Origin: Phycisphaera sp. | Lineage (GTDB): Bacteria > Planctomycetota > Phycisphaerae > Phycisphaerales > UBA1924 | Reading direction: 5' to 3' | DNA: 64,000 nt | Assembly: GCA_025916675.1 (NCBI GenBank) | Contig: CP098402.1 | Location: forward strand, 3,157,205-3,221,204 | In this document: in pieces, positions 1-64,000 of the stretch | How positions within the stretch are numbered: the first letter of the stretch is position 1 | Layout of the letters: each line of letters opens with the position of its first letter | Translations under genes and position numbers: made by a program | The notes under the pieces: model-generated | The model's database searches: none | Seen by the model: the letters and a program-made list of their open reading frames with translations, nothing else | What the model was told of the DNA's origin: nothing

Positions 1-674
1 TCGGTGTCGAGCTGCGTGTCGCTGCTCACGGCCATCGCCGCGGCGCCCATGAACTCGCCGCTGGGCGAGATGAGGTTGGCAAACGCGGGCGAGCCGTCGG
101 TGAACCCGAGCACGTGCACCATCTCGTGCAGCGCGACGGAGTAGAAGTCGTGCTCGTTGCCCGCTAGGCCGCTGGTGGTGGTGCCGAAGTGCCAGTTGGT
201 GTCGGCATCGAAGACGATGCTGCCGCCCCAGAGGCTGGTGTCGCTCTGGCCCGCCTCTGGCCCGGTGGCGCCACTCTGGCCGCGTCCCTCGATATTCAGC
301 ACGAACGCGCTGCTGCCGCTGGCCTGGAATCCGCCCGCACCGCCCAGGCCCAGCGTGTCGCCGCTCAGATCACGGCCGCCCACGAACAGCAGCAACTCGT
401 CCTGATCGATGGTCGGGTCGTCGACTTCGGCAGCCATGCCCGTGGCCGGGTCGGTGAATCGGATGCTCCACTCGTTGCCGCCTCCGGGGGTGATGGCGTT
501 CAACGAGTCGTCCAGCAGCGAGCCCAGATAGTCGGCAGCCGCCTCGATCACCTCGCGCCGAACCGGGTCGTCAAAAAAGCCGTTGGCATCAAAGGTGTAG
601 TCGATCGTGAAGTTCACGCTCAGCAGCATGCGGGGCTCGAGCGTTTCACAAACCGGGGGTTCACGATGGGGCAT
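1..674 (-). CDS. LEPR-xLL-type secreted metalloprotease, C-terminus cut by window edge
   Basis: Partial gene on the minus strand; the 5' end is present and the 3' end lies beyond base 1. The start ATG at 674 follows a good AAGGAG ribosome site. Residues 9-17 read ETLEPRMLL, the LEPR-xLL N-terminal motif found on secreted planctomycete proteins. Near residue 180 is HEMVHVLGF, an HExxH zinc-binding motif followed by a Gly, as in metzincin-like peptidases. The stretch between the two is acidic and Gly-rich. Likely an exported zinc peptidase; the third zinc ligand and the C-terminus cannot be seen. No operon partner is visible: the next gene upstream is 52 bp away on the same strand. Confidence 0.72.
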   Translation of the reverse strand, partial: MPHREPPVCETLEPRMLLSVNFTIDYTFDANGFFDDPVRREVIEAAADYLGSLLDDSLNAITPGGGNEWSIRFTDPATGMAAEVDDPTIDQDELLLFVGGRDLSGDTLGLGGAGGFQASGSSAFVLNIEGRGQSGATGPEAGQSDTSLWGGSIVFDADTNWHFGTTTSGLAGNEHDFYSVALHEMVHVLGFTDGSPAFANLISPSGEFMGAAAMAVSSDTQLDT

Positions 675-726
675 GCCTCGCTCCTTCTTCCTTGGCACAC
701 TGTCGATCAGGACGTGGTATCGGTGA

Positions 727-1374
727 TTATCGCCGCAGCACCGCACGCACGGGGCTGGCATCAAAACCAACCAGCCTCAGCGGCAGCGCGATCAATTCCC
801 AGATGCCCGGCTCTACGTCGTCGAGCACCAACCCCTCGATGATCGATACGCCGCCTCGCGCACACGCGGCGTGGCCGACGAGCTCCTTCGCATCAGCAAG
901 ATCCACACTCGGGGTATCCACCCCCAACAGTCGAACGCCCCGCGCGACCAGGGCGTCGATGCATCCGGGCTCCGGGGCGGACAGATCGCTCGGGAATATC
1001 TTGGGATTGCCCCCGGTGCCCGTCGCCAGCAGCAGCCTACCGGGCTGGCCGTGGTCGGTCAGGCCCGCCACAGCCTCGAGCCATTTCTCGTCAATCGCGT
1101 CAACGCCGAACCGCTTGCCCGGCTCGGCCCGCACCGGCGCGACTACGCAGGGCCCCAAGTACAACTCGATCGGGTGCTGGTCGATCGGCCGTCCGCCCGG
1201 CTTGTAGTGGCTCTCGGCGTCGGCGTGAGACCCCACATGCACGGTGCTTGTGAGGGTGCTCAGCGTCAGGTGGTCGCCCCGGGCCGTGTCCATGAGCACC
1301 GTGCGGGAGAGCGCGGTGTCGCCGGGGAAGACGGCCGTGGCGGGCGAGAGGGGCGGTGAGATGTCGACCAGCAT
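727..1374 (-). CDS. Cyclase family protein, kynurenine formamidase-like
   Basis: 215 residues, the usual length of the KynB/cyclase family. Metal-binding motif HVGSHADAESHY at residues 46-57 matches the family pattern HxGTHxDxxxH, giving H46, H50, D52 and H56 as metal ligands. The family hydrolyses N-formylkynurenine or related amides/cyclic substrates in the cytoplasm. The N-terminus (LVDISPPLS...FPGD) is also typical. No other tryptophan-degradation gene is nearby, so the substrate is open. There is no Shine-Dalgarno; a TAGCCT hexamer lies 6 nt before the ATG, suggesting a leaderless transcript. Confidence 0.8.
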   Translation of the reverse strand: MLVDISPPLSPATAVFPGDTALSRTVLMDTARGDHLTLSTLTSTVHVGSHADAESHYKPGGRPIDQHPIELYLGPCVVAPVRAEPGKRFGVDAIDEKWLEAVAGLTDHGQPGRLLLATGTGGNPKIFPSDLSAPEPGCIDALVARGVRLLGVDTPSVDLADAKELVGHAACARGGVSIIEGLVLDDVEPGIWELIALPLRLVGFDASPVRAVLRR

Positions 1375-1380
1375 GGGCTG

Positions 1381-1386
1381 AGGCTA
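1381..1386 (-). promoter_or_regulatory. TANNNT leaderless-type -10 (TAGCCT)
   Basis: Hexamer TAGCCT on the minus strand, separated by 6 nt from the ATG of the cyclase gene. This spacing would place the transcription start at or next to the start codon. No clear -35. Confidence 0.45.
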
Positions 1387-1489
1387 CGCCGGCTTGACTT
1401 GCTCGGGCCCGGCACCAACCCTTCAGGTTCCCGATCTTGGCGGCCTGGTGGAATGGGCCGCGGACCGAGGGATGGAGGTTCACGTTCTT

Positions 1490-1699
1490 ATGGCGATCCG
1501 CATCAAGTCTCGCGGCGGCGAATCCGTCGAACAGATGATGAAGCGCTTCAAGAAGCTCTGCGAAAAAGAGGGGCTGACGAAGGACATCAAGCGCCGGGAG
1601 TTCTTCGAGAAGCCCAGCGAGCGCCGCCGCCGCGCCGCCCGGAAGGCCGTCAACAAGCGCATCCGCGAGCTAGCACCGCCGCGTCGCAACAAGGATTGA
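1490..1699 (+). CDS. rpsU: 30S ribosomal protein bS21
   Basis: 69 residues starting MAIRIKSRGGESVEQMMKRF, basic throughout, with the bS21 pattern of a short N-terminal strand and two helices (KRREFFEKPSERRRR, ARKAVNKRIRE). bS21 sits on the small ribosomal subunit near the anti-Shine-Dalgarno region. The ATG at 1490 is preferred because GGAGG ends about 11 nt before it and the protein then begins as in the family; an in-frame ATG at 1472 would add six non-conserved residues. It is followed after 31 bp by a small conserved-looking gene on the same strand. Confidence 0.93.
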   Translation: MAIRIKSRGGESVEQMMKRFKKLCEKEGLTKDIKRREFFEKPSERRRRAARKAVNKRIRELAPPRRNKD

Positions 1700-1730
1700 G
1701 CCGTTTGGGCTGGCAGAGCTTGAGTTGATT

Positions 1731-2006
1731 ATGGCCAAGCGCCCAGACCTCTCCCACAACCAGCAACGCATCGTCAACCGCTACTACGCGAACAAGGACG
1801 CTATTGTCGAGACGCGTCTAGGTGACGTTGTGTCCGAGCTCTACATCGCCACGGCCGAGGGCAAGCAAGCGCCGATCAAACGCCTGTGGAACAGCGCCCG
1901 CGCCGCGCTCAAGCAGAAGGGCGTTCCCGAGCCGCAGATCGACCGCATCGTCGATGCCCAGGATCTGACGGCCTTGGCCACGCTCGCGGGCCAGGTGTCG
2001 CGCTAA
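1731..2006 (+). CDS. Small basic protein of unknown function
   Basis: About 91 residues from the ATG at 1731 (MAKRPDLSHNQQRIVNRYYA). Basic and predicted mostly helical; no Cys pairs, signal peptide or membrane segment. It lies 31 bp downstream of rpsU on the same strand and may be co-transcribed with it. An in-frame TTG six bases upstream is a less likely start. It ends 3 bp before the convergent methyltransferase gene. I do not recognise a named family; the coupling with bS21 is only positional. Confidence 0.7.
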   Translation: MAKRPDLSHNQQRIVNRYYANKDAIVETRLGDVVSELYIATAEGKQAPIKRLWNSARAALKQKGVPEPQIDRIVDAQDLTALATLAGQVSR

Positions 2007-2009
2007 GCC

Positions 2010-2981
2010 TCAAGCCTCTTTCTCTGTCGCCATCCGCCGCTTCCGCGGCTTAAAGATCGCCGTCGCCTGCGCCGGTGCCCGCAGGTCGCGCACCGGGCCG
2101 TTGCTCACCCGCTCGATGGCGCTCCTGGCCATGTCGGGCGAGTACTCGCACCCCACGTACCGCCGGCCCAGCGCCGTCGCCGCCACGGCTGTCGTGCCGC
2201 TGCCGGTGAAGGGGTCGAGCACCAGGTCGCCCTCGTTGCTGGAGCACTGGACCACCCTGGACAGGTACAGCTCGGGCAACTGGTTGTCGTGCTTGCCCCG
2301 CCGTTCGAGGTTGTTGCCCTGGATGCGCCCCCAGTACTGCCCGTACCACACGTCCATCGGCACGCGCATGCCCGCGGGCATGCCGTCCTTCTTGTCCATG
2401 GTGCGCGGGTCGAAGTACGTGCTCGCCCGATCACTCGGTTCGAGCACGGCCCCGGCGTTCCAGGTGCGGTTGCGCGGGTCCTTGCAGAAGTACAACGCGT
2501 GCACCTTGCTGTTGATGAACCGGCCCGTGGTGTTCTGCCCGAAGCGATAATGCCACACGCACCAGTTGACCATGTGCAGCCCGCGCCGCTTCAGATGCAC
2601 CACGATCTCGGCCGCCCAATCGTCGGGGATGTTGATCCACAGGCTGCCCGTGGGCGTGAGGGCCTCGATGCACAAGTCGATCCAACGCTGCGTGAACGCC
2701 GTCACCTCGCCCGGCGGCCCGAAGCTCTGCGTCACGTTGCAGTACTCCTCGTCGGGCATCGAGTCGTCCCACTTGTCGTAGCCGCGGGCCCAGTTGAAGG
2801 GCGGGTCGGCGAACACAAGGTCGACCTGGCTCCTGGCGCACTCGGGAATGTTGGGCAAGAGTTCCCGGCAATCGCCAACATACACGCGGCAGTCAGGCAA
2901 CTGCTTGCCCTTCGGGCGCAAGGGCTTGGGCAGCTTCGACTTGGGCTTCGTCTTCGGCTTGGGTGTGGTTGCGGCTGGCAC
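2010..2981 (-). CDS. Site-specific DNA methyltransferase (N6-adenine or N4-cytosine)
   Basis: 323 residues. DPPF at about residues 59-62 is catalytic motif IV, and DPFTGSGTT near residue 265 is the SAM-binding motif I. Catalytic motif before SAM motif is the beta-group order of N6_N4 methylases. A Lys/Pro-rich N-terminal tail (residues 5-25) may contact DNA. The GTG at 2981 is chosen because a TACAGT hexamer lies exactly 5 nt before it; an in-frame ATG at 3008 would have the hexamer inside the gene. No restriction endonuclease is adjacent, so this looks like an orphan, possibly regulatory, methylase. Confidence 0.85.
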   Translation of the reverse strand: MPAATTPKPKTKPKSKLPKPLRPKGKQLPDCRVYVGDCRELLPNIPECARSQVDLVFADPPFNWARGYDKWDDSMPDEEYCNVTQSFGPPGEVTAFTQRWIDLCIEALTPTGSLWINIPDDWAAEIVVHLKRRGLHMVNWCVWHYRFGQNTTGRFINSKVHALYFCKDPRNRTWNAGAVLEPSDRASTYFDPRTMDKKDGMPAGMRVPMDVWYGQYWGRIQGNNLERRGKHDNQLPELYLSRVVQCSSNEGDLVLDPFTGSGTTAVAATALGRRYVGCEYSPDMARSAIERVSNGPVRDLRAPAQATAIFKPRKRRMATEKEA

Positions 2982-2986
2982 GATCC

Positions 2987-2992
2987 ACTGTA
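2987..2992 (-). promoter_or_regulatory. TANNNT leaderless-type -10 (TACAGT)
   Basis: TACAGT on the minus strand, 5 nt before the GTG start of the methyltransferase. It decides the start codon in favour of GTG 2981. Confidence 0.45.
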
Positions 2993-3108
2993 CCGCACCC
3001 GAGCGCATCGCGCCACTTTGGTGCTGGATTCGTCGTGGTTCGGCTGATAGATTCCTCCGCCTGACTGTCGTTTGTCGGGCGCGCAGAGGCTTGTAGAGAG
3101 AGGCTCCC

Positions 3109-3345
3109 GTGCTGCACAACCAGCGTAAGAACGCCGCCGGGCTATGGTGCAGCCCGGCTGTCCGCGCCGCCCGATTGGGTGGGCTGTGCATCGTGGCCGC
3201 CGCATGCCTGATGGCCGCGGGTGGGCTGGTCGTGCGCCATCCGTCGCCCGGCGCCATCTGGGCTGTGCTCGCGCTGGTAGCCCTGCCTGCGATGGCGCTC
3301 GCGGCTCTGGCCTTGCACCGTGCCAATCGCCTGAGCCGGGGCTGA
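3109..3345 (+). CDS. Small two-helix membrane protein
   Basis: 78 residues from a GTG start with a GAGAGAGG ribosome site 6-7 nt upstream. Two hydrophobic stretches (about residues 24-42 and 50-70) separated by a short polar loop predict two transmembrane helices. No recognised family. The gene is divergent from the methyltransferase and converges on the AhpD-like gene, with a large inverted repeat in between. Confidence 0.55.
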   Translation: MLHNQRKNAAGLWCSPAVRAARLGGLCIVAAACLMAAGGLVVRHPSPGAIWAVLALVALPAMALAALALHRANRLSRG

Positions 3346-3369
3346 ACAATACACGAGCGCAAAACGAAT

Positions 3370-3433
3370 CCCTCGCGCGAGCGAGGGGACTTCGCATTGG
3401 TATTCACATCCATTCCCCTCGCTCGCGCGAGGG
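3370..3433. repeat. 19-bp perfect inverted repeat between convergent genes
   Basis: Arms at 3370-3388 and 3415-3433 are perfectly complementary over 19 bp with a 26-nt spacer. Each arm is also a hairpin by itself: the left has a 7-bp stem with a GCGA loop, the right an 8-bp stem with a TCGC loop. There is no T-tract. It may act as a bidirectional terminator, or be a REP-like element of the same kind as the GNRA-capped hairpins near 49.0, 51.8 and 57.9 kb. Confidence 0.7.
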
Positions 3434-3449
3434 GCTCGTCAGATCCTGG

Positions 3450-3998
3450 TCATCGGGCGCCGGCGGTTTCCAGTGCCGGTGGCGTGGGCAGGTCCACGTC
3501 CGTCCCGTTCACATGGTTGAAGTAGTTCGTGAAGAAGTTCAGCGCCACGCTGGCGATGACCTCCACCACGTCGCCGTCGTCGTATCCGGCGCCCTTAAAG
3601 GCCTTCAGGTCGCCCTCGTCGGCAAACCCCTTCTTGTCGAGCAGGGCCTTGGTGAATGTCGTCAGGGCGTTGTATTTCTCGTCGCCCATCTCGCCGCGGC
3701 GGGCCTCGACCGTCTGGGCCTCACTCAGCCCGGCACCCTTGCCGATGTGCGTATGGGCCGCCAGGCAGTAGTCGCAGTCGTTCTGTTGGGCGGTCACCAG
3801 GGCGATGATCTCTCGCTCGGCCCCGGACAGTGAGCCCTCGGCCAGAGCCCCGGACATGCCCAAGTAGGCCTGGAGACCGGCCGGCGAGTTGGCCATGCCC
3901 TTGAAGATGTTGAGGTGCTTGCCCTTGAGCGGGCCGTCGAAGAGCTCCTTGGCCTTGCCGGTGGCGTTGGCGGGGTCGATCGTGTTCAGGCGTGGCAT
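3450..3998 (-). CDS. Carboxymuconolactone decarboxylase / AhpD-like protein
   Basis: 182 residues, all-helical. CxxC with a following His (C75, C78, H82 in DCDYCLAAHTHIGKG) is the AhpD-type redox centre that reduces peroxides or relays electrons to peroxidases. The start ATG is preceded by AAGGAG. No AhpC peroxidase gene is adjacent. The family also includes gamma-carboxymuconolactone decarboxylase, but the CxxC favours a peroxidase-related role. Confidence 0.85.
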   Translation of the reverse strand: MPRLNTIDPANATGKAKELFDGPLKGKHLNIFKGMANSPAGLQAYLGMSGALAEGSLSGAEREIIALVTAQQNDCDYCLAAHTHIGKGAGLSEAQTVEARRGEMGDEKYNALTTFTKALLDKKGFADEGDLKAFKGAGYDDGDVVEVIASVALNFFTNYFNHVNGTDVDLPTPPALETAGAR

Positions 3999-4204
3999 TT
4001 TCGGTCTCCTTCAAGCTGGTGTGTGTCGTGCGTTCCCATGCAGGGTTTGCTGTTCTTGCTCCAAAGCCAACCCAAGCCGCCAAACACATATTCTTGTATC
4101 TACATATAAATTCTTCCGAACCCAAATAAAAACCAGCCCCAAATCGGGGCCGGTATGAGCAGCAGGACCGTGCCATCCGTGGCGCGGTCAGGGGATCGAG
4201 TAAA

Positions 4205-5026
4205 TCAGGCGGCGCGGCGGCGGCTGGTCGAGCGACCCGTGCGCAGCGTCAGGCTGCGGGTCGTCGAGGTCGCGCGGCGGGCCGGGCTCTTGCGGGTGCT
4301 CGGCTTGCGGGCCGCGGTCTTGCGAGCGGTGCTGCGCTTGGCGGCGGTCCGCTTCGCGGGCGTGCGCTTGGCCGTGGTCTTGCGACCGGTGGTCTTGCGG
4401 GCCGTGGTCCGCTTGGCCGTGGTCTTGCGAGCGGCCGGCTTGCGGGTGGTTGCCCGCTTGGCGGTCGTGCGCTTCGCGGCGGTGCCGGTCTTGCGCGCCG
4501 TGGTCTTGCGGGCGGTGGTCCGCTTCGCAGGAGTCCGCTTGGCTGTGGTCTTGCGACTGGCGGTGGTGCGGGCCGCGGTCTTGCGTGCGCTGGTCTTGCG
4601 GGTTGTCGTGCGCTTCGCGGTTGTTCCGGTCTTGCGCGCCGTGGTCTTCCGCGCGCTGGGCTTGCGGGTCGTTGTCCGCTTGGCGGCCGTGCCGGTCTTG
4701 CGAGCGGTTGTCTTGCGACCAGTGGTCTTGCGGGCGGTCGTCTTGCGGCCGGTGGTCGAGCGCTTGGCGGTGGTGCCGGTCTTGCGCTTGGCCGTGGTTC
4801 CGGTCTTGCGGGTCGTTATCCGCTTGGCGGTGGTCTTGCGCGCCGTGGTCTTCCGCCCGGTCGCCTTGCTGCCGGTGGTCTTCCGGGTGCTCGGCTTGGT
4901 GGTCTTGCGTTTGGTGGCGGTGGTGCTCCCGGTCGTGCGGGTGCGGCGCTTGGGGGCTGTGCGGGCCGCGTGGGTGCGGCTGGCGGTCTTGGTCCCGCGT
5001 CGGCGGGTCGTCGTCGTCCTGGGCAT
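4205..5026 (-). CDS. Histone H1-like Lys/Arg/Thr/Ala-rich DNA-binding protein
   Basis: 273 residues made almost entirely of Lys, Arg, Thr and Ala. The repeating unit is roughly TTARKTTGRKTTAKR, 10-15 residues long, for the whole length, and no globular domain is visible. Such low-complexity basic proteins resemble the C-terminal tail of eukaryotic H1 and bacterial Hc1/HctB-like proteins, and bind DNA without sequence specificity to compact the nucleoid. The ATG at 5026 has GGAG 9 nt upstream. The opposite strand is also open for a long way because of codon bias, but it encodes an implausible Val/Leu/Arg-rich string. Confidence 0.82.
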   Translation of the reverse strand: MPRTTTTRRRGTKTASRTHAARTAPKRRTRTTGSTTATKRKTTKPSTRKTTGSKATGRKTTARKTTAKRITTRKTGTTAKRKTGTTAKRSTTGRKTTARKTTGRKTTARKTGTAAKRTTTRKPSARKTTARKTGTTAKRTTTRKTSARKTAARTTASRKTTAKRTPAKRTTARKTTARKTGTAAKRTTAKRATTRKPAARKTTAKRTTARKTTGRKTTAKRTPAKRTAAKRSTARKTAARKPSTRKSPARRATSTTRSLTLRTGRSTSRRRAA

Positions 5027-5260
5027 TCCTGAGTCTCCAATGAGGCCGCGGCGTTGTTGTTCCCGGGAGGTCCGATTCGGTCCTGCTGAGCCGGGCGATA
5101 TGGTTTGTGCGGCCTGGGTCCATCTCGTCCGGTCGCCGTCAGTGGCGGATAACCCCGAACGCAGGTTGCATCGACGCATCTCCCCATGCCATTCAGCGAA
5201 TCCGACGAAAAATAGAAAAACTCTCCCCAATGCGCAAAAATCGCGCGAAGAAAGCCGCCC

Positions 5261-6652
5261 GTGCCCAACTCCACCGCCCAAACTTCCGTCGAATCGCCCT
5301 GGACACCCACAAGCTGGCAGGCCCGCCCGCGCGCCCAAACCGTCGCCTACGACGACCCCGCCGCCCTCGAGCGTGCCGTGCGGCGCCTGGCCGACCTGCC
5401 CCCGCTGGTTACCTCGTGGGAGATCGAGAGCCTCAAAGCCAGCCTGGCCGAGGCCCAGGTCGGCAAGCGCCTCATCATCCACGGCGGCGACTGCGCCGAG
5501 ACCCTCGACGAGTGCAGCCCGGCCACCATCACCGCCACGCTCAAGATCCTGCTCCAGATGAGCCTCGTGCTCATCCACGGATCGCAGAAGCCGGTCGTCC
5601 GCATCGGCCGCCTGGCCGGCCAGTACGCGAAGCCGCGCTCCAAGCCCACCGAGACCAAGACCATCGACGGCCAGCCCTGCGAGCTGCCCAGCTACTTCGG
5701 CGATCTGGTGAACAAGGCCGAGTTCGCCCCGGGCGCCCGCCGGCCCGACCCCGACCTGATGCTCGCGGGCTACCACCACGCCGCCATGACGCTCAACTTC
5801 ATCCGCTCGCTGGCGACGGGCGGCTTCGCCGACCTGCACCACGCCGAGCAGTGGGACCTGCGCTTCCTGACCAACGCCCAGCTGACCGATGACCTGCGCG
5901 AGCGCTACCAGCGCATGAGCCAGGAAGTCCGCAGCGCCATCCGCTTCGCCGAACTCATCGGCGCGGGCTCGATGCAAGAACTCAACCGCGTCGACTTCTT
6001 CGCCAGCCACGAGGGGCTCAACCTCGAGTACGAGAGCGCTCAGACCCGCAAGGTGCCACGCCGCGACGGCCACTACTGCCTCACTACCCACCTGCCGTGG
6101 ATCGGCGAGCGCACCCGCGCTTTGGATGGCGCCCACGTCGAGTTCTTCCGCGGTATCGCCAACCCCGTGGGCGTGAAGGTCGGCCCGGGCATCGATCCCC
6201 AGGACGCCGTCGCCCTGCTGCGCACGCTCAACCCCAAGCGCGAGCCGGGCAAGATCGTGCTCATCTCACGCATGGGCGCGACGAAGGTCGACGCCCTGCC
6301 ACCGATCTTGCAGGCTGTGGAAAAGTCGGGCGAGCCCGCCGTCTGGCTGTGCGACCCCATGCACGGCAACGGCCACCTGACCGACAACGGCCACAAGACC
6401 CGCAGCTTCGACGCCATCGTGGCCGAGCTTCGCAGCACCATGGCCGCCCACGCCCAGGCCGGCACCGTGCTGGGCGGCGTCCACGTCGAGGTCACCGGCC
6501 ACGACGTGACCGAGGTCATCGGCGGCGCTTCGGGTGTGACGCAGGAGCGACTGTCCGAGAACTACGCCACCGCCTGCGACCCACGCCTGAACTACGCCCA
6601 GGCGTTGGAGCTGGCGTTTATTCTGTCGGGGGCCATGAGCTCGGACTCCTGA
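5261..6652 (+). CDS. Type II 3-deoxy-D-arabino-heptulosonate 7-phosphate synthase
   Basis: 463 residues, full length for the type II (plant/mycobacterial-like) DAHP synthases. It condenses phosphoenolpyruvate and erythrose 4-phosphate, the first step of the shikimate pathway. Metal-site features are visible: GGDCAE with C78, DPMHGN, HVEVTG and CDPRLNYAQ, which in the family supply Cys, His, Glu and Asp. The N-terminus (SPWTPTSWQARPRAQTV) is also characteristic. The start is a GTG at 5261 with a weak purine-rich region upstream. No other aromatic biosynthesis genes are adjacent. Confidence 0.93.
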   Translation: MPNSTAQTSVESPWTPTSWQARPRAQTVAYDDPAALERAVRRLADLPPLVTSWEIESLKASLAEAQVGKRLIIHGGDCAETLDECSPATITATLKILLQMSLVLIHGSQKPVVRIGRLAGQYAKPRSKPTETKTIDGQPCELPSYFGDLVNKAEFAPGARRPDPDLMLAGYHHAAMTLNFIRSLATGGFADLHHAEQWDLRFLTNAQLTDDLRERYQRMSQEVRSAIRFAELIGAGSMQELNRVDFFASHEGLNLEYESAQTRKVPRRDGHYCLTTHLPWIGERTRALDGAHVEFFRGIANPVGVKVGPGIDPQDAVALLRTLNPKREPGKIVLISRMGATKVDALPPILQAVEKSGEPAVWLCDPMHGNGHLTDNGHKTRSFDAIVAELRSTMAAHAQAGTVLGGVHVEVTGHDVTEVIGGASGVTQERLSENYATACDPRLNYAQALELAFILSGAMSSDS

Positions 6653-6689
6653 CCGACCCCTGAACAGAACGCGAGCGACCGTTCCAACG

Positions 6690-6695
6690 TACAAT
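6690..6695 (+). promoter_or_regulatory. TANNNT leaderless-type -10 (TACAAT)
   Basis: TACAAT followed by 5 nt and then the ATG at 6701; no Shine-Dalgarno in between. Confidence 0.5.
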
Positions 6696-6700
6696 TGTCC

Positions 6701-7006
6701 ATGCCGACCTACGACTACGAGATCCTCGACAAGAAGGGCGAGCCCACGGGCGAGACCTTCGAGTACGTCCAGCGCATGGCCGACGAGCCGCTGACCGAGC
6801 ACCCCGAGACGGGCAAGCCCTGCCGCCGCGCCATCAGCGCTCCCGCCATCGCCGGCAAGTGGAGCGACCTCAACAAGACCCAGCTGAGCAACAAACGCCT
6901 GGGCGAGCTCGGCTTCACGAAGTTCGAGAAGAAGGGCGACGGTTACTACGAGCGCACGGCGGGGAGCGATGGGCCGAAGACGATTAATGCTGAGGACTAT
7001 CTCTAG
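6701..7006 (+). CDS. FmdB-like small protein lacking zinc-ribbon cysteines
   Basis: 101 residues beginning MPTYDYEILDKKGEPTGETFE. The start resembles FmdB/zinc-ribbon proteins (MPTYEYxCxxC...), and the later GKPCRRAISAPAI segment matches the region after the second Cys pair. However only one Cys remains, so the zinc site is lost. The C-terminal half is basic and has no recognised motif. The last 4 bp overlap the convergent PIG-L gene. It could be a planctomycete-specific divergent FmdB relative. Confidence 0.72.
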   Translation: MPTYDYEILDKKGEPTGETFEYVQRMADEPLTEHPETGKPCRRAISAPAIAGKWSDLNKTQLSNKRLGELGFTKFEKKGDGYYERTAGSDGPKTINAEDYL

Positions 7007-7740
7007 CCTACCAGCCCGTCGAGCCCACCAAGCCCCACCGGCTCCCTCGTAAAGAACCCCTCCCCCGCCTTAACCCCAATCCGACTCCCAAAATACGTCG
7101 CCGACGCCTCGACCCAATCCACGATCTTCCGATTCTTCTCCGGCAGCACGAACTGCGTGTGGTACGCCCGGATCGATTCGATCTTGCGCTCCACGTACCC
7201 AGTCACATCCAGCACGAAGCTCGGGTTGGCCACCCACCGCAGGTGCGTGGCGTAGTAGTAGAACAGCCACTTGGGATAGATCGGCTCGCCAGCCTCCATA
7301 CCCTCGGGCACCGGCATGTCGACGCCCGTCAGCTTCGCGTCGAACCGCGCATCCTCGACGATCCGCGTCACGGCCCGGTGGTCCGGGTGCGCATCCTCGA
7401 AGAACGGCGTGAAGACGATGCTCGCCTGGTGCGCCCGGATCACGCCGGCGATCTTGTGCCGGCTCTCGATCGTGTGCTCCACGAACCTATTGGGCAGCCC
7501 CAGCAGCACCCGCTTCACCGGCTTGGCGTTGGGAAACTGCTTCGGATCGGGCGACAGGATCTCGGCGGCCTTCTTCGCCTCCTCGGCCCTCGTCTGCGGA
7601 TCGCCATACGGCGTGGGCTCGCCGTTGGTCACGTCGAGCAGCAGCACGTCGTGCCCCTGCTCGGCCAGCTTGGCGATCGCCCCGCCCATGCCGAGCTCTT
7701 GATCATCAGGATGCGGTCCGACGACGAGGATGTTGGCCAT
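7003..7740 (-). CDS. PIG-L family deacetylase (BshB-like)
   Basis: 245 residues. HPDDQELG at 10-17 and HPDH at 118-121 are the zinc and catalytic motifs of the PIG-L/LmbE family, which removes acetyl from N-acetylglucosamine conjugates such as GlcNAc-malate in bacillithiol synthesis. Length and spacing fit BshB-type enzymes, but the substrate cannot be fixed from sequence. A remote BshC-like gene lies at 20.9-22.3 kb; no bshA is in the window. TACCCT lies 6 nt before the ATG, suggesting leaderless expression. Confidence 0.85.
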   Translation of the reverse strand: MANILVVGPHPDDQELGMGGAIAKLAEQGHDVLLLDVTNGEPTPYGDPQTRAEEAKKAAEILSPDPKQFPNAKPVKRVLLGLPNRFVEHTIESRHKIAGVIRAHQASIVFTPFFEDAHPDHRAVTRIVEDARFDAKLTGVDMPVPEGMEAGEPIYPKWLFYYYATHLRWVANPSFVLDVTGYVERKIESIRAYHTQFVLPEKNRKIVDWVEASATYFGSRIGVKAGEGFFTREPVGLGGLDGLVG

Positions 7741-7746
7741 GGGCTC

Positions 7747-7752
7747 AGGGTA
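7747..7752 (-). promoter_or_regulatory. TANNNT leaderless-type -10 (TACCCT)
   Basis: TACCCT on the minus strand, 6 nt before the ATG of the PIG-L gene. Confidence 0.45.
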
Positions 7753-7769
7753 CGGCCCGGCGCTCGCGA

Positions 7770-8213
7770 TTACCGCCGCTGCCCCACCGCGATCAGCCCG
7801 TACTTCGTCGGCTGCTCACCCTCGGCGTGCTCCACCGTCAGCTCCACCAGCGCCAGAAGCTCCGGCGGCTCGGCCGCAAAGAACCCGCCCGCGCCGAACC
7901 GGCGGCCCTGCTCATCGACGAAGTCGCCCAGCGGTACGCGAATCGTCTCGCCGATGTCGAGCCCTTCGATGGCGTACCCGTAGCGGCCGTTGAGCCAGAG
8001 CATGCCCGGGCCGAAGCTGTGGCCCGTGGTGTTGGTCAGTTGCAGGCGTGTGCCCGATCGGAACGCGTGGATGTCGAGCGTCTCGACGCGTTGGCTGGCC
8101 TGGGGGTATCGCGGCCCACTGTCGAGCTCGCCCGTCGACGCGCAGCCGGTCTGCACGGCCAGCCCCACACCCCAGAACAACCCCGAAAACACGATGGCAG
8201 CACCACGACGCAT
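7770..8213 (-). CDS. Putative lipoprotein of unknown function
   Basis: 147 residues from the ATG at 8213. The N-terminus has two Arg, a hydrophobic stretch and VQTGC, a plausible but imperfect lipobox with the Cys near residue 24. The mature part is a compact, mainly beta domain with no recognised motif. A start further upstream at 8282 would overlap the divergent dihydrouridine synthase and spoil the signal peptide. The gene is 29 bp upstream of the PIG-L gene on the same strand. Confidence 0.62.
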   Translation of the reverse strand: MRRGAAIVFSGLFWGVGLAVQTGCASTGELDSGPRYPQASQRVETLDIHAFRSGTRLQLTNTTGHSFGPGMLWLNGRYGYAIEGLDIGETIRVPLGDFVDEQGRRFGAGGFFAAEPPELLALVELTVEHAEGEQPTKYGLIAVGQRR

Positions 8214-8248
8214 CGCCAATGGTGCCCCCGCCACGCCCCCGCGTCCAC

Positions 8249-8254
8249 TACCCT
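8249..8254 (+). promoter_or_regulatory. TANNNT leaderless-type -10 (TACCCT)
   Basis: TACCCT followed by 6 nt and the ATG of the dihydrouridine synthase at 8261. Confidence 0.4.
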
Positions 8255-8260
8255 TGTCCG

Positions 8261-9523
8261 ATGTCCTGCGAGACCGCCTCACGCAACGCCACCGAGCCCG
8301 CCCCGGGTATCGCCCCCGGCGGCGAGGGCCTCGACGCGCGCGCCATCGCCTGCCAGATCGGCAAGGACGGCGTCCATCCTCACCTGCCCGCGACCATCCC
8401 GGGCATGGACGCCCCCTTCTACCAGGCCGGCCTGGCGGGCTACTCCGACGCGGCCATGCGGATCATCGCCCGCCGCCACGGCTGCCCGCTTTGCGTCACC
8501 GAGGCCCTGCTCGACCGCACCCTGCTGGCCGGCGGGCGGGGCTTCGCCAAGGCCGACCTGGGCGAGCTGCACGACAACGTGCCCGGAGGCGAGGACGACC
8601 ACCCCCTCGTCGGCCAGATCATGGGCAGCGACCCCGGCGAGATGGCCGCGGCGGCGATCAAGATGGTCGAACAAGGCAGCCGGCGGGCGAAGGAGTATCG
8701 ACAGATGGCCGAGAGGCACGAAGGCACGGAGGCACCCAGGCACGAAGTGGGTTCCGATCCCTCCGTGCCTTCGTGCCTCCGTGCCTCCGTGCCCTCCCAC
8801 CGAAGCTTCGCTTCGATCGACATCAACCTCGCCTGCCCGGTCAAGAAGATCGCCAAGAAGGCCCGCGGGGGCCACTGGCTGGCCGAGCCCGAGGGCGCCA
8901 TCGAAATCCTGAAAGCCGTCCGCGACGCGTTGCCCGAGAGCATGGCGCTTACGCTCAAGATCCGCCGCAGCTTCGACGACACGCCCGAGATGGCTCGCAA
9001 CTTCATGCGCATCTTCGACGCCGCATATGACCTGGGCTACGCCTGGGCCACCGTGCACGCCCGCACCGTGCAGCAGAAGTACGTCGGCCCCAGCCGGTGG
9101 GACCTGCTCCGCGACATCGTGAAACAGCGCCCCGGCCGGGTTGTCTTCGGCTCGGGCGACATCTGGAAGGTCGACGACATCTTCCGCATGATCGGCTACA
9201 CCGGCGTGTCGGGCGTCAGCGTCGCCCGCGGCTGCATCGGCAACCCCTGGATCTTCCGCCAGGCCCGCGCCATGATGGCCGGCGAGGAGCCGCGCCCCCC
9301 CACCATCGCCGAGCAGCGACAAGTGCTCGAGGACCACTTCGAACTAGCCCTACGAGTCAACGCCCACACCCGCGACCCCGAACACCACACCGGCAAGACC
9401 ATGCGCAAGTTCGCCATCCGCTTCGCCCATCACCACCCGGCAAGGGATGAGGTGCGGAAACGGTTTATTGGGGTGAAGGGGTTGGAGGATTGGCGGGGGG
9501 TGTTGGGGGAGTGGTATGGCTAG
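8261..9523 (+). CDS. tRNA-dihydrouridine synthase with in-frame repeat insertion
   Basis: 420 residues. The TIM-barrel Dus family reduces uridine in the D-loop of tRNA using FMN and NADPH. Seen: MDAPFYQAGLAGYSD at the N-terminus (M-A-P-x-x-G-x-[ST] region), DINLACPVKK at about 187-196 with the catalytic Cys192 (usually GCP), VHARTVQQKY, and SGDIW plus GVSVARGCIGNPWIF for FMN phosphate. Residues about 149-182 (Glu/Arg/His then Ser/Pro-rich) are encoded by a palindromic repeat that interrupts the family fold before the catalytic strand but keeps the frame. The DusB-like subtype is uncertain. Confidence 0.88.
   Translation: MSCETASRNATEPAPGIAPGGEGLDARAIACQIGKDGVHPHLPATIPGMDAPFYQAGLAGYSDAAMRIIARRHGCPLCVTEALLDRTLLAGGRGFAKADLGELHDNVPGGEDDHPLVGQIMGSDPGEMAAAAIKMVEQGSRRAKEYRQMAERHEGTEAPRHEVGSDPSVPSCLRASVPSHRSFASIDINLACPVKKIAKKARGGHWLAEPEGAIEILKAVRDALPESMALTLKIRRSFDDTPEMARNFMRIFDAAYDLGYAWATVHARTVQQKYVGPSRWDLLRDIVKQRPGRVVFGSGDIWKVDDIFRMIGYTGVSGVSVARGCIGNPWIFRQARAMMAGEEPRPPTIAEQRQVLEDHFELALRVNAHTRDPEHHTGKTMRKFAIRFAHHHPARDEVRKRFIGVKGLEDWRGVLGEWYG
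8706..8800. repeat. Palindromic 9-nt-unit repeat inserted inside the dus gene
   Basis: Copies of GGCACGAAG/GGCACGGAG run on the left (8715-8746) and their inverse on the right (8762-8793), with about 15 nt between. The element can fold into a long hairpin. Its length keeps the reading frame open, adding roughly 33 residues to the enzyme. Confidence 0.8.
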
Positions 9524-9625
9524 ATAACACACGATTACATGGCGTTTGGGTATTGTTTGCAATAAAATCTGAACCACTGGACATATACTGCGTAGGTGTC
9601 GATAGATGTCGCCAGAGAGAAACCA

Positions 9626-9934
9626 ATGGGACACTTGCGATCTGATAATTGGCCGAGTTCACTCGCCTTTTGGGCGATGAGGGGTATCCCGCGCCGTCAG
9701 CCAAATGCTGGCGATATTTTTCGGGCATTGGCAGAATTGCGGGAAGCCGAACTTTCGGGCAAATTGTCTTCGGAGCAAGTTCGACTGCTTTCCGAGTTGC
9801 TATTGGCACGCGGAATCGAACGCGATGTGATCAACCGGATAGGTCATCAGTTCGACAGGTCTCTCGTTCGCGACGAGCCGCGTAACATGGGATTCCATGG
9901 ACGAATCTTCGCCACAACCACCGGAATCGCCTAG
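9626..9934 (+). CDS. Hypothetical protein of the AT-richer island
   Basis: About 102 residues from the ATG at 9626, or 112 from the GTG at 9596. Codon use is more AT-rich and less biased than in neighbours. The central part (DIFRALAELREAELSG...) is likely helical. No recognised domain. The next gene overlaps its end by 38 bp in another frame, suggesting a linked pair. This may be acquired DNA. Confidence 0.5.
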   Translation: MGHLRSDNWPSSLAFWAMRGIPRRQPNAGDIFRALAELREAELSGKLSSEQVRLLSELLLARGIERDVINRIGHQFDRSLVRDEPRNMGFHGRIFATTTGIA

Positions 9935-10340
9935 CCCATCTGACCTCTCTTCTCGCGAAGGCGCTCAGAAGTCTTCATCTGCTCAAGTGGAGGCTGCAGA
10001 GGCACTTGAAAATGCCCCGCCGTTTGTCCGCGAAAGTATGATGGCACTCATGGCTTCGGGGCCGCTCCCAAATCCAGTTGCCAATCAAGTCCGTCCGGAA
10101 CACATTAAACAATCGCTCGACCTCGCGGACAAGCAATCTGATCGGGATGATCGCCAGGAGTCACGCTCGAAGCTGTTTCTTCTGATTGCGTTCGTAATCG
10201 TAGTTGGTCTCGTCGTGTTCTTGGTAATCTTTTTGAAAGATGATCCGGACTTGTTGCAGAAGGTGTTGACCTACGCTGGAACACTGTTCGCAGGCGTGGC
10301 GGCAGGCTTTGGCATTGGGCGTGCTGCAAACCAGGCCTAA
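9897..10340 (+). CDS. DUF2335-like small membrane protein
   Basis: 147 residues. A Ser/Pro-rich N-terminus is followed by SGPLPNPVANQVRPEHIKQS and a Lys/Asp/Arg-rich helix (DKQSDRDDRQESRS). Two hydrophobic segments follow, at about 101-118 and 126-143. The order of a short SGPLP motif, a charged helix with Q/R residues, and two C-terminal membrane helices resembles DUF2335 membrane proteins, often found on mobile elements. The similarity is by pattern only. The last 4 bp overlap the convergent pgpH gene. Confidence 0.62.
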   Translation: MDESSPQPPESPSPSDLSSREGAQKSSSAQVEAAEALENAPPFVRESMMALMASGPLPNPVANQVRPEHIKQSLDLADKQSDRDDRQESRSKLFLLIAFVIVVGLVVFLVIFLKDDPDLLQKVLTYAGTLFAGVAAGFGIGRAANQA

Positions 10341-12727
10341 GCCCTCTTCTCCCCACCCCCCGGATACGCAATCCGCCCGTGGTAGATACTCGCCACCGTC
10401 TTGCTGATCGAATCCCCAACAGCGTCAAGCTCCTTGAGCGTCAAATCGCAATCGTCGAACTGCCCGTCGGTCAGCCGCTTCTGGGCAAGCCTTCGCACGA
10501 GCTGGTCGATGCGGCTGGGCGTCGGGTCGGCCATCGTGCGCGTCGCGCTCTCGACGGCGTCGGCCAGCATGAGGATGGCGCACTCCTTCGTTCGCGGGTT
10601 CGGGCCCGGGTAGCGGTACTCTATCTCGCGCGGCTCGTTGGCCAGGTCGCCTTCTTTCGTCTCGCGCTTGCTCACCTCGCCCGCCTCGCTTGAGGCACCC
10701 TTGCTCACCGCCCGGCTCTCGCGCGCTGCCTCGGCCTCGTCGGCGGCCTTCTGCTTCGCACGGTGGTAGAAGTACTCCACCAGCGTCGTGCCGTGGTGGG
10801 CCTCGATGTAGTGGTGCAGCGAGCGCGGTAAGCCGAACTCGCGCGCCAGCTCCAGCCCATCCTTCACGTGGCCCACGATGACCAGCAGGCTCATGGCCGG
10901 GCTCAGCTTGTCGTGCTTGTTGGGCCCGCCGGCCTGATTCTCCACGAAGTACTCGGGCTTGTTCATCTTGCCCACGTCGTGGTACAGCGCGCCCACGTAC
11001 GTCTGCAGAGAGTCCGCCCCGATGGCGTCGGCCGCGGCCTCGGCGATCGACGCCACGTTCATCGAGTGGTTGTATGTGCCCGGCGCCCGGCGTTGCAGCT
11101 CGCGCAGCAGCGGGTGCTTGGGGTCGCGCAGCTCGATGAGCTTCATGCCCGTGGTGATGTCGAACGCCTTCTCGACGCTCGGCAGGATGAACAACACCAG
11201 CCCGGCCATCGCCATGCCGCCGCTGGCGGCGAAGCCCATGTCCCACGAGAGTTCGAGCAGGCCCTTGCCCGAGAGCGGCCGCCCCAGCAGCCCGCCGCCG
11301 AGCGTCGCCGCCGCGAGCGCCAGGGCCGTGGCCAGCCCCGACCGCACGAAGGCGCGCCGATCGCGGATATCGCTGAGCTGCCACGCCGCCGTCGCCGCGC
11401 CGGCGAGCGGGATCATCACGAACCAGGAGGGCCGCCCGAGCGCCACCGTCACCAGCACCGCGTGCCCGGCGGCGATCGCGATGGCTACCCGCGCGTCGTA
11501 CGCGATGGCCATCAGCATCGCCAGCAGCAGCGTGGGCGCGACGGCCAGCAGCATGACCAGCCGTGGCTCGACGGCCGACGGCCAGATCGCCAGCGCGAAG
11601 CACGCCACGAACAAGCCGGCGATGCCGAGCATCCGCTCGGGGTTGCGCGTCACGCGCGGGCAGTACCACGCCAGGTACATCGTCAGCCCCAGCACCACCA
11701 GGGCGCACACCGCGACCGAGCCCAGCAGCCGCGATCCGAGCGAGAACACGCCACGGGCCTGCGCCACCGCCTCGCGCTCGCTGCGCAACAGGCCGATCGT
11801 TTCCAACCCGACTGGTTCGCCGCGCCGAACGATCACCTGGCCCGCCTGCACCTCAACCCAAGACTCTTCGACATCGCCCACCACCTGCGCCTGCCGCGAC
11901 GCGGTCTGCGCCTCGTCGAGGCGGTACGTGGGCTCGGTCTGGTTGACCACCCGCCCGACGATCAGCGACCGCAGCGCGGCATCGCCGAGCTGGGTCTGTT
12001 GCGCCAGTGCTTCGGCTGCCTCGAGCCGCTGCTCGGGGCTGCCCACGTTCACCAGGCTCGCGGCATTGGTGTGGATGGGCTGCGTCTCGGCCTCGCCGTC
12101 GCGCAGCCAGATGACGGCCGTCTCGCCGGCCTCGCTCCCGCCCAGCTGGGCCGATCGCTGCCGCTCGGTCTGCCACGTCGCCAGATCGACAAAAGGCCGC
12201 CGCGCGAGCGCTGCTCGTAGCCGCGTCATGGCTTCGGTCCAACGTGGCGCGACTTCTTCCTCGTTCACCAGCGTCCGGATGGCGGCGAGCTCGTCCTCGT
12301 CCAGGTCGAACCGCGCGCGCAGCTCGGGCGCGACCTGCTCGAGCGTGTCGGCATCGCGCAGCGTGAGCGGCAGCCCCGAGAGCCCATCGACCAGCCCACG
12401 CAGCTCGGGACGCATCACGAAGATGCGAGCCGCCCGATCACGGGCCAGCGTCCGTTTCTCGTCGGTCCGCGCCGGGTCGGGCATGCGGAAGGGCTCGCGG
12501 GCCACCACCGTCTCGTCGGCCAGCCGCCCCATCGCCAGCATGGGCTGCGAGCTGGCCCACCAGGTAATGACGCTCAGCACGAGCGCCGCCCCGGTGCCGA
12601 TGACCACCGCGTAGCCCGTCTTGGGGTTGGTGATCAGCCGCTGGAACTTCTCCCAGGGCGTCGCACGCTCGCGTCGCAGGCTCACACGCCGGCCACTGCT
12701 CTTCGCTTTTTGCCAAGGCCAGCGCAT
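10337..12727 (-). CDS. pgpH: HD-domain membrane phosphohydrolase, PgpH/7TMR-HDED type
   Basis: 796 residues. One N-terminal membrane helix (about 43-60), a large extracytoplasmic 7TMR-HDED region (70-330), seven membrane helices (about 340-520) and a cytoplasmic HD domain with H554 (YNHSMN) and the HD pair at 583-584 (YHDVGK). The family hydrolyses cyclic di-AMP in Listeria PgpH. A charged insertion of about 40 residues (Glu/Lys/Ala-rich, near 660-700) sits inside the HD domain. Its ATG overlaps the phoH stop as TGATG, so translation is coupled. The usual ybeY does not follow. Confidence 0.9.
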   Translation of the reverse strand: MRWPWQKAKSSGRRVSLRRERATPWEKFQRLITNPKTGYAVVIGTGAALVLSVITWWASSQPMLAMGRLADETVVAREPFRMPDPARTDEKRTLARDRAARIFVMRPELRGLVDGLSGLPLTLRDADTLEQVAPELRARFDLDEDELAAIRTLVNEEEVAPRWTEAMTRLRAALARRPFVDLATWQTERQRSAQLGGSEAGETAVIWLRDGEAETQPIHTNAASLVNVGSPEQRLEAAEALAQQTQLGDAALRSLIVGRVVNQTEPTYRLDEAQTASRQAQVVGDVEESWVEVQAGQVIVRRGEPVGLETIGLLRSEREAVAQARGVFSLGSRLLGSVAVCALVVLGLTMYLAWYCPRVTRNPERMLGIAGLFVACFALAIWPSAVEPRLVMLLAVAPTLLLAMLMAIAYDARVAIAIAAGHAVLVTVALGRPSWFVMIPLAGAATAAWQLSDIRDRRAFVRSGLATALALAAATLGGGLLGRPLSGKGLLELSWDMGFAASGGMAMAGLVLFILPSVEKAFDITTGMKLIELRDPKHPLLRELQRRAPGTYNHSMNVASIAEAAADAIGADSLQTYVGALYHDVGKMNKPEYFVENQAGGPNKHDKLSPAMSLLVIVGHVKDGLELAREFGLPRSLHHYIEAHHGTTLVEYFYHRAKQKAADEAEAARESRAVSKGASSEAGEVSKRETKEGDLANEPREIEYRYPGPNPRTKECAILMLADAVESATRTMADPTPSRIDQLVRRLAQKRLTDGQFDDCDLTLKELDAVGDSISKTVASIYHGRIAYPGGGEKRA

Positions 12728-13785
12728 CAAACGCCCCCCTCGGCCATCGCCGGAGCCTGCTCTTTGCGATCATCATCGCCGTAGGCATCGATGATCCGCT
12801 GCACCAGCGGGTGCCGCACCACGTCCTCACGTGTCAGGGCGGCAAAGGCCACCCCGCGCACCCGCCGCAGCCGCCGGGCCGCGTCGATGAGCCCGCTGCC
12901 GCCGGGGTCGGGGATGTCGATCTGCGTGGGGTCGCCCGTCACGATCATGCGAGATCCCTCGCCCATGCGCGTCAGGAACATCTGCATCTGTCCCACCGTG
13001 CTGTTTTGTGCCTCGTCCAAGAGGATGGCCGCCTGGTTCAGCGTGCGCCCGCGCATGAACGCCAGCGGCGCGATCTCGATCACGCCGCTTTCCATGAACC
13101 GCTCCATCGTGCCCACGTCCATCATGTCGTATAGCGCATCGAGCAGCGGTCGCAGGTACGGATGTACCTTGGCCTGCATGTCGCCGGGCAAGAAGCCCAG
13201 CCGCTCGCCCGCCTCCACCGCCGGCCGCACCAGCACCAGCTTGCGCACGCGATCGGTCCTCAACAAATGCACCGCAGCCGCCACGGCCAGGTACGTCTTG
13301 CCCGTGCCCGCCGGCCCCATGCCGAAGACGAGCTCGTTCGCCCGGATGGCTTCGAGGTAGTTTTCCTGCCCCGGCGTGCGTGCGCGGATCTGCCGCCCGC
13401 CGCTGTACACCGCGAGTGGGCCCTCCCACGCCTCGCCATCACGAGGCGGCACACGCATCGGCCCGCGCCCACCGGGGGCCAGCCCCGGCGTGGTCGACAC
13501 GTCGGGATAGTCGCTCCCGTTGGGCGCCACCAGCCCGCCCGAGGCCGCCTCGGCCAGCATCTGCAACACGTCGGAGGTCGACGCCCGCCCGCCGCGACGC
13601 AGGATGGCGCGCAAGAACCGCTCGGCCGCCCGCACGCCCTCCTCTTGCCCGCTGATGCGCACGATGCCGCCCCTGGGCGTCACCGACACCCCGAGCCCCT
13701 CGCGCAGCAGGCGTACATTCCGGTCATGCACCCCGAGCACCCGAACCGGATCGGGGCCGATGGGAAATTCGATGGTCAGTTCCAA
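12727..13785 (-). CDS. phoH: PhoH family ATPase
   Basis: 352 residues. An N-terminal KH-like region (1-100) is followed by the PhoH P-loop domain: Walker A GPAGTGKT at 157-164 and Walker B ILLDEAQN at 254-261, then TGDPTQID. This is an RNA-related ATPase/helicase-like protein of the cytoplasm. The TTG at 13785 is preferred: it has GGAG about 8 nt upstream and gives a family-length protein starting MELTIEFPIG; longer in-frame extensions run through non-coding-looking sequence. First gene of a phoH-pgpH operon, a pairing widespread in bacteria. Confidence 0.92.
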   Translation of the reverse strand: MELTIEFPIGPDPVRVLGVHDRNVRLLREGLGVSVTPRGGIVRISGQEEGVRAAERFLRAILRRGGRASTSDVLQMLAEAASGGLVAPNGSDYPDVSTTPGLAPGGRGPMRVPPRDGEAWEGPLAVYSGGRQIRARTPGQENYLEAIRANELVFGMGPAGTGKTYLAVAAAVHLLRTDRVRKLVLVRPAVEAGERLGFLPGDMQAKVHPYLRPLLDALYDMMDVGTMERFMESGVIEIAPLAFMRGRTLNQAAILLDEAQNSTVGQMQMFLTRMGEGSRMIVTGDPTQIDIPDPGGSGLIDAARRLRRVRGVAFAALTREDVVRHPLVQRIIDAYGDDDRKEQAPAMAEGGV

Positions 13786-13887
13786 GCACCAGTCTCCAGA
13801 CCGTGAACCAACGGGCACCACGGCCCCGGCCCATAGCGTCAGTGTCGTCTCTCGGGCAATCGTACCTGAGGCCAATCGGCCAAGCCC

Positions 13888-14292
13888 ATGAAGAACCAAA
13901 CAAAATCCTACATATTTTTCTTGGTTTCTATGGCCCTTCTCGCCGGCTGCGCTGTTGGGCCGGGCTACGAGATCGTGCCCACCCCAGGCCCAACGACTAA
14001 GGGCCCGGTTTCCGGAGACCGCGACGACATCTCCCGCGCCCTGGGCGTGGGTCTCGAAGCCGCCGAGGCCGCTCTGCTGACGGGCTCGTGGGACGGCGAA
14101 ACCTACACGGCCTCGTTCATTGTCGTGGAAAACCGCGATGGCGTTGCAACCGCCACCCACCTTGGCGACGGCACATTCGCCCTGACCGCCTACGTCGACC
14201 CCGATGGTGACCAAGTGGCCCAGGAGCGACTGCTCAACGCCTGGGCCCGCCGACTGCGGCAACTCCACGGCGTTGCGTGGGCCCCGCGCTAA
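13888..14292 (+). CDS. Small putative lipoprotein
   Basis: 134 residues. The signal peptide has a Lys-rich start, a hydrophobic core and the lipobox LLAGC, with the Cys at about residue 21. The mature domain is about 110 residues, acidic, with no recognised motif. Divergent from phoH with about 100 bp between starts; its last 4 bp overlap the convergent phoR gene. Confidence 0.68.
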   Translation: MKNQTKSYIFFLVSMALLAGCAVGPGYEIVPTPGPTTKGPVSGDRDDISRALGVGLEAAEAALLTGSWDGETYTASFIVVENRDGVATATHLGDGTFALTAYVDPDGDQVAQERLLNAWARRLRQLHGVAWAPR

Positions 14293-15599
14293 GCGTCGAT
14301 TTTGTCGGATGTGGGAACGGCGCCAGCGAGTTCGACCGTCATCGTCGTCCCCCGCTGCCACACGCTCTTGACCTTGATGGTGCCCCCCAGCGTGCGCACG
14401 GCGTGCTTGACGATCGCCAGCCCCAGCCCGGTGCCCCGCGCGACCTTGCTGCCATCGCGCGACGTGTCGGCCTGGTAGAAGCGCTCGAAGATGCGTTGCT
14501 GCATGGCGAGCGGGATGCCCTGGCCTTGGTCGATCACCTCGAACACGCACGTGCGCGCCGCGTTCGGGTCGGCCCCGGGTTCCACGACACCGCGCACCAG
14601 CACCTCGTCGCCCTTATCGCTGAACTTGATCGCGTTCTCGATGAGATTCCGCAGGATGATGGTCACGAGATTGCGATCGGTCCGCAACGCTTCCAATTCT
14701 GGATCGATCTCGAATCGAAGCGTCACGGCCCCGCGCTCGCACATGGCCTCGAAGTTCTGGGCGAGCACGCGCACCAACTCGCTCGCCGGCACGAGCACCA
14801 GCTTCGCCGACCCTTCGAGCGCTTCCAGCCTCGACAGGTCGAGCAGGTCACGGATCAGGTCTTCCAGCCGGAACACGTTCTCGTCGAGCATCGAGAGCAG
14901 CCGCGTTCGCATCGCCTCATCCCGGCTGGCGGGCCCTTGCAGCGTTTCGACCGCACCCCGCAGCGCCGCGATGGGCGTCCGTAGCTCGTGCGAGGCGTTG
15001 GCCGCGAAGTCCGTTCGAATCTCGAGCGCCCGCGCCAGCTCGCTCACATCGCGCAGCACCAGCAGCACGCCCTTGCCATCGTCGTGCGCTCCACGCTCGA
15101 CCGGCACGGGCACCGCCGAAACATCGGCGACCCGGTACCCGTTCTCGCCCGTGATCGTGATTCGACGCCGGCACCGCTCGCCGCGCGACGCCCGCGCGTG
15201 CAGCGAGAGCACCTCGGCGTTCGTAAACACCTCGTCGATGCGACGGCCGTGCACGTCTTCTCGAGCCATCTCCAACCATTGGCAGCCGGCTTCGTTCACC
15301 AGGATCACCGCCTGCCGCTCATCGCACACCAGCAGCGGCTCATCGACCGTCTGGAAGAACATCGAGAGCTCGCGATACACCGCCTCGAGCGATGCCAGCG
15401 ACGCCCTGGCCTTGCCGGCGTCATCGCGAGCGATCCTGGCGCTGGCTGTCGTGGCGACCGCTCCACGCCACACCGCCAGTCCAGAGGCGATGATGAGCCC
15501 CGCCGCCACGATTGGCAGCGCATCGATCAAGATCAGCACCAGAGCACCAGCGCCCGCCAGGCCGGCAATCACAAACCAGCGTTGGCTCCGCTCACCCAT
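14289..15599 (-). CDS. phoR: Phosphate-regulon-type sensor histidine kinase PhoR
   Basis: 436 residues. Two N-terminal membrane helices (about 9-27 and 29-46), a PAS domain (75-190), a HisKA domain with the phosphorylated His204 in NASHELRTP, and a HATPase domain with N box (NLIENAIKFS) and G boxes (DQGQGI, GTGLGLAIV). Short periplasmic loop, as in PhoR. It lies 24 bp downstream of the response regulator gene and opposite a phosphate-selective porin, which supports phosphate sensing over another input. Confidence 0.87.
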   Translation of the reverse strand: MGERSQRWFVIAGLAGAGALVLILIDALPIVAAGLIIASGLAVWRGAVATTASARIARDDAGKARASLASLEAVYRELSMFFQTVDEPLLVCDERQAVILVNEAGCQWLEMAREDVHGRRIDEVFTNAEVLSLHARASRGERCRRRITITGENGYRVADVSAVPVPVERGAHDDGKGVLLVLRDVSELARALEIRTDFAANASHELRTPIAALRGAVETLQGPASRDEAMRTRLLSMLDENVFRLEDLIRDLLDLSRLEALEGSAKLVLVPASELVRVLAQNFEAMCERGAVTLRFEIDPELEALRTDRNLVTIILRNLIENAIKFSDKGDEVLVRGVVEPGADPNAARTCVFEVIDQGQGIPLAMQQRIFERFYQADTSRDGSKVARGTGLGLAIVKHAVRTLGGTIKVKSVWQRGTTMTVELAGAVPTSDKIDA

Positions 15600-15623
15600 T
15601 GCAGATCGTACGGCCAGGCCGCA

Positions 15624-16415
15624 TCATGCCGGGGTCAATTCGTGGACCGCGCGATAGCCCACGCCCCGCACGGTCTTGATCTGCTGGCCCCATCGGCCCA
15701 TCTTGCGTCGGATGCTGGTGATGTGCACGTCGATGGTCCGCTCGGTCACCGTCACACCCGGCCCCATCGCATGGCTCATCAGGTCGGCCCGCGAGAGCAC
15801 CTTGCCATCGGCCTCGATTAACGCCGAGAGCAATCGAAACTCGGTGAGCGTGAACGGAATCGAATTGCCCTCGAGCGTGGCCTCATGCGTTTCCAGGTCG
15901 AGCGCGACTCCGCCCAAGCGCAGAACCTGCTCGCTGGAGCGTCCGCCCTGGTGCGATCGGCGGAACACCGCCTCGATCCGCGCCAGCAGCACCTTCATCG
16001 AGAACGGCTTGGTCACGTAGTCGTCGGCTCCGACCGCCAGGCCCACCACCTGGTCGACCTCGTCGCCCTTGGCCGTGAGCATGATGATGGGCACCCGGCC
16101 CAACGCCTTGTCGGCCCGGATCTGCTTGGCCACCTCGGTCCCGGGGAGTTCGGGCAGCATGAGATCCAGCAAGACCAGGTCGGGCCCATGGGCCCGCGCC
16201 ATCGACAGGCCCTCCCGCCCGGTGTGGGCGGTAATTGTCCGATAACCATTGGTTCCCAGGTTATATTCGAGCAGATCCGACAGGTCCCGCTCGTCTTCGA
16301 CGATCAGGATGACCTTCTCTTCGCCTGTTGTGCCGCTCGCGACCATGCCGCTGCCCTTTCGTTCAACCCGCCTGGCCCGTCCCTGGGGCCCATTGGTCGG
16401 CTGATTCTTGGGCAT
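15624..16415 (-). CDS. phoB: Phosphate-regulon-type response regulator PhoB
   Basis: 263 residues from the ATG at 16415, which has AGGAG 7 nt upstream. A receiver domain (about 34-150) has the acidic pair E40/D41 and the phospho-acceptor D84 in LLDLMLPE; a winged-helix DNA-binding domain follows (about 165-260, ending KTVRGVGYRAV). The OmpR/PhoB family activates promoters on phosphorylation. The first about 33 residues (Lys/Arg-rich) are longer than usual. Operon with phoR; the divergent porin is a natural target. Confidence 0.9.
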   Translation of the reverse strand: MPKNQPTNGPQGRARRVERKGSGMVASGTTGEEKVILIVEDERDLSDLLEYNLGTNGYRTITAHTGREGLSMARAHGPDLVLLDLMLPELPGTEVAKQIRADKALGRVPIIMLTAKGDEVDQVVGLAVGADDYVTKPFSMKVLLARIEAVFRRSHQGGRSSEQVLRLGGVALDLETHEATLEGNSIPFTLTEFRLLSALIEADGKVLSRADLMSHAMGPGVTVTERTIDVHITSIRRKMGRWGQQIKTVRGVGYRAVHELTPA

Positions 16416-16915
16416 GGTCACACTCCTACAACGGCTGCTACACCCGACTTTAACATATCTTCGCATTCATGTGCAGATTCTGGTGTCCACAGATGCATCG
16501 GGCCGAAAAACGGACTGGACCAGTAGTTGGCAAGGGCTAAGTTGCTTGCTACACTCTCGGCTCTCGACCGGTAACGGATCGAGGCCAGGCGGGATCAAGG
16601 CCGTTCAAAGCGGCTTCCCGAGTGGTTCTTTCGGGCTCTGCTGGCTCTTTGGCGTGTCCGCCGGGGGTCCCGCAGGGCAACATACGCATTATCTCGGCAT
16701 CTTGGGGATGCCGGGTTGGCTGACGAAAACGGCCCAGGATGGGCCACCGCCAGCCTTGTTTGGGGCTCATGGTCGAGCCCGATCGATCGATGGACTGGGT
16801 GGAACCCGATCATCGGTCTCAACGTGCGACCGGCCAATGCAACGTGCGGCCGGGCACGGTGACAGAGTCGGGCGGCCGAAACCGCCCTCAAGACCTCGAA
16901 GAAGGAGTCTCGTAG
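16416..16915. other. phoB / porin intergenic region with long porin leader
   Basis: 500 bp between divergent phoB and the porin gene, with no credible gene. It contains a sigma-70-type promoter at 16527-16555 for the porin and then about 350 nt of leader with several GC-rich inverted stretches. I do not see a clear Pho box (two CTGTCA-like heptamers 11 nt apart). Confidence 0.6.
16527..16555 (+). promoter_or_regulatory. Sigma-70-type promoter of the porin gene
   Basis: TTGGCA and TACACT are separated by exactly 17 nt. Transcription would start near 16562, giving a leader of about 350 nt before the porin ATG. Confidence 0.55.
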
Positions 16916-18118
16916 ATGAGTCACAAGAAGGCCACAGTGCTGCTCGCGGGCCTCGCAATGGGCCTTGGTGGCACCGCGATTGCTCAGACGTCGAGCCTGG
17001 ATGAAGCCCGCTCGTTCGCTGCGGAAACCCGCACCGATGCCTCGCGCGCCACGCTCGGCCAAGGTGCCACAACGGACCCCGAGATCTTCGGCCGTCTCCA
17101 GTTCGGGTACAACGTCACCCTCATCGATGATGGTGGCCCCGGCGCCGAGGATTACGCCAATGGCTTCCAGGGCAGCCGCACTCGCCTTGGTGCCAAGGGC
17201 GAGCTCGGCGAGTTCAGCTACAAGATCCAGGGTAACTTCGAAATTTCGGGTGGTACCTTCGTGCTGCTCGATGCCCACGTCAGCATGCCGGTCCCGGGCA
17301 TGGAAGACGAGGCCAAGCTGACCTTTGGTCAGTTCAAGCTGCCCTTCCTGTACGAGCAGTCGGTTTCGTCCGGTAAGCAACTCGCTGTCGACCGGTCGTT
17401 CATCAACAGCTTCTTTAGCCAGGGCCGCAGCCAGGGCGTCATGTTCACCTACGCCGGCAACGAGGACGACGACTACCGCGTCCAGGCCGCGTTCTCCGAT
17501 GGCTTCGGTACCGCGAACACGCAATTCGACAGCCCCATGGAAGCCGACTTCTCCATCGGCGGCCGCTTCGACTACAAGTTCGAGGGTGCCTGGAGCGACT
17601 TCGACGATTTCACCGCGACCCAGGGCCAGGAGCAGGCCCTCCGCGTCGGTGGTGCGATCTTCTACCAGATGGGCGACGGCACTTACGCCGTTGGTGGTGC
17701 CACCACCGAGCTCGACCTCCTGAGCATCACCGCCGATGCCCAGTGGGAGCAGGACGGCGTCAGCGTCTTCGGTGCGTTCACCTTCCAGGATGCCGACTTC
17801 GGCATGGCCGGTGATTCCACCGATCTGGGCTTCATCGCCCAGGCCGGGTACCGCTTCGACGAGAACAACGAGGTCTTCGGCCGGTTCGACTACCTGCTGG
17901 CCGATACCACGGGCGTCGAGGACTTCGCCTCGCTGACCTTCGGTTACAACCACTACGTCTATGGCGACCAGAGCGCTAAGTTCACCGCCGACGTGTTCTT
18001 CATCTTCGAGACCGTCGCCGACACCTACTTCACCGGTGGCCAGCCCTCGCGTGGCCTCCTGCCCGACAACGGCGATCCGCAAGCCGGCGTCCGCACCCAG
18101 TTCATCCTCTCGTTCTAA
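16916..18118 (+). CDS. Phosphate-selective porin O/P family outer membrane protein
   Basis: 400 residues. A signal peptide (about 1-23, ending AIAQ) is followed by a long series of amphipathic beta strands with periodic Gly and aromatic residues, and a C-terminal Phe (FILSF), the outer-membrane assembly signal. The motifs GRLQFGYNV, LTFGQFKLPF and the repeated FGxFDY strands match the OprP/OprO family, which takes up phosphate or pyrophosphate. AAGGAG precedes the ATG. It is divergent from phoB-phoR and ends in a strong terminator. Confidence 0.88.
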   Translation: MSHKKATVLLAGLAMGLGGTAIAQTSSLDEARSFAAETRTDASRATLGQGATTDPEIFGRLQFGYNVTLIDDGGPGAEDYANGFQGSRTRLGAKGELGEFSYKIQGNFEISGGTFVLLDAHVSMPVPGMEDEAKLTFGQFKLPFLYEQSVSSGKQLAVDRSFINSFFSQGRSQGVMFTYAGNEDDDYRVQAAFSDGFGTANTQFDSPMEADFSIGGRFDYKFEGAWSDFDDFTATQGQEQALRVGGAIFYQMGDGTYAVGGATTELDLLSITADAQWEQDGVSVFGAFTFQDADFGMAGDSTDLGFIAQAGYRFDENNEVFGRFDYLLADTTGVEDFASLTFGYNHYVYGDQSAKFTADVFFIFETVADTYFTGGQPSRGLLPDNGDPQAGVRTQFILSF

Positions 18119-18150
18119 TCCGAGCGGCACTGGTCTGATTTGATATCAGA

Positions 18151-18183
18151 ACGGGCGACCCGGTGTGGGTCGCCCGTTTTTTT
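18151..18183 (+). terminator. Rho-independent terminator of the porin gene
   Basis: 11-bp perfect stem (ACGGGCGACCC / GGGTCGCCCGT), 5-nt loop and a run of seven T. Confidence 0.92.
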
Positions 18184-18234
18184 GTGCGCTCTTTCCTCAC
18201 CCTTCCGCCGGTCCCATCGGGGGAAGGGCGTGCA

Positions 18235-20103
18235 CTACATCCGTTCGAGCGTCGGCAACCCCAGCACGCCCATCCCGTCCTCGAGCACTCTGGCCGTCAG
18301 TTCGCACAGCCGCAGCCGGCTATCACGAGTGGCGTCGTCCTCGGCCTTGAGCACCGGGCACGCCTGGTAGAAGCCGCTGAACCTGTTGGCGATCTCGAGC
18401 AGGTGCTGGCACAACCGGTGCGGCTCCAGGTGCTCGCCCACCGCGCGGACGACCGACGGGTATCGCAGTAAGGCCATCGCGAGTTGCTTTTCGCCGTCGT
18501 GCTCGACACAAATCGCGGCGTCTTTCCAGCCATCGCCAACACCGCGCTCCTGCGCGTTGCGGAAGATGCTCTTGATGCGTACGAGGGCGTTCAAAAGGTA
18601 CGGCCCGGTGTCACCCTCGAACGCAAGGATGCGATCGAAGTCGAACACATAGTCACGGACACGGTCATTCGACAGGTCGGCAAACTTGAGCGCCGTCATC
18701 GCAACAGTTTCCGCGGTTGCTTCGCGTTCGGTCGTGGTGACGTGCTCGCTTCGCTCGGCTGCCGAAAGGGCGCGATCGTGCGCCTCGTCCAACAAGTCCT
18801 GCAGCTTCACGCTCTCGCCCGACCGCGTCTTGAAGGGTCGCCCATCGGTGCCCAGGATCGTGCCGAACGCCGCGTGCTCCAGGCTCGCCTCAACACCCTC
18901 GGGTGTCGTCGCAAACCCGGCCTTGCGCGCCGCTGCGAACACCTGGCGGAAGTGCATCGCCTGCCGCACGTCGACGCAATAGATCACGCGGCTCGCGCCG
19001 ATGTCCTGCACGCGCCGGCGGATTGCAGCCACATCGGTCGTGGCGTACAGAAATCCGCCGTCGCCCTTGCGCATCAGGGCGGGCGGATCCTTGCCCTCGC
19101 CACGCACGACGAGCGCCCCGCCGTCTTCCTCGGCCACGCCTCGCTTGATGAGGTCGTCGACCATCGGCGCAAGCTCGTCGCGGTAGCTCGACTCGCCCGC
19201 GCTATCGCCGATCTCGATGCGCGTGTGCAGCCGGCGGCACGCGTCCATGCACGCGCCCATCGTGATGTCGCTGATGCGCTGCCACAACGAGACCGCCCAG
19301 GCCTCGCCACCCTGCAACGCGATGAGCGTCGCCTTGGCCTGGGCCATCGCCTCGTCCGCGTCGGCCACCTCGGCCTCGAGCTCGGCGACCACCTTCGGCC
19401 CAAGGTCCCACTTCTCTGCCAAACGCAGCCCCGTGCGCCCTGCGCCGGTGCGCGCCTTCATGGCCTTGTAGATGCCATCGAGGTCGTCGAGTGTGATCGC
19501 ATCCAGGTCAACACGCCCCGCGTCGCTCTCACGATGCAGAAAATCAACGACCATCGCGATGGGCAGGCCCCAGTCGCCCACGTGGTTCTGCCTGACCACC
19601 GTGTGGCCCAGCCGCTCGAGCGTGCGCGCCACCGCGTCGCCGATCACGATCGCCCGGATGTGCCCCACGTGCATCTGCTTGGCCAGGTTCACGCCGCACA
19701 GGTCGACGACAACCTTCTGCGGCGAGCCCACGGGCGGCAGGCCCAGGTCATTTCCGGCCAGCTCGCCCAGCAACCCCGCGAGCGACTCGCCCCGCAGCGT
19801 GACGTTGATGAACCCCGGCCCGGCGATCGACGACGCGTCCACCGGCTCGGCGATGTCGCTCAGGTCCACCGCTTCGACGATGGCCCCCGCCACCTCGCGT
19901 GGGTTCTTGCCGACCATCTTGCCCAGCGCCATCGCTGCGTTGCACTGGAAGTCGCCCAGCGCCGCCTTCTTGCTGGGGGCGATCAGCGGGTCGGCCCTGC
20001 CCGCCACTTCCGGGAAGGCGCGCGCGATGGCCGCCTTGAATCGCTCATCGAGGATGGCAACCGGGTCGAGCTGGGTATTGGTCGGGCTCTGCGTCTCGTT
20101 CAT
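18235..20103 (-). CDS. argS: Arginyl-tRNA synthetase
   Basis: 622 residues. N-terminal Add1 domain (about 15-110), class I catalytic core with VNLAKQMHVGH at 138-148 (the HIGH motif as HVGH), a KMSKS-like loop near FKTRSGE, and a C-terminal DALR anticodon-binding domain. Charges tRNA-Arg in the cytoplasm. No Shine-Dalgarno; TACGAT lies 6 nt before the ATG. Confidence 0.95.
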   Translation of the reverse strand: MNETQSPTNTQLDPVAILDERFKAAIARAFPEVAGRADPLIAPSKKAALGDFQCNAAMALGKMVGKNPREVAGAIVEAVDLSDIAEPVDASSIAGPGFINVTLRGESLAGLLGELAGNDLGLPPVGSPQKVVVDLCGVNLAKQMHVGHIRAIVIGDAVARTLERLGHTVVRQNHVGDWGLPIAMVVDFLHRESDAGRVDLDAITLDDLDGIYKAMKARTGAGRTGLRLAEKWDLGPKVVAELEAEVADADEAMAQAKATLIALQGGEAWAVSLWQRISDITMGACMDACRRLHTRIEIGDSAGESSYRDELAPMVDDLIKRGVAEEDGGALVVRGEGKDPPALMRKGDGGFLYATTDVAAIRRRVQDIGASRVIYCVDVRQAMHFRQVFAAARKAGFATTPEGVEASLEHAAFGTILGTDGRPFKTRSGESVKLQDLLDEAHDRALSAAERSEHVTTTEREATAETVAMTALKFADLSNDRVRDYVFDFDRILAFEGDTGPYLLNALVRIKSIFRNAQERGVGDGWKDAAICVEHDGEKQLAMALLRYPSVVRAVGEHLEPHRLCQHLLEIANRFSGFYQACPVLKAEDDATRDSRLRLCELTARVLEDGMGVLGLPTLERM

Positions 20104-20109
20104 CGGCCC

Positions 20110-20115
20110 ATCGTA
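20110..20115 (-). promoter_or_regulatory. TANNNT leaderless-type -10 (TACGAT)
   Basis: TACGAT on the minus strand, 6 nt before the argS ATG. Confidence 0.5.
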
Positions 20116-20121
20116 CGGGCC

Positions 20122-20958
20122 CTACGGCTCGCGCGCCCACGCCCCGAGCTGCCGCCGAAGCTCATCGGCGTACCGCAGCGTCGACGTCGAGGCCATCAAC
20201 ACCTCGTCATCGCGAAACACCGCCACACGCCCGGCCTCAATCGCCGGCACCGGCAACTCCGCCAGCGGGCCGAGCAGTTCCTGCCAATCGCCAACCTTCC
20301 CCGGGGCCAGCACCACGACCGCATCGGGCGCCAGCGTCAGCACGTCCTCGGCGTCCAGCGGCATGTACGGCCGCCCCACGTCGAGCGCCGAAGCCCCGCC
20401 GATGGCCACCAGCACCTCGTGATGCACCGACCCCGGCCCGAGCGCCGCAGCGGGCTCGCCGGGCATCAGCAGCAGCACCCGCCCCGCATCCGCCAACGCA
20501 TCATCGGCCTCCAGGGCGCTCGCGAACCGGACCGAAGGCAACTCACCGGCATCGATCTCACTCGACACCAACCCATGCACGCCATCGGCCAGCTCGATGA
20601 GCTGCTCCAGGGTCGTCAACTCGAACGCCCGCACCTCGAATCCAACATCCTCGGCGAGCCCGGCCAACCCCGCCGGCGGCGCCGACGCCCCGGTCTCGAC
20701 GTACACGTGCGTCGCGCCCGTGGCCGACAATTGCTCCAGGTCGATGCCCGCCGCGTCCCCCACCACCGGCAGCGATGGGTCGAGCGCCACGTCATACCCC
20801 GATCGTCCGACCGCGAGACCCTCGGCCCCGAAGTCTCGCAGCATGATGCCCACCGCCGGGCTGGTCGTGGCGATGCGCACACCTTCCGAAGGCGGCGGAG
20901 AATGCTGCTCACCACAGGCACCGATCAGCACTAGCATTGCGAGCGCAATCCACCTCAC
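20122..20958 (-). CDS. BtuF-like periplasmic binding lipoprotein
   Basis: 278 residues. Lipobox LIGAC, Cys at about 15. The mature protein has the two-lobe layout of cobalamin/iron-siderophore binding proteins: VRIATTSPAVGIMLRDFGA, a segment like VVGDAAGIDLEQLSATGATHVYV, a central long helix, and a second lobe with LAPDAVVVLAP. The start overlaps the stop of the upstream gene by 4 bp (ATGA). No permease or ATPase partner is adjacent, so uptake through an ABC importer is inferred only from fold; the ligand is unknown. Confidence 0.7.
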   Translation of the reverse strand: MRWIALAMLVLIGACGEQHSPPPSEGVRIATTSPAVGIMLRDFGAEGLAVGRSGYDVALDPSLPVVGDAAGIDLEQLSATGATHVYVETGASAPPAGLAGLAEDVGFEVRAFELTTLEQLIELADGVHGLVSSEIDAGELPSVRFASALEADDALADAGRVLLLMPGEPAAALGPGSVHHEVLVAIGGASALDVGRPYMPLDAEDVLTLAPDAVVVLAPGKVGDWQELLGPLAELPVPAIEAGRVAVFRDDEVLMASTSTLRYADELRRQLGAWAREP

Positions 20959-22304
20959 GCCAGCACCCCCGTCGCCTCACGCACTTGGGTATCGAGTTCG
21001 CGCAGCGACCCAGCCGAATGCAACGCGAACGGCCACGTGCGATCGAGCACGCTCTCCATGTCGGTCAGCCGTTCACGCTCGAGTTCGGCTTCATCACGCA
21101 TTCGTTTCAGTCCATCGGCTCCCGCGTTCCGAGCATCGCCAAGCAGCTCACGCATCTCGGCGAACAACCGCCGCCGCTCGACCGACGCGTACGGCGCCTC
21201 ACGCATCGCCTCGACGAGCCTGTCCCGCTCGCGCTGCCGCCCGTCTTGCCCGAGCATTGCCGGATGGTGTCGCGCGTGATGCACACGCCACGCCGCGTGC
21301 GCCGCCCGCTCGGGGTCGGGCAGCGGTCCCTCGCGCAATGGAAGCCATAGTGTTGCCGTCGCCACCACGCCGGGTGCCAGGTCGGCCCGCCCCATCCAGG
21401 CTTCGAGCCATCGCCGCGTCACGTCGTCGTACGCCTCGCCGCCCACGCCCATCACCCACGCATCACACAAGAGTGTGCGCACAAAACCCGTCATCGCCAG
21501 CGCCCGCGGCGCGACCTGCCCCTCGGGCTGGGCATCGCCATACACCGCCGCCCGCGGCCGTTCGGGCGTCAGGCTCCAGAGCGGCAGCTCCCATCGCGGC
21601 CCCATCTCGAGATCGCGAACGTGCGCATCGGGTAGGGCCTGCGCGGCCCCGTTGTACGCCAGCACGCAGTTGCGGGCCTCGCGCCGCATGCGATCGGCCC
21701 ACATGCCAAAGGCCGCACCGCGCGACATCGTGCTGGCCATCAAGACATGATCGACGCGGATCCCCAGAACGTCGCGCACGATGTCGAGGGCCGCGAGCGT
21801 GTACTGCCGCGCCAGCGACGCCTCGCCCTGGCGTCCGATCAACGCTTCGCGAGTGCGTCCGAGCCCATCACGCGCCGCCTCGTGCGGCCACTCCGTCCGC
21901 GCCTCACGTGGCACAACGCCCGGCTCGATCGCCAGCCGCGAGCCCGTGGGCGTGCCCGGCCTGACAAACGCGCCCGCGTCGACAAGCCACTCGCGCCGCT
22001 TCAGCCGCCCCTCGTGCGTCCGCGCGGGATACGCCACCATCGTCGGCTCGTTGGCGTCCTGGTCGGGCGTCAACCACACGAGCGCCGCGTCGTGACGCTT
22101 GGCGATCTCCGCCGCCGCGACCAGCTTCGCCAGGATGCCCGCGTGCCACACCTCGGCCTGGTGCCCAACCATCACGATGGGCTTGTCTGTCGGCAGCCCG
22201 AGCTCCGCACGTGCCGCCGCCTTGGCCGGCGCGGGCGCGTGCAAGGTTCCGATCGATGCATCGCCCTCGGCACGCACCGCGACGGACTCCAGCAAAGAGT
22301 CCAT
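20955..22304 (-). CDS. Uncharacterised protein, remote resemblance to BshC
   Basis: 449 residues from the ATG at 22304, which overlaps the glycosyltransferase stop as TGATG. The stretch VMVGHQAEVWHAGILAKLVA, then AALVWLTPDQDANEP, resembles BshC (bacillithiol synthase), where TGQQxGLxTGPLYTxxK is followed by PVFWxxxEDHDxxE. A long coiled-coil-like C-terminal part (about 375-440, rich in Glu/Arg) also matches BshC architecture. The key TGQQ is altered to VGHQ, so function is a hypothesis. Third gene of a compact operon; a PIG-L (BshB-like) gene is at 7.0 kb. Confidence 0.55.
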   Translation of the reverse strand: MDSLLESVAVRAEGDASIGTLHAPAPAKAAARAELGLPTDKPIVMVGHQAEVWHAGILAKLVAAAEIAKRHDAALVWLTPDQDANEPTMVAYPARTHEGRLKRREWLVDAGAFVRPGTPTGSRLAIEPGVVPREARTEWPHEAARDGLGRTREALIGRQGEASLARQYTLAALDIVRDVLGIRVDHVLMASTMSRGAAFGMWADRMRREARNCVLAYNGAAQALPDAHVRDLEMGPRWELPLWSLTPERPRAAVYGDAQPEGQVAPRALAMTGFVRTLLCDAWVMGVGGEAYDDVTRRWLEAWMGRADLAPGVVATATLWLPLREGPLPDPERAAHAAWRVHHARHHPAMLGQDGRQRERDRLVEAMREAPYASVERRRLFAEMRELLGDARNAGADGLKRMRDEAELERERLTDMESVLDRTWPFALHSAGSLRELDTQVREATGVLA

Positions 22305-23029
22305 CACGCAGGACATCGCCGCGGCAGCCTGTTGGCGCAGCACGCCAGCTCGCGAGCCAGCACCTCGCGGTAGTGCGTCAGCCGGTGCGTGTGGTCGTCC
22401 AGCGGCCCGCCGAACGAGCGCGTTGCGTCGTTATAGATCAACCGTACCGGGATCTCATCGATGCGAAGCCCCGCCGCAATAGACTGCACCCAGAACTGCA
22501 TCGGGAAGGCATAGCCGTCGACATCGAGGCACAGCTTCTCCACCGCCGACACGCGATACGCCTTGAACCCGCAGAACGAGTCGGTGAGATCCAACCCTAA
22601 TCGCGAATTGAGCTCGTCGGTGATGACGCCGTTGATGCGCCGCCGCTCTTCGGGTGGTGCGTCGTTCTCGGGATGCACGTCAAGATACCGAGAGCCGCTG
22701 ATGACGTCCAGGTCGTCGCGTTCGATGGCAGCCATGAAGTCGGGGATCGACGCGGGCTCGTGCTGCTCGTCGCAATCCATCGTGATCACCCAGTCGAACT
22801 TGTCGACCGCCGCCCACCGGAACGCGTCCATCAGCGAACGCCCATACCCGCGGTTGTGCGCGTGGCGGATGACCTCCACCGGGAACTTCGCCAGCAGCGA
22901 GGGCGTCGCGTCGGTCGACCCGTCGTCGAGCACCAGCACGTTGGGCAGATACTCCGACACCCGCCCCAGCACGCGCTCCACGTACTTCTCTTCGTTATAC
23001 ACCGGGATTGCCAGCAACGTCCGAGTCAT
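22304..23029 (-). CDS. Family 2 glycosyltransferase (dolichol-phosphate mannosyltransferase-like)
   Basis: 241 residues. GT-A fold: AIPVYNEEKYV at 7-17, DDGSTD at 35-40, and DCDEQH at 85-90 supplying the DxD metal site; later GSRYLDV. No membrane helices, so cytosolic. The ATG at 23029 is chosen because AGAGGTG precedes it and the protein then begins with the first beta strand. It lies 13 bp after an uncharacterised gene and is coupled to the next by TGATG. The sugar and acceptor are unknown. Confidence 0.85.
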   Translation of the reverse strand: MTRTLLAIPVYNEEKYVERVLGRVSEYLPNVLVLDDGSTDATPSLLAKFPVEVIRHAHNRGYGRSLMDAFRWAAVDKFDWVITMDCDEQHEPASIPDFMAAIERDDLDVISGSRYLDVHPENDAPPEERRRINGVITDELNSRLGLDLTDSFCGFKAYRVSAVEKLCLDVDGYAFPMQFWVQSIAAGLRIDEIPVRLIYNDATRSFGGPLDDHTHRLTHYREVLARELACCANRLPRRCPA

Positions 23030-23042
23030 GCACACCTCTGCT

Positions 23043-23729
23043 TCATTCCGGGTCGTCTTGCGGAGATTGGTCACCGGGAGGCGAGTAGTACGGATCGGCC
23101 TCCTGCCGGTCGCGCTCACCCTTGGCCAGCGACGTGTACGCCTCGAACCCGAAGGGCATGTCCCGATCCTCGCCGCCCCTGCGACGCGAACGATTCTGGC
23201 GCCCGGCTTGTTCGATCTGCTTCATCAATTCGGGGGTGAGGGCGTGGAACGCCCGGATCTCGTGGACGGGAACCGTCCACAACTCGCCCGCCGGAGTCTT
23301 GATCTGGAAGATGCTGCACTCCACCGCCTGAGAAACCGCCCGATCGGCCTCGTCGCCGCTGATGCCGCACGCCAGCATGGGGTACACCTCGCCGATGGCG
23401 ATCCGCTCGCCCCCATGCGTCAGAACGGCCATGCGTCCGTCAAAGAGCTCGGGCTCTGGAGGTGCGGGCGAAACGCTGCTCACCAGTTGACCACCACCGG
23501 GCAGTTCCACGCCGGGCGACTTCTCGGCCCGCCGGAGCCCCTCGGCCGAGAGCGTGGTCAGGATCTCGCGGCACATGTCGTGCCAAAACGCCTCTCGCAG
23601 ATCCGCTGCATGGCTTGCCGATGCCAGCAACGAAGCGCCCTTCGACCCCGGCCGCCTACCCCCAGTAACAATCGGACCGTTCACCGTTGGGTGGCCTTGC
23701 GTGTGATGTGTCACATTGGCATTGCTCAT
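23043..23729 (-). CDS. Uncharacterised protein, first gene of the glycosyltransferase operon
   Basis: 228 residues from the ATG at 23729. No signal peptide. A central region (about 90-165, VYPMLACGISGDEADRAVSQ then IFQIKTPAGELWTVPVHEIR) looks like a compact mixed domain; the C-terminus is Arg/Glu-rich and probably disordered. No named family. TATTGT lies 7 nt before the ATG. Confidence 0.65.
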   Translation of the reverse strand: MSNANVTHHTQGHPTVNGPIVTGGRRPGSKGASLLASASHAADLREAFWHDMCREILTTLSAEGLRRAEKSPGVELPGGGQLVSSVSPAPPEPELFDGRMAVLTHGGERIAIGEVYPMLACGISGDEADRAVSQAVECSIFQIKTPAGELWTVPVHEIRAFHALTPELMKQIEQAGRQNRSRRRGGEDRDMPFGFEAYTSLAKGERDRQEADPYYSPPGDQSPQDDPE

Positions 23730-23736
23730 ACCAGCC

Positions 23737-23742
23737 ACAATA
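23737..23742 (-). promoter_or_regulatory. TANNNT leaderless-type -10 (TATTGT)
   Basis: TATTGT on the minus strand, 7 nt before the ATG of the operon's first gene. Confidence 0.4.
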
Positions 23743-23789
23743 GCGGCCCGCGCACCCGCCCGATCCCTTGGGGGGCCTCGGTCTACGCA

Positions 23790-24977
23790 CTATCCCTCGG
23801 CTTGGGCCATCGCATCGGCCCGCGTGCCCGCCAGCCCGCGCCGGACATACTCGATCTCCCGCGCCCAAGCCTTGGCGGCCGTCTCTTCCACACCCGGTAA
23901 GTCGGCTTGCACCGGTGCCCGCGTCCGCAGCACCTCGGGGCGATCGGCCGCGATGGCCTCGAACGCTCGCAGCGCCGCCTCACCCCGCCCCACGACGACC
24001 AGCGTGCTGCGGGCCCGCTCGCGTACCGCCCGTTCGTAGGCCCCGCGCCCCAGCCCGCTCTCGATCCGCTCGCGGAGCACGTCCTGGGCCAGCGCTGCTT
24101 CGGCCCGTGCGACCCCGATCAGCCGGTGCCCCTCGGCGATCTTCTCGTCGAGATCGCTCTCCACGCTGGCCCGCTCGGTGCGCAGCCCGCGCGATCGCTC
24201 GTGCCCGAGGGCCTGCCGGATGACCTGGCGGGATGATCGCTCCACGCCGTCTACCATCTTCAGTGCCAGAGCGACTTCGGGCGAGATCCGCCCCTTCGTG
24301 GCGCCGCCGGCAGTGGGCTCCACCAGCGTCACCATGCCGCCGTCCTCACCCCGAGCGACCGGCCCCTCGACCAGCTCGCACTCCCCCGCCACCAGCCGCG
24401 TTACCCGCAGCGGCACCGAAGGCCGCAGCAGCCCCTCGGCCAGCCGCGTGCTGGCCCCCCGCCGCTCGCAGGCCATCCACAACGATGAGTACCGCTCGCG
24501 CATCATCCGCTGGGGATCGGCCCCTTCGGGCATCAGGCTCGTGCTGCTCGCCGGGCCGTCCCAGGCCACGTCGAGCCCCGGCTCGATCCACGCCCCGGCC
24601 CCGCGCATCGCCAGCTCGAGCTGCTCGGGCCCGGCGGCCTCATCCGTCAGCCCGGTGAGCCACACCCACACCGGACCGCCGGCGTCGTCGATGGCAGCCC
24701 CCAGATTCCACGCCAGGTCCTCGCGCACCCGCCCGGCTTGCAGCTCGAGCAGCACGCCCTCGAACCGCGCGTCGCTCGCTCGGTCGAGATGGCCTTGAAG
24801 TTCTCGGACCATAGCGATCGAATCGATGTCTCCGGTCACCCTCAGGTGCAAGACCATCCCGGTCCGTTCACGCTCCATGCCGAGGGAAAGGCCAACAAGT
24901 CCGAGAAGGAACAGCAGTAAGCACTTTACACGTATGGATTTACGAGATTGGTACACGTTTACGTCCCCGACGGCCAC
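23790..24977 (-). CDS. Secreted protein with degenerate ClpP/NfeD-like domain
   Basis: 395 residues from a GTG with GGGGAGG just upstream. A hydrophobic N-terminal segment (LLLFLLGLVGLSLG, about 20-33) is a signal peptide or anchor. Residues 40-110 (MVLHLRVTGDIDSIAMVREL, then FEGVLLELQAGRVREDL, then GPVWVWLTG) follow the beta-alpha pattern of NfeD/SppA-like serine proteases, with Gly-x-Ile-Asp and alternating strands. The catalytic Ser/Lys are not recognisable, so it may be inactive. A long Glu/Arg-rich helical region fills the C-terminal half. Confidence 0.58.
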   Translation of the reverse strand: MAVGDVNVYQSRKSIRVKCLLLFLLGLVGLSLGMERERTGMVLHLRVTGDIDSIAMVRELQGHLDRASDARFEGVLLELQAGRVREDLAWNLGAAIDDAGGPVWVWLTGLTDEAAGPEQLELAMRGAGAWIEPGLDVAWDGPASSTSLMPEGADPQRMMRERYSSLWMACERRGASTRLAEGLLRPSVPLRVTRLVAGECELVEGPVARGEDGGMVTLVEPTAGGATKGRISPEVALALKMVDGVERSSRQVIRQALGHERSRGLRTERASVESDLDEKIAEGHRLIGVARAEAALAQDVLRERIESGLGRGAYERAVRERARSTLVVVGRGEAALRAFEAIAADRPEVLRTRAPVQADLPGVEETAAKAWAREIEYVRRGLAGTRADAMAQAEG

Positions 24978-25161
24978 CCCACGCCTCCCCAGGGTACCTG
25001 AAGGTCCGCGAAATCACAAGCGGTTTTTGGCACCAAATCTCATCGACGCCCACCCGGGCGACGAATCCGGGTGCAAATTCCGAGCCCATATGCACTTTGA
25101 GAGAAGTGGGGCCCGAATCGCGCCGATGCCAGGGTGCAACCAAGGTGCGGGAGGCACGATC

Positions 25162-25476
25162 ATGGACAACAGCAAGCGGGAGTTCGAAGAGCTCCGCAAC
25201 ATCCTTCAGAAGCTCGATCGATCGCTCGACGAGGCCCAGCAGAAGCGCACCCACGGCTCGACGCCGCCCGCGCCCATGCCAGGCCATTCGAGCCACCTCC
25301 CGAGCCCATCGGCCGCGGCACCCCAGAGCCCGACCATCCCCGCCATCCCGGCGCCACCCGCGATCCGGCCCGAGACCGCCGAGGAGCCCGAAGAACAACC
25401 AGGCCGCCTGAAGGCCAAGCCCCTCCGCCGCCCGCGTCCGGACAATTCCGGCCCGAGCCACGGCTGGGTCCACTAG
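25162..25476 (+). CDS. Small Pro-rich hypothetical protein
   Basis: 104 residues from an ATG with GGGAGG upstream. A short N-terminal amphipathic helix (REFEELRNILQKLDRSLDEA) is followed by about 60 Pro/Ser/Ala-rich residues and a basic end. Probably mostly disordered. Its stop codon lies inside the first copy of a 19-bp tandem repeat. Unknown function. Confidence 0.5.
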   Translation: MDNSKREFEELRNILQKLDRSLDEAQQKRTHGSTPPAPMPGHSSHLPSPSAAAPQSPTIPAIPAPPAIRPETAEEPEEQPGRLKAKPLRRPRPDNSGPSHGWVH

Positions 25477-25511
25477 ACCGGTCCCTCACGAGTAGACCGG
25501 TCCCTCACGAG
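25474..25511 (+). repeat. Perfect 19-bp tandem duplication
   Basis: TAGACCGGTCCCTCACGAG occurs twice head to tail (25474-25492 and 25493-25511). The first copy holds the TAG stop of the upstream gene. It looks like a recent slippage duplication in the gap before the STAS gene. Confidence 0.9.
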
Positions 25512-25555
25512 GCCCGTTCGTCTCCTGCCCGCATCACGCACTATCGGGGGTCGCC

Positions 25556-26017
25556 ATGCTTTCTCGCCTCTTCGGCAAGGACAACTCGAAGCAGCCCGAC
25601 CAGCAGCAGGGCCCGGACGTTGAATCGATGGCCTCCCAGGCGTCCAACACATCGTCCATGGCCAGCTTCGACCGCTTCGGTGCCACCATCATCGCCACGC
25701 TCAAGGAGCGCACGCTCTCGGGCAACGAGGCCGCCGCCCTGGTCGTCGCCCTCACCGACAAGCTCACCGAGCCGGGCCAGGTCACCGCGCGTCACGTCGT
25801 CCTCGACCTCCAGAACGTCGAGTACATGGATTCGGCCTGCATCGGCGTGCTCGTCGAGCTGCTCACCCGCCTGCAAAAGGCCGGCGGCCGCGTCGCCCTG
25901 GTGAACGCCGCCGCCAACGTCGAGTGCCTCTTCAAGCTCACGCGCCTCGACCGCCTCTTCCCCATCTGCCGCGACGTCATGCGCGCCATCGAAGCCGTCG
26001 AACGCCACGCGGCGTAG
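25556..26017 (+). CDS. STAS-domain anti-sigma-factor antagonist-like protein
   Basis: 153 residues. A 38-residue polar leader precedes a STAS domain (about 40-148) with the conserved strand-loop HVVLDLQNVEYMDSACIGVLV; the Ser in DSACIG (S93) matches the residue phosphorylated in SpoIIAA-type antagonists. The VALVNAAANVECLF and LDRLFPICRD segments are also typical. It probably takes part in partner-switching with an anti-sigma kinase; none is adjacent. Confidence 0.85.
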   Translation: MLSRLFGKDNSKQPDQQQGPDVESMASQASNTSSMASFDRFGATIIATLKERTLSGNEAAALVVALTDKLTEPGQVTARHVVLDLQNVEYMDSACIGVLVELLTRLQKAGGRVALVNAAANVECLFKLTRLDRLFPICRDVMRAIEAVERHAA

Positions 26018-26163
26018 GGGCTCCGACCGAGGCGGGTACGTGAGCACCCGGGCCAACCCCGAACAACCAGCCACGAAGATCGCACCGAAAGTGATCGCTC
26101 GGCTGGCAGTCGCCAGTGCAAGCTGTACACTCCACGGGTGAGCACGCCCTCGGAGGCCTCGTC

Positions 26164-26886
26164 ATGCGTACGCACGGTTCACAGCTTACGGCGGTGACTC
26201 TTCTAGCGGTCGCCGCACTCGCCCATGCCCAAAGCCCCCTCGACAGTTTTTTCCTACTCATCGAGTCGCCAGCAGTTGTCACGCCTTCGTCTGGGGGAGC
26301 GGCAATCGAGGTCTGGTGTGGGTACACCACATTTCCCGGTGGTACATATGTCATCCAAGGTGGTGACCTTGATGTCTACGCAACCGAGCCGCTGTTCGCG
26401 AACCTTAATACGATACGTCGAGATTTGGCGCCACCTCCATACGCGAGTTTTTCTGACGGAGTTCGAAGCCCGGAGGGTGACGCCGTGAATGACATCGTCG
26501 CTGGCCAGCGATCACTGGGCGGTGGCGGCGGCGGGGGGAGTGTGGATGATCGGAATCCGCTATTGCTCTGGACCGCGAATTGGAGCACGCGCGATTTTGC
26601 ACCCAGAGTAGTCGAACTCACTGCTACGCCAGGCGACCACTTCAGTTGGGCGGAGTTGATCGGCGGTACCACAGAAGAATTCCCCGACCCCGGCTTTGCC
26701 ACTATCGTCGTCCGCACCGACTGCCTGGCCGACCTGGACGGCAACGCCGAGCTCGACGTGTTCGACTTTCTCGCGTTCCAGAACTTCTTCATAGACGCCA
26801 GCCCCGTGGCCGACCTCGACGCCGACGGCGACCTGACCCTGTTCGACTTTCTCGCCTTCCAGAACGCCTTCGACGCCGGCTGCTAA
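26164..26886 (+). CDS. Secreted protein with C-terminal GC-type dockerin-like domain
   Basis: 240 residues from the ATG at 26164 (GGAGG upstream). Signal peptide ending LAHAQ at about residue 22. The central domain (25-180) is unrecognised, with a Gly run. The C-terminal domain starts DCLADLDGNAELDVFDFLAF and repeats as DLDADGDLTLFDFLAF, ending FDAGC. The two EF-hand-like loops with the flanking Cys pair are the module shared by many proteins in this window. Confidence 0.78.
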   Translation: MRTHGSQLTAVTLLAVAALAHAQSPLDSFFLLIESPAVVTPSSGGAAIEVWCGYTTFPGGTYVIQGGDLDVYATEPLFANLNTIRRDLAPPPYASFSDGVRSPEGDAVNDIVAGQRSLGGGGGGGSVDDRNPLLLWTANWSTRDFAPRVVELTATPGDHFSWAELIGGTTEEFPDPGFATIVVRTDCLADLDGNAELDVFDFLAFQNFFIDASPVADLDADGDLTLFDFLAFQNAFDAGC

Positions 26887-26901
26887 GCCTCAAACGCAAA
26901 A

Positions 26902-26932
26902 GCACGCCCGACGCATCAAGCGCCGGGCGTGC
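26902..26932 (-). terminator. Terminator of the N-terminal-dockerin gene
   Basis: 9-bp perfect stem (GCACGCCCG / CGGGCGTGC) with a 13-nt loop. On the minus strand it is followed by TTTTGCGTTT. It lies between two convergent genes and may serve both. Confidence 0.6.
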
Positions 26933-26954
26933 GTGGTCCGTGGCTTGGTCGCCC

Positions 26955-28079
26955 TCAGGGCGTGCCGGTCGCCCATCCATCACCCGACTGGCTCACCTCG
27001 ACCGTGCCATCCTTGCGGAGCGTGTAGGTCACGGTGCCCTTGGTGGCCCGGACCTTGACGCCCAGGTCCATGGCCAGGCAGTCGACGAGGTTCTGCCCCT
27101 CGTCGCCGTCGCCCACGTTGCAGCCGATCAGGCAGATCTCGGCGTCAGTCGCGAACTTACCGTCTGCCTTCAGGGCGTCAACGAATGTCTGGTACGCGCC
27201 CAGCTTGCCGTTGTCGGCGTTCTTGCCGATCCACTTGCCGTCCTGGCGGGTGTTGCCGTCGCCCATCGAGATCTGGCCGTCTGTGCCGTGGTTGGCGATG
27301 ATCAGCTTCTTCACGGGCTTGGCGTCGCACACCTTCATGGTCGCATCGGCCACGTCGTCGACTTCCTCGACGTCGTAGCCCTCCTGGTCCTTGTAGTACT
27401 TCCAGCGGTTGCTGTGCGTGCCGACCTTGTCGGAGATGACCAGATCGGGCTCGTGGATCTCGAGCGTCGAGCTGGTGCCCGTCTTGGCTTCCTTGTCGCT
27501 CTCGACCTCGGCCGTCACGCCGGCGAACACGGCCGTGATGTCCGGGCCCGCAGGGCCGAAGCTGACCAGGTGGTACACGCCCGGCTCGTTGATCCGCAGC
27601 TCGAACTCACCCAGATCGCCGCAGAAACCAAGCTGGAAGTCCTCGAAGTACTGGTACGGCAGGTGGCTGCTCCGTGGCGCCTGCACCTGCGTGAAGTCCG
27701 GGCCCAGCGGGATGATCGCCGGCACGTCGACCTGGAGCTGGTTGTACAGCCCGAGCTCGATGTTCTCGCCGTATTGGGCCTCGAGGGGATCGATGACCTG
27801 GAAGTCGAGGCAGCCGGGCAGCGGATCGCAGCCGCGGTCGAAGTCGTTCTGGTAGGCCAGGAAGTCGAACAGCGTCAGCTCGCCGTCACGGTCCCAGTCG
27901 GCCAGCGGGTCGCCGGAGACGAAGGCGTTCTGGAACGCCAGGAAGTCGAAGATCGTGAGCCGACCGTCGCCGTCGAGGTCGGCCCGACACCCCGTTTGCG
28001 CGAAGGCCGGAGACAAGCCCCCAGCCAGCAGTGCTGCCGCGGCGATGGTGAGACGACGTTTCCACGAGTGCAGTAGCAT
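26955..28079 (-). CDS. Secreted protein: N-terminal dockerin-like domain plus DUF4347-like domain
   Basis: 374 residues. Signal peptide to about 27 (ending AFAQ). Unlike its relatives, the dockerin-like domain is at the N-terminus (28-83: TGCRADLDGDGRLTIFDFLA to FDRGC). A middle domain (85-200) follows. The C-terminal part (about 270-355) has LIIANHGTDGQISMGDG and, 60 residues on, ICLIGCNVGDGDEGQNLV, then VKVRATKGTVTYT. This resembles DUF4347, a caspase-like fold with His and Cys, so H and C of HGT and GCN may be functional. AAGGA precedes the ATG. Confidence 0.72.
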   Translation of the reverse strand: MLLHSWKRRLTIAAAALLAGGLSPAFAQTGCRADLDGDGRLTIFDFLAFQNAFVSGDPLADWDRDGELTLFDFLAYQNDFDRGCDPLPGCLDFQVIDPLEAQYGENIELGLYNQLQVDVPAIIPLGPDFTQVQAPRSSHLPYQYFEDFQLGFCGDLGEFELRINEPGVYHLVSFGPAGPDITAVFAGVTAEVESDKEAKTGTSSTLEIHEPDLVISDKVGTHSNRWKYYKDQEGYDVEEVDDVADATMKVCDAKPVKKLIIANHGTDGQISMGDGNTRQDGKWIGKNADNGKLGAYQTFVDALKADGKFATDAEICLIGCNVGDGDEGQNLVDCLAMDLGVKVRATKGTVTYTLRKDGTVEVSQSGDGWATGTP

Positions 28080-28275
28080 GGCGTATTCCTTTATGTTTTG
28101 TGTGCGTGCCACTACAAGAGCGGAAAGCACCGCCACAAGTCACGCAGGGAAGCCACATACATAAATTGGATGTTAGATTGGGCAAATGGGGCAATGCACT
28201 CGACGATGTGCCGCGCGGTGCGTTGTTCGAATCTGGGTTCATATACCAGAACTCGTCGGCAACGCGACACGCCAC

Positions 28276-29676
28276 TCAGCCCCGGAACAATGCCTCGAAG
28301 GCCACGAAATCGGCAACATCGAACACGCCGTCGTCGTCGATGTCCGCCCGCGGATCCCGCTCCATCCAGAACGCCTGGAACCGCAGGTAATCGAAGATCG
28401 TCAGCGCCCCGTCGCGGTCCAGGTCGGCCGGGTGCCGCACGAATTCTTCGGCCAGCCGCAGCGTGCCCTCGAGTAGCTCCTCGCCCGCCGGCAGGATCTG
28501 GTCGGGCGGCGGATCGAAGCCCGGCAGCGTGATGGGCGGCGTCGGTCGCAGTTCGATGGTCCACGAGAGCGCATCGAGCTCGCCGTAGAACCAATCGGTC
28601 GAGTTGCCGCTGTACAGGTAGAGCACCGTTGCGCCGGTGCCCACCTCGTACTCGGCCCCCGTCGCGTCGCGCACGCCATCGGCGAAGATGTTGCCAAGCT
28701 CGTTCATCTCGGCGATATCGACCGGCTCTTCGAGTTGGTAGCCCCATGGGCTGAGCACGAACTGGCTGAACGTGTGGACGTCCAAATGCCCGACGACCCG
28801 ATCTCGTAAACCGTCGATGGCGTCCATGTACACCCGCAGCTCGGGCTCGCTGAAGGGCTCCACGCCGCGGTACGTCCCGCTCCCGGGGTTCGAGCTGGAC
28901 CCAAGCCCGCCCCACTCATACGACCAGTTTCGATTGAGGTCGACACCGCGCAGGCGATCGTCGATCACGCGCTTGTTCTTTCGCCAGAAGCGCTCATCGG
29001 TCCAGGTGTAATCGAACCCATCCGGATTCACCATTGGCAGGAACACCCACTCAAGCTCGTCGAGCAGCCTGGTGATGCGCGCATCGCTGCCATATCCAGA
29101 CACGAGCTGCTCGATCATGAACGTCGTGGCCGCCGCGCTCAGCCACTCCCGCGCATGCTGGCAGGCGTTGATCACAAACACCGGCTTGTCCGCGCGTCCA
29201 TCGCCGTTGAGCACGATGCCGGGGATGTCGCGGCCCTCGAGCGATTGGCCGAGCGTCTCGAGCCGTGCGATGCCGGGGTTTGAGTCGACGATGGACTGCC
29301 AACGCGTGCGGAACTCGTCAAGCGTGCGATACTCCTCGTACCACTGCACGTCATCGCGCTGCGATCTCGCCGCAATCCGGGCTCGCTCGGCGTCCACGGC
29401 CACCTGGAGATCATCAACGACGACCCGGTGCTCAAGTTCGAGTTCAAGGAACCGCGCGTACTGCTCGGGGCTCAGCCGGATATCAACCGGCCGCAAGGGC
29501 ACGACCCGGTGCGTCCACAGGTCGGGCGACAACGGCTCGATCGCCTCCATCACCGCGCGCGTGGCCATCGGCAGGCGAACCTGCTTGTGCCCCGCGTACG
29601 GCTTTTCGGCCTCCTGCGCAACCGCCATACTCGCAAGCGCAAACACCGCGCACGCCTTTGATACCCTTGCCAGCAT
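28276..29676 (-). CDS. Secreted M14 zinc carboxypeptidase with Cys-less dockerin-like tail
   Basis: 466 residues. Signal peptide 1-20. A peptidase M14 domain (about 115-405) has zinc ligands H174 and E177 in CQHAREW and a third His in HLDVHTF; DLNRNW and the catalytic Glu in WTIELRP are present. It trims C-terminal residues from peptides outside the cytoplasm. The tail (about 415-466) holds two EF-hand-like loops (DLDRDGALTIFDYL, DIDDDGVFDVADFV) but lacks both Cys of the usual module. Paralogous to the next gene upstream. Confidence 0.88.
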   Translation of the reverse strand: MLARVSKACAVFALASMAVAQEAEKPYAGHKQVRLPMATRAVMEAIEPLSPDLWTHRVVPLRPVDIRLSPEQYARFLELELEHRVVVDDLQVAVDAERARIAARSQRDDVQWYEEYRTLDEFRTRWQSIVDSNPGIARLETLGQSLEGRDIPGIVLNGDGRADKPVFVINACQHAREWLSAAATTFMIEQLVSGYGSDARITRLLDELEWVFLPMVNPDGFDYTWTDERFWRKNKRVIDDRLRGVDLNRNWSYEWGGLGSSSNPGSGTYRGVEPFSEPELRVYMDAIDGLRDRVVGHLDVHTFSQFVLSPWGYQLEEPVDIAEMNELGNIFADGVRDATGAEYEVGTGATVLYLYSGNSTDWFYGELDALSWTIELRPTPPITLPGFDPPPDQILPAGEELLEGTLRLAEEFVRHPADLDRDGALTIFDYLRFQAFWMERDPRADIDDDGVFDVADFVAFEALFRG

Positions 29677-29698
29677 GTCCGCCCCCTTCGCGTGTGCC

Positions 29699-32026
29699 TT
29701 ACAGATCGAACAGGGTCTGGAAACCCAGGAAATCGAAGATCGTAAACGCGCCGTCGGCGTCGATGTCCGCGGCCGGATCCTCGGCCTCCCACAACGTCTG
29801 GAACAGCAGGAAGTCGAAGATGGTCAGGGCACCATCACGATCCAGGTCCGCCGGATGCGGCGGAGCGCAATCGATCTCGAGCACCAACTCGTCGATGCCA
29901 GCCTCGACGATCGAGCCTGGGTCTTCGTCGGCGGCCACGAACAGCAGACGCATCTCGGCTGTCGGCTCGACCACGTCGGCGATGCGGTACCGCCGGGTCT
30001 CCCAGCCAACCGTCGAGGCGTTCGTCGCATCGAGCAATTCCCACGATGCGCCGTCGTTGTTGCTGATGAGTACGGCGAACGTGTCCTGTGCGGGTGCCGA
30101 GCCCTGATCGTTGCTGTACCACAGCGCGAACGATACAAACGGATCGGGGTTCACCTTGCCGCCCGTTACCGTCGCGTCAAAAAGCGGGGATACCAGCGAA
30201 GTGAACCCGTTGTCGACGTCAAACTCGCCTAGGGAGTCGCCCGCACGCCCATCGGTGAACCAGCCGTTGGTGCCATCGGCCGACGCGTCGTCCTCGGGCT
30301 GCGCATCGGTCGCCTCGGGGTCGGCGTTGCCCCATTGCCCGCGCTCGGCAGTGTCGTCGGGCAGGCCCGCGATCCACTCGCCCTCGATCTCGCACGCGTC
30401 CCGCAATACCACAATTGGATCGCTCACGCTATGCGTGAACACGCCAAACTCCGGGTAACGGAACAGCGTGCCCCCCACCGTCGCCGCCTCGACATAAAAC
30501 TCGCCAAGCTCGCCGCACTGGAGCAGCCCCATCTCTATCGAGTAGTCCTCGCCCTCGATGTGCTCAACCGTCGCGGGCTCGAACGCGTCGCCCGGACCCT
30601 CGCGGAAGAAGCCGCGCACCGTCGCCGGGTCGAGCTCGTCCAGGCCGTCGCGGACCTCGAACAGGCGGACCGATGTCTCGCCCGCGGGCGTGCCACCATC
30701 CTGCGGCGACACGTGGAAGCGCAGCGGCTGGGCCATCTGCTCGGCCAGCCGCAGCACGCCCTCGGTCAACTCTCGCCCGGCCGGCAGGATCTGATCGGGC
30801 TCGGGATCGAACCCGCCCGCGCCACGCGATTGCGGACGCAGTTCGATCGTCCAGCCAAACCCGACCCCACCGAACTCGCCATACACCCAGTCCTTGGCCG
30901 AGCCGCTGGTCAGGTACAGCCCGCTGCTGCCCTGGGCCGCGGTATAGGTCGCGCCCGTTTCGTCCAGGATGCCCGCCGCGACGACGTCGCCCAGCTCTTG
31001 GAACACCGAATCGTCCTCGGAGGGATCGAACGTGTACCCCAGCGGGTGCAGCACGAGCTGGCCATAGGTATGCACGTCCAGGTGGACCACCACGCGATCG
31101 GTCTTGCCATCAACGAACGACGTGAACGTTTGCAGCTCGGGCTCGGTAAAGGGGCCCGTGCCGCGATACGTCTGGCTGCCCGGGTCGTCGCTCGCGCCCG
31201 GCTGGCCCCACGCGACCGACCAGTTGCGGTTCAGGTCGACGCCGAACTCGTCGCTGCCGTCGATGTCGCGCCGGTTCTTGCGCCAGAAGCGCTCGTCGGT
31301 CCAGGTAAAGTCGAACCCGTCGGGATTCAACATGGGCGCGAACACCCACTCCAACTCATCAAGCAGCCGCGTGATGCGCGGATCATCGCCGTACCCCTCA
31401 ACCAATTGCTCGATCAGGTACGTCACCGCCGCGGGGCTCACCCACTCGCGGGCGTGCTGGCAGGCGTTGATCAGCATCACGGGCTTGCCCGCCTCGCCGT
31501 TGCCGTTGAGCACGAACCCCGGCATGTCGCGACCCTCGAGCGACTGGCCGATGACCTGGAAGCCCGTCACATCGGGGTTCAGGTCCGCGATCGACTGCCA
31601 CCGCACCCAGTACTCATCCAGCGTGCGGTACTCGTCGTAGAACGTCAGGTCGTCCTGCGCGCCGCGCGCGTCGATCCGCGCCCGCTCGGCATCCACCACC
31701 GCTTGCAGGTTTTCCGCCATAACCGTGTGCGTGAGTTCGAGGCCGACGAACCGGGCGTACTGCTCAGGGCTCAGCCTCAGCTCGATCGGTTGCATGGGGA
31801 TGATCGTGTGGGTCCACACGTCGGCCCCCAGCGGCTCGATCGCCTCGAGCACCCGCCGTGTCGCCACGGGGAGCTGGACGAGCTTGTGCCCCTCGTAGGG
31901 CTTGGCCGATTGCTGCTGGCCAACGTCCTGGCCGGTGGCCGTTCCGGCCCACGCCAGAAGGACACAGGCCGACACCGAAGCACTGCACGCCATCGCACGC
32001 ACACCCGAAGCGGAAAGAAGCGACAT
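29699..32026 (-). CDS. Secreted M14 zinc carboxypeptidase, long form, Cys-less dockerin-like tail
   Basis: 775 residues from the ATG at 32026 (GGAG 9 nt upstream). Signal peptide ending TATGQ. The M14 domain has CQHAREW, DLNRNWSVAW, HLDVHTY and WTIELRP, so all active-site residues are kept. About 300 extra residues follow: a region with WIAGLPDDTAERGQWGNADP and a jelly-roll-like FVSFALWYSND part similar to domains that often follow metallopeptidases. The tail has two loops (DLDRDGALTIFDFLLFQ, DIDADGAFTIFDFLGFQ) and ends FDL without Cys. Tandem paralogue of the shorter gene downstream. Confidence 0.87.
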   Translation of the reverse strand: MSLLSASGVRAMACSASVSACVLLAWAGTATGQDVGQQQSAKPYEGHKLVQLPVATRRVLEAIEPLGADVWTHTIIPMQPIELRLSPEQYARFVGLELTHTVMAENLQAVVDAERARIDARGAQDDLTFYDEYRTLDEYWVRWQSIADLNPDVTGFQVIGQSLEGRDMPGFVLNGNGEAGKPVMLINACQHAREWVSPAAVTYLIEQLVEGYGDDPRITRLLDELEWVFAPMLNPDGFDFTWTDERFWRKNRRDIDGSDEFGVDLNRNWSVAWGQPGASDDPGSQTYRGTGPFTEPELQTFTSFVDGKTDRVVVHLDVHTYGQLVLHPLGYTFDPSEDDSVFQELGDVVAAGILDETGATYTAAQGSSGLYLTSGSAKDWVYGEFGGVGFGWTIELRPQSRGAGGFDPEPDQILPAGRELTEGVLRLAEQMAQPLRFHVSPQDGGTPAGETSVRLFEVRDGLDELDPATVRGFFREGPGDAFEPATVEHIEGEDYSIEMGLLQCGELGEFYVEAATVGGTLFRYPEFGVFTHSVSDPIVVLRDACEIEGEWIAGLPDDTAERGQWGNADPEATDAQPEDDASADGTNGWFTDGRAGDSLGEFDVDNGFTSLVSPLFDATVTGGKVNPDPFVSFALWYSNDQGSAPAQDTFAVLISNNDGASWELLDATNASTVGWETRRYRIADVVEPTAEMRLLFVAADEDPGSIVEAGIDELVLEIDCAPPHPADLDRDGALTIFDFLLFQTLWEAEDPAADIDADGAFTIFDFLGFQTLFDL

Positions 32027-32122
32027 GGGCAAGTTCTCCATTAGATAAGCCGAGGGCCGCACGCCCTCCAACATCCGTACGGCTCACCGGCCCGACCCGT
32101 TTCGGTCATCGGCAGAGACCCG

Positions 32123-32128
32123 TACCAT
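32123..32128 (+). promoter_or_regulatory. TANNNT -10 (TACCAT) just before the transporter start
   Basis: TACCAT followed by 9 nt and the ATG at 32138. The leader would be only a few nt. Confidence 0.38.
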
Positions 32129-32137
32129 TGGGCCGCA

Positions 32138-33652
32138 ATGACCGAGAATACGGGCAATCCCCCCGCCGCCGGCAGGCTCCAACACACGGTCTCCCTCGCC
32201 GGGCTCGGCCTCGGGCCGGTGGTCGCCATCCTCGTTGGGCTGCTCCTGCCCGACACCCTCCCCGGGGCCGAGGCCGCCATCGAGCTCACCCGCCCCGCTC
32301 GCATCACGGCCGCAGTCGCCGCACTCATGGCGATCTGGTGGCTCACCGAGGCCATTCCCCTGAGCGCGACCGCCCTGCTGCCCCTGGCGCTGCTGCCACT
32401 CCTGCGCGCGATGGGCATGGCCGACGCGGCCGCCCCGTACGCCAACCCGGTCATCTTCCTCTTCCTTGGCGGGTTCATGCTCGGGTTGGCCATGGAACGC
32501 TGGGGCCTGCACAAGCGCATCGCCCTGCTCGTCATCATGGCCGTTGGCTCGGGCCCGCGTTCCATCATCGCCGGCTTCATGATCGCCACGGCCATGCTGA
32601 GCGCATTCGTGTCCAACACTGCGACGGTCATCATGCTCATCCCCATCGCTACCAGCGTGCTGGCCACGGTGCATGACAACCCCGACGCGCCCCCCGGTGC
32701 CCGCCAACGCTTCGCAACATGCCTCGTGCTCGCAATCGCATACTCAGCATCGATCGGTGGTGCTGCCACACTCATTGGCACACCACCCAACGCGGTCTTG
32801 GCCGGATTCGTAGCCGACCAGGGCGAGCGCACTCTGAGTTTCGGTCGCTGGTTGCTGCACGCACTCCCGCTCGTTGTTGTGTTGCTGCCGATTTGCTTCG
32901 TATTGCTGACCGGCCCGATGTTCCGAGTGCGTGGCAGCGTCGGCGGGAGCCGATCGGCGGTTCGTACGCAATTCCACGAACTCGGCCGGATGAAGCCCGG
33001 CGAATGGGTGGTGCTCGTTATCTTCTCGATCACGGCCCTCCTGTGGATATTCCGCAAGGTCATCAACAGCCAGGATTTCATGACCCAAGCTGGCCTGAGG
33101 CTCAGCGACGCCCAGATCGCCATGTTCGCCGCCATCGCGCTCTTCGTTGTGCCGGTCGACAAGAAGTGCCGTACGTTCGCTATGGACTGGGACACCGCGT
33201 CGCGCGCACCCTTCGGCATCTTGCTGCTGTTCGGCGGCGGCTTGAGCCTGGCCGCGGCGGTATCGGCGACGGGCCTCGACGTTGCAATCGGGCAACAGTT
33301 CGCGCTCCTGCAAGGCATGCCGCTGTGGGTCATCGTGCTCGGCTTGTGCTTGCTGGTCACGTTCCTCACCGAACTCACCAGCAATACCGCCGTGACCACC
33401 GCGCTGCTTCCCGTGCTCGCGGCTGCTGCGCCGGTGATGGGCGTCGACGCGGCCTACCTCTTGCTACCGGCGGCAGTCTCGGCCTCGTGCGCGTTCATGC
33501 TGCCCGTGGCCACACCACCCAACGCGGTCGCCTTCGCAAGCGGCCGCGTAACCATCGGCCAGATGGCACGCACGGGCGTGGTGCTGAACGTCCTGTTCGC
33601 GTGCATCATCACGCTGTGGGTCATGCTCGTCGCGCCAAGCGTGTTCGGGTAG
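32138..33652 (+). CDS. DASS family (SLC13) sodium/anion symporter
   Basis: 504 residues with about 12 hydrophobic segments. The two conserved SNT motifs of the family are present, SNTATVIMLIP and TSNTAVTTALLP, each followed later by GTPPNAV or ATPPNAV. These bind Na+ and the carboxylate of dicarboxylates (succinate, malate) or sulfate. Inner membrane. The 280-320 region is a hydrophilic loop. No neighbours with a shared function, so the substrate is unassigned. Confidence 0.9.
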   Translation: MTENTGNPPAAGRLQHTVSLAGLGLGPVVAILVGLLLPDTLPGAEAAIELTRPARITAAVAALMAIWWLTEAIPLSATALLPLALLPLLRAMGMADAAAPYANPVIFLFLGGFMLGLAMERWGLHKRIALLVIMAVGSGPRSIIAGFMIATAMLSAFVSNTATVIMLIPIATSVLATVHDNPDAPPGARQRFATCLVLAIAYSASIGGAATLIGTPPNAVLAGFVADQGERTLSFGRWLLHALPLVVVLLPICFVLLTGPMFRVRGSVGGSRSAVRTQFHELGRMKPGEWVVLVIFSITALLWIFRKVINSQDFMTQAGLRLSDAQIAMFAAIALFVVPVDKKCRTFAMDWDTASRAPFGILLLFGGGLSLAAAVSATGLDVAIGQQFALLQGMPLWVIVLGLCLLVTFLTELTSNTAVTTALLPVLAAAAPVMGVDAAYLLLPAAVSASCAFMLPVATPPNAVAFASGRVTIGQMARTGVVLNVLFACIITLWVMLVAPSVFG

Positions 33653-33663
33653 GCGGTGGGGAG

Positions 33664-34032
33664 TCAGGCCGAGGGCTTCGCGCCGTACTCGAACTTCCAC
33701 CGACGGATCGGCACACTCGCCGCCCGCGAGAGATCGAGCGCCCCCCCACTCCTCAGCCACCGCGCCGCCGAGTGCTGGTCGGCCCCATTGACGACGCGCA
33801 CCACCAACACGCCGCGGGACACCCGGTCGGCACTCGCCCGCTCGCCCAGCCCGCCAGGGGCCATTTCGGCCCAGGCCTGCTGGAGCGACACGCCCGACCG
33901 CGCGACTGCTTCGTAGTCCAGCCGGGCCCTGCGGAACGCGTTGGCCAGGTCGCTCTGGGGCGAGTACACCCGCCACCCGCGCAGCCGATTGACCTGGGCG
34001 AGGCTTTCAGTATGGCTCATGTTCGGTTTCAT
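33664..34032 (-). CDS. DUF721 / DciA-like protein
   Basis: About 122 residues. The C-terminal two thirds (AWAEMAPGGLGERASADRV, then RGVLVVRVVNGADQHSAARW and IRRWKFEYGA) fits the DUF721 pattern of a Trp/Ala-rich helix, RGVLxVxVxxSxxxxxL and a final basic beta strand. DciA proteins of this family help load the replicative helicase DnaB at the origin. The start is uncertain: ATG at 34032 or 34020, neither with a good ribosome site. It sits within 3 kb of parB. Confidence 0.68.
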   Translation of the reverse strand: MKPNMSHTESLAQVNRLRGWRVYSPQSDLANAFRRARLDYEAVARSGVSLQQAWAEMAPGGLGERASADRVSRGVLVVRVVNGADQHSAARWLRSGGALDLSRAASVPIRRWKFEYGAKPSA

Positions 34033-34122
34033 ATCTACATGTTCGGCTAATGATTGGAATCTGATGCACAATTTTATAGATATGTCAGGGTTTTGGCCAG
34101 ACACCATCAGAACCCGCTAGCA

Positions 34123-34128
34123 TATCCT
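34123..34128 (+). promoter_or_regulatory. TANNNT leaderless-type -10 (TATCCT)
   Basis: TATCCT followed by 6 nt and the ATG of the ABC ATPase at 34135. Confidence 0.45.
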
Positions 34129-34134
34129 CGGCTC

Positions 34135-35205
34135 ATGCCCACCAGGATCACGATCGCCGGCCTCACCAAGACTTTCGGCCGGGCCGACAGGCAGGTCAAG
34201 GCCGTCGACGACATCGACCTGGTGATCGAGCCCGGCGAGATCTTCTTCCTGCTCGGCCCCTCGGGCTGCGGCAAGACCACGCTGCTCCGCATGATCGCCG
34301 GCTTCATCGAGCCGAGTGCGGGAACGATCCACTTCAATGACCGGGACATTACCAGACTAAATCCGAACAAACGTAATGCTGGTATGGTCTTCCAGAGCTA
34401 CGCCCTGTGGCCGCACATGACCGCCGCGGAGAATGTTGCCTTTGGCCTCAAAGTGCGCAAGCTGCCCAAAGCCGAGCGCCTGAAGCGGGCCAAGGCGGCT
34501 CTCGAGGACGTCCAGCTCGCCCACCTGGCCGACCGAAAGCCGGGCGAGCTCTCGGGCGGCCAGCAGCAACGCATCGCACTGGCCCGGGCCTTGGTCATCC
34601 GCCCCGACGTTCTGCTCCTCGACGAGCCGCTGTCGAATCTCGACGCCCGTCTCCGCAACGACTTGCGCGACGAGATCCGCCGCATCTGCAAATCGGCGGG
34701 CATTACGACGGTGTATGTCACCCACGACCAGAAGGAAGCCCTGAGCGTGGCCGACCGGATCGCCGTCATGCGTGACGGCAACGTGGTCCAGGCCGGCTCG
34801 CCCATGGAACTCTACCGCCGCCCCACCACGACCTTCGCCGCGTCTTTCCTTGGTGACACGAACCTGATCCCCGGCGAGCTCACCAATGGGGGTGCTGCGG
34901 GTTCCGTGGTCGAGGTCAAGACGGCTGCCGGAATGATCCAAGGCACCTTGACCGCTGACGGAGCGTCGGGCCGATCCGTCAACGTCTCCCTCCGCCCAGA
35001 AGCGTTAAAAGCTGCATCTAACGGCGTGCTGGCCGGGAACGTGGAGTCCACGACCTATCTCGGCGACGTGGCCCACCACCGCGTGGTCACCGATGCCGGG
35101 GGGGCACTGCACGTTTCCGAGTTTTCCCCGGGCCCGCAGAGCGCTTTTTCTGGCCGCGTCCGGCTGGCGGTACAGGCCGAGGATGCTGTAGTCCTGCTTG
35201 ACTAG
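34135..35205 (+). CDS. ABC transporter ATP-binding protein, PotA/FbpC/MalK-like
   Basis: 356 residues. Walker A GPSGCGKTT at 41-49, Q-loop FQSYALWPHMT, signature LSGGQQQR, Walker B LLLDEPLSNLD and H-loop VTHDQ are all intact. A C-terminal TOBE-like regulatory domain (about 240-356) marks the group importing polyamines, iron or sugars. No permease or binding protein is adjacent, so it is an orphan subunit here. Its last 4 bp overlap the convergent histidine kinase gene. Confidence 0.88.
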   Translation: MPTRITIAGLTKTFGRADRQVKAVDDIDLVIEPGEIFFLLGPSGCGKTTLLRMIAGFIEPSAGTIHFNDRDITRLNPNKRNAGMVFQSYALWPHMTAAENVAFGLKVRKLPKAERLKRAKAALEDVQLAHLADRKPGELSGGQQQRIALARALVIRPDVLLLDEPLSNLDARLRNDLRDEIRRICKSAGITTVYVTHDQKEALSVADRIAVMRDGNVVQAGSPMELYRRPTTTFAASFLGDTNLIPGELTNGGAAGSVVEVKTAAGMIQGTLTADGASGRSVNVSLRPEALKAASNGVLAGNVESTTYLGDVAHHRVVTDAGGALHVSEFSPGPQSAFSGRVRLAVQAEDAVVLLD

Positions 35206-35903
35206 TCGGCCGGAAGTTCCACGTGGAACGTTGTGCCGATGCCGAGCTCGGATATGACCGAGAGCTGGCCGCCCCACCGCTGGCAGAGCAATCGCACGAC
35301 AGCTAGGCCAATCCCAGGCGATCCGGTCGGCAGCCCACCTCGATTGATCGAGGAAACACTCCGCGCCTCCAGCCCCCTGCCACGGTCCTCGACCCAGATG
35401 GACCAAGCCGCACGTCGCCACGATGATCCTGGCGCGTACCCTGCAGTCACGGCCACGGACGAGCCCGACTTCGAGGCAGCGATCGCGTTTAGAAGCAGAT
35501 TCAGCAGGATGTGTTCGACGACGGCGGGTGGGAGGGCCAACTCGCCCGGCTCATTGAATCCGCACTCGAGCCGTACGCCAGCATCTTCGGCTTTGGTCTG
35601 GGCTGTCGAGATGGCGGCGACGAGGCAATCCGAGAGTGAACAAGTGGGGGACGAACTCGGGGCGTCCTTCGTCAGATCCACGAGCAAGCCGCAGATGGCG
35701 ACGGCCCGCTGGCATCGTTCCACGGCCCTTTCGATGAGCTGATCCTTGATGGTCTCATCGCCTTCGGTATGCTCGAGAAGATCGGCGAGGCCGATGACCG
35801 GAGTCAGCAGGTTGTTGACCTCGTGGGCGATCGCGGCGGCGATCGATCCGCTGGTGTCCGCCTCAACCGTTGTATCAAGTTCTCGCCCCATTCCTCTAAG
35901 CAT
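35202..35903 (-). CDS. Soluble histidine kinase
   Basis: 233 residues, no membrane segment. H box AIAHEVNNLLTPVIG with the likely phospho-acceptor H27, N box NLLLNAIAAS, G1 VEDRGRGL and G2 PGIGLAVVRLL. There is no sensor domain, so the input must come from a partner. No response regulator is adjacent. The C-terminal codons overlap a parS-like palindrome at 35215-35230. The gene is divergent from parB with 71 bp between. Confidence 0.85.
   Translation of the reverse strand: MLRGMGRELDTTVEADTSGSIAAAIAHEVNNLLTPVIGLADLLEHTEGDETIKDQLIERAVERCQRAVAICGLLVDLTKDAPSSSPTCSLSDCLVAAISTAQTKAEDAGVRLECGFNEPGELALPPAVVEHILLNLLLNAIAASKSGSSVAVTAGYAPGSSWRRAAWSIWVEDRGRGLEARSVSSINRGGLPTGSPGIGLAVVRLLCQRWGGQLSVISELGIGTTFHVELPAD
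35215..35230. promoter_or_regulatory. parS-like site
   Basis: The 16-mer AGTTCCACGTGGAACG has the palindromic core GTTCCACGTGGAAC, matching Pseudomonas-type parS. It lies inside the 3' end of the histidine kinase gene, about 750 bp upstream of parB. Confidence 0.65.
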
Positions 35904-35932
35904 CGGTTACAGATTCCGTGTTGGTTAGCGCG

Positions 35933-35948
35933 GGTGTCACGTGAAACA
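35933..35948. promoter_or_regulatory. Imperfect parS-like site upstream of parB
   Basis: GGTGTCACGTGAAACA. The right half (CACGTGAAACA) is a perfect parS half-site. The flanks read GGGTGT / AAACACCC, so the site equals a perfect long palindrome with two T missing from the left arm. It is 27 bp upstream of the parB start and could serve autoregulation. Confidence 0.5.
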
Positions 35949-35963
35949 CCCGAACCTGCCCGA

Positions 35964-35969
35964 TAAGAT
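35964..35969 (+). promoter_or_regulatory. TANNNT leaderless-type -10 (TAAGAT)
   Basis: TAAGAT followed by 5 nt and the parB ATG at 35975. Confidence 0.5.
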
Positions 35970-35974
35970 GCTTC

Positions 35975-36892
35975 ATGCCTACCCAACGCCCACGCAAGCT
36001 CGGTCGCGGCCTGTCCAGCCTTCTCGAGGAATCCGCTCCGCAGCAGGTCGAGGTGAATCAATTTGAGTTATCGGACAATAGTGAGCAAATACGGGAAATC
36101 CCTATAAATAGTATCAAGCCCAACGCCTTCCAGCCCCGGATCCGGTTCGACGATCGGCACCTAGCCGAGCTCGCCGCGTCGATCCGCCTAGCCGGCCTCA
36201 TGCAGCCGATCGTGGTGCGAGCGGCGGGGGAGGGCCGGTACGAGATCATCGCGGGCGAGCGTCGCTGGCGTGCGTGCAAGATGGCCGGGCTGAAGACGGT
36301 GCCGGCCATCGTGCGCGAAGCCGACGATCGCAAGTCGGCCGAGCTCGCGCTCATCGAGAACGTCCAGCGCACCGACCTGAATCCGATCGAACGCGCTGGC
36401 GCGTTCCGTGCGCTGATGGCCAAGTTTTCGATGACGCAATCCGACGTTGCCGACCGCGTCGGGCTCGATCGGTCATCGGTGGCCAACCTGTTGCGGTTAT
36501 TGGAACTCCCCGACGACATCCGCAACATGATCGCCGATGGCGCGCTCTCTGCTGGCCACGGCAAGATGCTTGCCTCGGTGGCCGACGAGTCGCAACGGCG
36601 ACAACTCGTCGAGCGAATCATGTCCGAGCATCTTTCCGTCAGGCAGACCGAGAAGGCCGTGCGCGAGATCGCCAATCGCGGCGCGCAGCCCGGTGAGGAT
36701 GACGGGAAGACCCTGTCTCCCGACCGTGACGCAAACATCCGCGATCTTGAAACGAAACTAGGGGATCACCTCAGGACGCGCGTGCGCATCGATGTTTCGC
36801 CGGGCGGCGAGAAGGGCAAACTCGTCTTAGAGTTCTACGACTTAGAACACTTTGATGGGCTCATGCGCGCCATGGGCTTCGAATCAACATAA
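35975..36892 (+). CDS. parB: Chromosome-partitioning protein ParB
   Basis: 305 residues. The N-terminus KLGRGLSSLLEE (8-19) is the conserved ParA-interaction segment. The ParB/Srx CTPase domain (about 42-135) has GERRWRA at 94-100 and ENVQRTDLNPIE. A helix-turn-helix (FSMTQSDVADRVGLDRSSVAN) binds parS, and a C-terminal dimer domain ends the protein. ParB spreads from parS as a CTP-dependent clamp to separate new origins. Unusually, no parA is next to it; a histidine kinase occupies the upstream side. Confidence 0.94.
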   Translation: MPTQRPRKLGRGLSSLLEESAPQQVEVNQFELSDNSEQIREIPINSIKPNAFQPRIRFDDRHLAELAASIRLAGLMQPIVVRAAGEGRYEIIAGERRWRACKMAGLKTVPAIVREADDRKSAELALIENVQRTDLNPIERAGAFRALMAKFSMTQSDVADRVGLDRSSVANLLRLLELPDDIRNMIADGALSAGHGKMLASVADESQRRQLVERIMSEHLSVRQTEKAVREIANRGAQPGEDDGKTLSPDRDANIRDLETKLGDHLRTRVRIDVSPGGEKGKLVLEFYDLEHFDGLMRAMGFEST

Positions 36893-37016
36893 AACTTCGC
36901 TCACTTGACACTGAAATTGGGGAATTGTGTACCTAAGGTTATGATTCCTTTTCTCATTTGGGGATGATCGTCGCGGCCTGTCCGCCGTTGTTTCGTTGTT
37001 TCCAACTGGAGCTACC

Positions 37017-37607
37017 ATGCCTCGAAAGAAGAAGACAACCCGCAAGTCGGCCAAGCCTCTCAAAGATCTCCCGCTGGCCGATCTCACCCAGGAGATCGAA
37101 CGCCGCCGCGAGGGCGCGGTCGAACTTGCCGAAGAACGTGCCGAACTGGTCGAGCGCATCGCCGAGATCGATGAGTACCTTGAAGAACTCGGCGTGAGCA
37201 CGACCACCGGCCGCGCCCGGGGCCGCCCACGGAAGACCGCCGCCCGCTCCCACAGTGGAGGCCGCAAGCGCATCGCCAAGAAGTCGACGAAGAAGAAGGC
37301 TTCCAAAAAAACGGCCCGCAAGGTGGCCAAAAAGACCACAAAGACCTCGAAGAAGAAGGTCACCGGTAAGGGCCCAACCAAGCCTCGGGGTTCGCGCAAG
37401 CGTCACCGCAACGATACCAACCTCGTTGGCGCGCTCCAGAAAGTTCTCAGCGGCAAGACCCTGGGCGTGACCGAAGCGGCCAACGCCGTGCAGAAGGCCG
37501 GCTACAAGACCACCAGCCCCAACTTCCGCACCATCGTCAACCAGACGCTCATCAAGCACCCCGACACCTTCTCGAAGAAGGGCCGCGGGCTCTACACCGC
37601 GAAGTAA
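37017..37607 (+). CDS. Nucleoid protein: coiled coil, AT-hook-like, Lys-rich linker and HARE-HTH-like domain
   Basis: 196 residues from the ATG at 37017 (GGAG upstream). Order: basic start; a helical, probably coiled-coil part (about 18-58, ADLTQEIERRREGAVELAEE); an AT-hook-like GRARGRPRK; a Lys-rich H1-like linker (about 80-125); and a folded C-terminal domain (about 135-196, NLVGALQKVLSGKTLGVTEA to KKGRGLYTAK) resembling HARE-HTH/winged-helix domains. Likely a DNA-binding architectural protein that can dimerise. Confidence 0.75.
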   Translation: MPRKKKTTRKSAKPLKDLPLADLTQEIERRREGAVELAEERAELVERIAEIDEYLEELGVSTTTGRARGRPRKTAARSHSGGRKRIAKKSTKKKASKKTARKVAKKTTKTSKKKVTGKGPTKPRGSRKRHRNDTNLVGALQKVLSGKTLGVTEAANAVQKAGYKTTSPNFRTIVNQTLIKHPDTFSKKGRGLYTAK

Positions 37608-37627
37608 GCGCACGAACGCTGGTCGTG

Positions 37628-37655
37628 AACGCCGGGGCCGAGCCGCTCCGGCGTT
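37628..37655. terminator. Hairpin between convergent genes
   Basis: 8-bp stem AACGCCGG / CCGGCGTT with a 12-nt loop, between convergent genes. T-tract weak, so termination is only probable. Confidence 0.4.
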
Positions 37656-37668
37656 GTGCTGCGCAGGC

Positions 37669-39348
37669 CTACTTCTTCATGGGCCCGCGCGTGGCCGAGG
37701 GATCGATGATCCGGCCCGGATCGGCCGGCAGCACGAGCGTGAACGTCGACCCCTTGCCCGGCTCACTCTCGATGGTGATCCGCCCGCGGTGGTCCTCGAC
37801 CACACGCTTGGTCACCGCCAGGCCTAGGCCCGTGCCGCGCACGCCCTTGCTGGTCTGGAAGGGCTCGAAGATCGTGGCGTGGCGATCCTTGGGGATGCCC
37901 GGCCCGTTATCGATCACCAGCACGTGGGCCTCGCCCGGGCTGCCGGGCCCACGCGAGTCGGGTTCTTCGTAGTGCAGCCGGATGGTGATCGAGCCCATTC
38001 CTTCCGGGACGGCTTCCAACGCATTGGTTAGCAGGTTCATCAGGGCCTGGTGGATGAGCGAGGCGTCCACCGGCACCGGCGGCACGTCGTCTTCCGAATC
38101 CACGATGAGCGCCACGCCCGCCTGCTCGCACACCGTTTCAAGCAACTGCGCACAGTCCTCGATCAACGGCCGCAGGTGCGTGAACTCGATCTCGATCTGC
38201 CGCTGTCGGCTGAACGCGAGCATGTTCGTCGTGAGCCCGGCGATGCGATCGAGGTTGCGTCGCAGGATGCCCCAGCCCTGCCGCGAGATTTCGAGGTTCT
38301 CGCGGTCGAGGCCCATCTCGACGAGGTCGGCCCCGCCGCTAAGGCCTTGCAATATGTTCTTGATCGAGTGGCTCAGGCTCGCCACGGTCTGGCCCATCGC
38401 GGCCAGGCGCTCGGTTTGCAGCTTGCCCTGGTGCAGGTGCAGGTTCGAGAGCGCGATGCCGGCCTGCTGGCCCACGGCGTGCAGCAGCCTGAGTTGTTCG
38501 TTCGTAAACGTCTGGTCCGTCGCCGACGTGTCAATGTAGATCGCCCCGAACACGGTGGCGCGGTGTTCCATGGGTACGCAGATGGCGCTGCGGATGCGCA
38601 AGTTCTGCACCGAATCGCCCGACGCGAAGCGCGGGTCGGCCATCGCGTTGGTGGAGAGCACCGCCTCGCCCTTGCGCACGGCGTGCCGCAAGATCGTCCG
38701 GCTGACCTGGATGCGATCGTCCTCGCGGCCCTTGATGAGCGCGCGGTTCTTGACCGCCGCGGGCACCAGCTTGCGCTTGTCGTCGATGATCATCACCACG
38801 CCGCGTTCGGGCTTGAATTCTTCGAAGATCAATTCGAGCAAGCCGTGCAGCAGCGCCCCGCGCGTGACCGACTTGGCCGCCAGTTCGGTGATCTGGTACA
38901 CAATGCGCAGGTACTCGAGCGCGTGTTGCTCGGCGGGGGGGCTCTGGCCGTTGGGGGTGGTGGGGGCGTTCTCTGGCGGACGCTTGACCGTGGCGTCCAC
39001 GCTGGTGGCCATCTCGCCGGGCTGCAGCAGCTCGATCATGTCGAACTCGTCGACGATGCTCGAGAGCCCGTACGCCAGGGTCGTGTGGCCCACGGTGATG
39101 GTGTCGCCCGCGCTGAGCCGCACGCGGTCCTCGATGGCCTTGCCGTTCACCAGCGTGCCATTCTGGCTCTCGAGGTCGCGCAGCCACCACTCGCCGCGGT
39201 CGGGCGTCAGCTCGGCGTGGCGGCGGCTGACGGCCTGGTCGCCCAGCGGCAGCGCCTCGCTCGACCGCCCGAGCAGTTGCGGCTCGTTGGCCGGCAGCTC
39301 GAACCGCTTGCCCTTCTCGGGCCCCTCGATGACCGTCAGCACCAGCAC
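37669..39348 (-). CDS. FHA-GAF sensor histidine kinase
   Basis: 559 residues. FHA domain (about 26-95, GRSSEALPLGDQAVSRRHAE with SQNGTLVNG) for binding phosphothreonine; GAF domain (about 145-300); HisKA-like region with H327 in SLSHSIKNILQGL; HATPase domain with NLLTNALEAV, DNGPGI and GTGLGLAVT. Cytoplasmic. The FHA input suggests a link to a Ser/Thr kinase. The start is a GTG; TATACC, an imperfect TANNNT, lies 6 nt before it. Divergent from a HolA-like gene by 51 bp. Confidence 0.88.
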   Translation of the reverse strand: MLVLTVIEGPEKGKRFELPANEPQLLGRSSEALPLGDQAVSRRHAELTPDRGEWWLRDLESQNGTLVNGKAIEDRVRLSAGDTITVGHTTLAYGLSSIVDEFDMIELLQPGEMATSVDATVKRPPENAPTTPNGQSPPAEQHALEYLRIVYQITELAAKSVTRGALLHGLLELIFEEFKPERGVVMIIDDKRKLVPAAVKNRALIKGREDDRIQVSRTILRHAVRKGEAVLSTNAMADPRFASGDSVQNLRIRSAICVPMEHRATVFGAIYIDTSATDQTFTNEQLRLLHAVGQQAGIALSNLHLHQGKLQTERLAAMGQTVASLSHSIKNILQGLSGGADLVEMGLDRENLEISRQGWGILRRNLDRIAGLTTNMLAFSRQRQIEIEFTHLRPLIEDCAQLLETVCEQAGVALIVDSEDDVPPVPVDASLIHQALMNLLTNALEAVPEGMGSITIRLHYEEPDSRGPGSPGEAHVLVIDNGPGIPKDRHATIFEPFQTSKGVRGTGLGLAVTKRVVEDHRGRITIESEPGKGSTFTLVLPADPGRIIDPSATRGPMKK

Positions 39349-39399
39349 GACAGTGGTATACGCCCGCCGAGGCCGATCGGTCGCATATTGTCACGGGCC

Positions 39400-40458
39400 A
39401 TGGCCAAACGAGCCCCCAGCAAATCCGCCAAGCAGGCCGCCCCGGACGGGTCGGAGCGTGTGGCCATCATCAAGGGGCACGACGCCTTCCTCCGCCAGCA
39501 CTTTCTCGACAAGCTGAAGGGGGCCCTGGCGGCCGCCACCGGGATGGACATCAACACCGTCCGCTTCGACGGCGAGAGTGCCGCCCTGGCCGACGTGCTC
39601 GACGAGTGCCGCAGCCCGGGATTGCTGCCGGTCCACAAGCTGGTGGTGGTTGACGCGGCGGACAAGTTCGTGAAGGAGGCCACCCGCCCGGCCCTGGAGC
39701 GGTACGCCGCCGAGCCCGACGACCGGGCGACCCTGGTGCTGCGGGCCGAGACGTGGAGGCCCGGCCGGCTCGACAAGGCGGTCGAGAAGGTCGGCAAGGT
39801 CTTCGCGTGCGAGGCGGCAAGCCCCCAGCAGGCCGCACAGTGGGCCACGGGGCGGGCCAAGGCCTCCCATAAGGTCGGGCTCCGGGCCGACGCCGCCCAG
39901 CTGCTGGTCGATTCGGTGGGAGTCGATCTGGCCCGCCTGGACGCCGAGCTGGCCAAGCTGTCGACCGATGCCGAGGGCTCGGGCCCGACCGGCGAAGAAG
40001 TCGCCGAAATCACCGCAGACCTCGTGCGGACCCACGTGCGTGCCACGCGCGAGGCCGAGACGCCCTGGCCGTTGCAGGACGAGATCCTGTCGGGCGACCC
40101 GGTCCGGCCGCTGGCGTACATCGAGCTGTGGATGGGCAACGCCCCGCGGGACCAGGCCGTGCCGGCGATGTGGGCGTGCGTCGACCTCACGCGCGCGCTG
40201 GCGACGGCCGCCCGCATGGCCCAGGGCGGCACGCCCGAGGGGGCCATCGCCAAACGCCTGAAGCTGTGGCCCGCCCATCGCGGCGGTGCGGTAGTGGGGG
40301 CGGCCCGCCGATTGGGCCCGGCCCGGGCCGCGCAATTGCACGCCCGCGCGTGCGAGGCCGATGCCGCCATCAAGCGCGGGGCGCACAGCCGGCGCACGCT
40401 CGAGACGCTGTGCGTCGAAATCGCAAGCCGCCTGAGCGGGCGGCCCGATACCCGGTAA
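39400..40458 (+). CDS. holA: DNA polymerase III delta subunit-like protein
   Basis: 352 residues. After a short basic tail comes VAIIKGHDAFLRQHFLDKLK, then LLPVHKLVVVDAADKFVKEA, PDDRATLVLRAETWRPGRLD and a helical C-terminus with LRADAAQLLVDSVGVDLARL. This is the delta-subunit layout (clamp-loader wrench that opens the beta clamp). The sequence is divergent, so it could also be a paralogue. CATATT, an imperfect -10, lies 10 nt before the ATG. Confidence 0.72.
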   Translation: MAKRAPSKSAKQAAPDGSERVAIIKGHDAFLRQHFLDKLKGALAAATGMDINTVRFDGESAALADVLDECRSPGLLPVHKLVVVDAADKFVKEATRPALERYAAEPDDRATLVLRAETWRPGRLDKAVEKVGKVFACEAASPQQAAQWATGRAKASHKVGLRADAAQLLVDSVGVDLARLDAELAKLSTDAEGSGPTGEEVAEITADLVRTHVRATREAETPWPLQDEILSGDPVRPLAYIELWMGNAPRDQAVPAMWACVDLTRALATAARMAQGGTPEGAIAKRLKLWPAHRGGAVVGAARRLGPARAAQLHARACEADAAIKRGAHSRRTLETLCVEIASRLSGRPDTR

Positions 40459-40465
40459 TGCCAAC

Positions 40466-40486
40466 GGGGCCGGAGGCCCCGGGTTT
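40466..40486 (+). terminator. Weak terminator after the HolA-like gene
   Basis: 6-bp GC stem GGGGCC / GGCCCC with a GGA loop, then GGGTTTT. The hairpin lies 8 bp after the stop and about 30 bp before the next start. Confidence 0.45.
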
Positions 40487-40517
40487 TGTCGCGTGCCGAA
40501 CGTCGCAGGAGGCGACC

Positions 40518-41687
40518 GTGGACGACCTGAGATCACTTCTCGCGTGCTGCGCGCTCGTGCCGGCCCTGGTGGCCGGCTGCGCAACCCAGACCCAGTCCGC
40601 CGACACCGCCCCGAGCGCCGGGCTCGACGACCTGGGGCAGCCTACGCCCACTTCTTCGGACTCGCGGGGGCCCGGCGGCCTCTCCCTGGCGGAGGCCGCG
40701 CGTCGCGCGGCGGACGACATGGCGGCGTTGATGAACAACGAGCCCGCCGAGCGTCGTTCCGCGCCAGATGGAGAACCGGCCGAGGGGCAGCGTCCGTGGC
40801 AATCGGGCGATTCCGATGAGGGCAGCCCGCCCGCACCCGAAGCGGACCCCGGGCAACCGGATGAACAAGCGCAGCTTCCGACGGCCGAGCCCGAACAGCC
40901 AGTTGCCGATGCCGATGCCGATGTCGATGTTGCGCCCCCTCCCGATCCCGTCGCGATGATCCTCGAACGCCTCGAGATCGATACGCGGGACCCCGAGCGG
41001 GCGCTGGCCGCCTCGATCCTCGCGCAAGCCATCCGTGAATATGCGAGCGCCGATGATGGCTCGCGCCCGGGGCAGAACCTCAGCCCGCCCGAGCGCGAGC
41101 TGGCGACCCTGCTGGGCCCGTTGCTCGACGCCCTGACCACCGGCGATCGGGCCGATGCGCCCAACCGTATCGGGCTGGCCATCGACGACGCGGCACGCGG
41201 CCTCTCGTCGGTCCTGCCCGTTCGTATCAACGATGCCGCGCTGGCCACCGACATCTATGGGTTCGCCGCGTACAAGCCGTTCGAGAGTTACACCTTCTTG
41301 TCGGGCCGCTCGAACCGGATGCTGGTGTACACCGAGCCGGCGAATTTCCAGAGCCGCCTGGCCACCGAGCCCGCCAGCCAGGGCAGCGCCGCCAATCCCG
41401 GCGCGTACGAGGTCGTGCTCGGTCTCGAGTTGCAGCTCTATAACGAGCGGGGATCCATGCTCGCCTGGCGAAGGCCCGAGGAGCGAGTGGCGATCCGCAG
41501 CGATCGGCCACGCTCGGAGGTCTATCTCGGCACCATGATCGAGCTGCCCGATCGGCTCAGCGTGGGGCGGTACCAGCTCAAGGTCGTGCTCCGCGATCAC
41601 GCCGATGGCTCGGAGGACGAGCGGGTGATCCCCATCAAGATCGTTGCCGACCCGCGGCTGACAACCCGGACGACCCGGAGCCCATAA
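40518..41687 (+). CDS. Large putative lipoprotein of unknown function
   Basis: 389 residues from a GTG with AGGAGG 7 nt upstream. Signal with lipobox LVAGC, Cys at about 19. Residues 20-150 are acidic, Pro/Glu/Asp-rich and probably disordered. The C-terminal half (about 220-385) is a folded, beta-rich domain (YKPFESYTFLSGRSNRMLVY, then YEVVLGLELQLYNERGSML) similar to Ig-like domains that bind at the envelope. No named family. Confidence 0.65.
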   Translation: MDDLRSLLACCALVPALVAGCATQTQSADTAPSAGLDDLGQPTPTSSDSRGPGGLSLAEAARRAADDMAALMNNEPAERRSAPDGEPAEGQRPWQSGDSDEGSPPAPEADPGQPDEQAQLPTAEPEQPVADADADVDVAPPPDPVAMILERLEIDTRDPERALAASILAQAIREYASADDGSRPGQNLSPPERELATLLGPLLDALTTGDRADAPNRIGLAIDDAARGLSSVLPVRINDAALATDIYGFAAYKPFESYTFLSGRSNRMLVYTEPANFQSRLATEPASQGSAANPGAYEVVLGLELQLYNERGSMLAWRRPEERVAIRSDRPRSEVYLGTMIELPDRLSVGRYQLKVVLRDHADGSEDERVIPIKIVADPRLTTRTTRSP

Positions 41688-42013
41688 CCACACGTATAGA
41701 ACGATGATCGCCCGGCCGATCCTGCCGCTTCGGCAGGAAGAGGCAGGTCCGATCACGGATCGGCCGGGCCGCCTTGGAATCGGGGCCCGCCCGATCGGCC
41801 CGGAGGGCGTTTTGGAGCCTTCCGGGTAGAAAGTGCGCTCCGGCGGGCTCGGTTTGGGCAATTGGCATGGGCCATGCAACCGATACCCCGGAATGCGTCG
41901 ATGCTCAACGGGCTTGGTGCCCAGCGACATCGGCAGACCCCCGGGGAATCCAAGGGCCCCGGGGACCAGGATCGGCCGGCATTTGTTCGGTATGATCCAC
42001 TTGGAGGTGCGGC
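41688..42013. other. Intergenic region before clpC with two structured elements
   Basis: 326 bp without a credible gene. A 13-bp perfect inverted repeat (41710-41722 and 41757-41769) encloses a smaller 6-bp hairpin (41722-41736). A second hairpin is at 41799-41826. The clpC -10 (TATGAT, 41991-41996) and ribosome site close the region. No CtsR-like or CIRCE operator was recognised. Confidence 0.6.
41991..41996 (+). promoter_or_regulatory. Probable -10 of clpC (TATGAT)
   Basis: TATGAT 17 nt before the clpC ATG. Transcription would start near 42003, at the GGAGG ribosome site, leaving a leader of about 11 nt. No good -35. Confidence 0.4.
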
Positions 42014-44572
<2,559 letters not shown>

Positions 44573-44598
44573 TCCGGATTCTGAATCTTGAAACAACA

Positions 44599-44630
44599 AC
44601 GCCCGGTCGTGTGAAGCGACCGGGCGTTTT
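44599..44630 (+). terminator. Terminator of clpC
   Basis: 11-bp perfect stem (ACGCCCGGTCG / CGACCGGGCGT), 7-nt loop, then TTTT. Confidence 0.88.
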
Positions 44631-44658
44631 GCATTGATAGCCGGATGTCGAGCCGTGC

Positions 44659-45306
44659 TTATTCGCAGCCCACGTCGAACGCGTTTTGGAAGCACAGGAA
44701 GTCGAACAGGGTTAGCTCGCCGTCCTCGTCGCAGTCGGCCTCGATGTCGCCCGCGGCGAACAGGTTCTGGAAGGCGAGGAAGTCGAAGATGTCGAGCTGG
44801 CTGTCGCCGTTCATGTCGGCAAAGCACCGGAAGAATCGCACACCGCCGACGCCGGAGATCTGGGCTTGGTACGGGCCATCGTCGTCATTCTCGTAGCCAG
44901 TATGCACGACGAAATATGACACGCCCTCCGTCAGCGTGATGCCTTCGATGCCCGAGTAGCCGATGCCGGTGCCCGGCAGCATGCTGCCGAAGTAGTCGTC
45001 GTTCAGACCGATCAGGCCATCGAGCGGCGAGGCCGGGTCGAAGCTGCTCTCGTACAGCAACAGGTAGCCGTCCCAGAAGAGGCCGAAGTTTTCCTGGTCG
45101 CTAAGGATGGTGTACGGCCCGGTCTCGGTCACCTCGATCTCGACCGCCTCGTAGGGAACGTCGGTCGCGAAGAAGCTCTGGCTCGTCAGGCTATCCGGGC
45201 GGTTGAATCGGTCGCCACCCCGGGTGTCGCCCAGGTACTCGAGCGATTGGGCGGTTGCGGTCGTGGTCAGGGCCAGCACCGTACAGGTCGTCGTCAGTAT
45301 TCTCAC
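44659..45306 (-). CDS. Secreted protein with C-terminal GC-type dockerin-like domain
   Basis: 215 residues from a GTG with GGAGGAG upstream. Signal peptide 1-19 (ending ATAQ). The middle domain (about 20-155) is beta-rich, with YEAVEIEVTETGPYTIL and GVSYFVVHTGYENDDDGPYQ, as in extracellular pre-peptidase-like (PPC) beta sandwiches. The C-terminal module starts RCFADMNGDSQLDIFDFLAF and ends FDVGCE. Confidence 0.8.
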   Translation of the reverse strand: MRILTTTCTVLALTTTATAQSLEYLGDTRGGDRFNRPDSLTSQSFFATDVPYEAVEIEVTETGPYTILSDQENFGLFWDGYLLLYESSFDPASPLDGLIGLNDDYFGSMLPGTGIGYSGIEGITLTEGVSYFVVHTGYENDDDGPYQAQISGVGGVRFFRCFADMNGDSQLDIFDFLAFQNLFAAGDIEADCDEDGELTLFDFLCFQNAFDVGCE

Positions 45307-45431
45307 GTTGTTCTCCTCCGTTGTTGCGCGGTCACGGTGCCTGAGACCTGCACCATACCGGAATCCGGCTTCGACTGCAAGGCTATTTTGCCGCCGAGTT
45401 GGCTAGGCCTACGTGGGTCGTGGCGCGAAAA

Positions 45432-45449
45432 AACGCCCCGTGGGGCGTT
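45432..45449 (-). terminator. Terminator of the PEP-CTERM gene
   Basis: 8-bp perfect stem AACGCCCC / GGGGCGTT with a 2-nt loop; on the minus strand it runs into TTTTTTCG. Confidence 0.75.
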
Positions 45450-45486
45450 CACAAGAGAGCTCTTGGGTGTAAGTCGAAATCGCGAA

Positions 45487-46053
45487 TTAGCGACGGCGAC
45501 GGGCGGCGGCCAGGCCACCAAGGCCCAGCAGGGCCAGCGAGGCCGGGGCCGGGATGGTGTACTCGACCACAATGCGGCCTGCGGCACCATCATCGCCACC
45601 AGCGTCGTCGGCCAGGAAGATGCCCCATGTGCCGGCGGCGAAGGGGCCATCGTTCCAGGAGTCGGCGTCGTAAGTGCCGGCCGGAGCGGTGTCGCCAAAG
45701 GCGAAGTCGTTCCAGTTGCCGTTCCCGGCGGCCGAGACGAAGTCGTAGCGTGCGGTGCCGGCCAGCAGCGAGCCGCCGTCGCCCAGCAGCACGCCGCTGC
45801 CGTTGTCGTCGGTGAGCGTGAAGATGTCGCCAGCGGGGCTGGTCAGGATGAACTCGATGTCCGAGCCCCACGAGTGGGCCAGGTCGATCGAGACCATGTC
45901 GATCGAAGCGATCGCGGGCAGGTCGAAGGTGGTGTCGAGCACGACCTCGGGATCATTGCCGAAGTTCTCAACGCTCACGTCGATCACCTCGCTCTGAGCC
46001 GAGGCGGTGCCAGCCAGGGCCAGAACGGCCCCCAAAAGTACGGTCTTACGCAT
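45487..46053 (-). CDS. PEP-CTERM sorting-domain protein
   Basis: 188 residues. Signal peptide 1-19 (ATG with GAGGAG upstream). The body resembles the proprotein-convertase P-domain: IDLAHSWGSDIEFILTSPAG, then TLTDDNGSG and AGTWGIFLADDAGGDDG. The C-terminus is a sorting signal: PAPASLALLGLGGL then ARRRR, a short PxP start, membrane helix and basic end. Such proteins are cut and anchored by an exosortase. The only PEP-CTERM-type protein seen among the dockerin-type ones. Confidence 0.85.
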   Translation of the reverse strand: MRKTVLLGAVLALAGTASAQSEVIDVSVENFGNDPEVVLDTTFDLPAIASIDMVSIDLAHSWGSDIEFILTSPAGDIFTLTDDNGSGVLLGDGGSLLAGTARYDFVSAAGNGNWNDFAFGDTAPAGTYDADSWNDGPFAAGTWGIFLADDAGGDDGAAGRIVVEYTIPAPASLALLGLGGLAAARRRR

Positions 46054-46276
46054 GTCTGTCTCCTCTCACCCAATGCGGCGCCCTCCTAAAGACGCCGTGC
46101 CGGGATCATGAACCCGTAGTATGACCACATATGGCCACCAAACCATTGACGAAAACCCTAAACTTCTAAAATTGTGCTCAGAAAGTGTTGCCTATCTTGG
46201 CATTCTGTTTTTGTTCGTTATTGATAACAGAGCCAATCCCTACAACCCGATCGCAACACCCCAAGCCCAACGCCGG

Positions 46277-46282
46277 TACGAT
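46277..46282 (+). promoter_or_regulatory. TANNNT leaderless-type -10 (TACGAT)
   Basis: TACGAT followed by 8 nt and the ATG at 46291. Confidence 0.4.
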
Positions 46283-46290
46283 CGACCCAC

Positions 46291-48180
46291 ATGCCCGTTT
46301 TCATCCGCTGGCTGCTGGCTCTGGGCCCGGCCAACCCCATCGCCGTGCGGCTCGTGCAGAACGGCTCCCGCCGGAGCCGCCACATGTACATCCGGGCGGC
46401 TTACCTGGCCCTGCTGGTGCTGGTCATGCTCTGGGCCCTGCTGGTCAAGACGAGCAGCAGCGGGGGGGCCACGTCGTTCCGCGACCTGTCGGAGGCCGGG
46501 GCCAGCACCTTCACGTACGTCGCCTACCTCCAGATCCTGCTGATCTGCGTGCTCAGCCCGGTGTTCATGGCCGGCGCGATCGCGCAAGAGGCAAGCCCGA
46601 GAACGTGGGAGGTCCTGCTCACCACGCCGCTGGGACGCTTGCAGATCGTGCTGGGGAACCTACTCGGCCGGCTTTTCTTCGTGCTCGCGTTGCTGTTCGC
46701 CAGCCTGCCGCTGTTCGCGCTCACGCAATACTTCGGTGGCGTGCCGGGCACGAGCATCTTCGCGAGCTATCTCGTGGCCGCGGCGGCCGCCTTGCTCGTG
46801 GGCGCGATCGCGATCGCCCTGGCGGTAAGCCGTGTGGCTGGCCGCCGCGCGGTGTTCACGTTCTATGTTGCCGTGGTGACATACTTAGGCATCACGTATG
46901 GCCTCGATGAGTGGCTGAGCAGGCGCGGCCTCGGCGCTGGCCCGAGCAACGATGGCGTCACCTGGCTCACCGGCGTGAATCCATTCCTGGCCCTCGACGC
47001 GTTGCTGAACCCCACGACCTATCCGAGCGCGGACAGTGGGAGCCGATCCGGGTTGGCCGCCTTCATGCTCGAGCGACCGGTCCGGGCGTGGATCCTGCTG
47101 GCCTCGGGCCTCAGCCTGGCACTGATCTCCGCGTCCACCCTAACGGTGCGCACCGGCGGCCTCGCGAAGCGCACGGTCGAGCGCCGAAAGCTCCCCTGGT
47201 ATCGCAAGATGCTGGGCCTGAGCGCCGGGGCCGTCGACGAGGACGGTCAGGCCTTCCGCCCGCCGCGCAACGTGTGGCACAACCCCATCGCCTGGCGCGA
47301 GGCCGCCGCCCGGAACGCCACGCTCGCGCGCATCTTGGCGCGTTGGGCGTTCATCGTTTTCGGCATCGCGCTGGCCATCGTGCTGGTGCTCGCGTACGAC
47401 ACCTCGGCCATCACCGCCACCGACTACCGCCTGGCGATCCTCGTGATCGTGCTGGTCGAATTGGCCGTGACGACGCTGGTGGCCATCAACATGTCGGCGA
47501 CCGCGATCAGCCGCGAGCGCGAGGACGGCACGCTCGATTTGTTACTCACCACGCCCGTCACGCCCGGCGAGTACCTGGGCGGCAAGCTGCGCGGCCTGAT
47601 CGCCTACCTCCTACCCATGATCGCCGTCCCGGTGGTCACCATGCTGCTGGCCGGCATCCACGCGGCGGTGGGGGGGCTCAGCCAGCCAGACAACGCGCAG
47701 GTTCCCGCCGGCCCGGCCGTCGGAAATGTCATGATCCCCGTCGTGCTGCCCGAGGCCGGGCTCGTGCTGGCGCTCAGCGCCGCGCCGTTCATGGCGCTGT
47801 GCGTCATGATCGGCCTGCACTGGTCGCTCAAGAGCAAAGGTGCAATCGCGTCGGTGGTGGGGGCGGTCATCGTCGCGGCCATCGTCGCCGCGGTGGTGGG
47901 TGGGTGCGGGTTCAACGCGGGGCGGTCGATCCCCGCTGTCGGGCCGGCGTTGCTCGGGCTCTCGCCGTTTGCCGCGGGGCTCGCGATGGTCGAGCCGGTG
48001 GACGCGATGTACGAGACGGTGACCCAGGGCGGTGGCGGCTCGCTGCTGACCGCCCGCGTGGCGCTGCTCATCGGCGCGGCCGCCAGCGCGGGCGTCCACC
48101 TGGCCGCGGTCTGGGCGTTGCACAGCCAGATGGTCCGCCGCTTCGACATGACCGTGCGCAAGCTCTCGGGTACGAGCTAG
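46291..48180 (+). CDS. ABC-2-type membrane permease protein
   Basis: 629 residues with about 12 hydrophobic segments in two homologous halves. Each half has a motif typical of ABC-2 permeases: AQEASPRTWEVLLTTPLGRL near 95-115 and ISREREDGTLDLLLTTPVTP near 407-427. A long cytoplasmic loop (about 290-335) links the halves. It probably exports a substrate with a separate ATPase; none is adjacent. A methyltransferase gene follows after 11 bp. Confidence 0.78.
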   Translation: MPVFIRWLLALGPANPIAVRLVQNGSRRSRHMYIRAAYLALLVLVMLWALLVKTSSSGGATSFRDLSEAGASTFTYVAYLQILLICVLSPVFMAGAIAQEASPRTWEVLLTTPLGRLQIVLGNLLGRLFFVLALLFASLPLFALTQYFGGVPGTSIFASYLVAAAAALLVGAIAIALAVSRVAGRRAVFTFYVAVVTYLGITYGLDEWLSRRGLGAGPSNDGVTWLTGVNPFLALDALLNPTTYPSADSGSRSGLAAFMLERPVRAWILLASGLSLALISASTLTVRTGGLAKRTVERRKLPWYRKMLGLSAGAVDEDGQAFRPPRNVWHNPIAWREAAARNATLARILARWAFIVFGIALAIVLVLAYDTSAITATDYRLAILVIVLVELAVTTLVAINMSATAISREREDGTLDLLLTTPVTPGEYLGGKLRGLIAYLLPMIAVPVVTMLLAGIHAAVGGLSQPDNAQVPAGPAVGNVMIPVVLPEAGLVLALSAAPFMALCVMIGLHWSLKSKGAIASVVGAVIVAAIVAAVVGGCGFNAGRSIPAVGPALLGLSPFAAGLAMVEPVDAMYETVTQGGGGSLLTARVALLIGAAASAGVHLAAVWALHSQMVRRFDMTVRKLSGTS

Positions 48181-48191
48181 GCGGCGATCCC

Positions 48192-48965
48192 ATGCCCTCG
48201 CTCGAAGCGAACAAGAACAAGTGGGCCTCGCACGATTGGAGCCGCGGGGGCGACGAATGGTCCACGCTCGCCGGCGGTAGTGCGCGGTGGTGGCACGGCA
48301 TCCTCTTGCCACGCCTCTTGCCCATCCTCGCGGCGCTCCCACCCAACCCGCACGTTCTCGAGATCGCCCCGGGCTACGGCCGCTGGACGCAGTACTTGCT
48401 GCGGCACGCCGGCACGCTGACCGCGCTCGACATCGACCGGGGTTGCCTCGACGCGTGCCGCAAGCGGTTTGGTGGCGCGGTACACCTCGTGCTGGGCGAT
48501 GGCTTCACCCTCGGCGGGGCAACAGAGCGCATCAACGGTCCGATCGACTTCTGCTTCAGCTACGACAGCCTGGTCCACGCCGAGATCGACGCGATGGGCT
48601 CGTACGTGCGTGAGCTCTCTCGCGTGCTGCGCCCGGGCGGCTACGCCTTCTTGCACCACAGCAACCTGGCCGGTTGCGACGCGCCGAAGGGCACGCCCAC
48701 CCACTGGCGCGCACCCAGCGTCGACGCGAAGGCCATCCGCGAGCGCGGGCTCGCCTGCAACCTCGAAGTCCCATTGCAAGAACTCTGCACCAAGGGCGGC
48801 CCCAAGGACCGTGCGCTGATCGATTGCATCACGGTGCTGCACAAGCCGGGCAGCGGCCAGCCGGGCACACACACGAACGTGATCGACAGCCCGGAGTTCT
48901 GGCGGCAGATCCAATTGCTGGGCGCGCTCGCGAAACCATACGACAACGTGGTGCGACACCCGTAA
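48192..48965 (+). CDS. SAM-dependent methyltransferase
   Basis: 257 residues. Class I fold: motif I VLEIAPGYGRWTQYLL at about 55-70 (E-x-G-x-G-R variant), motif II ALDIDRGCLD, then FCFSYDSLVHAE and LRPGGYAFLHHSN as post-motif signatures. Cytoplasmic. Begins 11 bp after the permease gene, so probably in an operon; the substrate is unknown. Confidence 0.83.
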   Translation: MPSLEANKNKWASHDWSRGGDEWSTLAGGSARWWHGILLPRLLPILAALPPNPHVLEIAPGYGRWTQYLLRHAGTLTALDIDRGCLDACRKRFGGAVHLVLGDGFTLGGATERINGPIDFCFSYDSLVHAEIDAMGSYVRELSRVLRPGGYAFLHHSNLAGCDAPKGTPTHWRAPSVDAKAIRERGLACNLEVPLQELCTKGGPKDRALIDCITVLHKPGSGQPGTHTNVIDSPEFWRQIQLLGALAKPYDNVVRHP

Positions 48966-48967
48966 AC

Positions 48968-48992
48968 GAGGCCCTGGCGTAAGCCTGGGCTC
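48968..48992. repeat. REP-like GNRA-capped palindrome, copy 1
   Basis: Stem around CCCTGGC / GCCTGGG (one mismatch) with a GTAA loop, flanked by GAG and CTC. Located 3 bp after the methyltransferase stop. Confidence 0.55.
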
Positions 48993-49045
48993 TTCAAGAT
49001 TCATAGAAGAGCCAAGGCATGCGCCACAGCCTCGTTCAGAATGCT

Positions 49046-50002
49046 CTAGCACCCATCCTCGAACACGTTCAGAAAGAACAGAAAATCAAACAGATCAACG
49101 ACGCCGTCACCGTTGACATCGCCGCGCGCGTCGCCGGCTTGGATCCAGTTGCCGAGCACCAGAAAATCAAAGATGGTCGCCTCGCAATCGCCGTCCAGGT
49201 CGGCCGGGCACGCCTCGCACGCGAGGCCCGCCAATCCCGTGACCGGCCCGACGCCCGCGATCACGCCCACGGGTTCTTGCACGCCCGTGTACGGGTCGAA
49301 CCGCCAGAGCTGGGCCTCGCTCTCGGGCGCGCTGCCCGCGACGATGTAGAAGCCCGTCTCGACGCCACCGACCTCGATGATCTCAAGCCCGCCCACGTCC
49401 GACAGCTCGATCGCGGGCAGCAACGGCGCGATCACCGTCGTCTCGCCCGTCTCGGGGTCGATCGCGCGGAGCGAAGGCGGCCCCTCGGTGGTCCGCAGGT
49501 CGAGCCCCACCAGCAACCCATCGCCCCGTGCGCCCAATCCGGAGATGTCGGTCGCCGGGATCAGCGTCGGCCCCAGCGTCGCCCGCCCCGTTGCGGGGTT
49601 GATGGTGAACAGCCTCGCCGGCGAAGCCGTGCGCGTGCCGTAGATGGTGCCGTCGGCGAAGATCGCCATCCCGCCCTCGCGTGCGGTGATGCCAAGCCGC
49701 CCGCCGCGCGTGGCCTGCCCGGTCTCGCGGTCGACCTCATACAGCTCATTGTCGGTGGTGGGGGTGAAGCCCAGCAGCCGCCCGCCGCCGTCGAAGGCCA
49801 GCGCCGCCAGTGGGGTCCGTCCCGTCACCCCCGTGCCAACCAGATCGACCGCTGACAGCACCTGGGCCGTGGCCGGGTCGATGTGGTACACCATGGCCGA
49901 GCCGAACGCCGCGTCGGTGGCCACCAGCACGGGTTCGCCCGCATCCGCCGCCGCCACCGCCAACATTCCAACCCATACAACAGCACTCGCACGCCCATTC
50001 AT
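49046..50002 (-). CDS. Secreted protein with C-terminal GC-type dockerin-like domain
   Basis: 318 residues from the ATG at 50002 (AGGGAG upstream). Signal peptide ending ADAG. The body (about 22-260) is a repeat-type beta-propeller, with repeated TxxxLFTINPATGRA / LYEVDRETGQ / LRAIDPETGE units. The C-terminal module is divergent: ACPADLDGDCEATIFDFLVL and DVNGDGVVDLFDFLFF, ending FEDGC. Confidence 0.8.
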   Translation of the reverse strand: MNGRASAVVWVGMLAVAAADAGEPVLVATDAAFGSAMVYHIDPATAQVLSAVDLVGTGVTGRTPLAALAFDGGGRLLGFTPTTDNELYEVDRETGQATRGGRLGITAREGGMAIFADGTIYGTRTASPARLFTINPATGRATLGPTLIPATDISGLGARGDGLLVGLDLRTTEGPPSLRAIDPETGETTVIAPLLPAIELSDVGGLEIIEVGGVETGFYIVAGSAPESEAQLWRFDPYTGVQEPVGVIAGVGPVTGLAGLACEACPADLDGDCEATIFDFLVLGNWIQAGDARGDVNGDGVVDLFDFLFFLNVFEDGC

Positions 50003-50216
50003 GGGGTGTCTCCCTCTCTTCAAGCGCCCGGCACCGGGGTCGATGGCGGGCGAACCTCGTTGAACCCTCTCGGCCGAATTATGGCCGCGTCCGATTGCCC
50101 CGGCAGAGCCTCCGATGGCACCCATTGAGGCCCGGCCAAGGCCCACCCCGGCACCTAGAGTGCCCGCTCCGATCACCTTGTTCGAGACCCCAGCGATTCA
50201 GCAGAAAGGCAACTCC

Positions 50217-51773
50217 GTGGCCGACAAGCACTTCGACGTCGTCGTCATCGGTTCGGGCCCCGGCGGATACGTCGGCGCCATCCGCGCCGCCCAACTGGGC
50301 TACAAGACCGCCTGCGTCGAGCGGGCCAAGCTCGGCGGCGTCTGCCTCAACTGGGGCTGCATCCCCTCAAAAGCCCTCCTCTCCAATGCCGAGCTCATGG
50401 ACAAGCTCGCCGAGAAAGAGGAATGGGGCCTCAAGATCAACGGCAAGATCGACTTCGACTGGTCCAAGGTCATCGGCCGCAGCCGGGACGTGGCCGACAA
50501 GCTGAACAAGGGCGTGGGCTTCCTGTTCAAGAAGAACAAGGTCGAGCACATCGAGGCCAGCGCCAAGATCGTGTCCCCGGCCAAGGGCCAAGGGAAGAAC
50601 AGAACACCCGCCAAGATCGAGATCTACGACTGCAAGGTGGAGGAGGAGCGCACCGACGCGCCCGCCACCCCGGCCGCCAAGCCGCGTGAGACCATCACCG
50701 CCGACAAGGTCATCATCGCCACCGGCTCGGTCGCGCGAGACCTGCCCTTCGCCAAGTTCGGTTCGTCGCCCAACATCTGGGGCGCCCGCGAGGCCATGTT
50801 CAACAAGGGCTTCCCCAAGAGCCTCATCGTCGTCGGCTCGGGCGCCATCGGCATGGAGTTCGGCTATTTCTACCACGCCTACGGCACCAAGGTCACCGTC
50901 GTTGAGATGCTCGACCGCATCCTGCCGGTCGAGGATGACGACGTGAGCCAGGCCATGCTCCGCTACTACAAGAAGGCCGGCATCGACTTCAAGCTCGGCA
51001 TGGTCGGCACCAACGTCGACGCCAAGGGCAAGGGCGTGAAGGTGACGATCGCTCCTATGAAGGACGGCAAGCCCGATGAGAGCAAGAAGGAGACCCTCGA
51101 GGCCGACAAGCTGCTGCTGGCCATCGGCGTCAAGGGCCGCTTCGACGGCTTGTTCGACGACAAGCTCGGGCTCGAGACCGTCAAGGACCACATCAAGACC
51201 GACTACGACCCCGCCAACCTAGGCGAGCAGCGCATCGACTACAAGACCAACCTCGAAGGCGTCTACGCCATCGGCGACGTCATCGGCCCGCCCTGGCTCG
51301 CGCACGTCGCGGGCGAGGAAGCCGTGTTGTGCATCGAGCGCATCGCGTGGAAGGAGGGCAAGCTCGACCACGAGCCCATCCCGATGGACTACTCGATCAT
51401 CCCCGGCTGCACCTACTGCCACCCGCAGGTGGCGGCCGTCGGGTACACCGAGCGCGCCCTGAAAGAAAAAGGCCTCAAGGCGGGCGAGGACTACCAGGTC
51501 GGCAAGTTCCCCTTCAGCGCCCTGGGCAAGGCCATCGCGACCCGCCACACCGACGGCTTCTGCAAGATCATCCGAGGTTTGCCCAGAGGCGAGATCCTGG
51601 GCGCGCACATCATGGGCGACCAGGCGACCGAATTGATCGCAGAACTCTCCCTCGCGCGCCGATTGGAAGCCACGAGCGAGGAACTCATCGCCACCGTCCA
51701 CGCCCACCCGACCATGCACGAGAGCGTGCACGAGGCGGCCCTGGGCAGCGAAGGCCGCATGATCAACGCCTGA
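50217..51773 (+). CDS. lpdA: Dihydrolipoyl dehydrogenase
   Basis: 518 residues from a GTG. FAD-binding GSGPGGYVGA at 12-21, redox disulfide C43-C48 in GGVCLNWGCIPSK, NAD-binding VVGSGAIGMEFG, and C-terminal HPTMHE with the His-Glu diad (H497, E502). E3 subunit of pyruvate/2-oxoglutarate dehydrogenase or glycine cleavage. About 45 residues longer than usual: an insertion near 148-190 (GQGKNRTPAKIEIYD, then ERTDAPATPAAKPRE) sits between FAD and NAD parts. No other complex subunit is adjacent. Confidence 0.93.
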   Translation: MADKHFDVVVIGSGPGGYVGAIRAAQLGYKTACVERAKLGGVCLNWGCIPSKALLSNAELMDKLAEKEEWGLKINGKIDFDWSKVIGRSRDVADKLNKGVGFLFKKNKVEHIEASAKIVSPAKGQGKNRTPAKIEIYDCKVEEERTDAPATPAAKPRETITADKVIIATGSVARDLPFAKFGSSPNIWGAREAMFNKGFPKSLIVVGSGAIGMEFGYFYHAYGTKVTVVEMLDRILPVEDDDVSQAMLRYYKKAGIDFKLGMVGTNVDAKGKGVKVTIAPMKDGKPDESKKETLEADKLLLAIGVKGRFDGLFDDKLGLETVKDHIKTDYDPANLGEQRIDYKTNLEGVYAIGDVIGPPWLAHVAGEEAVLCIERIAWKEGKLDHEPIPMDYSIIPGCTYCHPQVAAVGYTERALKEKGLKAGEDYQVGKFPFSALGKAIATRHTDGFCKIIRGLPRGEILGAHIMGDQATELIAELSLARRLEATSEELIATVHAHPTMHESVHEAALGSEGRMINA

Positions 51774-51799
51774 CCGAAGCCGTCCCCCTTCTTGTCGAG

Positions 51800-51819
51800 C
51801 CGCGAGCGTAAGCTCGCGG
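51800..51819. repeat. REP-like GNRA-capped palindrome, copy 2
   Basis: Perfect 8-bp stem CCGCGAGC / GCTCGCGG with a GTAA loop. Flanks cGAG and GACC are the same as in copy 3. Confidence 0.75.
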
Positions 51820-51908
51820 ACCCTCCCTGAATCGCCGAAAACGCCCTTGCATCGCGGGGGCGTTTGTGGTAATCTGATAGCATCCAAGGCACCAGAAGGG
51901 GATCCGCC

Positions 51909-52847
51909 ATGCGCCGAACCATCGCCACCACCGTCCTGTTCGCCACCACGCCCCTGGTCATGGCCCAGGCCCAGTTTGAGATCGGGTTGCAATTCAACGA
52001 TCACCCCGAGATTGTTCGTGTCGAGCCAACCCCGTTCAGCATGAGTGCCGATAGCGAGTTCTTGCCGTACCCGTTCCACCAACGCGCTGTCGCGTTGAAT
52101 TTATTTGACGACTCAGAGCCATCGCTATCGGGGATTAACATCCATGTACGCGCCGTTGGCGCTGGTGATTCCGCGCTGTTCTCGCGAGCCCGTACGGTTG
52201 CAGCGTTCGATGATCTTGTCTTCACGGCCACCGAGTCAAAGGCGATCATGGTCAATATGGAATTCGTGTTTCCCAGCCTGGTCTTCGTTGTGCCGAGCGG
52301 CGAAGAGTACGAGGGTATCAAATATACCAGCAAAATCACGGTTGAAATCGATGGCCAGCCGTACCGGGGTTCATCAACCGTGATTCTTACCGGCGACAGT
52401 GAACGCTTCGAGGTCGAATTTTCTGGCATCCTAGTACATCGTGCCGGAGGCGTGGTTTCGATTCGTGACATCGAGGTGCCGACGAACAAGCCCGTCACAC
52501 TACGAATCGAAATCGCGAAGTCGATCGACAGGCCGGAGGGTGTATCGGGGCAAGAAATGCTGATCAGATTGCGTAGCCCTGAGTCCGGCTTCCCCATCGC
52601 TCGGGACATCTTCACTCTCCCCGATGGTGTCCGCGTCGACTCCGTGCAAGCTCGTATCTCCAACAACCGCTGGCTTATCTGCCCGGCCGACATCAATCAG
52701 GATGGCGGCGTCGACATCTTCGACTTCCTCGAACTCCAAAACCTCTTCGACGCCGGCGACCCCCTCGCCGACTTCGACCGCGACGGCGCCCTCACCATCT
52801 TCGACTTCCTCGCCTTCCAGAACGCCTTCGACGCCGGCTGCCCATAA
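51909..52847 (+). CDS. Secreted protein with C-terminal GC-type dockerin-like domain
   Basis: 312 residues. Signal peptide 1-19 (ending VMAQ); AAGGGG upstream. The body (about 20-250) is beta-rich, with no recognised motif, and is more AT-rich than neighbouring genes. The C-terminal module runs from CPADINQDGGVDIFDFLELQ to DFDRDGALTIFDFLAFQ, ending FDAGCP. A strong terminator follows 54 bp later. Confidence 0.78.
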   Translation: MRRTIATTVLFATTPLVMAQAQFEIGLQFNDHPEIVRVEPTPFSMSADSEFLPYPFHQRAVALNLFDDSEPSLSGINIHVRAVGAGDSALFSRARTVAAFDDLVFTATESKAIMVNMEFVFPSLVFVVPSGEEYEGIKYTSKITVEIDGQPYRGSSTVILTGDSERFEVEFSGILVHRAGGVVSIRDIEVPTNKPVTLRIEIAKSIDRPEGVSGQEMLIRLRSPESGFPIARDIFTLPDGVRVDSVQARISNNRWLICPADINQDGGVDIFDFLELQNLFDAGDPLADFDRDGALTIFDFLAFQNAFDAGCP

Positions 52848-52900
52848 CGCCCGCGACTCGGTCCAAGAACCCGCCCCACACGCCTCCCAGGCACGCCTAG

Positions 52901-52931
52901 AGCCCCCAACCTGACCTTGGGGGCTATTTGT
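52901..52931 (+). terminator. Rho-independent terminator
   Basis: 9-bp perfect stem AGCCCCCAA / TTGGGGGCT, 7-nt loop, then ATTTGTTT. Confidence 0.8.
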
Positions 52932-53007
52932 TTGTGTGTTTCCCGTGATCGGTGGCCGCTCCTCCCGCTCACTACTGGTGACAAGCACCCATATTTAGGA
53001 GCACGCC

Positions 53008-54276
53008 ATGACTCTCCCCTCCATCGCCGCACTCGCCCTCACCGCCGGCCTGGCCTGCAGCGCCCACGCCCAGGTCATCGACATCCCGCCGGACTCGCTG
53101 CCCGCCGAGTCGTGGTTCACCGCGAACCCCGGCGCCACGGTCAACGTCGGCAGCGGCGGCAGCATCTTCCCCGACTCCGGCACCGGCGCGTTCACCTTCA
53201 ATGGTGCGACCGTGAACATCGAGCTCGGCGGCGTGTCAGGCTTCCCGACGATCGACCACTTCGTCGAGGACGTCACCTACAACCTCGACGGCGGCGAGCT
53301 CATCCGCGTCAAGTTCGTCGGTGGTGTCGGCACGACCACGCTGAACATCATCGACGGCCAGACCAGGCGCGGCGTGTGGCTGCAGGGCAACACCGTCTGC
53401 AACATGTCGGGCGGCGACGCCGGGCTCGTCGCTGGCGGCCAGGCCGCCTTCATCATCGAAGACGACGCCGAGTTCAACATGAGCGGCGGCACCGTCGACA
53501 CGTTCATCCTCGCCATCGACGACGCCACCGTGAGCATCACCGACGGCGAGATCGAGGGCGCCCTGCAAATGGACGACCGCGCCACCGCCACCATCTCGGG
53601 CGGCTCGGTCGGCCGCAGCGGGTTTATGAAGACCATCGACAATCGCCTCACCATCACCGGCGGCACCATCGGCCGAGACTTCGTCGTCGAGAAGGGCATC
53701 GTCGAGATGTCCGGCGGCGCGATGGACACCAACTGCGCCATCCTCAACGGCAGCGGCGGGGTCGATCCCATCTTCAACATGACCGGCGGCGCCCTGGGCA
53801 CCGACTTCCGCGCCTACGACGGCACCATCAACATCTCGGGCGGCCTCGTTGGCGACGGCTTCCGCCTGGGCCGGCCCACCGGCGACGGCTCGGGCGTCAC
53901 CATGAACCTCACCGTCAAGAGCGCCACCCTCGACGGCGTCGCGATGGACCTGACTACCACGCCCACGACCGTCGGCGTCCGCGGCGGCGTCTTCCTTTCG
54001 TGCGTGATGCTCGACGACTCGCTCGTCGGCTTCCACCTCAACGACGATACCGTCTTCGGCGAGGACCGCATCCGCGCCGCGGCCACCCTTACCGTTGCTC
54101 TGGCCGCGTGCAAGGCCGACCTCGACGGCGACGGCAGCCTCAGCCTCTTCGACTTCCTGGAGTTCCAGAACCTCTTCGACGGCGGCGACCTGGCCGCCGA
54201 CTTCGACGGGGACGGCGTGCTCACCATCTTCGACTTCCTGGAGTTCCAGAACCTCTTCGTGGCGGGCTGCCCCTGA
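53008..54276 (+). CDS. Secreted beta-helix-like protein with GC-type dockerin-like domain
   Basis: 422 residues. Signal peptide 1-22 (ending AHAQ); AGGAG upstream. The body (about 70-350) has about ten irregular repeats with the core MSGGxxxxxFxxxDDAxxxISGG, as in right-handed beta-helices of adhesins or lyases. The C-terminal module runs from CKADLDGDGSLSLFDFLEFQ to DFDGDGVLTIFDFLEFQ, ending FVAGCP. Confidence 0.8.
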   Translation: MTLPSIAALALTAGLACSAHAQVIDIPPDSLPAESWFTANPGATVNVGSGGSIFPDSGTGAFTFNGATVNIELGGVSGFPTIDHFVEDVTYNLDGGELIRVKFVGGVGTTTLNIIDGQTRRGVWLQGNTVCNMSGGDAGLVAGGQAAFIIEDDAEFNMSGGTVDTFILAIDDATVSITDGEIEGALQMDDRATATISGGSVGRSGFMKTIDNRLTITGGTIGRDFVVEKGIVEMSGGAMDTNCAILNGSGGVDPIFNMTGGALGTDFRAYDGTINISGGLVGDGFRLGRPTGDGSGVTMNLTVKSATLDGVAMDLTTTPTTVGVRGGVFLSCVMLDDSLVGFHLNDDTVFGEDRIRAAATLTVALAACKADLDGDGSLSLFDFLEFQNLFDGGDLAADFDGDGVLTIFDFLEFQNLFVAGCP

Positions 54277-54361
54277 CATCCCGATGCATGCGATCGGATC
54301 CTGGCACAATCTTGCGGATTCAACGCGGCCCGCAACGCGCTAGAACGCGCCAAACCTCTAT

Positions 54362-54396
54362 ACCCGGTTCTGCAACTTGCAGAATCGGGTTTGTTC
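54362..54396 (+). terminator. Probable terminator of the beta-helix gene
   Basis: Stem ACCCG-TTCTGCA / TTGCAGAA-CGGGT with a small loop and one mismatch pair, followed by TTTGTTCTT. Confidence 0.72.
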
Positions 54397-54423
54397 TTCT
54401 GCAGCAGATGAATGGAGGTTCTC

Positions 54424-56277
54424 GTGCAACGCCGTCACACCATCGTCCCGCTCGCCGCCGCAACACTGGCCAGCGCCGGGCTTGCCCAGAGCGTCGAGGT
54501 GGATCTCGCCTTAGTCGCCCTCACCGGCACCCCCGCGCCCATGCGGCCCGCTGGCGAGATCTACCAGCACTTCGGCTTGCACCCCACGGGGGAGATCATC
54601 TTCTTCCCCGGCCCGTCCATCCGTGCCTCGCGATCGGGCGAAGTGGCGTTCTCGAGTTGGATCGGCGAGGACCCCGCCCCGCCGCCTATCACCGAGGCCA
54701 TCGTCGGCCTCTACGCCGGCGACCCCGCCGATCCCCAACTGCTGTTCGACTCCTCGATGACGATCCCAGGCACCGAAGCCTCGTTGCAGTTTGACTCGTT
54801 CCTGGGCCAGCCTCCACTCGCACACATACACGAGGGCAACGCCTCGTTCTCGGCAAAATTCACCACACCCGGCGACGCCCCTCGTGAGGGCCTGTGGCAA
54901 CAAAACGGCTCCGCGTACATCCTACTGGCCGCCCACGGCGACGCGCTGCCTGGCATGCGGCCCGATGCCGAACTCGCCCGCCTGCTCCTGCCCTTCTACA
55001 ACGGTGGCGATACTTACCTCTTCGCAGAGATCAACGACGACCTGGCCAGCGATCTGGATCCCTCGGGCTTCTGGCGATTCCGCGACGGCGGGTCCGCCCA
55101 GCCAATCGCCGTCGTCGACAACCAGGCCCCGGGCCGCCCCGACGGCGTGGTCTTCGGCCAACTCACCACCACGCAGCGGCTGGGCACCGTCCACTCGTTC
55201 GACTTCTTCGCCGACGACCGCTTGGTATTCGTCGGTATCAACAAGGGGACCGGCATCGTGCCCGAGAACGACGAGGGCATCTGGATCGAGCAAACCGATG
55301 GCGGATTCCAGCCGTTCCTGATCGAGGGCGGCCCTGCGCCCAGTGTTCCGGGCATCCCACCCGGCGGGCGTTTTGTCTCCAGCTTTGTCGCCGATGGCAC
55401 GTTCACCTCGCTCCCGGCGATCAAGGCCGCTGGCGACGATGTCCTGCTCTTCCATGCCCTGGTCGATACCGGCGATGCGCCAGACGAGCCAAAATTTCCA
55501 ACGGTGTGGACCAACCGCTCGGGCGAGCTCGAACTCATCGCCAAGGGCTTCCGGCCCGTCCTCGGCTTCGTGCCCGGAGACCCGATGCCGGAGCTGGACA
55601 ACAGCGCGTTCCTCGACTTCTCACCCATCGACATCAACGCCGCGGGCGATATCGCGCTGTTCGCGTTTGTCGCCCTCGACCCGGGCGGCGACCCCTTCAA
55701 CAGTGTGCGCGCCATCATCGGCGACTTCGGCGATGGCCGACAGACGCTCGCCTATGACACCGGCCCGGTCGCCGGTGTTCCCGGTGCGATCTGGGTCGAC
55801 CCGCGAGACTCCGTCGATGGGCTCCGCGAGATGAGGCAACTGCCCAGCGGAGACGTCCTCGTGCGCGGCGTCTACCGCACGGCATCCGGTGGTCTCGCGA
55901 TGGGCTTGGTCAAGATCGATCCGTCCGGCGAGGGCGTCCTCGCGATCCAGACCGGCACGGGCGTCGACGTCTTCGGCGACGGCTCCGACATCCGAACGCT
56001 CTCGTCCTTCACCCTGGGCGAGGGCATGGCCGATGCTGGCAGCGTTACCCTCGAAGCCCGTTTCACCGACGGTTCGCGCGGCCTGTTCACACTCAACTTC
56101 GCCGACGCCTGCCCGGCCGACCTCGACGGCGACGGGCAACTCACCATCTTCGACTTCCTCGCCTTCCAGAACCTCTTCGACGCCGGCGACCCCCTGGCCG
56201 ACTTCGACGGCGACGGCGACCTGACCCTTTTCGATTTCCTCGAGTTCCAGAACCAGTTCGACGCCGGCTGCGAGTAA
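54424..56277 (+). CDS. Secreted tandem-repeat protein with GC-type dockerin-like domain
   Basis: 617 residues from the GTG at 54424, preferred because GGAGG lies 5 nt before it; an ATG at 54412 has no ribosome site. Signal peptide ending GLAQ. The body (about 40-550) has repeats built around DINAAGDIALFAFVALDPGG or similar GEVAFSSWI strands, each with a TLAYDTGPVAGVP-type strand. The C-terminal module has CPADLDGDGQLTIFDFLAFQ, DFDGDGDLTLFDFLEFQ and ends FDAGCE. Confidence 0.8.
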   Translation: MQRRHTIVPLAAATLASAGLAQSVEVDLALVALTGTPAPMRPAGEIYQHFGLHPTGEIIFFPGPSIRASRSGEVAFSSWIGEDPAPPPITEAIVGLYAGDPADPQLLFDSSMTIPGTEASLQFDSFLGQPPLAHIHEGNASFSAKFTTPGDAPREGLWQQNGSAYILLAAHGDALPGMRPDAELARLLLPFYNGGDTYLFAEINDDLASDLDPSGFWRFRDGGSAQPIAVVDNQAPGRPDGVVFGQLTTTQRLGTVHSFDFFADDRLVFVGINKGTGIVPENDEGIWIEQTDGGFQPFLIEGGPAPSVPGIPPGGRFVSSFVADGTFTSLPAIKAAGDDVLLFHALVDTGDAPDEPKFPTVWTNRSGELELIAKGFRPVLGFVPGDPMPELDNSAFLDFSPIDINAAGDIALFAFVALDPGGDPFNSVRAIIGDFGDGRQTLAYDTGPVAGVPGAIWVDPRDSVDGLREMRQLPSGDVLVRGVYRTASGGLAMGLVKIDPSGEGVLAIQTGTGVDVFGDGSDIRTLSSFTLGEGMADAGSVTLEARFTDGSRGLFTLNFADACPADLDGDGQLTIFDFLAFQNLFDAGDPLADFDGDGDLTLFDFLEFQNQFDAGCE

Positions 56278-56303
56278 GAGCACGATCGAGTGCAAAAAAC
56301 GAA

Positions 56304-56323
56304 CCCCCGCCGTGGGGCGGGGG
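56304..56323 (-). terminator. Bidirectional terminator between convergent genes
   Basis: 8-bp stem CCCCCGCC / GGCGGGGG with a 4-nt loop. On the minus strand it is followed by TTCGTTTTTT, so it serves glyS best. Confidence 0.75.
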
Positions 56324-56352
56324 GCATTCTTACAACCATATCGAATCCAGCC

Positions 56353-57912
56353 CTACGCCTCGAGCTTCTCGGCCAGCCAATCCCCAACCTTGTCGATCGC
56401 GATCCGATCCTGCGCCAGCGTGTCGCGATCGCGGAAGGTCACCGTCTGGTCGGTCATCGTGTCGCCGTCGATGGTGAAGCACACCGGGCAGCCCGCCTCG
56501 TCCATGCGGGCGTACCGCTTGCCGATGCTCTGCTTGGGGTCGTACTCGATCAGCCCCATGTGCCCGAACCGTCCACGCAGCTCGCGCACCAGCGTCTCGG
56601 CCACCTCGGGCATGCCGTCCTTGTTCACCAGCGGGTAGACGGCGGCCTTGATCGGCGCCATGCTGGGCTTGAACTTCATGACCACCTTGCTGGCCCGTGA
56701 GTCGTCGGGCGTGAACGCCTCGCACAGCAGCGCGAGAACGCCCCGCGTCAGCCCCGCCGCCGGCTCGATCACGTCGGGCAGGTACCGCTCGTTGCGTTCC
56801 TGGTCGAAGTAGTCCAACTTCTTGCCCGAGTGCTCCTTGTGCTGCGAGAGGTCGTAGTTGCTCCGGTGCGCCACGCCCTCGAGCTCGCCAAAGCCCGGGT
56901 GCGTGAACGGCCAGCGATACTCGATGTCGTACGTGCCCGCGCCGTTCTTGGAGTAATGCGCCAATTCGTCGTCATCATGCTTGCGGACGATCATGTTCTC
57001 GTCGCTCAAACCAACGCTGTTCCACCACCGCTTGCGCTCTTCGACCCAATAGTCGAGCCACTGCTGCGCCTCGTCCTTGTGGCAGAAGAACTCCATCTCC
57101 ATCTGCTCGAACTCGCGAGACCGGAAGATGAAGTTCCGCGGCGTCACTTCATTGCGGAACGCCTTGCCCACCTGCGCGATGCCGAAGGGCACGCGCACCC
57201 GCGTGGTATCCACGATGTTCGCGAAGTTCAGGAAGATGCCCTGGGCGGTCTCGGGGCGGAGGTAGGCCTTGTCGTCCTCGCTGGCGGTGGCGCCGACGTA
57301 GGTCTGGAACATCAGGTTGAACGCACGCGGCTCGGTCAGCGTGCCCGGTGTCTTGGCGTGCGGGCCAACCGAAATCGCCCGCTCATCAGCGCCAAGCGAC
57401 ACGAACGGGCACGTATCGATCTCGTCATCGCCGAGCGACCGCTTCTTGTACTTGTCCAGCTTCTTGCGCGCCGCGGCGTAGGTCTCGTCGTCGTCCTCGA
57501 TGTGGACATAGATCTGCCCCGACGTGTCGCCCTTCTCGCCGATGCAAATCAGATGATCGGCCCGATAGCGGAACTTGGTCTCGGTGCAATCCACCATTGG
57601 GTCGCTAAACCCACCAACGTGCCCACTCGCCTCCCACACCCTTGGATTCTGAATAATGCTCGAATCCACGCCCACGATCGACACCGGCTTGCCTTCGCGC
57701 AGCGGCGGCGTCAGCGTCATGTCGCGCCACCAGCGGTCGGCCAGGTTCTTCTTGAGTTGCACGCCCAGCGGGCCATAGTCCCAGAAGCCGTTCAGCCCGC
57801 CGTAGATCTCGCTAGCCGGAAAGATGAACCCGCGCCGCTTGCACAGGCTCACCAGTTCTTCCATCGACTTGCCTTGGACCGAACTGGCCCCGTCCGCCAC
57901 CGCTTCGCTCAT
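56353..57912 (-). CDS. glyS: Glycyl-tRNA synthetase, dimeric class II type
   Basis: 519 residues from the ATG at 57912 (TTGGAG upstream). Single-chain alpha2-type enzyme: KRRGFIFPASEIYGGLNGFW at the N-terminus, motif 2 region FRNEVTPRNFIFRSREFEQ, and the C-terminal anticodon-binding domain (about 400-519). TCPFVS, with the zinc-like insertion region before it, is present. Charges tRNA-Gly. A GNRA-capped palindrome lies just upstream of the start. Confidence 0.95.
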   Translation of the reverse strand: MSEAVADGASSVQGKSMEELVSLCKRRGFIFPASEIYGGLNGFWDYGPLGVQLKKNLADRWWRDMTLTPPLREGKPVSIVGVDSSIIQNPRVWEASGHVGGFSDPMVDCTETKFRYRADHLICIGEKGDTSGQIYVHIEDDDETYAAARKKLDKYKKRSLGDDEIDTCPFVSLGADERAISVGPHAKTPGTLTEPRAFNLMFQTYVGATASEDDKAYLRPETAQGIFLNFANIVDTTRVRVPFGIAQVGKAFRNEVTPRNFIFRSREFEQMEMEFFCHKDEAQQWLDYWVEERKRWWNSVGLSDENMIVRKHDDDELAHYSKNGAGTYDIEYRWPFTHPGFGELEGVAHRSNYDLSQHKEHSGKKLDYFDQERNERYLPDVIEPAAGLTRGVLALLCEAFTPDDSRASKVVMKFKPSMAPIKAAVYPLVNKDGMPEVAETLVRELRGRFGHMGLIEYDPKQSIGKRYARMDEAGCPVCFTIDGDTMTDQTVTFRDRDTLAQDRIAIDKVGDWLAEKLEA

Positions 57913-57929
57913 CAAAGTCTCCAACCGAG

Positions 57930-57949
57930 CCGCGTGCGTGAGCACGCGG
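57930..57949. repeat. REP-like GNRA-capped palindrome, copy 3
   Basis: Perfect 8-bp stem CCGCGTGC / GCACGCGG with a GTGA loop. Compared with copy 2, the stem differs by a compensated base pair. Confidence 0.75.
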
Positions 57950-57978
57950 ACCATCGCCCGATTCCCGTTTCCTGCCGT

Positions 57979-58653
57979 TTAGCCGCCGAAGGCTTTCCGC
58001 AGTAGATCCCCAAACGATACCCGCTCGGCCTCCTCGCGCACCTTCGCCTCGATCACGTCGAACTCGACCACCTCGGGCGCCTCGATCAACGGCCGCCGCT
58101 GGCTCTCGTCCACGCGCATGAGCCCCAGCGCCCCCTGCCCGGTGACGCTCACCTGCCACACGCCCTCGCCCAGCGCCCGGTACACCGCCTTGCCCACCAG
58201 CGCGCCCGGCTGCTCCCAATCGACCTCGGCCACCTCGGGATCGATCACGATCCCATCCATCGGCGGGGTGACCTCGTCGAACACCCGGCGGATCCACAGC
58301 CGACCCCCGATAACCACGTAGTCGACGTAGATCTCGCGCTCCGGGTCGAACGGCGTTGGGATCACCGTCTCGACACCACGCCGGCTGCGCACCCGCACGC
58401 TCATCGCGCCGTCTTCCACAACTAACTCTGTGACAGCGGATTGCGCGACGGCAGTGTTAAACTGATCGACCAGGACCGTGTAATCCTTGGCGATCTCCTC
58501 GAGACGATCCCGATAGATATCGGCCCTTAGGTCGGCCCTCGCGCGGGACATCACCAAGTAACCACCTATCACGGCCAATAGTATGGTAATCAGGGCAAGC
58601 CCGGAGGTGAAAATTCGGCTTCGTGGGTGTTTCCCGCTTGACATCACAGCCAT
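57979..58653 (-). CDS. Membrane-anchored protein of unknown function
   Basis: 224 residues from the ATG at 58653. A signal-anchor helix (about 17-38, SGLALITILLAVIGGYLVM) is followed by a soluble periplasmic domain. Its first part (RADIYRDRLEEIAKDYTVL) is helical; the rest is beta-rich (VYRALGEGVWQVSVTG) and the end is again helical. No named family. TACAAT lies 8 nt before the ATG, which supports this start over longer ones. glyS follows on the same strand after 66 bp. Confidence 0.62.
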   Translation of the reverse strand: MAVMSSGKHPRSRIFTSGLALITILLAVIGGYLVMSRARADLRADIYRDRLEEIAKDYTVLVDQFNTAVAQSAVTELVVEDGAMSVRVRSRRGVETVIPTPFDPEREIYVDYVVIGGRLWIRRVFDEVTPPMDGIVIDPEVAEVDWEQPGALVGKAVYRALGEGVWQVSVTGQGALGLMRVDESQRRPLIEAPEVVEFDVIEAKVREEAERVSFGDLLRKAFGG

Positions 58654-59075
58654 CTTGGGCCATTGTATGTACCAGAGAGATTCGTGGAGGACGGCGATAT
58701 TTTCTGGATCCGCATCCATAAACCGAAACGCTGATCTAGCCCCATCGCTACGCCTCGTGAGCTGGCGTAGGGGCTTGTGTCGTTGTGACGTCCACGAGTT
58801 TTGCAGAGGCCGCCAGGGTTGATGGTTGGCGGCATGAGAGAGGGCAGGCCCCAATGACGGGGCCGGCCTGGCACCGACGGGGAGGGTCGGAGTCGGGTTC
58901 CACTGGGAGCAGAAGGGGGATGCACGGTGGAAAATCGCCGAGCGATCATTCCCAACCAGACTTGCTGATCCGGGGCCATTCGGACAATGGCTTCGGTTTA
59001 TGTTTCGATGTGGTCGGCAGCGTGCCGGTCGCAGTACCCATGTAGTCCATATAAGATATGGGGTTTGTAGAGATG
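58654..59075. other. Gap with leader of the next dockerin-type gene
   Basis: 422 bp without a credible gene. A GGCCCC / GGGGCC hairpin is at 58847-58864. The last about 60 bp resemble the leader of the paralogue at 63217, including a shared GTGCC-GCAG-CATGTAG pattern. Confidence 0.55.
58662..58667 (-). promoter_or_regulatory. TANNNT leaderless-type -10 (TACAAT)
   Basis: TACAAT on the minus strand, 8 nt before the ATG at 58653. Confidence 0.45.
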
Positions 59076-60983
59076 ATGAACACTCAGAAGGTTTTTGCCG
59101 CCGCCGCGATCCTCGCTGCCGCCGGCTCCACGTTCGCCCAGGTCTCGCCTGGCGCGTTTACTCCCGACGCCACCGATGACATGGAGAGCTACCCCGGTGC
59201 TCGCACCTTCCTCTTCGATCTGTTTGGTGGTAGCGTTCCCGTCGCCGGCGATCTGAGCTTCGCCTCGATCGACTTCGGCGACTGGCAGGACTTCCGGGCC
59301 CCCGGCGGTCCCATCCAGCCGACGTCGGGTAACCGCTTCGGCACGATCTTCGGCTTCGGCTCGATCACCCTCGACTTCACCGGCATCGGTGGCGTCACCG
59401 GTTTCGGCTTCTCGGCTAGCGCTGCTGGCGTGGGTGCCGACACCATCGAGTTCTTCGACCTCGGTGGCGCTTCGATCGCCACCTTCACCGACGTCGACGG
59501 CTACGGCCCCGGCGACGGCACCATGGAAGACCTGAGCTGGACCTCGACGGTCGCCATCGGCTCGGTCCGCCTGGACGGCCCCGAGACCGCGTTCGACGAT
59601 TTCGCCTACATCCAGGGCGACGTCCCCGCGCAGATCCTCGTCTTCTCGTCGTCCAACGACTTCCACGAGATGACCGCCGCCGACAACCTCGGCCTGAACT
59701 ACGACTTCAACGACAGCGACTTCACCGCGCTGAACGCCGACCTGAACAACGGCTCGTACAACGCCGCTGTCATCCACAACCCCTGCTGCAACTTCGGCGC
59801 CGGCTTCGATGCCGAGCTCGACACCTTCGTCAGCGGCGGCGGCCGCGTCCACTTCTCGTTCTGGAACATGGACGCCGACGTGGCGCTCCAGGGCACCCTG
59901 GGCGTCGACAGCGCGGTCGACTTCACCGCTCCGCGTCCGGTCTTCGACAACGCCGGCCACCCCTCGTGGGGCGGCGCGGCCAGCCCGGTTGCCGTCGACG
60001 GCACCGACCCCTGGGCCGACAACGGCGACAGCATGACCGGTGACGAGGTCGTCTCGACCTTCGACAGCACCTCGGGCGATGGTGCGACCATCGTCAGCAA
60101 CGAGAACCGCACGCTGACCAACGGCTTCGAGTACGACACGCTCGACGAGACCGGCGTCGTCGCCCTGCTCGAGGCCCAGATCGACTGGGTCCTCAACAGC
60201 GCTCCCCCGCCCCCGCCCCCGGGCAGCCTCATCGTCCAGTTCCAGTCTGGTAACGATGGCCACCTCGGCGCGGCTTCGGCCACCGCCGGCATCACGCCCG
60301 ACCTGGACCTCTTCAGCGACTTCCCCGGCCTGACCGCGGCGCTGAGCGATCCGGACTACGGCGTTGCCCTGATCAGCAACCCCTGCTGCTTCTTCGACGC
60401 CGGCACCCCCGGTGCTCTTGACACCTTCATCGCCAACGGCAACGTCGCGCACATGTCCTTCTGGAACATGGACGCGGAAGTCGTGCTGCAGGGCGCCTTC
60501 GGCGTCGCTTCGGCCTTCGACTTCTTCATCCCGCGTTCGGTCTTCGACAACGCGGGCCACCCCTCGTGGGGCAGCGCGGCTAGCCCCGTCAACCCCGCCA
60601 TCGATCCCAGCCCGTGGAACGACAACGGCGACGAGATGACCGCCGCCGGTGGCGCGTCGATCGTCGGTACCCACGACTCCGATGTCGGCCCCGGTGCCAT
60701 CATCGTGGCCAACGGCGACCGCACGCTGTTCAACGGCTTCGACTACGACTCCCTCGAGGACGCCCAGATCCGCGACCTGCTGGCCGCCCAGCTCGGCTGG
60801 ATCGGTGGCGACGTCTGCGTTGCCGACTGCGATGGCGACGGCAGCCTGACGCTGTTCGACTTCCTCTGCTTCCAGAACCTGTTCGATGCTGGTGACCTGG
60901 CCGCCGACCTCGACGGTGACGGCATCCTGACCCTCTTCGACTTCCTCGCGTTCCAGAACGCCTTCGACGCCGGCTGCGACTAA
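59076..60983 (+). CDS. Secreted duplicated-domain protein with GC-type dockerin-like domain
   Basis: 635 residues from the ATG at 59076, matching the paralogue at 63217. Signal peptide ending TFAQ. An N-terminal beta domain (about 25-175, DSFGDxxDF and IEFFDLGGASI) precedes two copies of a domain (about 177-370 and 380-585) that carry NPCC-x-F-x-A-G, FSFWNMDADV/MSFWNMDAEV and RxVFDNAGHPSWG; the Pro-rich link is PPPPPP. The C-terminal module has CVADCDGDGSLTLFDFLCFQ and ends FDAGCD. Confidence 0.82.
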   Translation: MNTQKVFAAAAILAAAGSTFAQVSPGAFTPDATDDMESYPGARTFLFDLFGGSVPVAGDLSFASIDFGDWQDFRAPGGPIQPTSGNRFGTIFGFGSITLDFTGIGGVTGFGFSASAAGVGADTIEFFDLGGASIATFTDVDGYGPGDGTMEDLSWTSTVAIGSVRLDGPETAFDDFAYIQGDVPAQILVFSSSNDFHEMTAADNLGLNYDFNDSDFTALNADLNNGSYNAAVIHNPCCNFGAGFDAELDTFVSGGGRVHFSFWNMDADVALQGTLGVDSAVDFTAPRPVFDNAGHPSWGGAASPVAVDGTDPWADNGDSMTGDEVVSTFDSTSGDGATIVSNENRTLTNGFEYDTLDETGVVALLEAQIDWVLNSAPPPPPPGSLIVQFQSGNDGHLGAASATAGITPDLDLFSDFPGLTAALSDPDYGVALISNPCCFFDAGTPGALDTFIANGNVAHMSFWNMDAEVVLQGAFGVASAFDFFIPRSVFDNAGHPSWGSAASPVNPAIDPSPWNDNGDEMTAAGGASIVGTHDSDVGPGAIIVANGDRTLFNGFDYDSLEDAQIRDLLAAQLGWIGGDVCVADCDGDGSLTLFDFLCFQNLFDAGDLAADLDGDGILTLFDFLAFQNAFDAGCD

Positions 60984-61023
60984 GCTAGCCCGGCTCGTTC
61001 TAGGATCTTCTGAGTAAGTTCAA

Positions 61024-61051
61024 GGCCCCGGATTCGTCCGGGGCTTTTTTT
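61024..61051 (+). terminator. Rho-independent terminator
   Basis: 9-bp stem GCCCCGGA / TCCGGGGC with a TTCG loop and a run of seven T. Confidence 0.9.
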
Positions 61052-61232
61052 GTGCGCATCGTGATCGTGAGATACCCGGTCGCAACTCCCGGCCAGCTGG
61101 TGGCGTAATCCATATGGGCAAGCAGCATGCTCGCGGTGCGTATGGGAAACAGATCTCAAGGGGAGCAGAGGCGATGCCACAGCAATGACTCGATGGACAC
61201 GCCCAACTGCTCGTTTCGCAGGTCACTGGCTC

Positions 61233-61337
61233 GCGGGGTTCGGCTCCATCTGTTATCCCGACTTGGATGAGGACGGCTAACTCAGCATCTTCGACTTCCT
61301 GGTCTTCCAGAACGCCTTCGACGCCGGCTGCCCCTGA
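61233..61337 (+). pseudogene. Decayed C-terminal dockerin-like module
   Basis: The reading frame gives CYPDLDEDG, then an in-frame TAA at 61278-61280, then LSIFDFLVFQNAFDAGCP and a TGA at 61335-61337. This is the second EF-hand-like half of the shared module, with no matching upstream gene body. It lies 250 bp after the terminator of the previous gene and looks like the remnant of a lost secreted protein. The region 61052-61232 shows nothing recognisable. Confidence 0.78.
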
Positions 61338-61352
61338 TCCCCGCAGCCCCGC

Positions 61353-62684
61353 TCACGGGTTCCAGCGGCGCACCACCACCGAATCGTTCTGCCCACCAAA
61401 CCCGAAGCTGTTCGACAGGCACACACCTACGCCGCCCGCGTCGCGCACGTCGCGTGCAACATTGGGCACGTAGTCCAGGTCGCACGCCTCATCCGGCTGC
61501 TGATAATTGATCGTTGGCGGCAGCCACCCCGTTTGCATCGATCGGATACAGGCGATGAGCTCCACCGCACCCGCGGCTTGGATGAGATGCCCCAGCATGC
61601 TCTTCACGCTGCTCATCGGCACGTGCGGCGCATGCTCGCCGAACACTCGCTTCACGGCGCGTGTCTCGATGCCGTCGTTCTCGCGCGTGCCCGTGCCATG
61701 CGCCGAGATGTAATGCACGCCGGGCCTCCCATCCTCGCCAAGTGCGGCGGGATCAATCCCAGCCTGTTCTAACGCCTGGGCCATCGCCCGCCACGCGCCC
61801 TCGCCCTCGGGGTCGATGTCGGTGATGCGATACGCGTCGGCCGAAGAGCCGTACCCCGCGATCTCCACCAATGGTGTTGCCCCTCGCGCCAGCGCGTGGT
61901 CGAGGTCCTCGAGCACCAGCATCCCAGCGCCCTCGCCCATCACGAACCCGTCGCGCGTGCGATCAAACGGCCGCGACGCGCCAGTGGGATCATCTCCCCT
62001 GGTGCTCATCGCGGTGAGCCGCACGAACCCGGTCATGCCCAGGGGGTGGATCATCGAGTGGCAGCCGCCGCTGACCATCACGTCGGCATCACCGCGTGCG
62101 ATCACCTCGGCGGCCTCTCCGATCGCTTGCGTGCTCGCCGCACAAGCCGTCATGCAATTCATCGAGGGACCACGCAGGCCCAGCGCCGCCGCAAGGTGGG
62201 CCAAGGCCATCTGCGGCTCCTGCTCCACCTCGCGCAGCAGGCCCAGCGCCCCGGCCCCCTCGGCCCACCGCCGATCATCGAGGCCCCGGGCGTCGGCGTC
62301 CCAAGCCCCGATGCACAGCCGCCCAAACACCTCGCTGTCCGGGCTGCTCTCTCCGGCCCCGAGATACAACCCCGCCCGCTCCGGCACGACTCCACCGGCC
62401 CCCAGCCCGGCCAGTTCCCAGGCTCGGGCCCCGGCGGCCAAGGCGAACTTGGTCGCTCGCCCAGCCGACGAATGCGAGCCGGCCAACGGACCAAGGGAAT
62501 CCCGAAGGTCAAAACTACGCACCTCGGCCGCGAAGCTCGTGGCGAAGCCGCCCGCGTCGAACTGTTCTACCGGGCCAGCGGCGCTCTTGCCGCTCATCAT
62601 GGCCTCCCACGCACCTTCCAAGCCGCAACCAACAGGTGTCACCCACCCCATCCCCGTGACTACAACCCGTCGCCCGCCGTGCAT
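61353..62684 (-). CDS. Beta-ketoacyl-ACP synthase II-like (FabF family)
   Basis: 443 residues. Thiolase fold with the condensing-enzyme triad: C181 in TACAAS, H329 in SAHGTGT and H366 in MLGH, with K361 in SSVKS. It starts VVVTGMGWVTPVG, as in FabF. It elongates acyl-ACP in fatty-acid or polyketide synthesis. The first-third region (about 75-155) is divergent from FabF and Ala/Gly-rich. AAAGGGG precedes the ATG at 62684. No ACP or other fab genes are adjacent, so a specialised role is possible. Confidence 0.85.
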   Translation of the reverse strand: MHGGRRVVVTGMGWVTPVGCGLEGAWEAMMSGKSAAGPVEQFDAGGFATSFAAEVRSFDLRDSLGPLAGSHSSAGRATKFALAAGARAWELAGLGAGGVVPERAGLYLGAGESSPDSEVFGRLCIGAWDADARGLDDRRWAEGAGALGLLREVEQEPQMALAHLAAALGLRGPSMNCMTACAASTQAIGEAAEVIARGDADVMVSGGCHSMIHPLGMTGFVRLTAMSTRGDDPTGASRPFDRTRDGFVMGEGAGMLVLEDLDHALARGATPLVEIAGYGSSADAYRITDIDPEGEGAWRAMAQALEQAGIDPAALGEDGRPGVHYISAHGTGTRENDGIETRAVKRVFGEHAPHVPMSSVKSMLGHLIQAAGAVELIACIRSMQTGWLPPTINYQQPDEACDLDYVPNVARDVRDAGGVGVCLSNSFGFGGQNDSVVVRRWNP

Positions 62685-63216
62685 GCAATGGCCCCTTTCA
62701 GTGGCTCGCGCCATCCCATTGAGCCTAGCTCACAGGCGGCTTCTGGTGCGATCGGGCGGAGCGAAATTACGCAAAACTACCACCATCGTGTACAAAAAAT
62801 ACCATGCGGCCGCAAAATACTCTTGACAACTCCGCGCCGTTGCTTCATTACTACAAGGGGAAAAAGTTGGAAGGGCTCGTGGGAAGCTGGGGGCAGATTC
62901 TTCAATCCGATCGGTAGGCTTGCGTTCCTGAAGATCGGTTACCACCAGCAACACACGACACGCCACCGGCTCAATGCGAGTTGAAGTGCGTCGCCTCGTG
63001 AGCGTGCACGACGGATATCGCGTTGGCGTGTGGCATGCAGAGGAAAGAAGGTGGCGATTGGCAATATGTAAGTTGCTGCTCACCACAATTTGAAATTGTC
63101 TGCTTGCTGACTCGGGATTCCTCGTTGGGATCCGAATCGTTTGTTGCATCGAGTAGTGGCCGGTATCGTGCCAGCCGCAGAACATGTAGTTCCTAATTTT
63201 TGGGGGACTTGAAGAG
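62685..63216. other. AT-richer gap before the last paralogue
   Basis: 532 bp without a credible gene, AT-richer than its surroundings. It has a possible sigma-70 promoter at 62823-62852. The end resembles the leader of the 59076 gene (GTGCC-GCAG-CATGTAG). Confidence 0.5.
62823..62852 (+). promoter_or_regulatory. Possible sigma-70-type promoter
   Basis: Perfect -35 TTGACA, then 18 nt and ATTACT. The distance to the next start (about 360 nt) would give a long leader. Confidence 0.35.
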
Positions 63217-64000
63217 ATGAATACCCAGAAGGTTTTGGCCGCTGCCGCGATCCTCGCTGCCGCCGGCACCACGTTCGCCCAGGTTTCGCCTGGCGCGTTT
63301 GCTCCCGACGCCACCGATGACATGGAAAGCTATCCCGGTGCTCGCACCTTCCTCGGCACCTTGTTCGCTGGCGATGTCGCCGTTGGCGGTGCCCTGAGTT
63401 TTGCCTCGGTCGACTTCGGCGACTGGCTGGACTTCCGCACTCCGGGTGGCCCGATCACGCCCACCTCGGGCAGTAAGTTCGGCACCATCTTCGGCTTCGG
63501 TGAAGTCACCCTGGACTTCACCGGGATCGGCGGTGTCACCGGCTTCGGCTTCTCGGCTAGCGCCGCTGGCGTTGGCGCCGACACCATCGAGTTCTTCGAC
63601 CTCGGTGGTGCCTCGATCGGTCTGTTCACCGACGCCGATGGCTACGGCCCCGGCGACGGCAGCATGATCGACCTGAGTTGGACCTCCACAGTCGCCATCG
63701 GCTCGGTCCGCCTGGACGGTCCCGAGACCGCGTTCGACGACTTTATCTACATCCAGGGCGACGTCCCGGCGCAGATCCTGCTGTTCGAGTCGGCCAACGA
63801 CGGGCACGAGATCTCCGCCGCCGACAACCTCGGCCTGAACTACGACCTGATCGACGGCGACTTCGTCGCGCTGAATGCCGATCTGAACAACGGTCAGTAC
63901 AACGCCGCCATCATCCACAACCCCTGCTGCTTCTTCGGCGCCGGCTTCGACGCCGAGCTCGACACCTTCGTCAGCGGCGGCGGTCGCGTCCACTTCTCCT
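63217..64000 (+). CDS. Secreted paralogue of the 59.1 kb protein, cut by window end
   Basis: The first 261 residues are present. Start MNTQKVLAAAAILAAAG and signal peptide ending TFAQ. The N-terminal domain and the beginning of the first NPCC/WNMDA-type domain are nearly the same as in the gene at 59076; most differences are conservative. The 3' end, presumably with a dockerin-like module, is outside the window. Confidence 0.85.
   Translation, partial: MNTQKVLAAAAILAAAGTTFAQVSPGAFAPDATDDMESYPGARTFLGTLFAGDVAVGGALSFASVDFGDWLDFRTPGGPITPTSGSKFGTIFGFGEVTLDFTGIGGVTGFGFSASAAGVGADTIEFFDLGGASIGLFTDADGYGPGDGSMIDLSWTSTVAIGSVRLDGPETAFDDFIYIQGDVPAQILLFESANDGHEISAADNLGLNYDLIDGDFVALNADLNNGQYNAAIIHNPCCFFGAGFDAELDTFVSGGGRVHFS

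Follow-up and report, generated by a model that had tools for sequence, protein, structure and literature searches.

Palindromic repeats that lie within protein-coding genes have been described in several bacterial groups. Rickettsia palindromic elements (RPEs) of about 150 bp encode a conserved peptide and sit in frame in unrelated genes (PMC10969869, in its accessible parts). REPs with GTAG/CGTC tags within coding regions are most numerous in Opitutus terrae and Rickettsia conorii and affect many DNA synthesis and repair genes; two Xanthomonas species carry a copy at nearly the same site of recB, intragenic copies lie near the 3′ ends of open reading frames (ORFs), and REP families are also present in Planctomycetes (passages on these copies in PMC3733652). 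Convergent G-rich heptamers (GGGAATC in Xanthomonas; also in Nostoc) form dispersed 7-nt arrays that have no known function according to the sections of PMC4692102 that deal with them. Their convergent pairs make inverted repeats near stop codons on the coding strand, 89 to 93% of the arrays are intergenic in Xanthomonas and 68% in Nostoc, and they have been discussed as G-quadruplexes (PMC4692102). PARCELs are protein-coding palindromic repeats that spread between genes and encode 25-residue amphipathic domains (PMC2996958, as far as its accessible text goes). An earlier note on the DNA studied here had called mobile palindromes that land in essential-type genes and are translated rarely noted, but the RPE and REP reports had already put in-frame palindromes on record (PMC10969869; PMC3733652, in the same parts).

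We analyzed a palindrome in a dus gene of a 64,000-nt stretch (the window) that corresponds to positions 3157205 to 3221204 of its own genome, G000, a single contig of 3.62 Mb. It resembles RPEs in that palindromic repeats lie in frame in unrelated protein genes, here across other genomes and, in its own genome, in dus and a RarA-like tail; it differs in being an 87-bp array of 8-nt units and in that the peptides at the same slot differ between G000, L165, L166, G012, and G038. With REPs it shares the placement of short palindromes inside coding regions but not the GTAG/CGTC tag; the units are tandem and 7 to 8 nt long, and arrays occur in genomes without a Y1 transposase match. The resemblance to the Xanthomonas heptamers extends to dispersed 7- to 8-nt arrays at many sites in the family and to convergent octamer pairs, and the dus palindrome of one relative (G050) is built of GGGAATC itself. 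Here, however, the units are mostly octamers, GGCACGRA has no GGG run, and the arrays lie in frame in core enzymes and vary in unit by lineage at one slot. Like PARCELs, these are protein-coding palindromic repeats, but they consist of 8-nt units in enzyme loops.

The kind has precedents in the Rickettsia elements, the intragenic REPs, and the heptamers of Xanthomonas. In the open literature that we searched, no description of in-frame octamer palindromes in planctomycetes was found, and none of six unit strings occurred as text. Within that literature, what is new is that a single loop has been used repeatedly, with different units, in core enzymes of planctomycetes. We read the dus insert as a dispersed short-tandem-repeat palindrome that was copied in frame into a loop tolerant of in-frame peptides and that is predicted to be translated (probability, about 0.7).

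A palindromic octamer array in frame in dus

Four 8-nt GGCACGRA-type units and four inverted units lie in frame within a Dus-family gene of the window (Table 1). The units of the purine-rich (R) arm follow the order GGCACGAA GGCACGGA GGCACCCA GGCACGAA and end in an additional G. The two arms, of 33 nt each, are 88% complementary, and the palindrome includes a perfect 20-nt pair (8713-8732/8760-8779). An 18-nt double unit, with up to three mismatches allowed, matched seven times in the window versus 0.70 expected, and all of the matches fell within 8707-8793. The predicted RNA fold of 8700-8810 has an energy of −67.8 kcal/mol (z, −7.5), with none of 200 shuffles reaching a value as low, and the inverted-repeat score of the loop DNA was reached by none of 300 codon shuffles. 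The GGCACGRA unit contains GG runs only and no GGG run for a G-quadruplex.

Table 1. Features of the dus palindrome, its host gene, and GGCAATT palindromes in the same genome (G000); positions are those of the window unless prefixed C1
Feature	Position	Strand	Basis
In-frame palindromic octamer array, residues 151-180 (ERHEGTEAPRHEVGSDPSVPSCLRASVPSH)	8713..8799	+	repeat search, RNA fold, codon shuffles
Purine-rich (R) arm, four GGCACGRA-type units, one degenerate (GGCACCCA)	8715..8747	+	
Hairpin loop, 13 nt, TGGGTTCCGATCC	8748..8760	+	
Pyrimidine-rich (Y) arm, four inverted units YYCGTGCC	8761..8793	+	
dus, 420 aa, a DusB-like gene of the dihydrouridine synthase family that holds the insert	8261..9523	+	PF01207, E 6e-41; TIGR00737, 169 bits
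DINLACPVKK motif with Cys192 (codon 8834-8836), presumed catalytic, just 3′ of the insert	8819..8848	+	alignment with NxxCP motifs of DusB 6ei9 and 1vhn
GGCAATT palindrome sites in G000	C1:345368, 1836481, 1840937, 2328705, 2604207		cluster listing

The repeat block and its inverse that the earlier note had recognized are real, but its unit size of 9 nt is not: the period test gives 8 nt, and the G000 genome contains no exact copy of the 9-nt-period pattern GGCACGRAGGGCACGRAG. The same note counted about 33 added residues, where the palindrome spans 87 nt, or about 29 residues. It was right that the insert keeps the frame of dus, which is open throughout with translation predicted.

The insert precedes the strand of the presumed catalytic cysteine

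The Pfam match of the host protein to PF01207 covers only residues downstream of the insert. Its score against TIGR00737 (DusB) is below the cut-off of 293.3 bits, and a second Dus paralogue, 34% identical, is encoded at G000:C1:3327687-3328253. Because the host scores below the DusB cut-off and the genome holds a second Dus, the label "essential-type" that had been attached to the gene is unsupported. The Met start of the host protein, MSCETASRNAT, is common to L164 through L166. A lone 12-nt GGCACGAAGGCA match lies about 1.5 kb upstream of the second paralogue.

The insert sits between the helix that follows GSDPGEM and the DINLACP strand, whose Cys192 we take to be the catalytic cysteine of the Dus family. 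In alignments with the solved Dus structures 1vhn and 6ei9, this helix-strand junction holds almost no residues. In an AlphaFold model from eight sequences, helix 143-152 and strand 185-190 are joined by residues 153-184, which are modeled with low confidence as coil. The model is poor (mean pLDDT, 57) and was used for secondary structure and a fold check only, not for placing the loop in three dimensions; the fold search ranked E. coli DusB (6ei9) first. Alignments and model agree with the earlier placement of the insert ahead of the strand with the presumed catalytic cysteine. They are also consistent with its being tolerated as a loop, the site being a long variable loop that is modeled as coil at very low confidence. 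Helix-to-strand loops of TIM barrels are found on the opposite face from the active site. By this usual layout, the Dus insert loop would sit at the barrel end distal to the active site.

One hypervariable loop carries different palindromes in related species

Between near-identical flanks, the 102 bp of G000 at the insert correspond to 48 bp in G023, a genome of the same genus. The closest named relative, L164 (a Phycisphaerae MAG; Dus, 92% amino acid identity), has a short loop without the insert, and the loop in G000 exceeds that of the nearest relatives by 18 residues. Neither of these near relatives has the block in its dus gene, in keeping with the earlier description of it as an insert. 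The simplest reading of these sequences is an insertion, or a loop replacement, in the G000 lineage; loss of the insert in G023 and L164 instead is possible. No clear target duplication was recognized by eye between G000 and G023, where the loop is replaced.

At the same slot, L165 (82% Dus identity) carries a GGCAATT palindrome and L166 (79% identity) carries a GCGACGRA palindrome. Since these enzymes remain so similar while their units are different, the turnover of the repeats is much faster than that of the enzyme. Between GQIMG and NLACP, the loop of the relatives' Dus proteins measures 39 to 147 residues (loop found in 56 of 58 loci). Together with those of seven named relatives from a Dus search (MAGs labeled Phycisphaerae, Phycisphaeraceae, Phycisphaerales, or Planctomycetota bacterium), the 56 loci gave 63 loops, of which those of G034 and L168 are identical in sequence; left out were G044 and G046 (no loop) and G008, G026, and G047 (no usable full-length match). 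Twelve of the 63 loops carry an inverted repeat reached by none of 300 codon shuffles, compared with 1 of 63 for a 201-nt control segment further on in the same genes, counts that are phylogenetically non-independent. The remaining 51 loops, those of the closest relatives among them, have no significant palindrome.

The units of the palindromes follow lineage: GGCACGRA in G000, GCGACGRA in L166, GTGACGRA in G012 and G018, GAGACGNA in G038 and G055, GGCAATT in L165, and GGGAATC in G050, plus others. Ten of the 12 palindromic loops have a best period of 7 or 8 (weakly so for G051); G050 has 14, double its 7-nt unit, and the G010 palindrome has no clear short period. The distance between arms is 19 nt in G000, 26 nt in L166, and up to 162 nt in G012. 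With 76 residues in G000 and 77 in L166, these two loops have almost the same length, and it is possible, judging from the sequences, that they are one old hairpin in which the units were replaced on both arms. These loops form a natural series in which one enzyme loop holds different repeat palindromes in related species, and the series opens to test the entry of repeat DNA into proteins, the loops that accept it, and the spread of short units without a recognized transposase.

A stable hairpin could also be a selected RNA element of dus, such as an attenuator, a translation ramp, or an mRNA stability element. The very low fold energy, the preservation of complementarity with different units in the 12 palindromic loops, and the many intergenic arrays just past stop codons would fit such a role. 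However, the palindrome is missing from most loops, the closest relatives included, it lies in the middle of the gene, its arm distance ranges from 19 to 162 nt, and the hairpin has no Rfam match at gathering thresholds. We consider a selected RNA element very improbable.

Two loci show arms that are set around other sequence. In the dus of G012 (L126/L181), the widely spaced arms flank host protein sequence, and in MqnE of G021 (L093), the arms enclose about 25 residues that resemble those of G060. Where arms enclose host sequence in this way, one-step insertion of a palindrome is no explanation. The dus gene of L170 has a second insertion of 42 residues, after FRMIAY (alignment A2, columns 346-387), outside the hypervariable loop.

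The dus units recur elsewhere in the same genomes

In G000, GGCACGRA was found at two further places, with one mismatch each. The earlier note had supposed a repeat with other copies in the genome, and these exist, but both are single arms; with no second palindromic copy among the three places in all, its picture of a discrete mobile palindrome that "landed" in dus lacks support. Reversed-pattern controls matched as often (3 and 4), and because the reversed unit resembles the unit itself, this search carries little statistical weight.

Across 61 genomes of the family, GGCACGRA has matches in 15, four of which have more than 30; reversed-pattern controls are non-zero in array-rich genomes (for example, 12 and 9 in G060 versus 47 and 56). 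GTGACGRA has any matches in 12 genomes (173 in G012 and 48 in G018) and GAGACGNA in 19 (35 in G038 and 23 in G055). Of the 12 GCGACGRA matches in G063, the genome of L166, 5 are inside dus, as are 4 of the 21 GGCAATT matches in G062, the genome of L165; GGCAATT has 25 matches in G000 and none in G023. For all seven palindromes whose unit was searched, the same genome has further copies of that unit outside dus, a result that rests on counts for G018, G038, and G055 and is thin for G000, where the control is as frequent.

This recurrence bears on a purely local origin, in which slippage and hairpin template switching would build each palindrome from the gene's own loop sequence. The hypervariability of the loop, the G010 palindrome without a clear short period, and the G012 arms set around host sequence are what such an origin would predict. 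In seven of seven cases, however, the unit matches other arrays in the same genome, and the units were therefore probably not made locally each time. We regard a purely local origin as distinctly unlikely.

Several of the G000 GGCAATT palindromes (L191, L195, L199, and L200) have no clear coding frame, and one is in reversed polarity (coding check with L203 left out). A phage collection gave no match to the array. In a plasmid collection, one record matched partially, Burkholderia stagnalis NZ_CP156686.1 (3.2-Mb replicon), with 34 nt that correspond to the pyrimidine arm (2487303-2487336; four places in the record). Similar octamer arrays may, on this sequence match, occur far outside the planctomycetes.

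Arrays interrupt other core enzymes in frame

We examined 57 GGCACGRA clusters, which are part of the listed match places in seven genomes (G019, G021, G023, G033, G034, G044, and G060) and do not give a genome-wide rate. With an open frame required over up to 240 nt on each side, 15 clusters lie in an open high-GC3 frame, in 13 ORFs (17 rows minus the opposite-strand row of L099 and the questionable L107). All 13 ORFs match NCBIfam families (E ≤ 7.5e-43). Six score above the curated cut-off; the other seven are below every curated cut-off shown, so that the names are those of best matches, and some ORFs are cut by the stretch or lengthened upstream. The best matches are PurL (two genomes), MqnE (two), MqnC, TrpE, a PLP-dependent decarboxylase, a PrpB-like lyase, MnmG, Kbl, NifS, P5C dehydrogenase, and DnaE. 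PurL of G060 contains three arrays, one of which lies within a few residues of the site of an opposite-orientation array in PurL of G021, and MqnE of G021 and G060 have an array slot in common. GTGACGRA arrays interrupt ValRS and MutS of G012, for which 20 stretches were selected at array matches. Alignments to solved homologues gap or break at the array in Kbl (14 residues), NifS/IscS, MnmG, MutS, and ValRS.

In G000 itself, the copy at C1:413371 (L008 2866-4248, − strand) is a single arm that would end a RarA-like ATPase with the C-terminal tail HHRGTEARREE; the alignment of this ATPase to the solved structure 3pvs stops before the tail. For annotation, we caution that peptides such as RHEGTEAR, SVPSCLRA, RSDEVTK, and SVTSSLRH inside enzymes may be repeat DNA and not domains.

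Successive copies of a tandem 8-nt unit fall into each of the three reading frames one after another. None of the six frames of GGCACGRA, GAGACGAA, or GCGACGRA contains a stop codon, a permissive property that is unremarkable alone, as 46% of all octamers share it. GTGACGAA, on the other hand, has a TGA in every forward frame, and in all four in-frame forward GTGACG arms (dus of G012 and of G018, ValRS, and MutS) the TGA has been lost, in the third unit. Among the G012 stretches, 15 of 31 runs of at least two units retain at least three intact units. The loss of TGA from four of four arms indicates that in-frame arms have been filtered for reading frame, which is a near-necessity and no independent proof of function. 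Persistence in genes would follow from most units being stop-free in any frame and on either strand, so that only the total length need suit the frame, and from a loop that accepts the peptide. The view of the Dus insert as tolerated repeat DNA is supported.

Polarity, gene ends, and the mode of spread

Opposite octamer arrays within 250 bp of each other are ordered R then Y in 13 of 13 pairs and in 10 of 10 with dus left out (81 sources and 106 octamer arrays, with additionally one RR and one YY pair). By analogy with the Xanthomonas GGGAATC heptamers, this convergent polarity belongs to a known kind. A stop triplet lies within 15 nt upstream of the R arm in 40 of 88 cases and downstream in 28 of 88, compared with 23% at random positions. 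GGCAATT pairs are split 4 to 1 in polarity in the G000 clusters, where one further pair is G-first, and two of four pairs in G062 are reversed. With these reversed pairs, a universal G-strand-first polarity was dropped for the heptamer and retained for the ACGRA octamers only.

The uniform polarity of the octamer pairs and the dispersal of unit copies, many near stop triplets, are what would be expected had a discrete mobile element been transposed into dus, whether of the REP/RAYT or MITE type or an analogue of the RPEs, and in-frame palindromes are on record for both RPEs and REPs. Several observations argue against this. Units, loops, and lengths vary among copies, GTAG/CTAC and CGTC/GACG are absent from 8700-8815 in either orientation, and a clear target duplication at dus was not recognized by eye. 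Matches to PF01797 (Y1 transposase) occur in 48 of the 61 genomes, but array-bearing G023 and G018 (the latter 92% complete) have none, and in G000, the genome in which the distance to arrays was checked, some 60 kb or more separates the two weak matches (97170 and 1762330) from any array place that was found. We judge transposition of a discrete element to be clearly improbable.

GxxExxY nucleases (PF13366) were considered as a mobilizing partner and rejected: 60 of 61 genomes have one to eight matches, inspection gave no sign of a relation to array number, and the three PF13366 genes of G000 are distant from its GGCACGRA places. In G033, an array at C37:95035 has one PF13366 gene (C37:93340-93684) about 1.4 kb away.

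We favor the in-frame copy of a dispersed repeat palindrome. Arrays of lineage-specific 7- to 8-nt units are scattered through the genomes of this Phycisphaerales family, often just past stop codons and sometimes within genes, and in Dus they occupy the family-specific hypervariable loop that leads from an alpha helix to the strand of the presumed catalytic cysteine. Copying would proceed by slippage within arms together with template switching or conversion between arms and between dispersed arrays, which we favor over a dedicated transposase; these steps would account for the homogeneity of the units, the complementarity of the arms, and the change of unit. The peptide and the hairpin in Dus are probably free of selected function. 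A dedicated copying enzyme is possible. More specifically, a copying activity of the Phycisphaerales could write lineage-specific octamers with fixed convergent polarity, switch its unit over time, and extend the loops of core enzymes in frame, for example by templated addition of purine-rich repeats to both 3′ ends of a break followed by joining; we hold such an activity to be unlikely.

Arrays of G023 (L076 1414-1561, L077 3283-3404, and L079 1300-1700) and one of G000 (L009 3062-3092) lie 3′ of gene ends that look alike by eye, and the hairpins may have been copied together with these paralogous gene ends. The L009 gene has a GC-type dockerin tail (NF041540).
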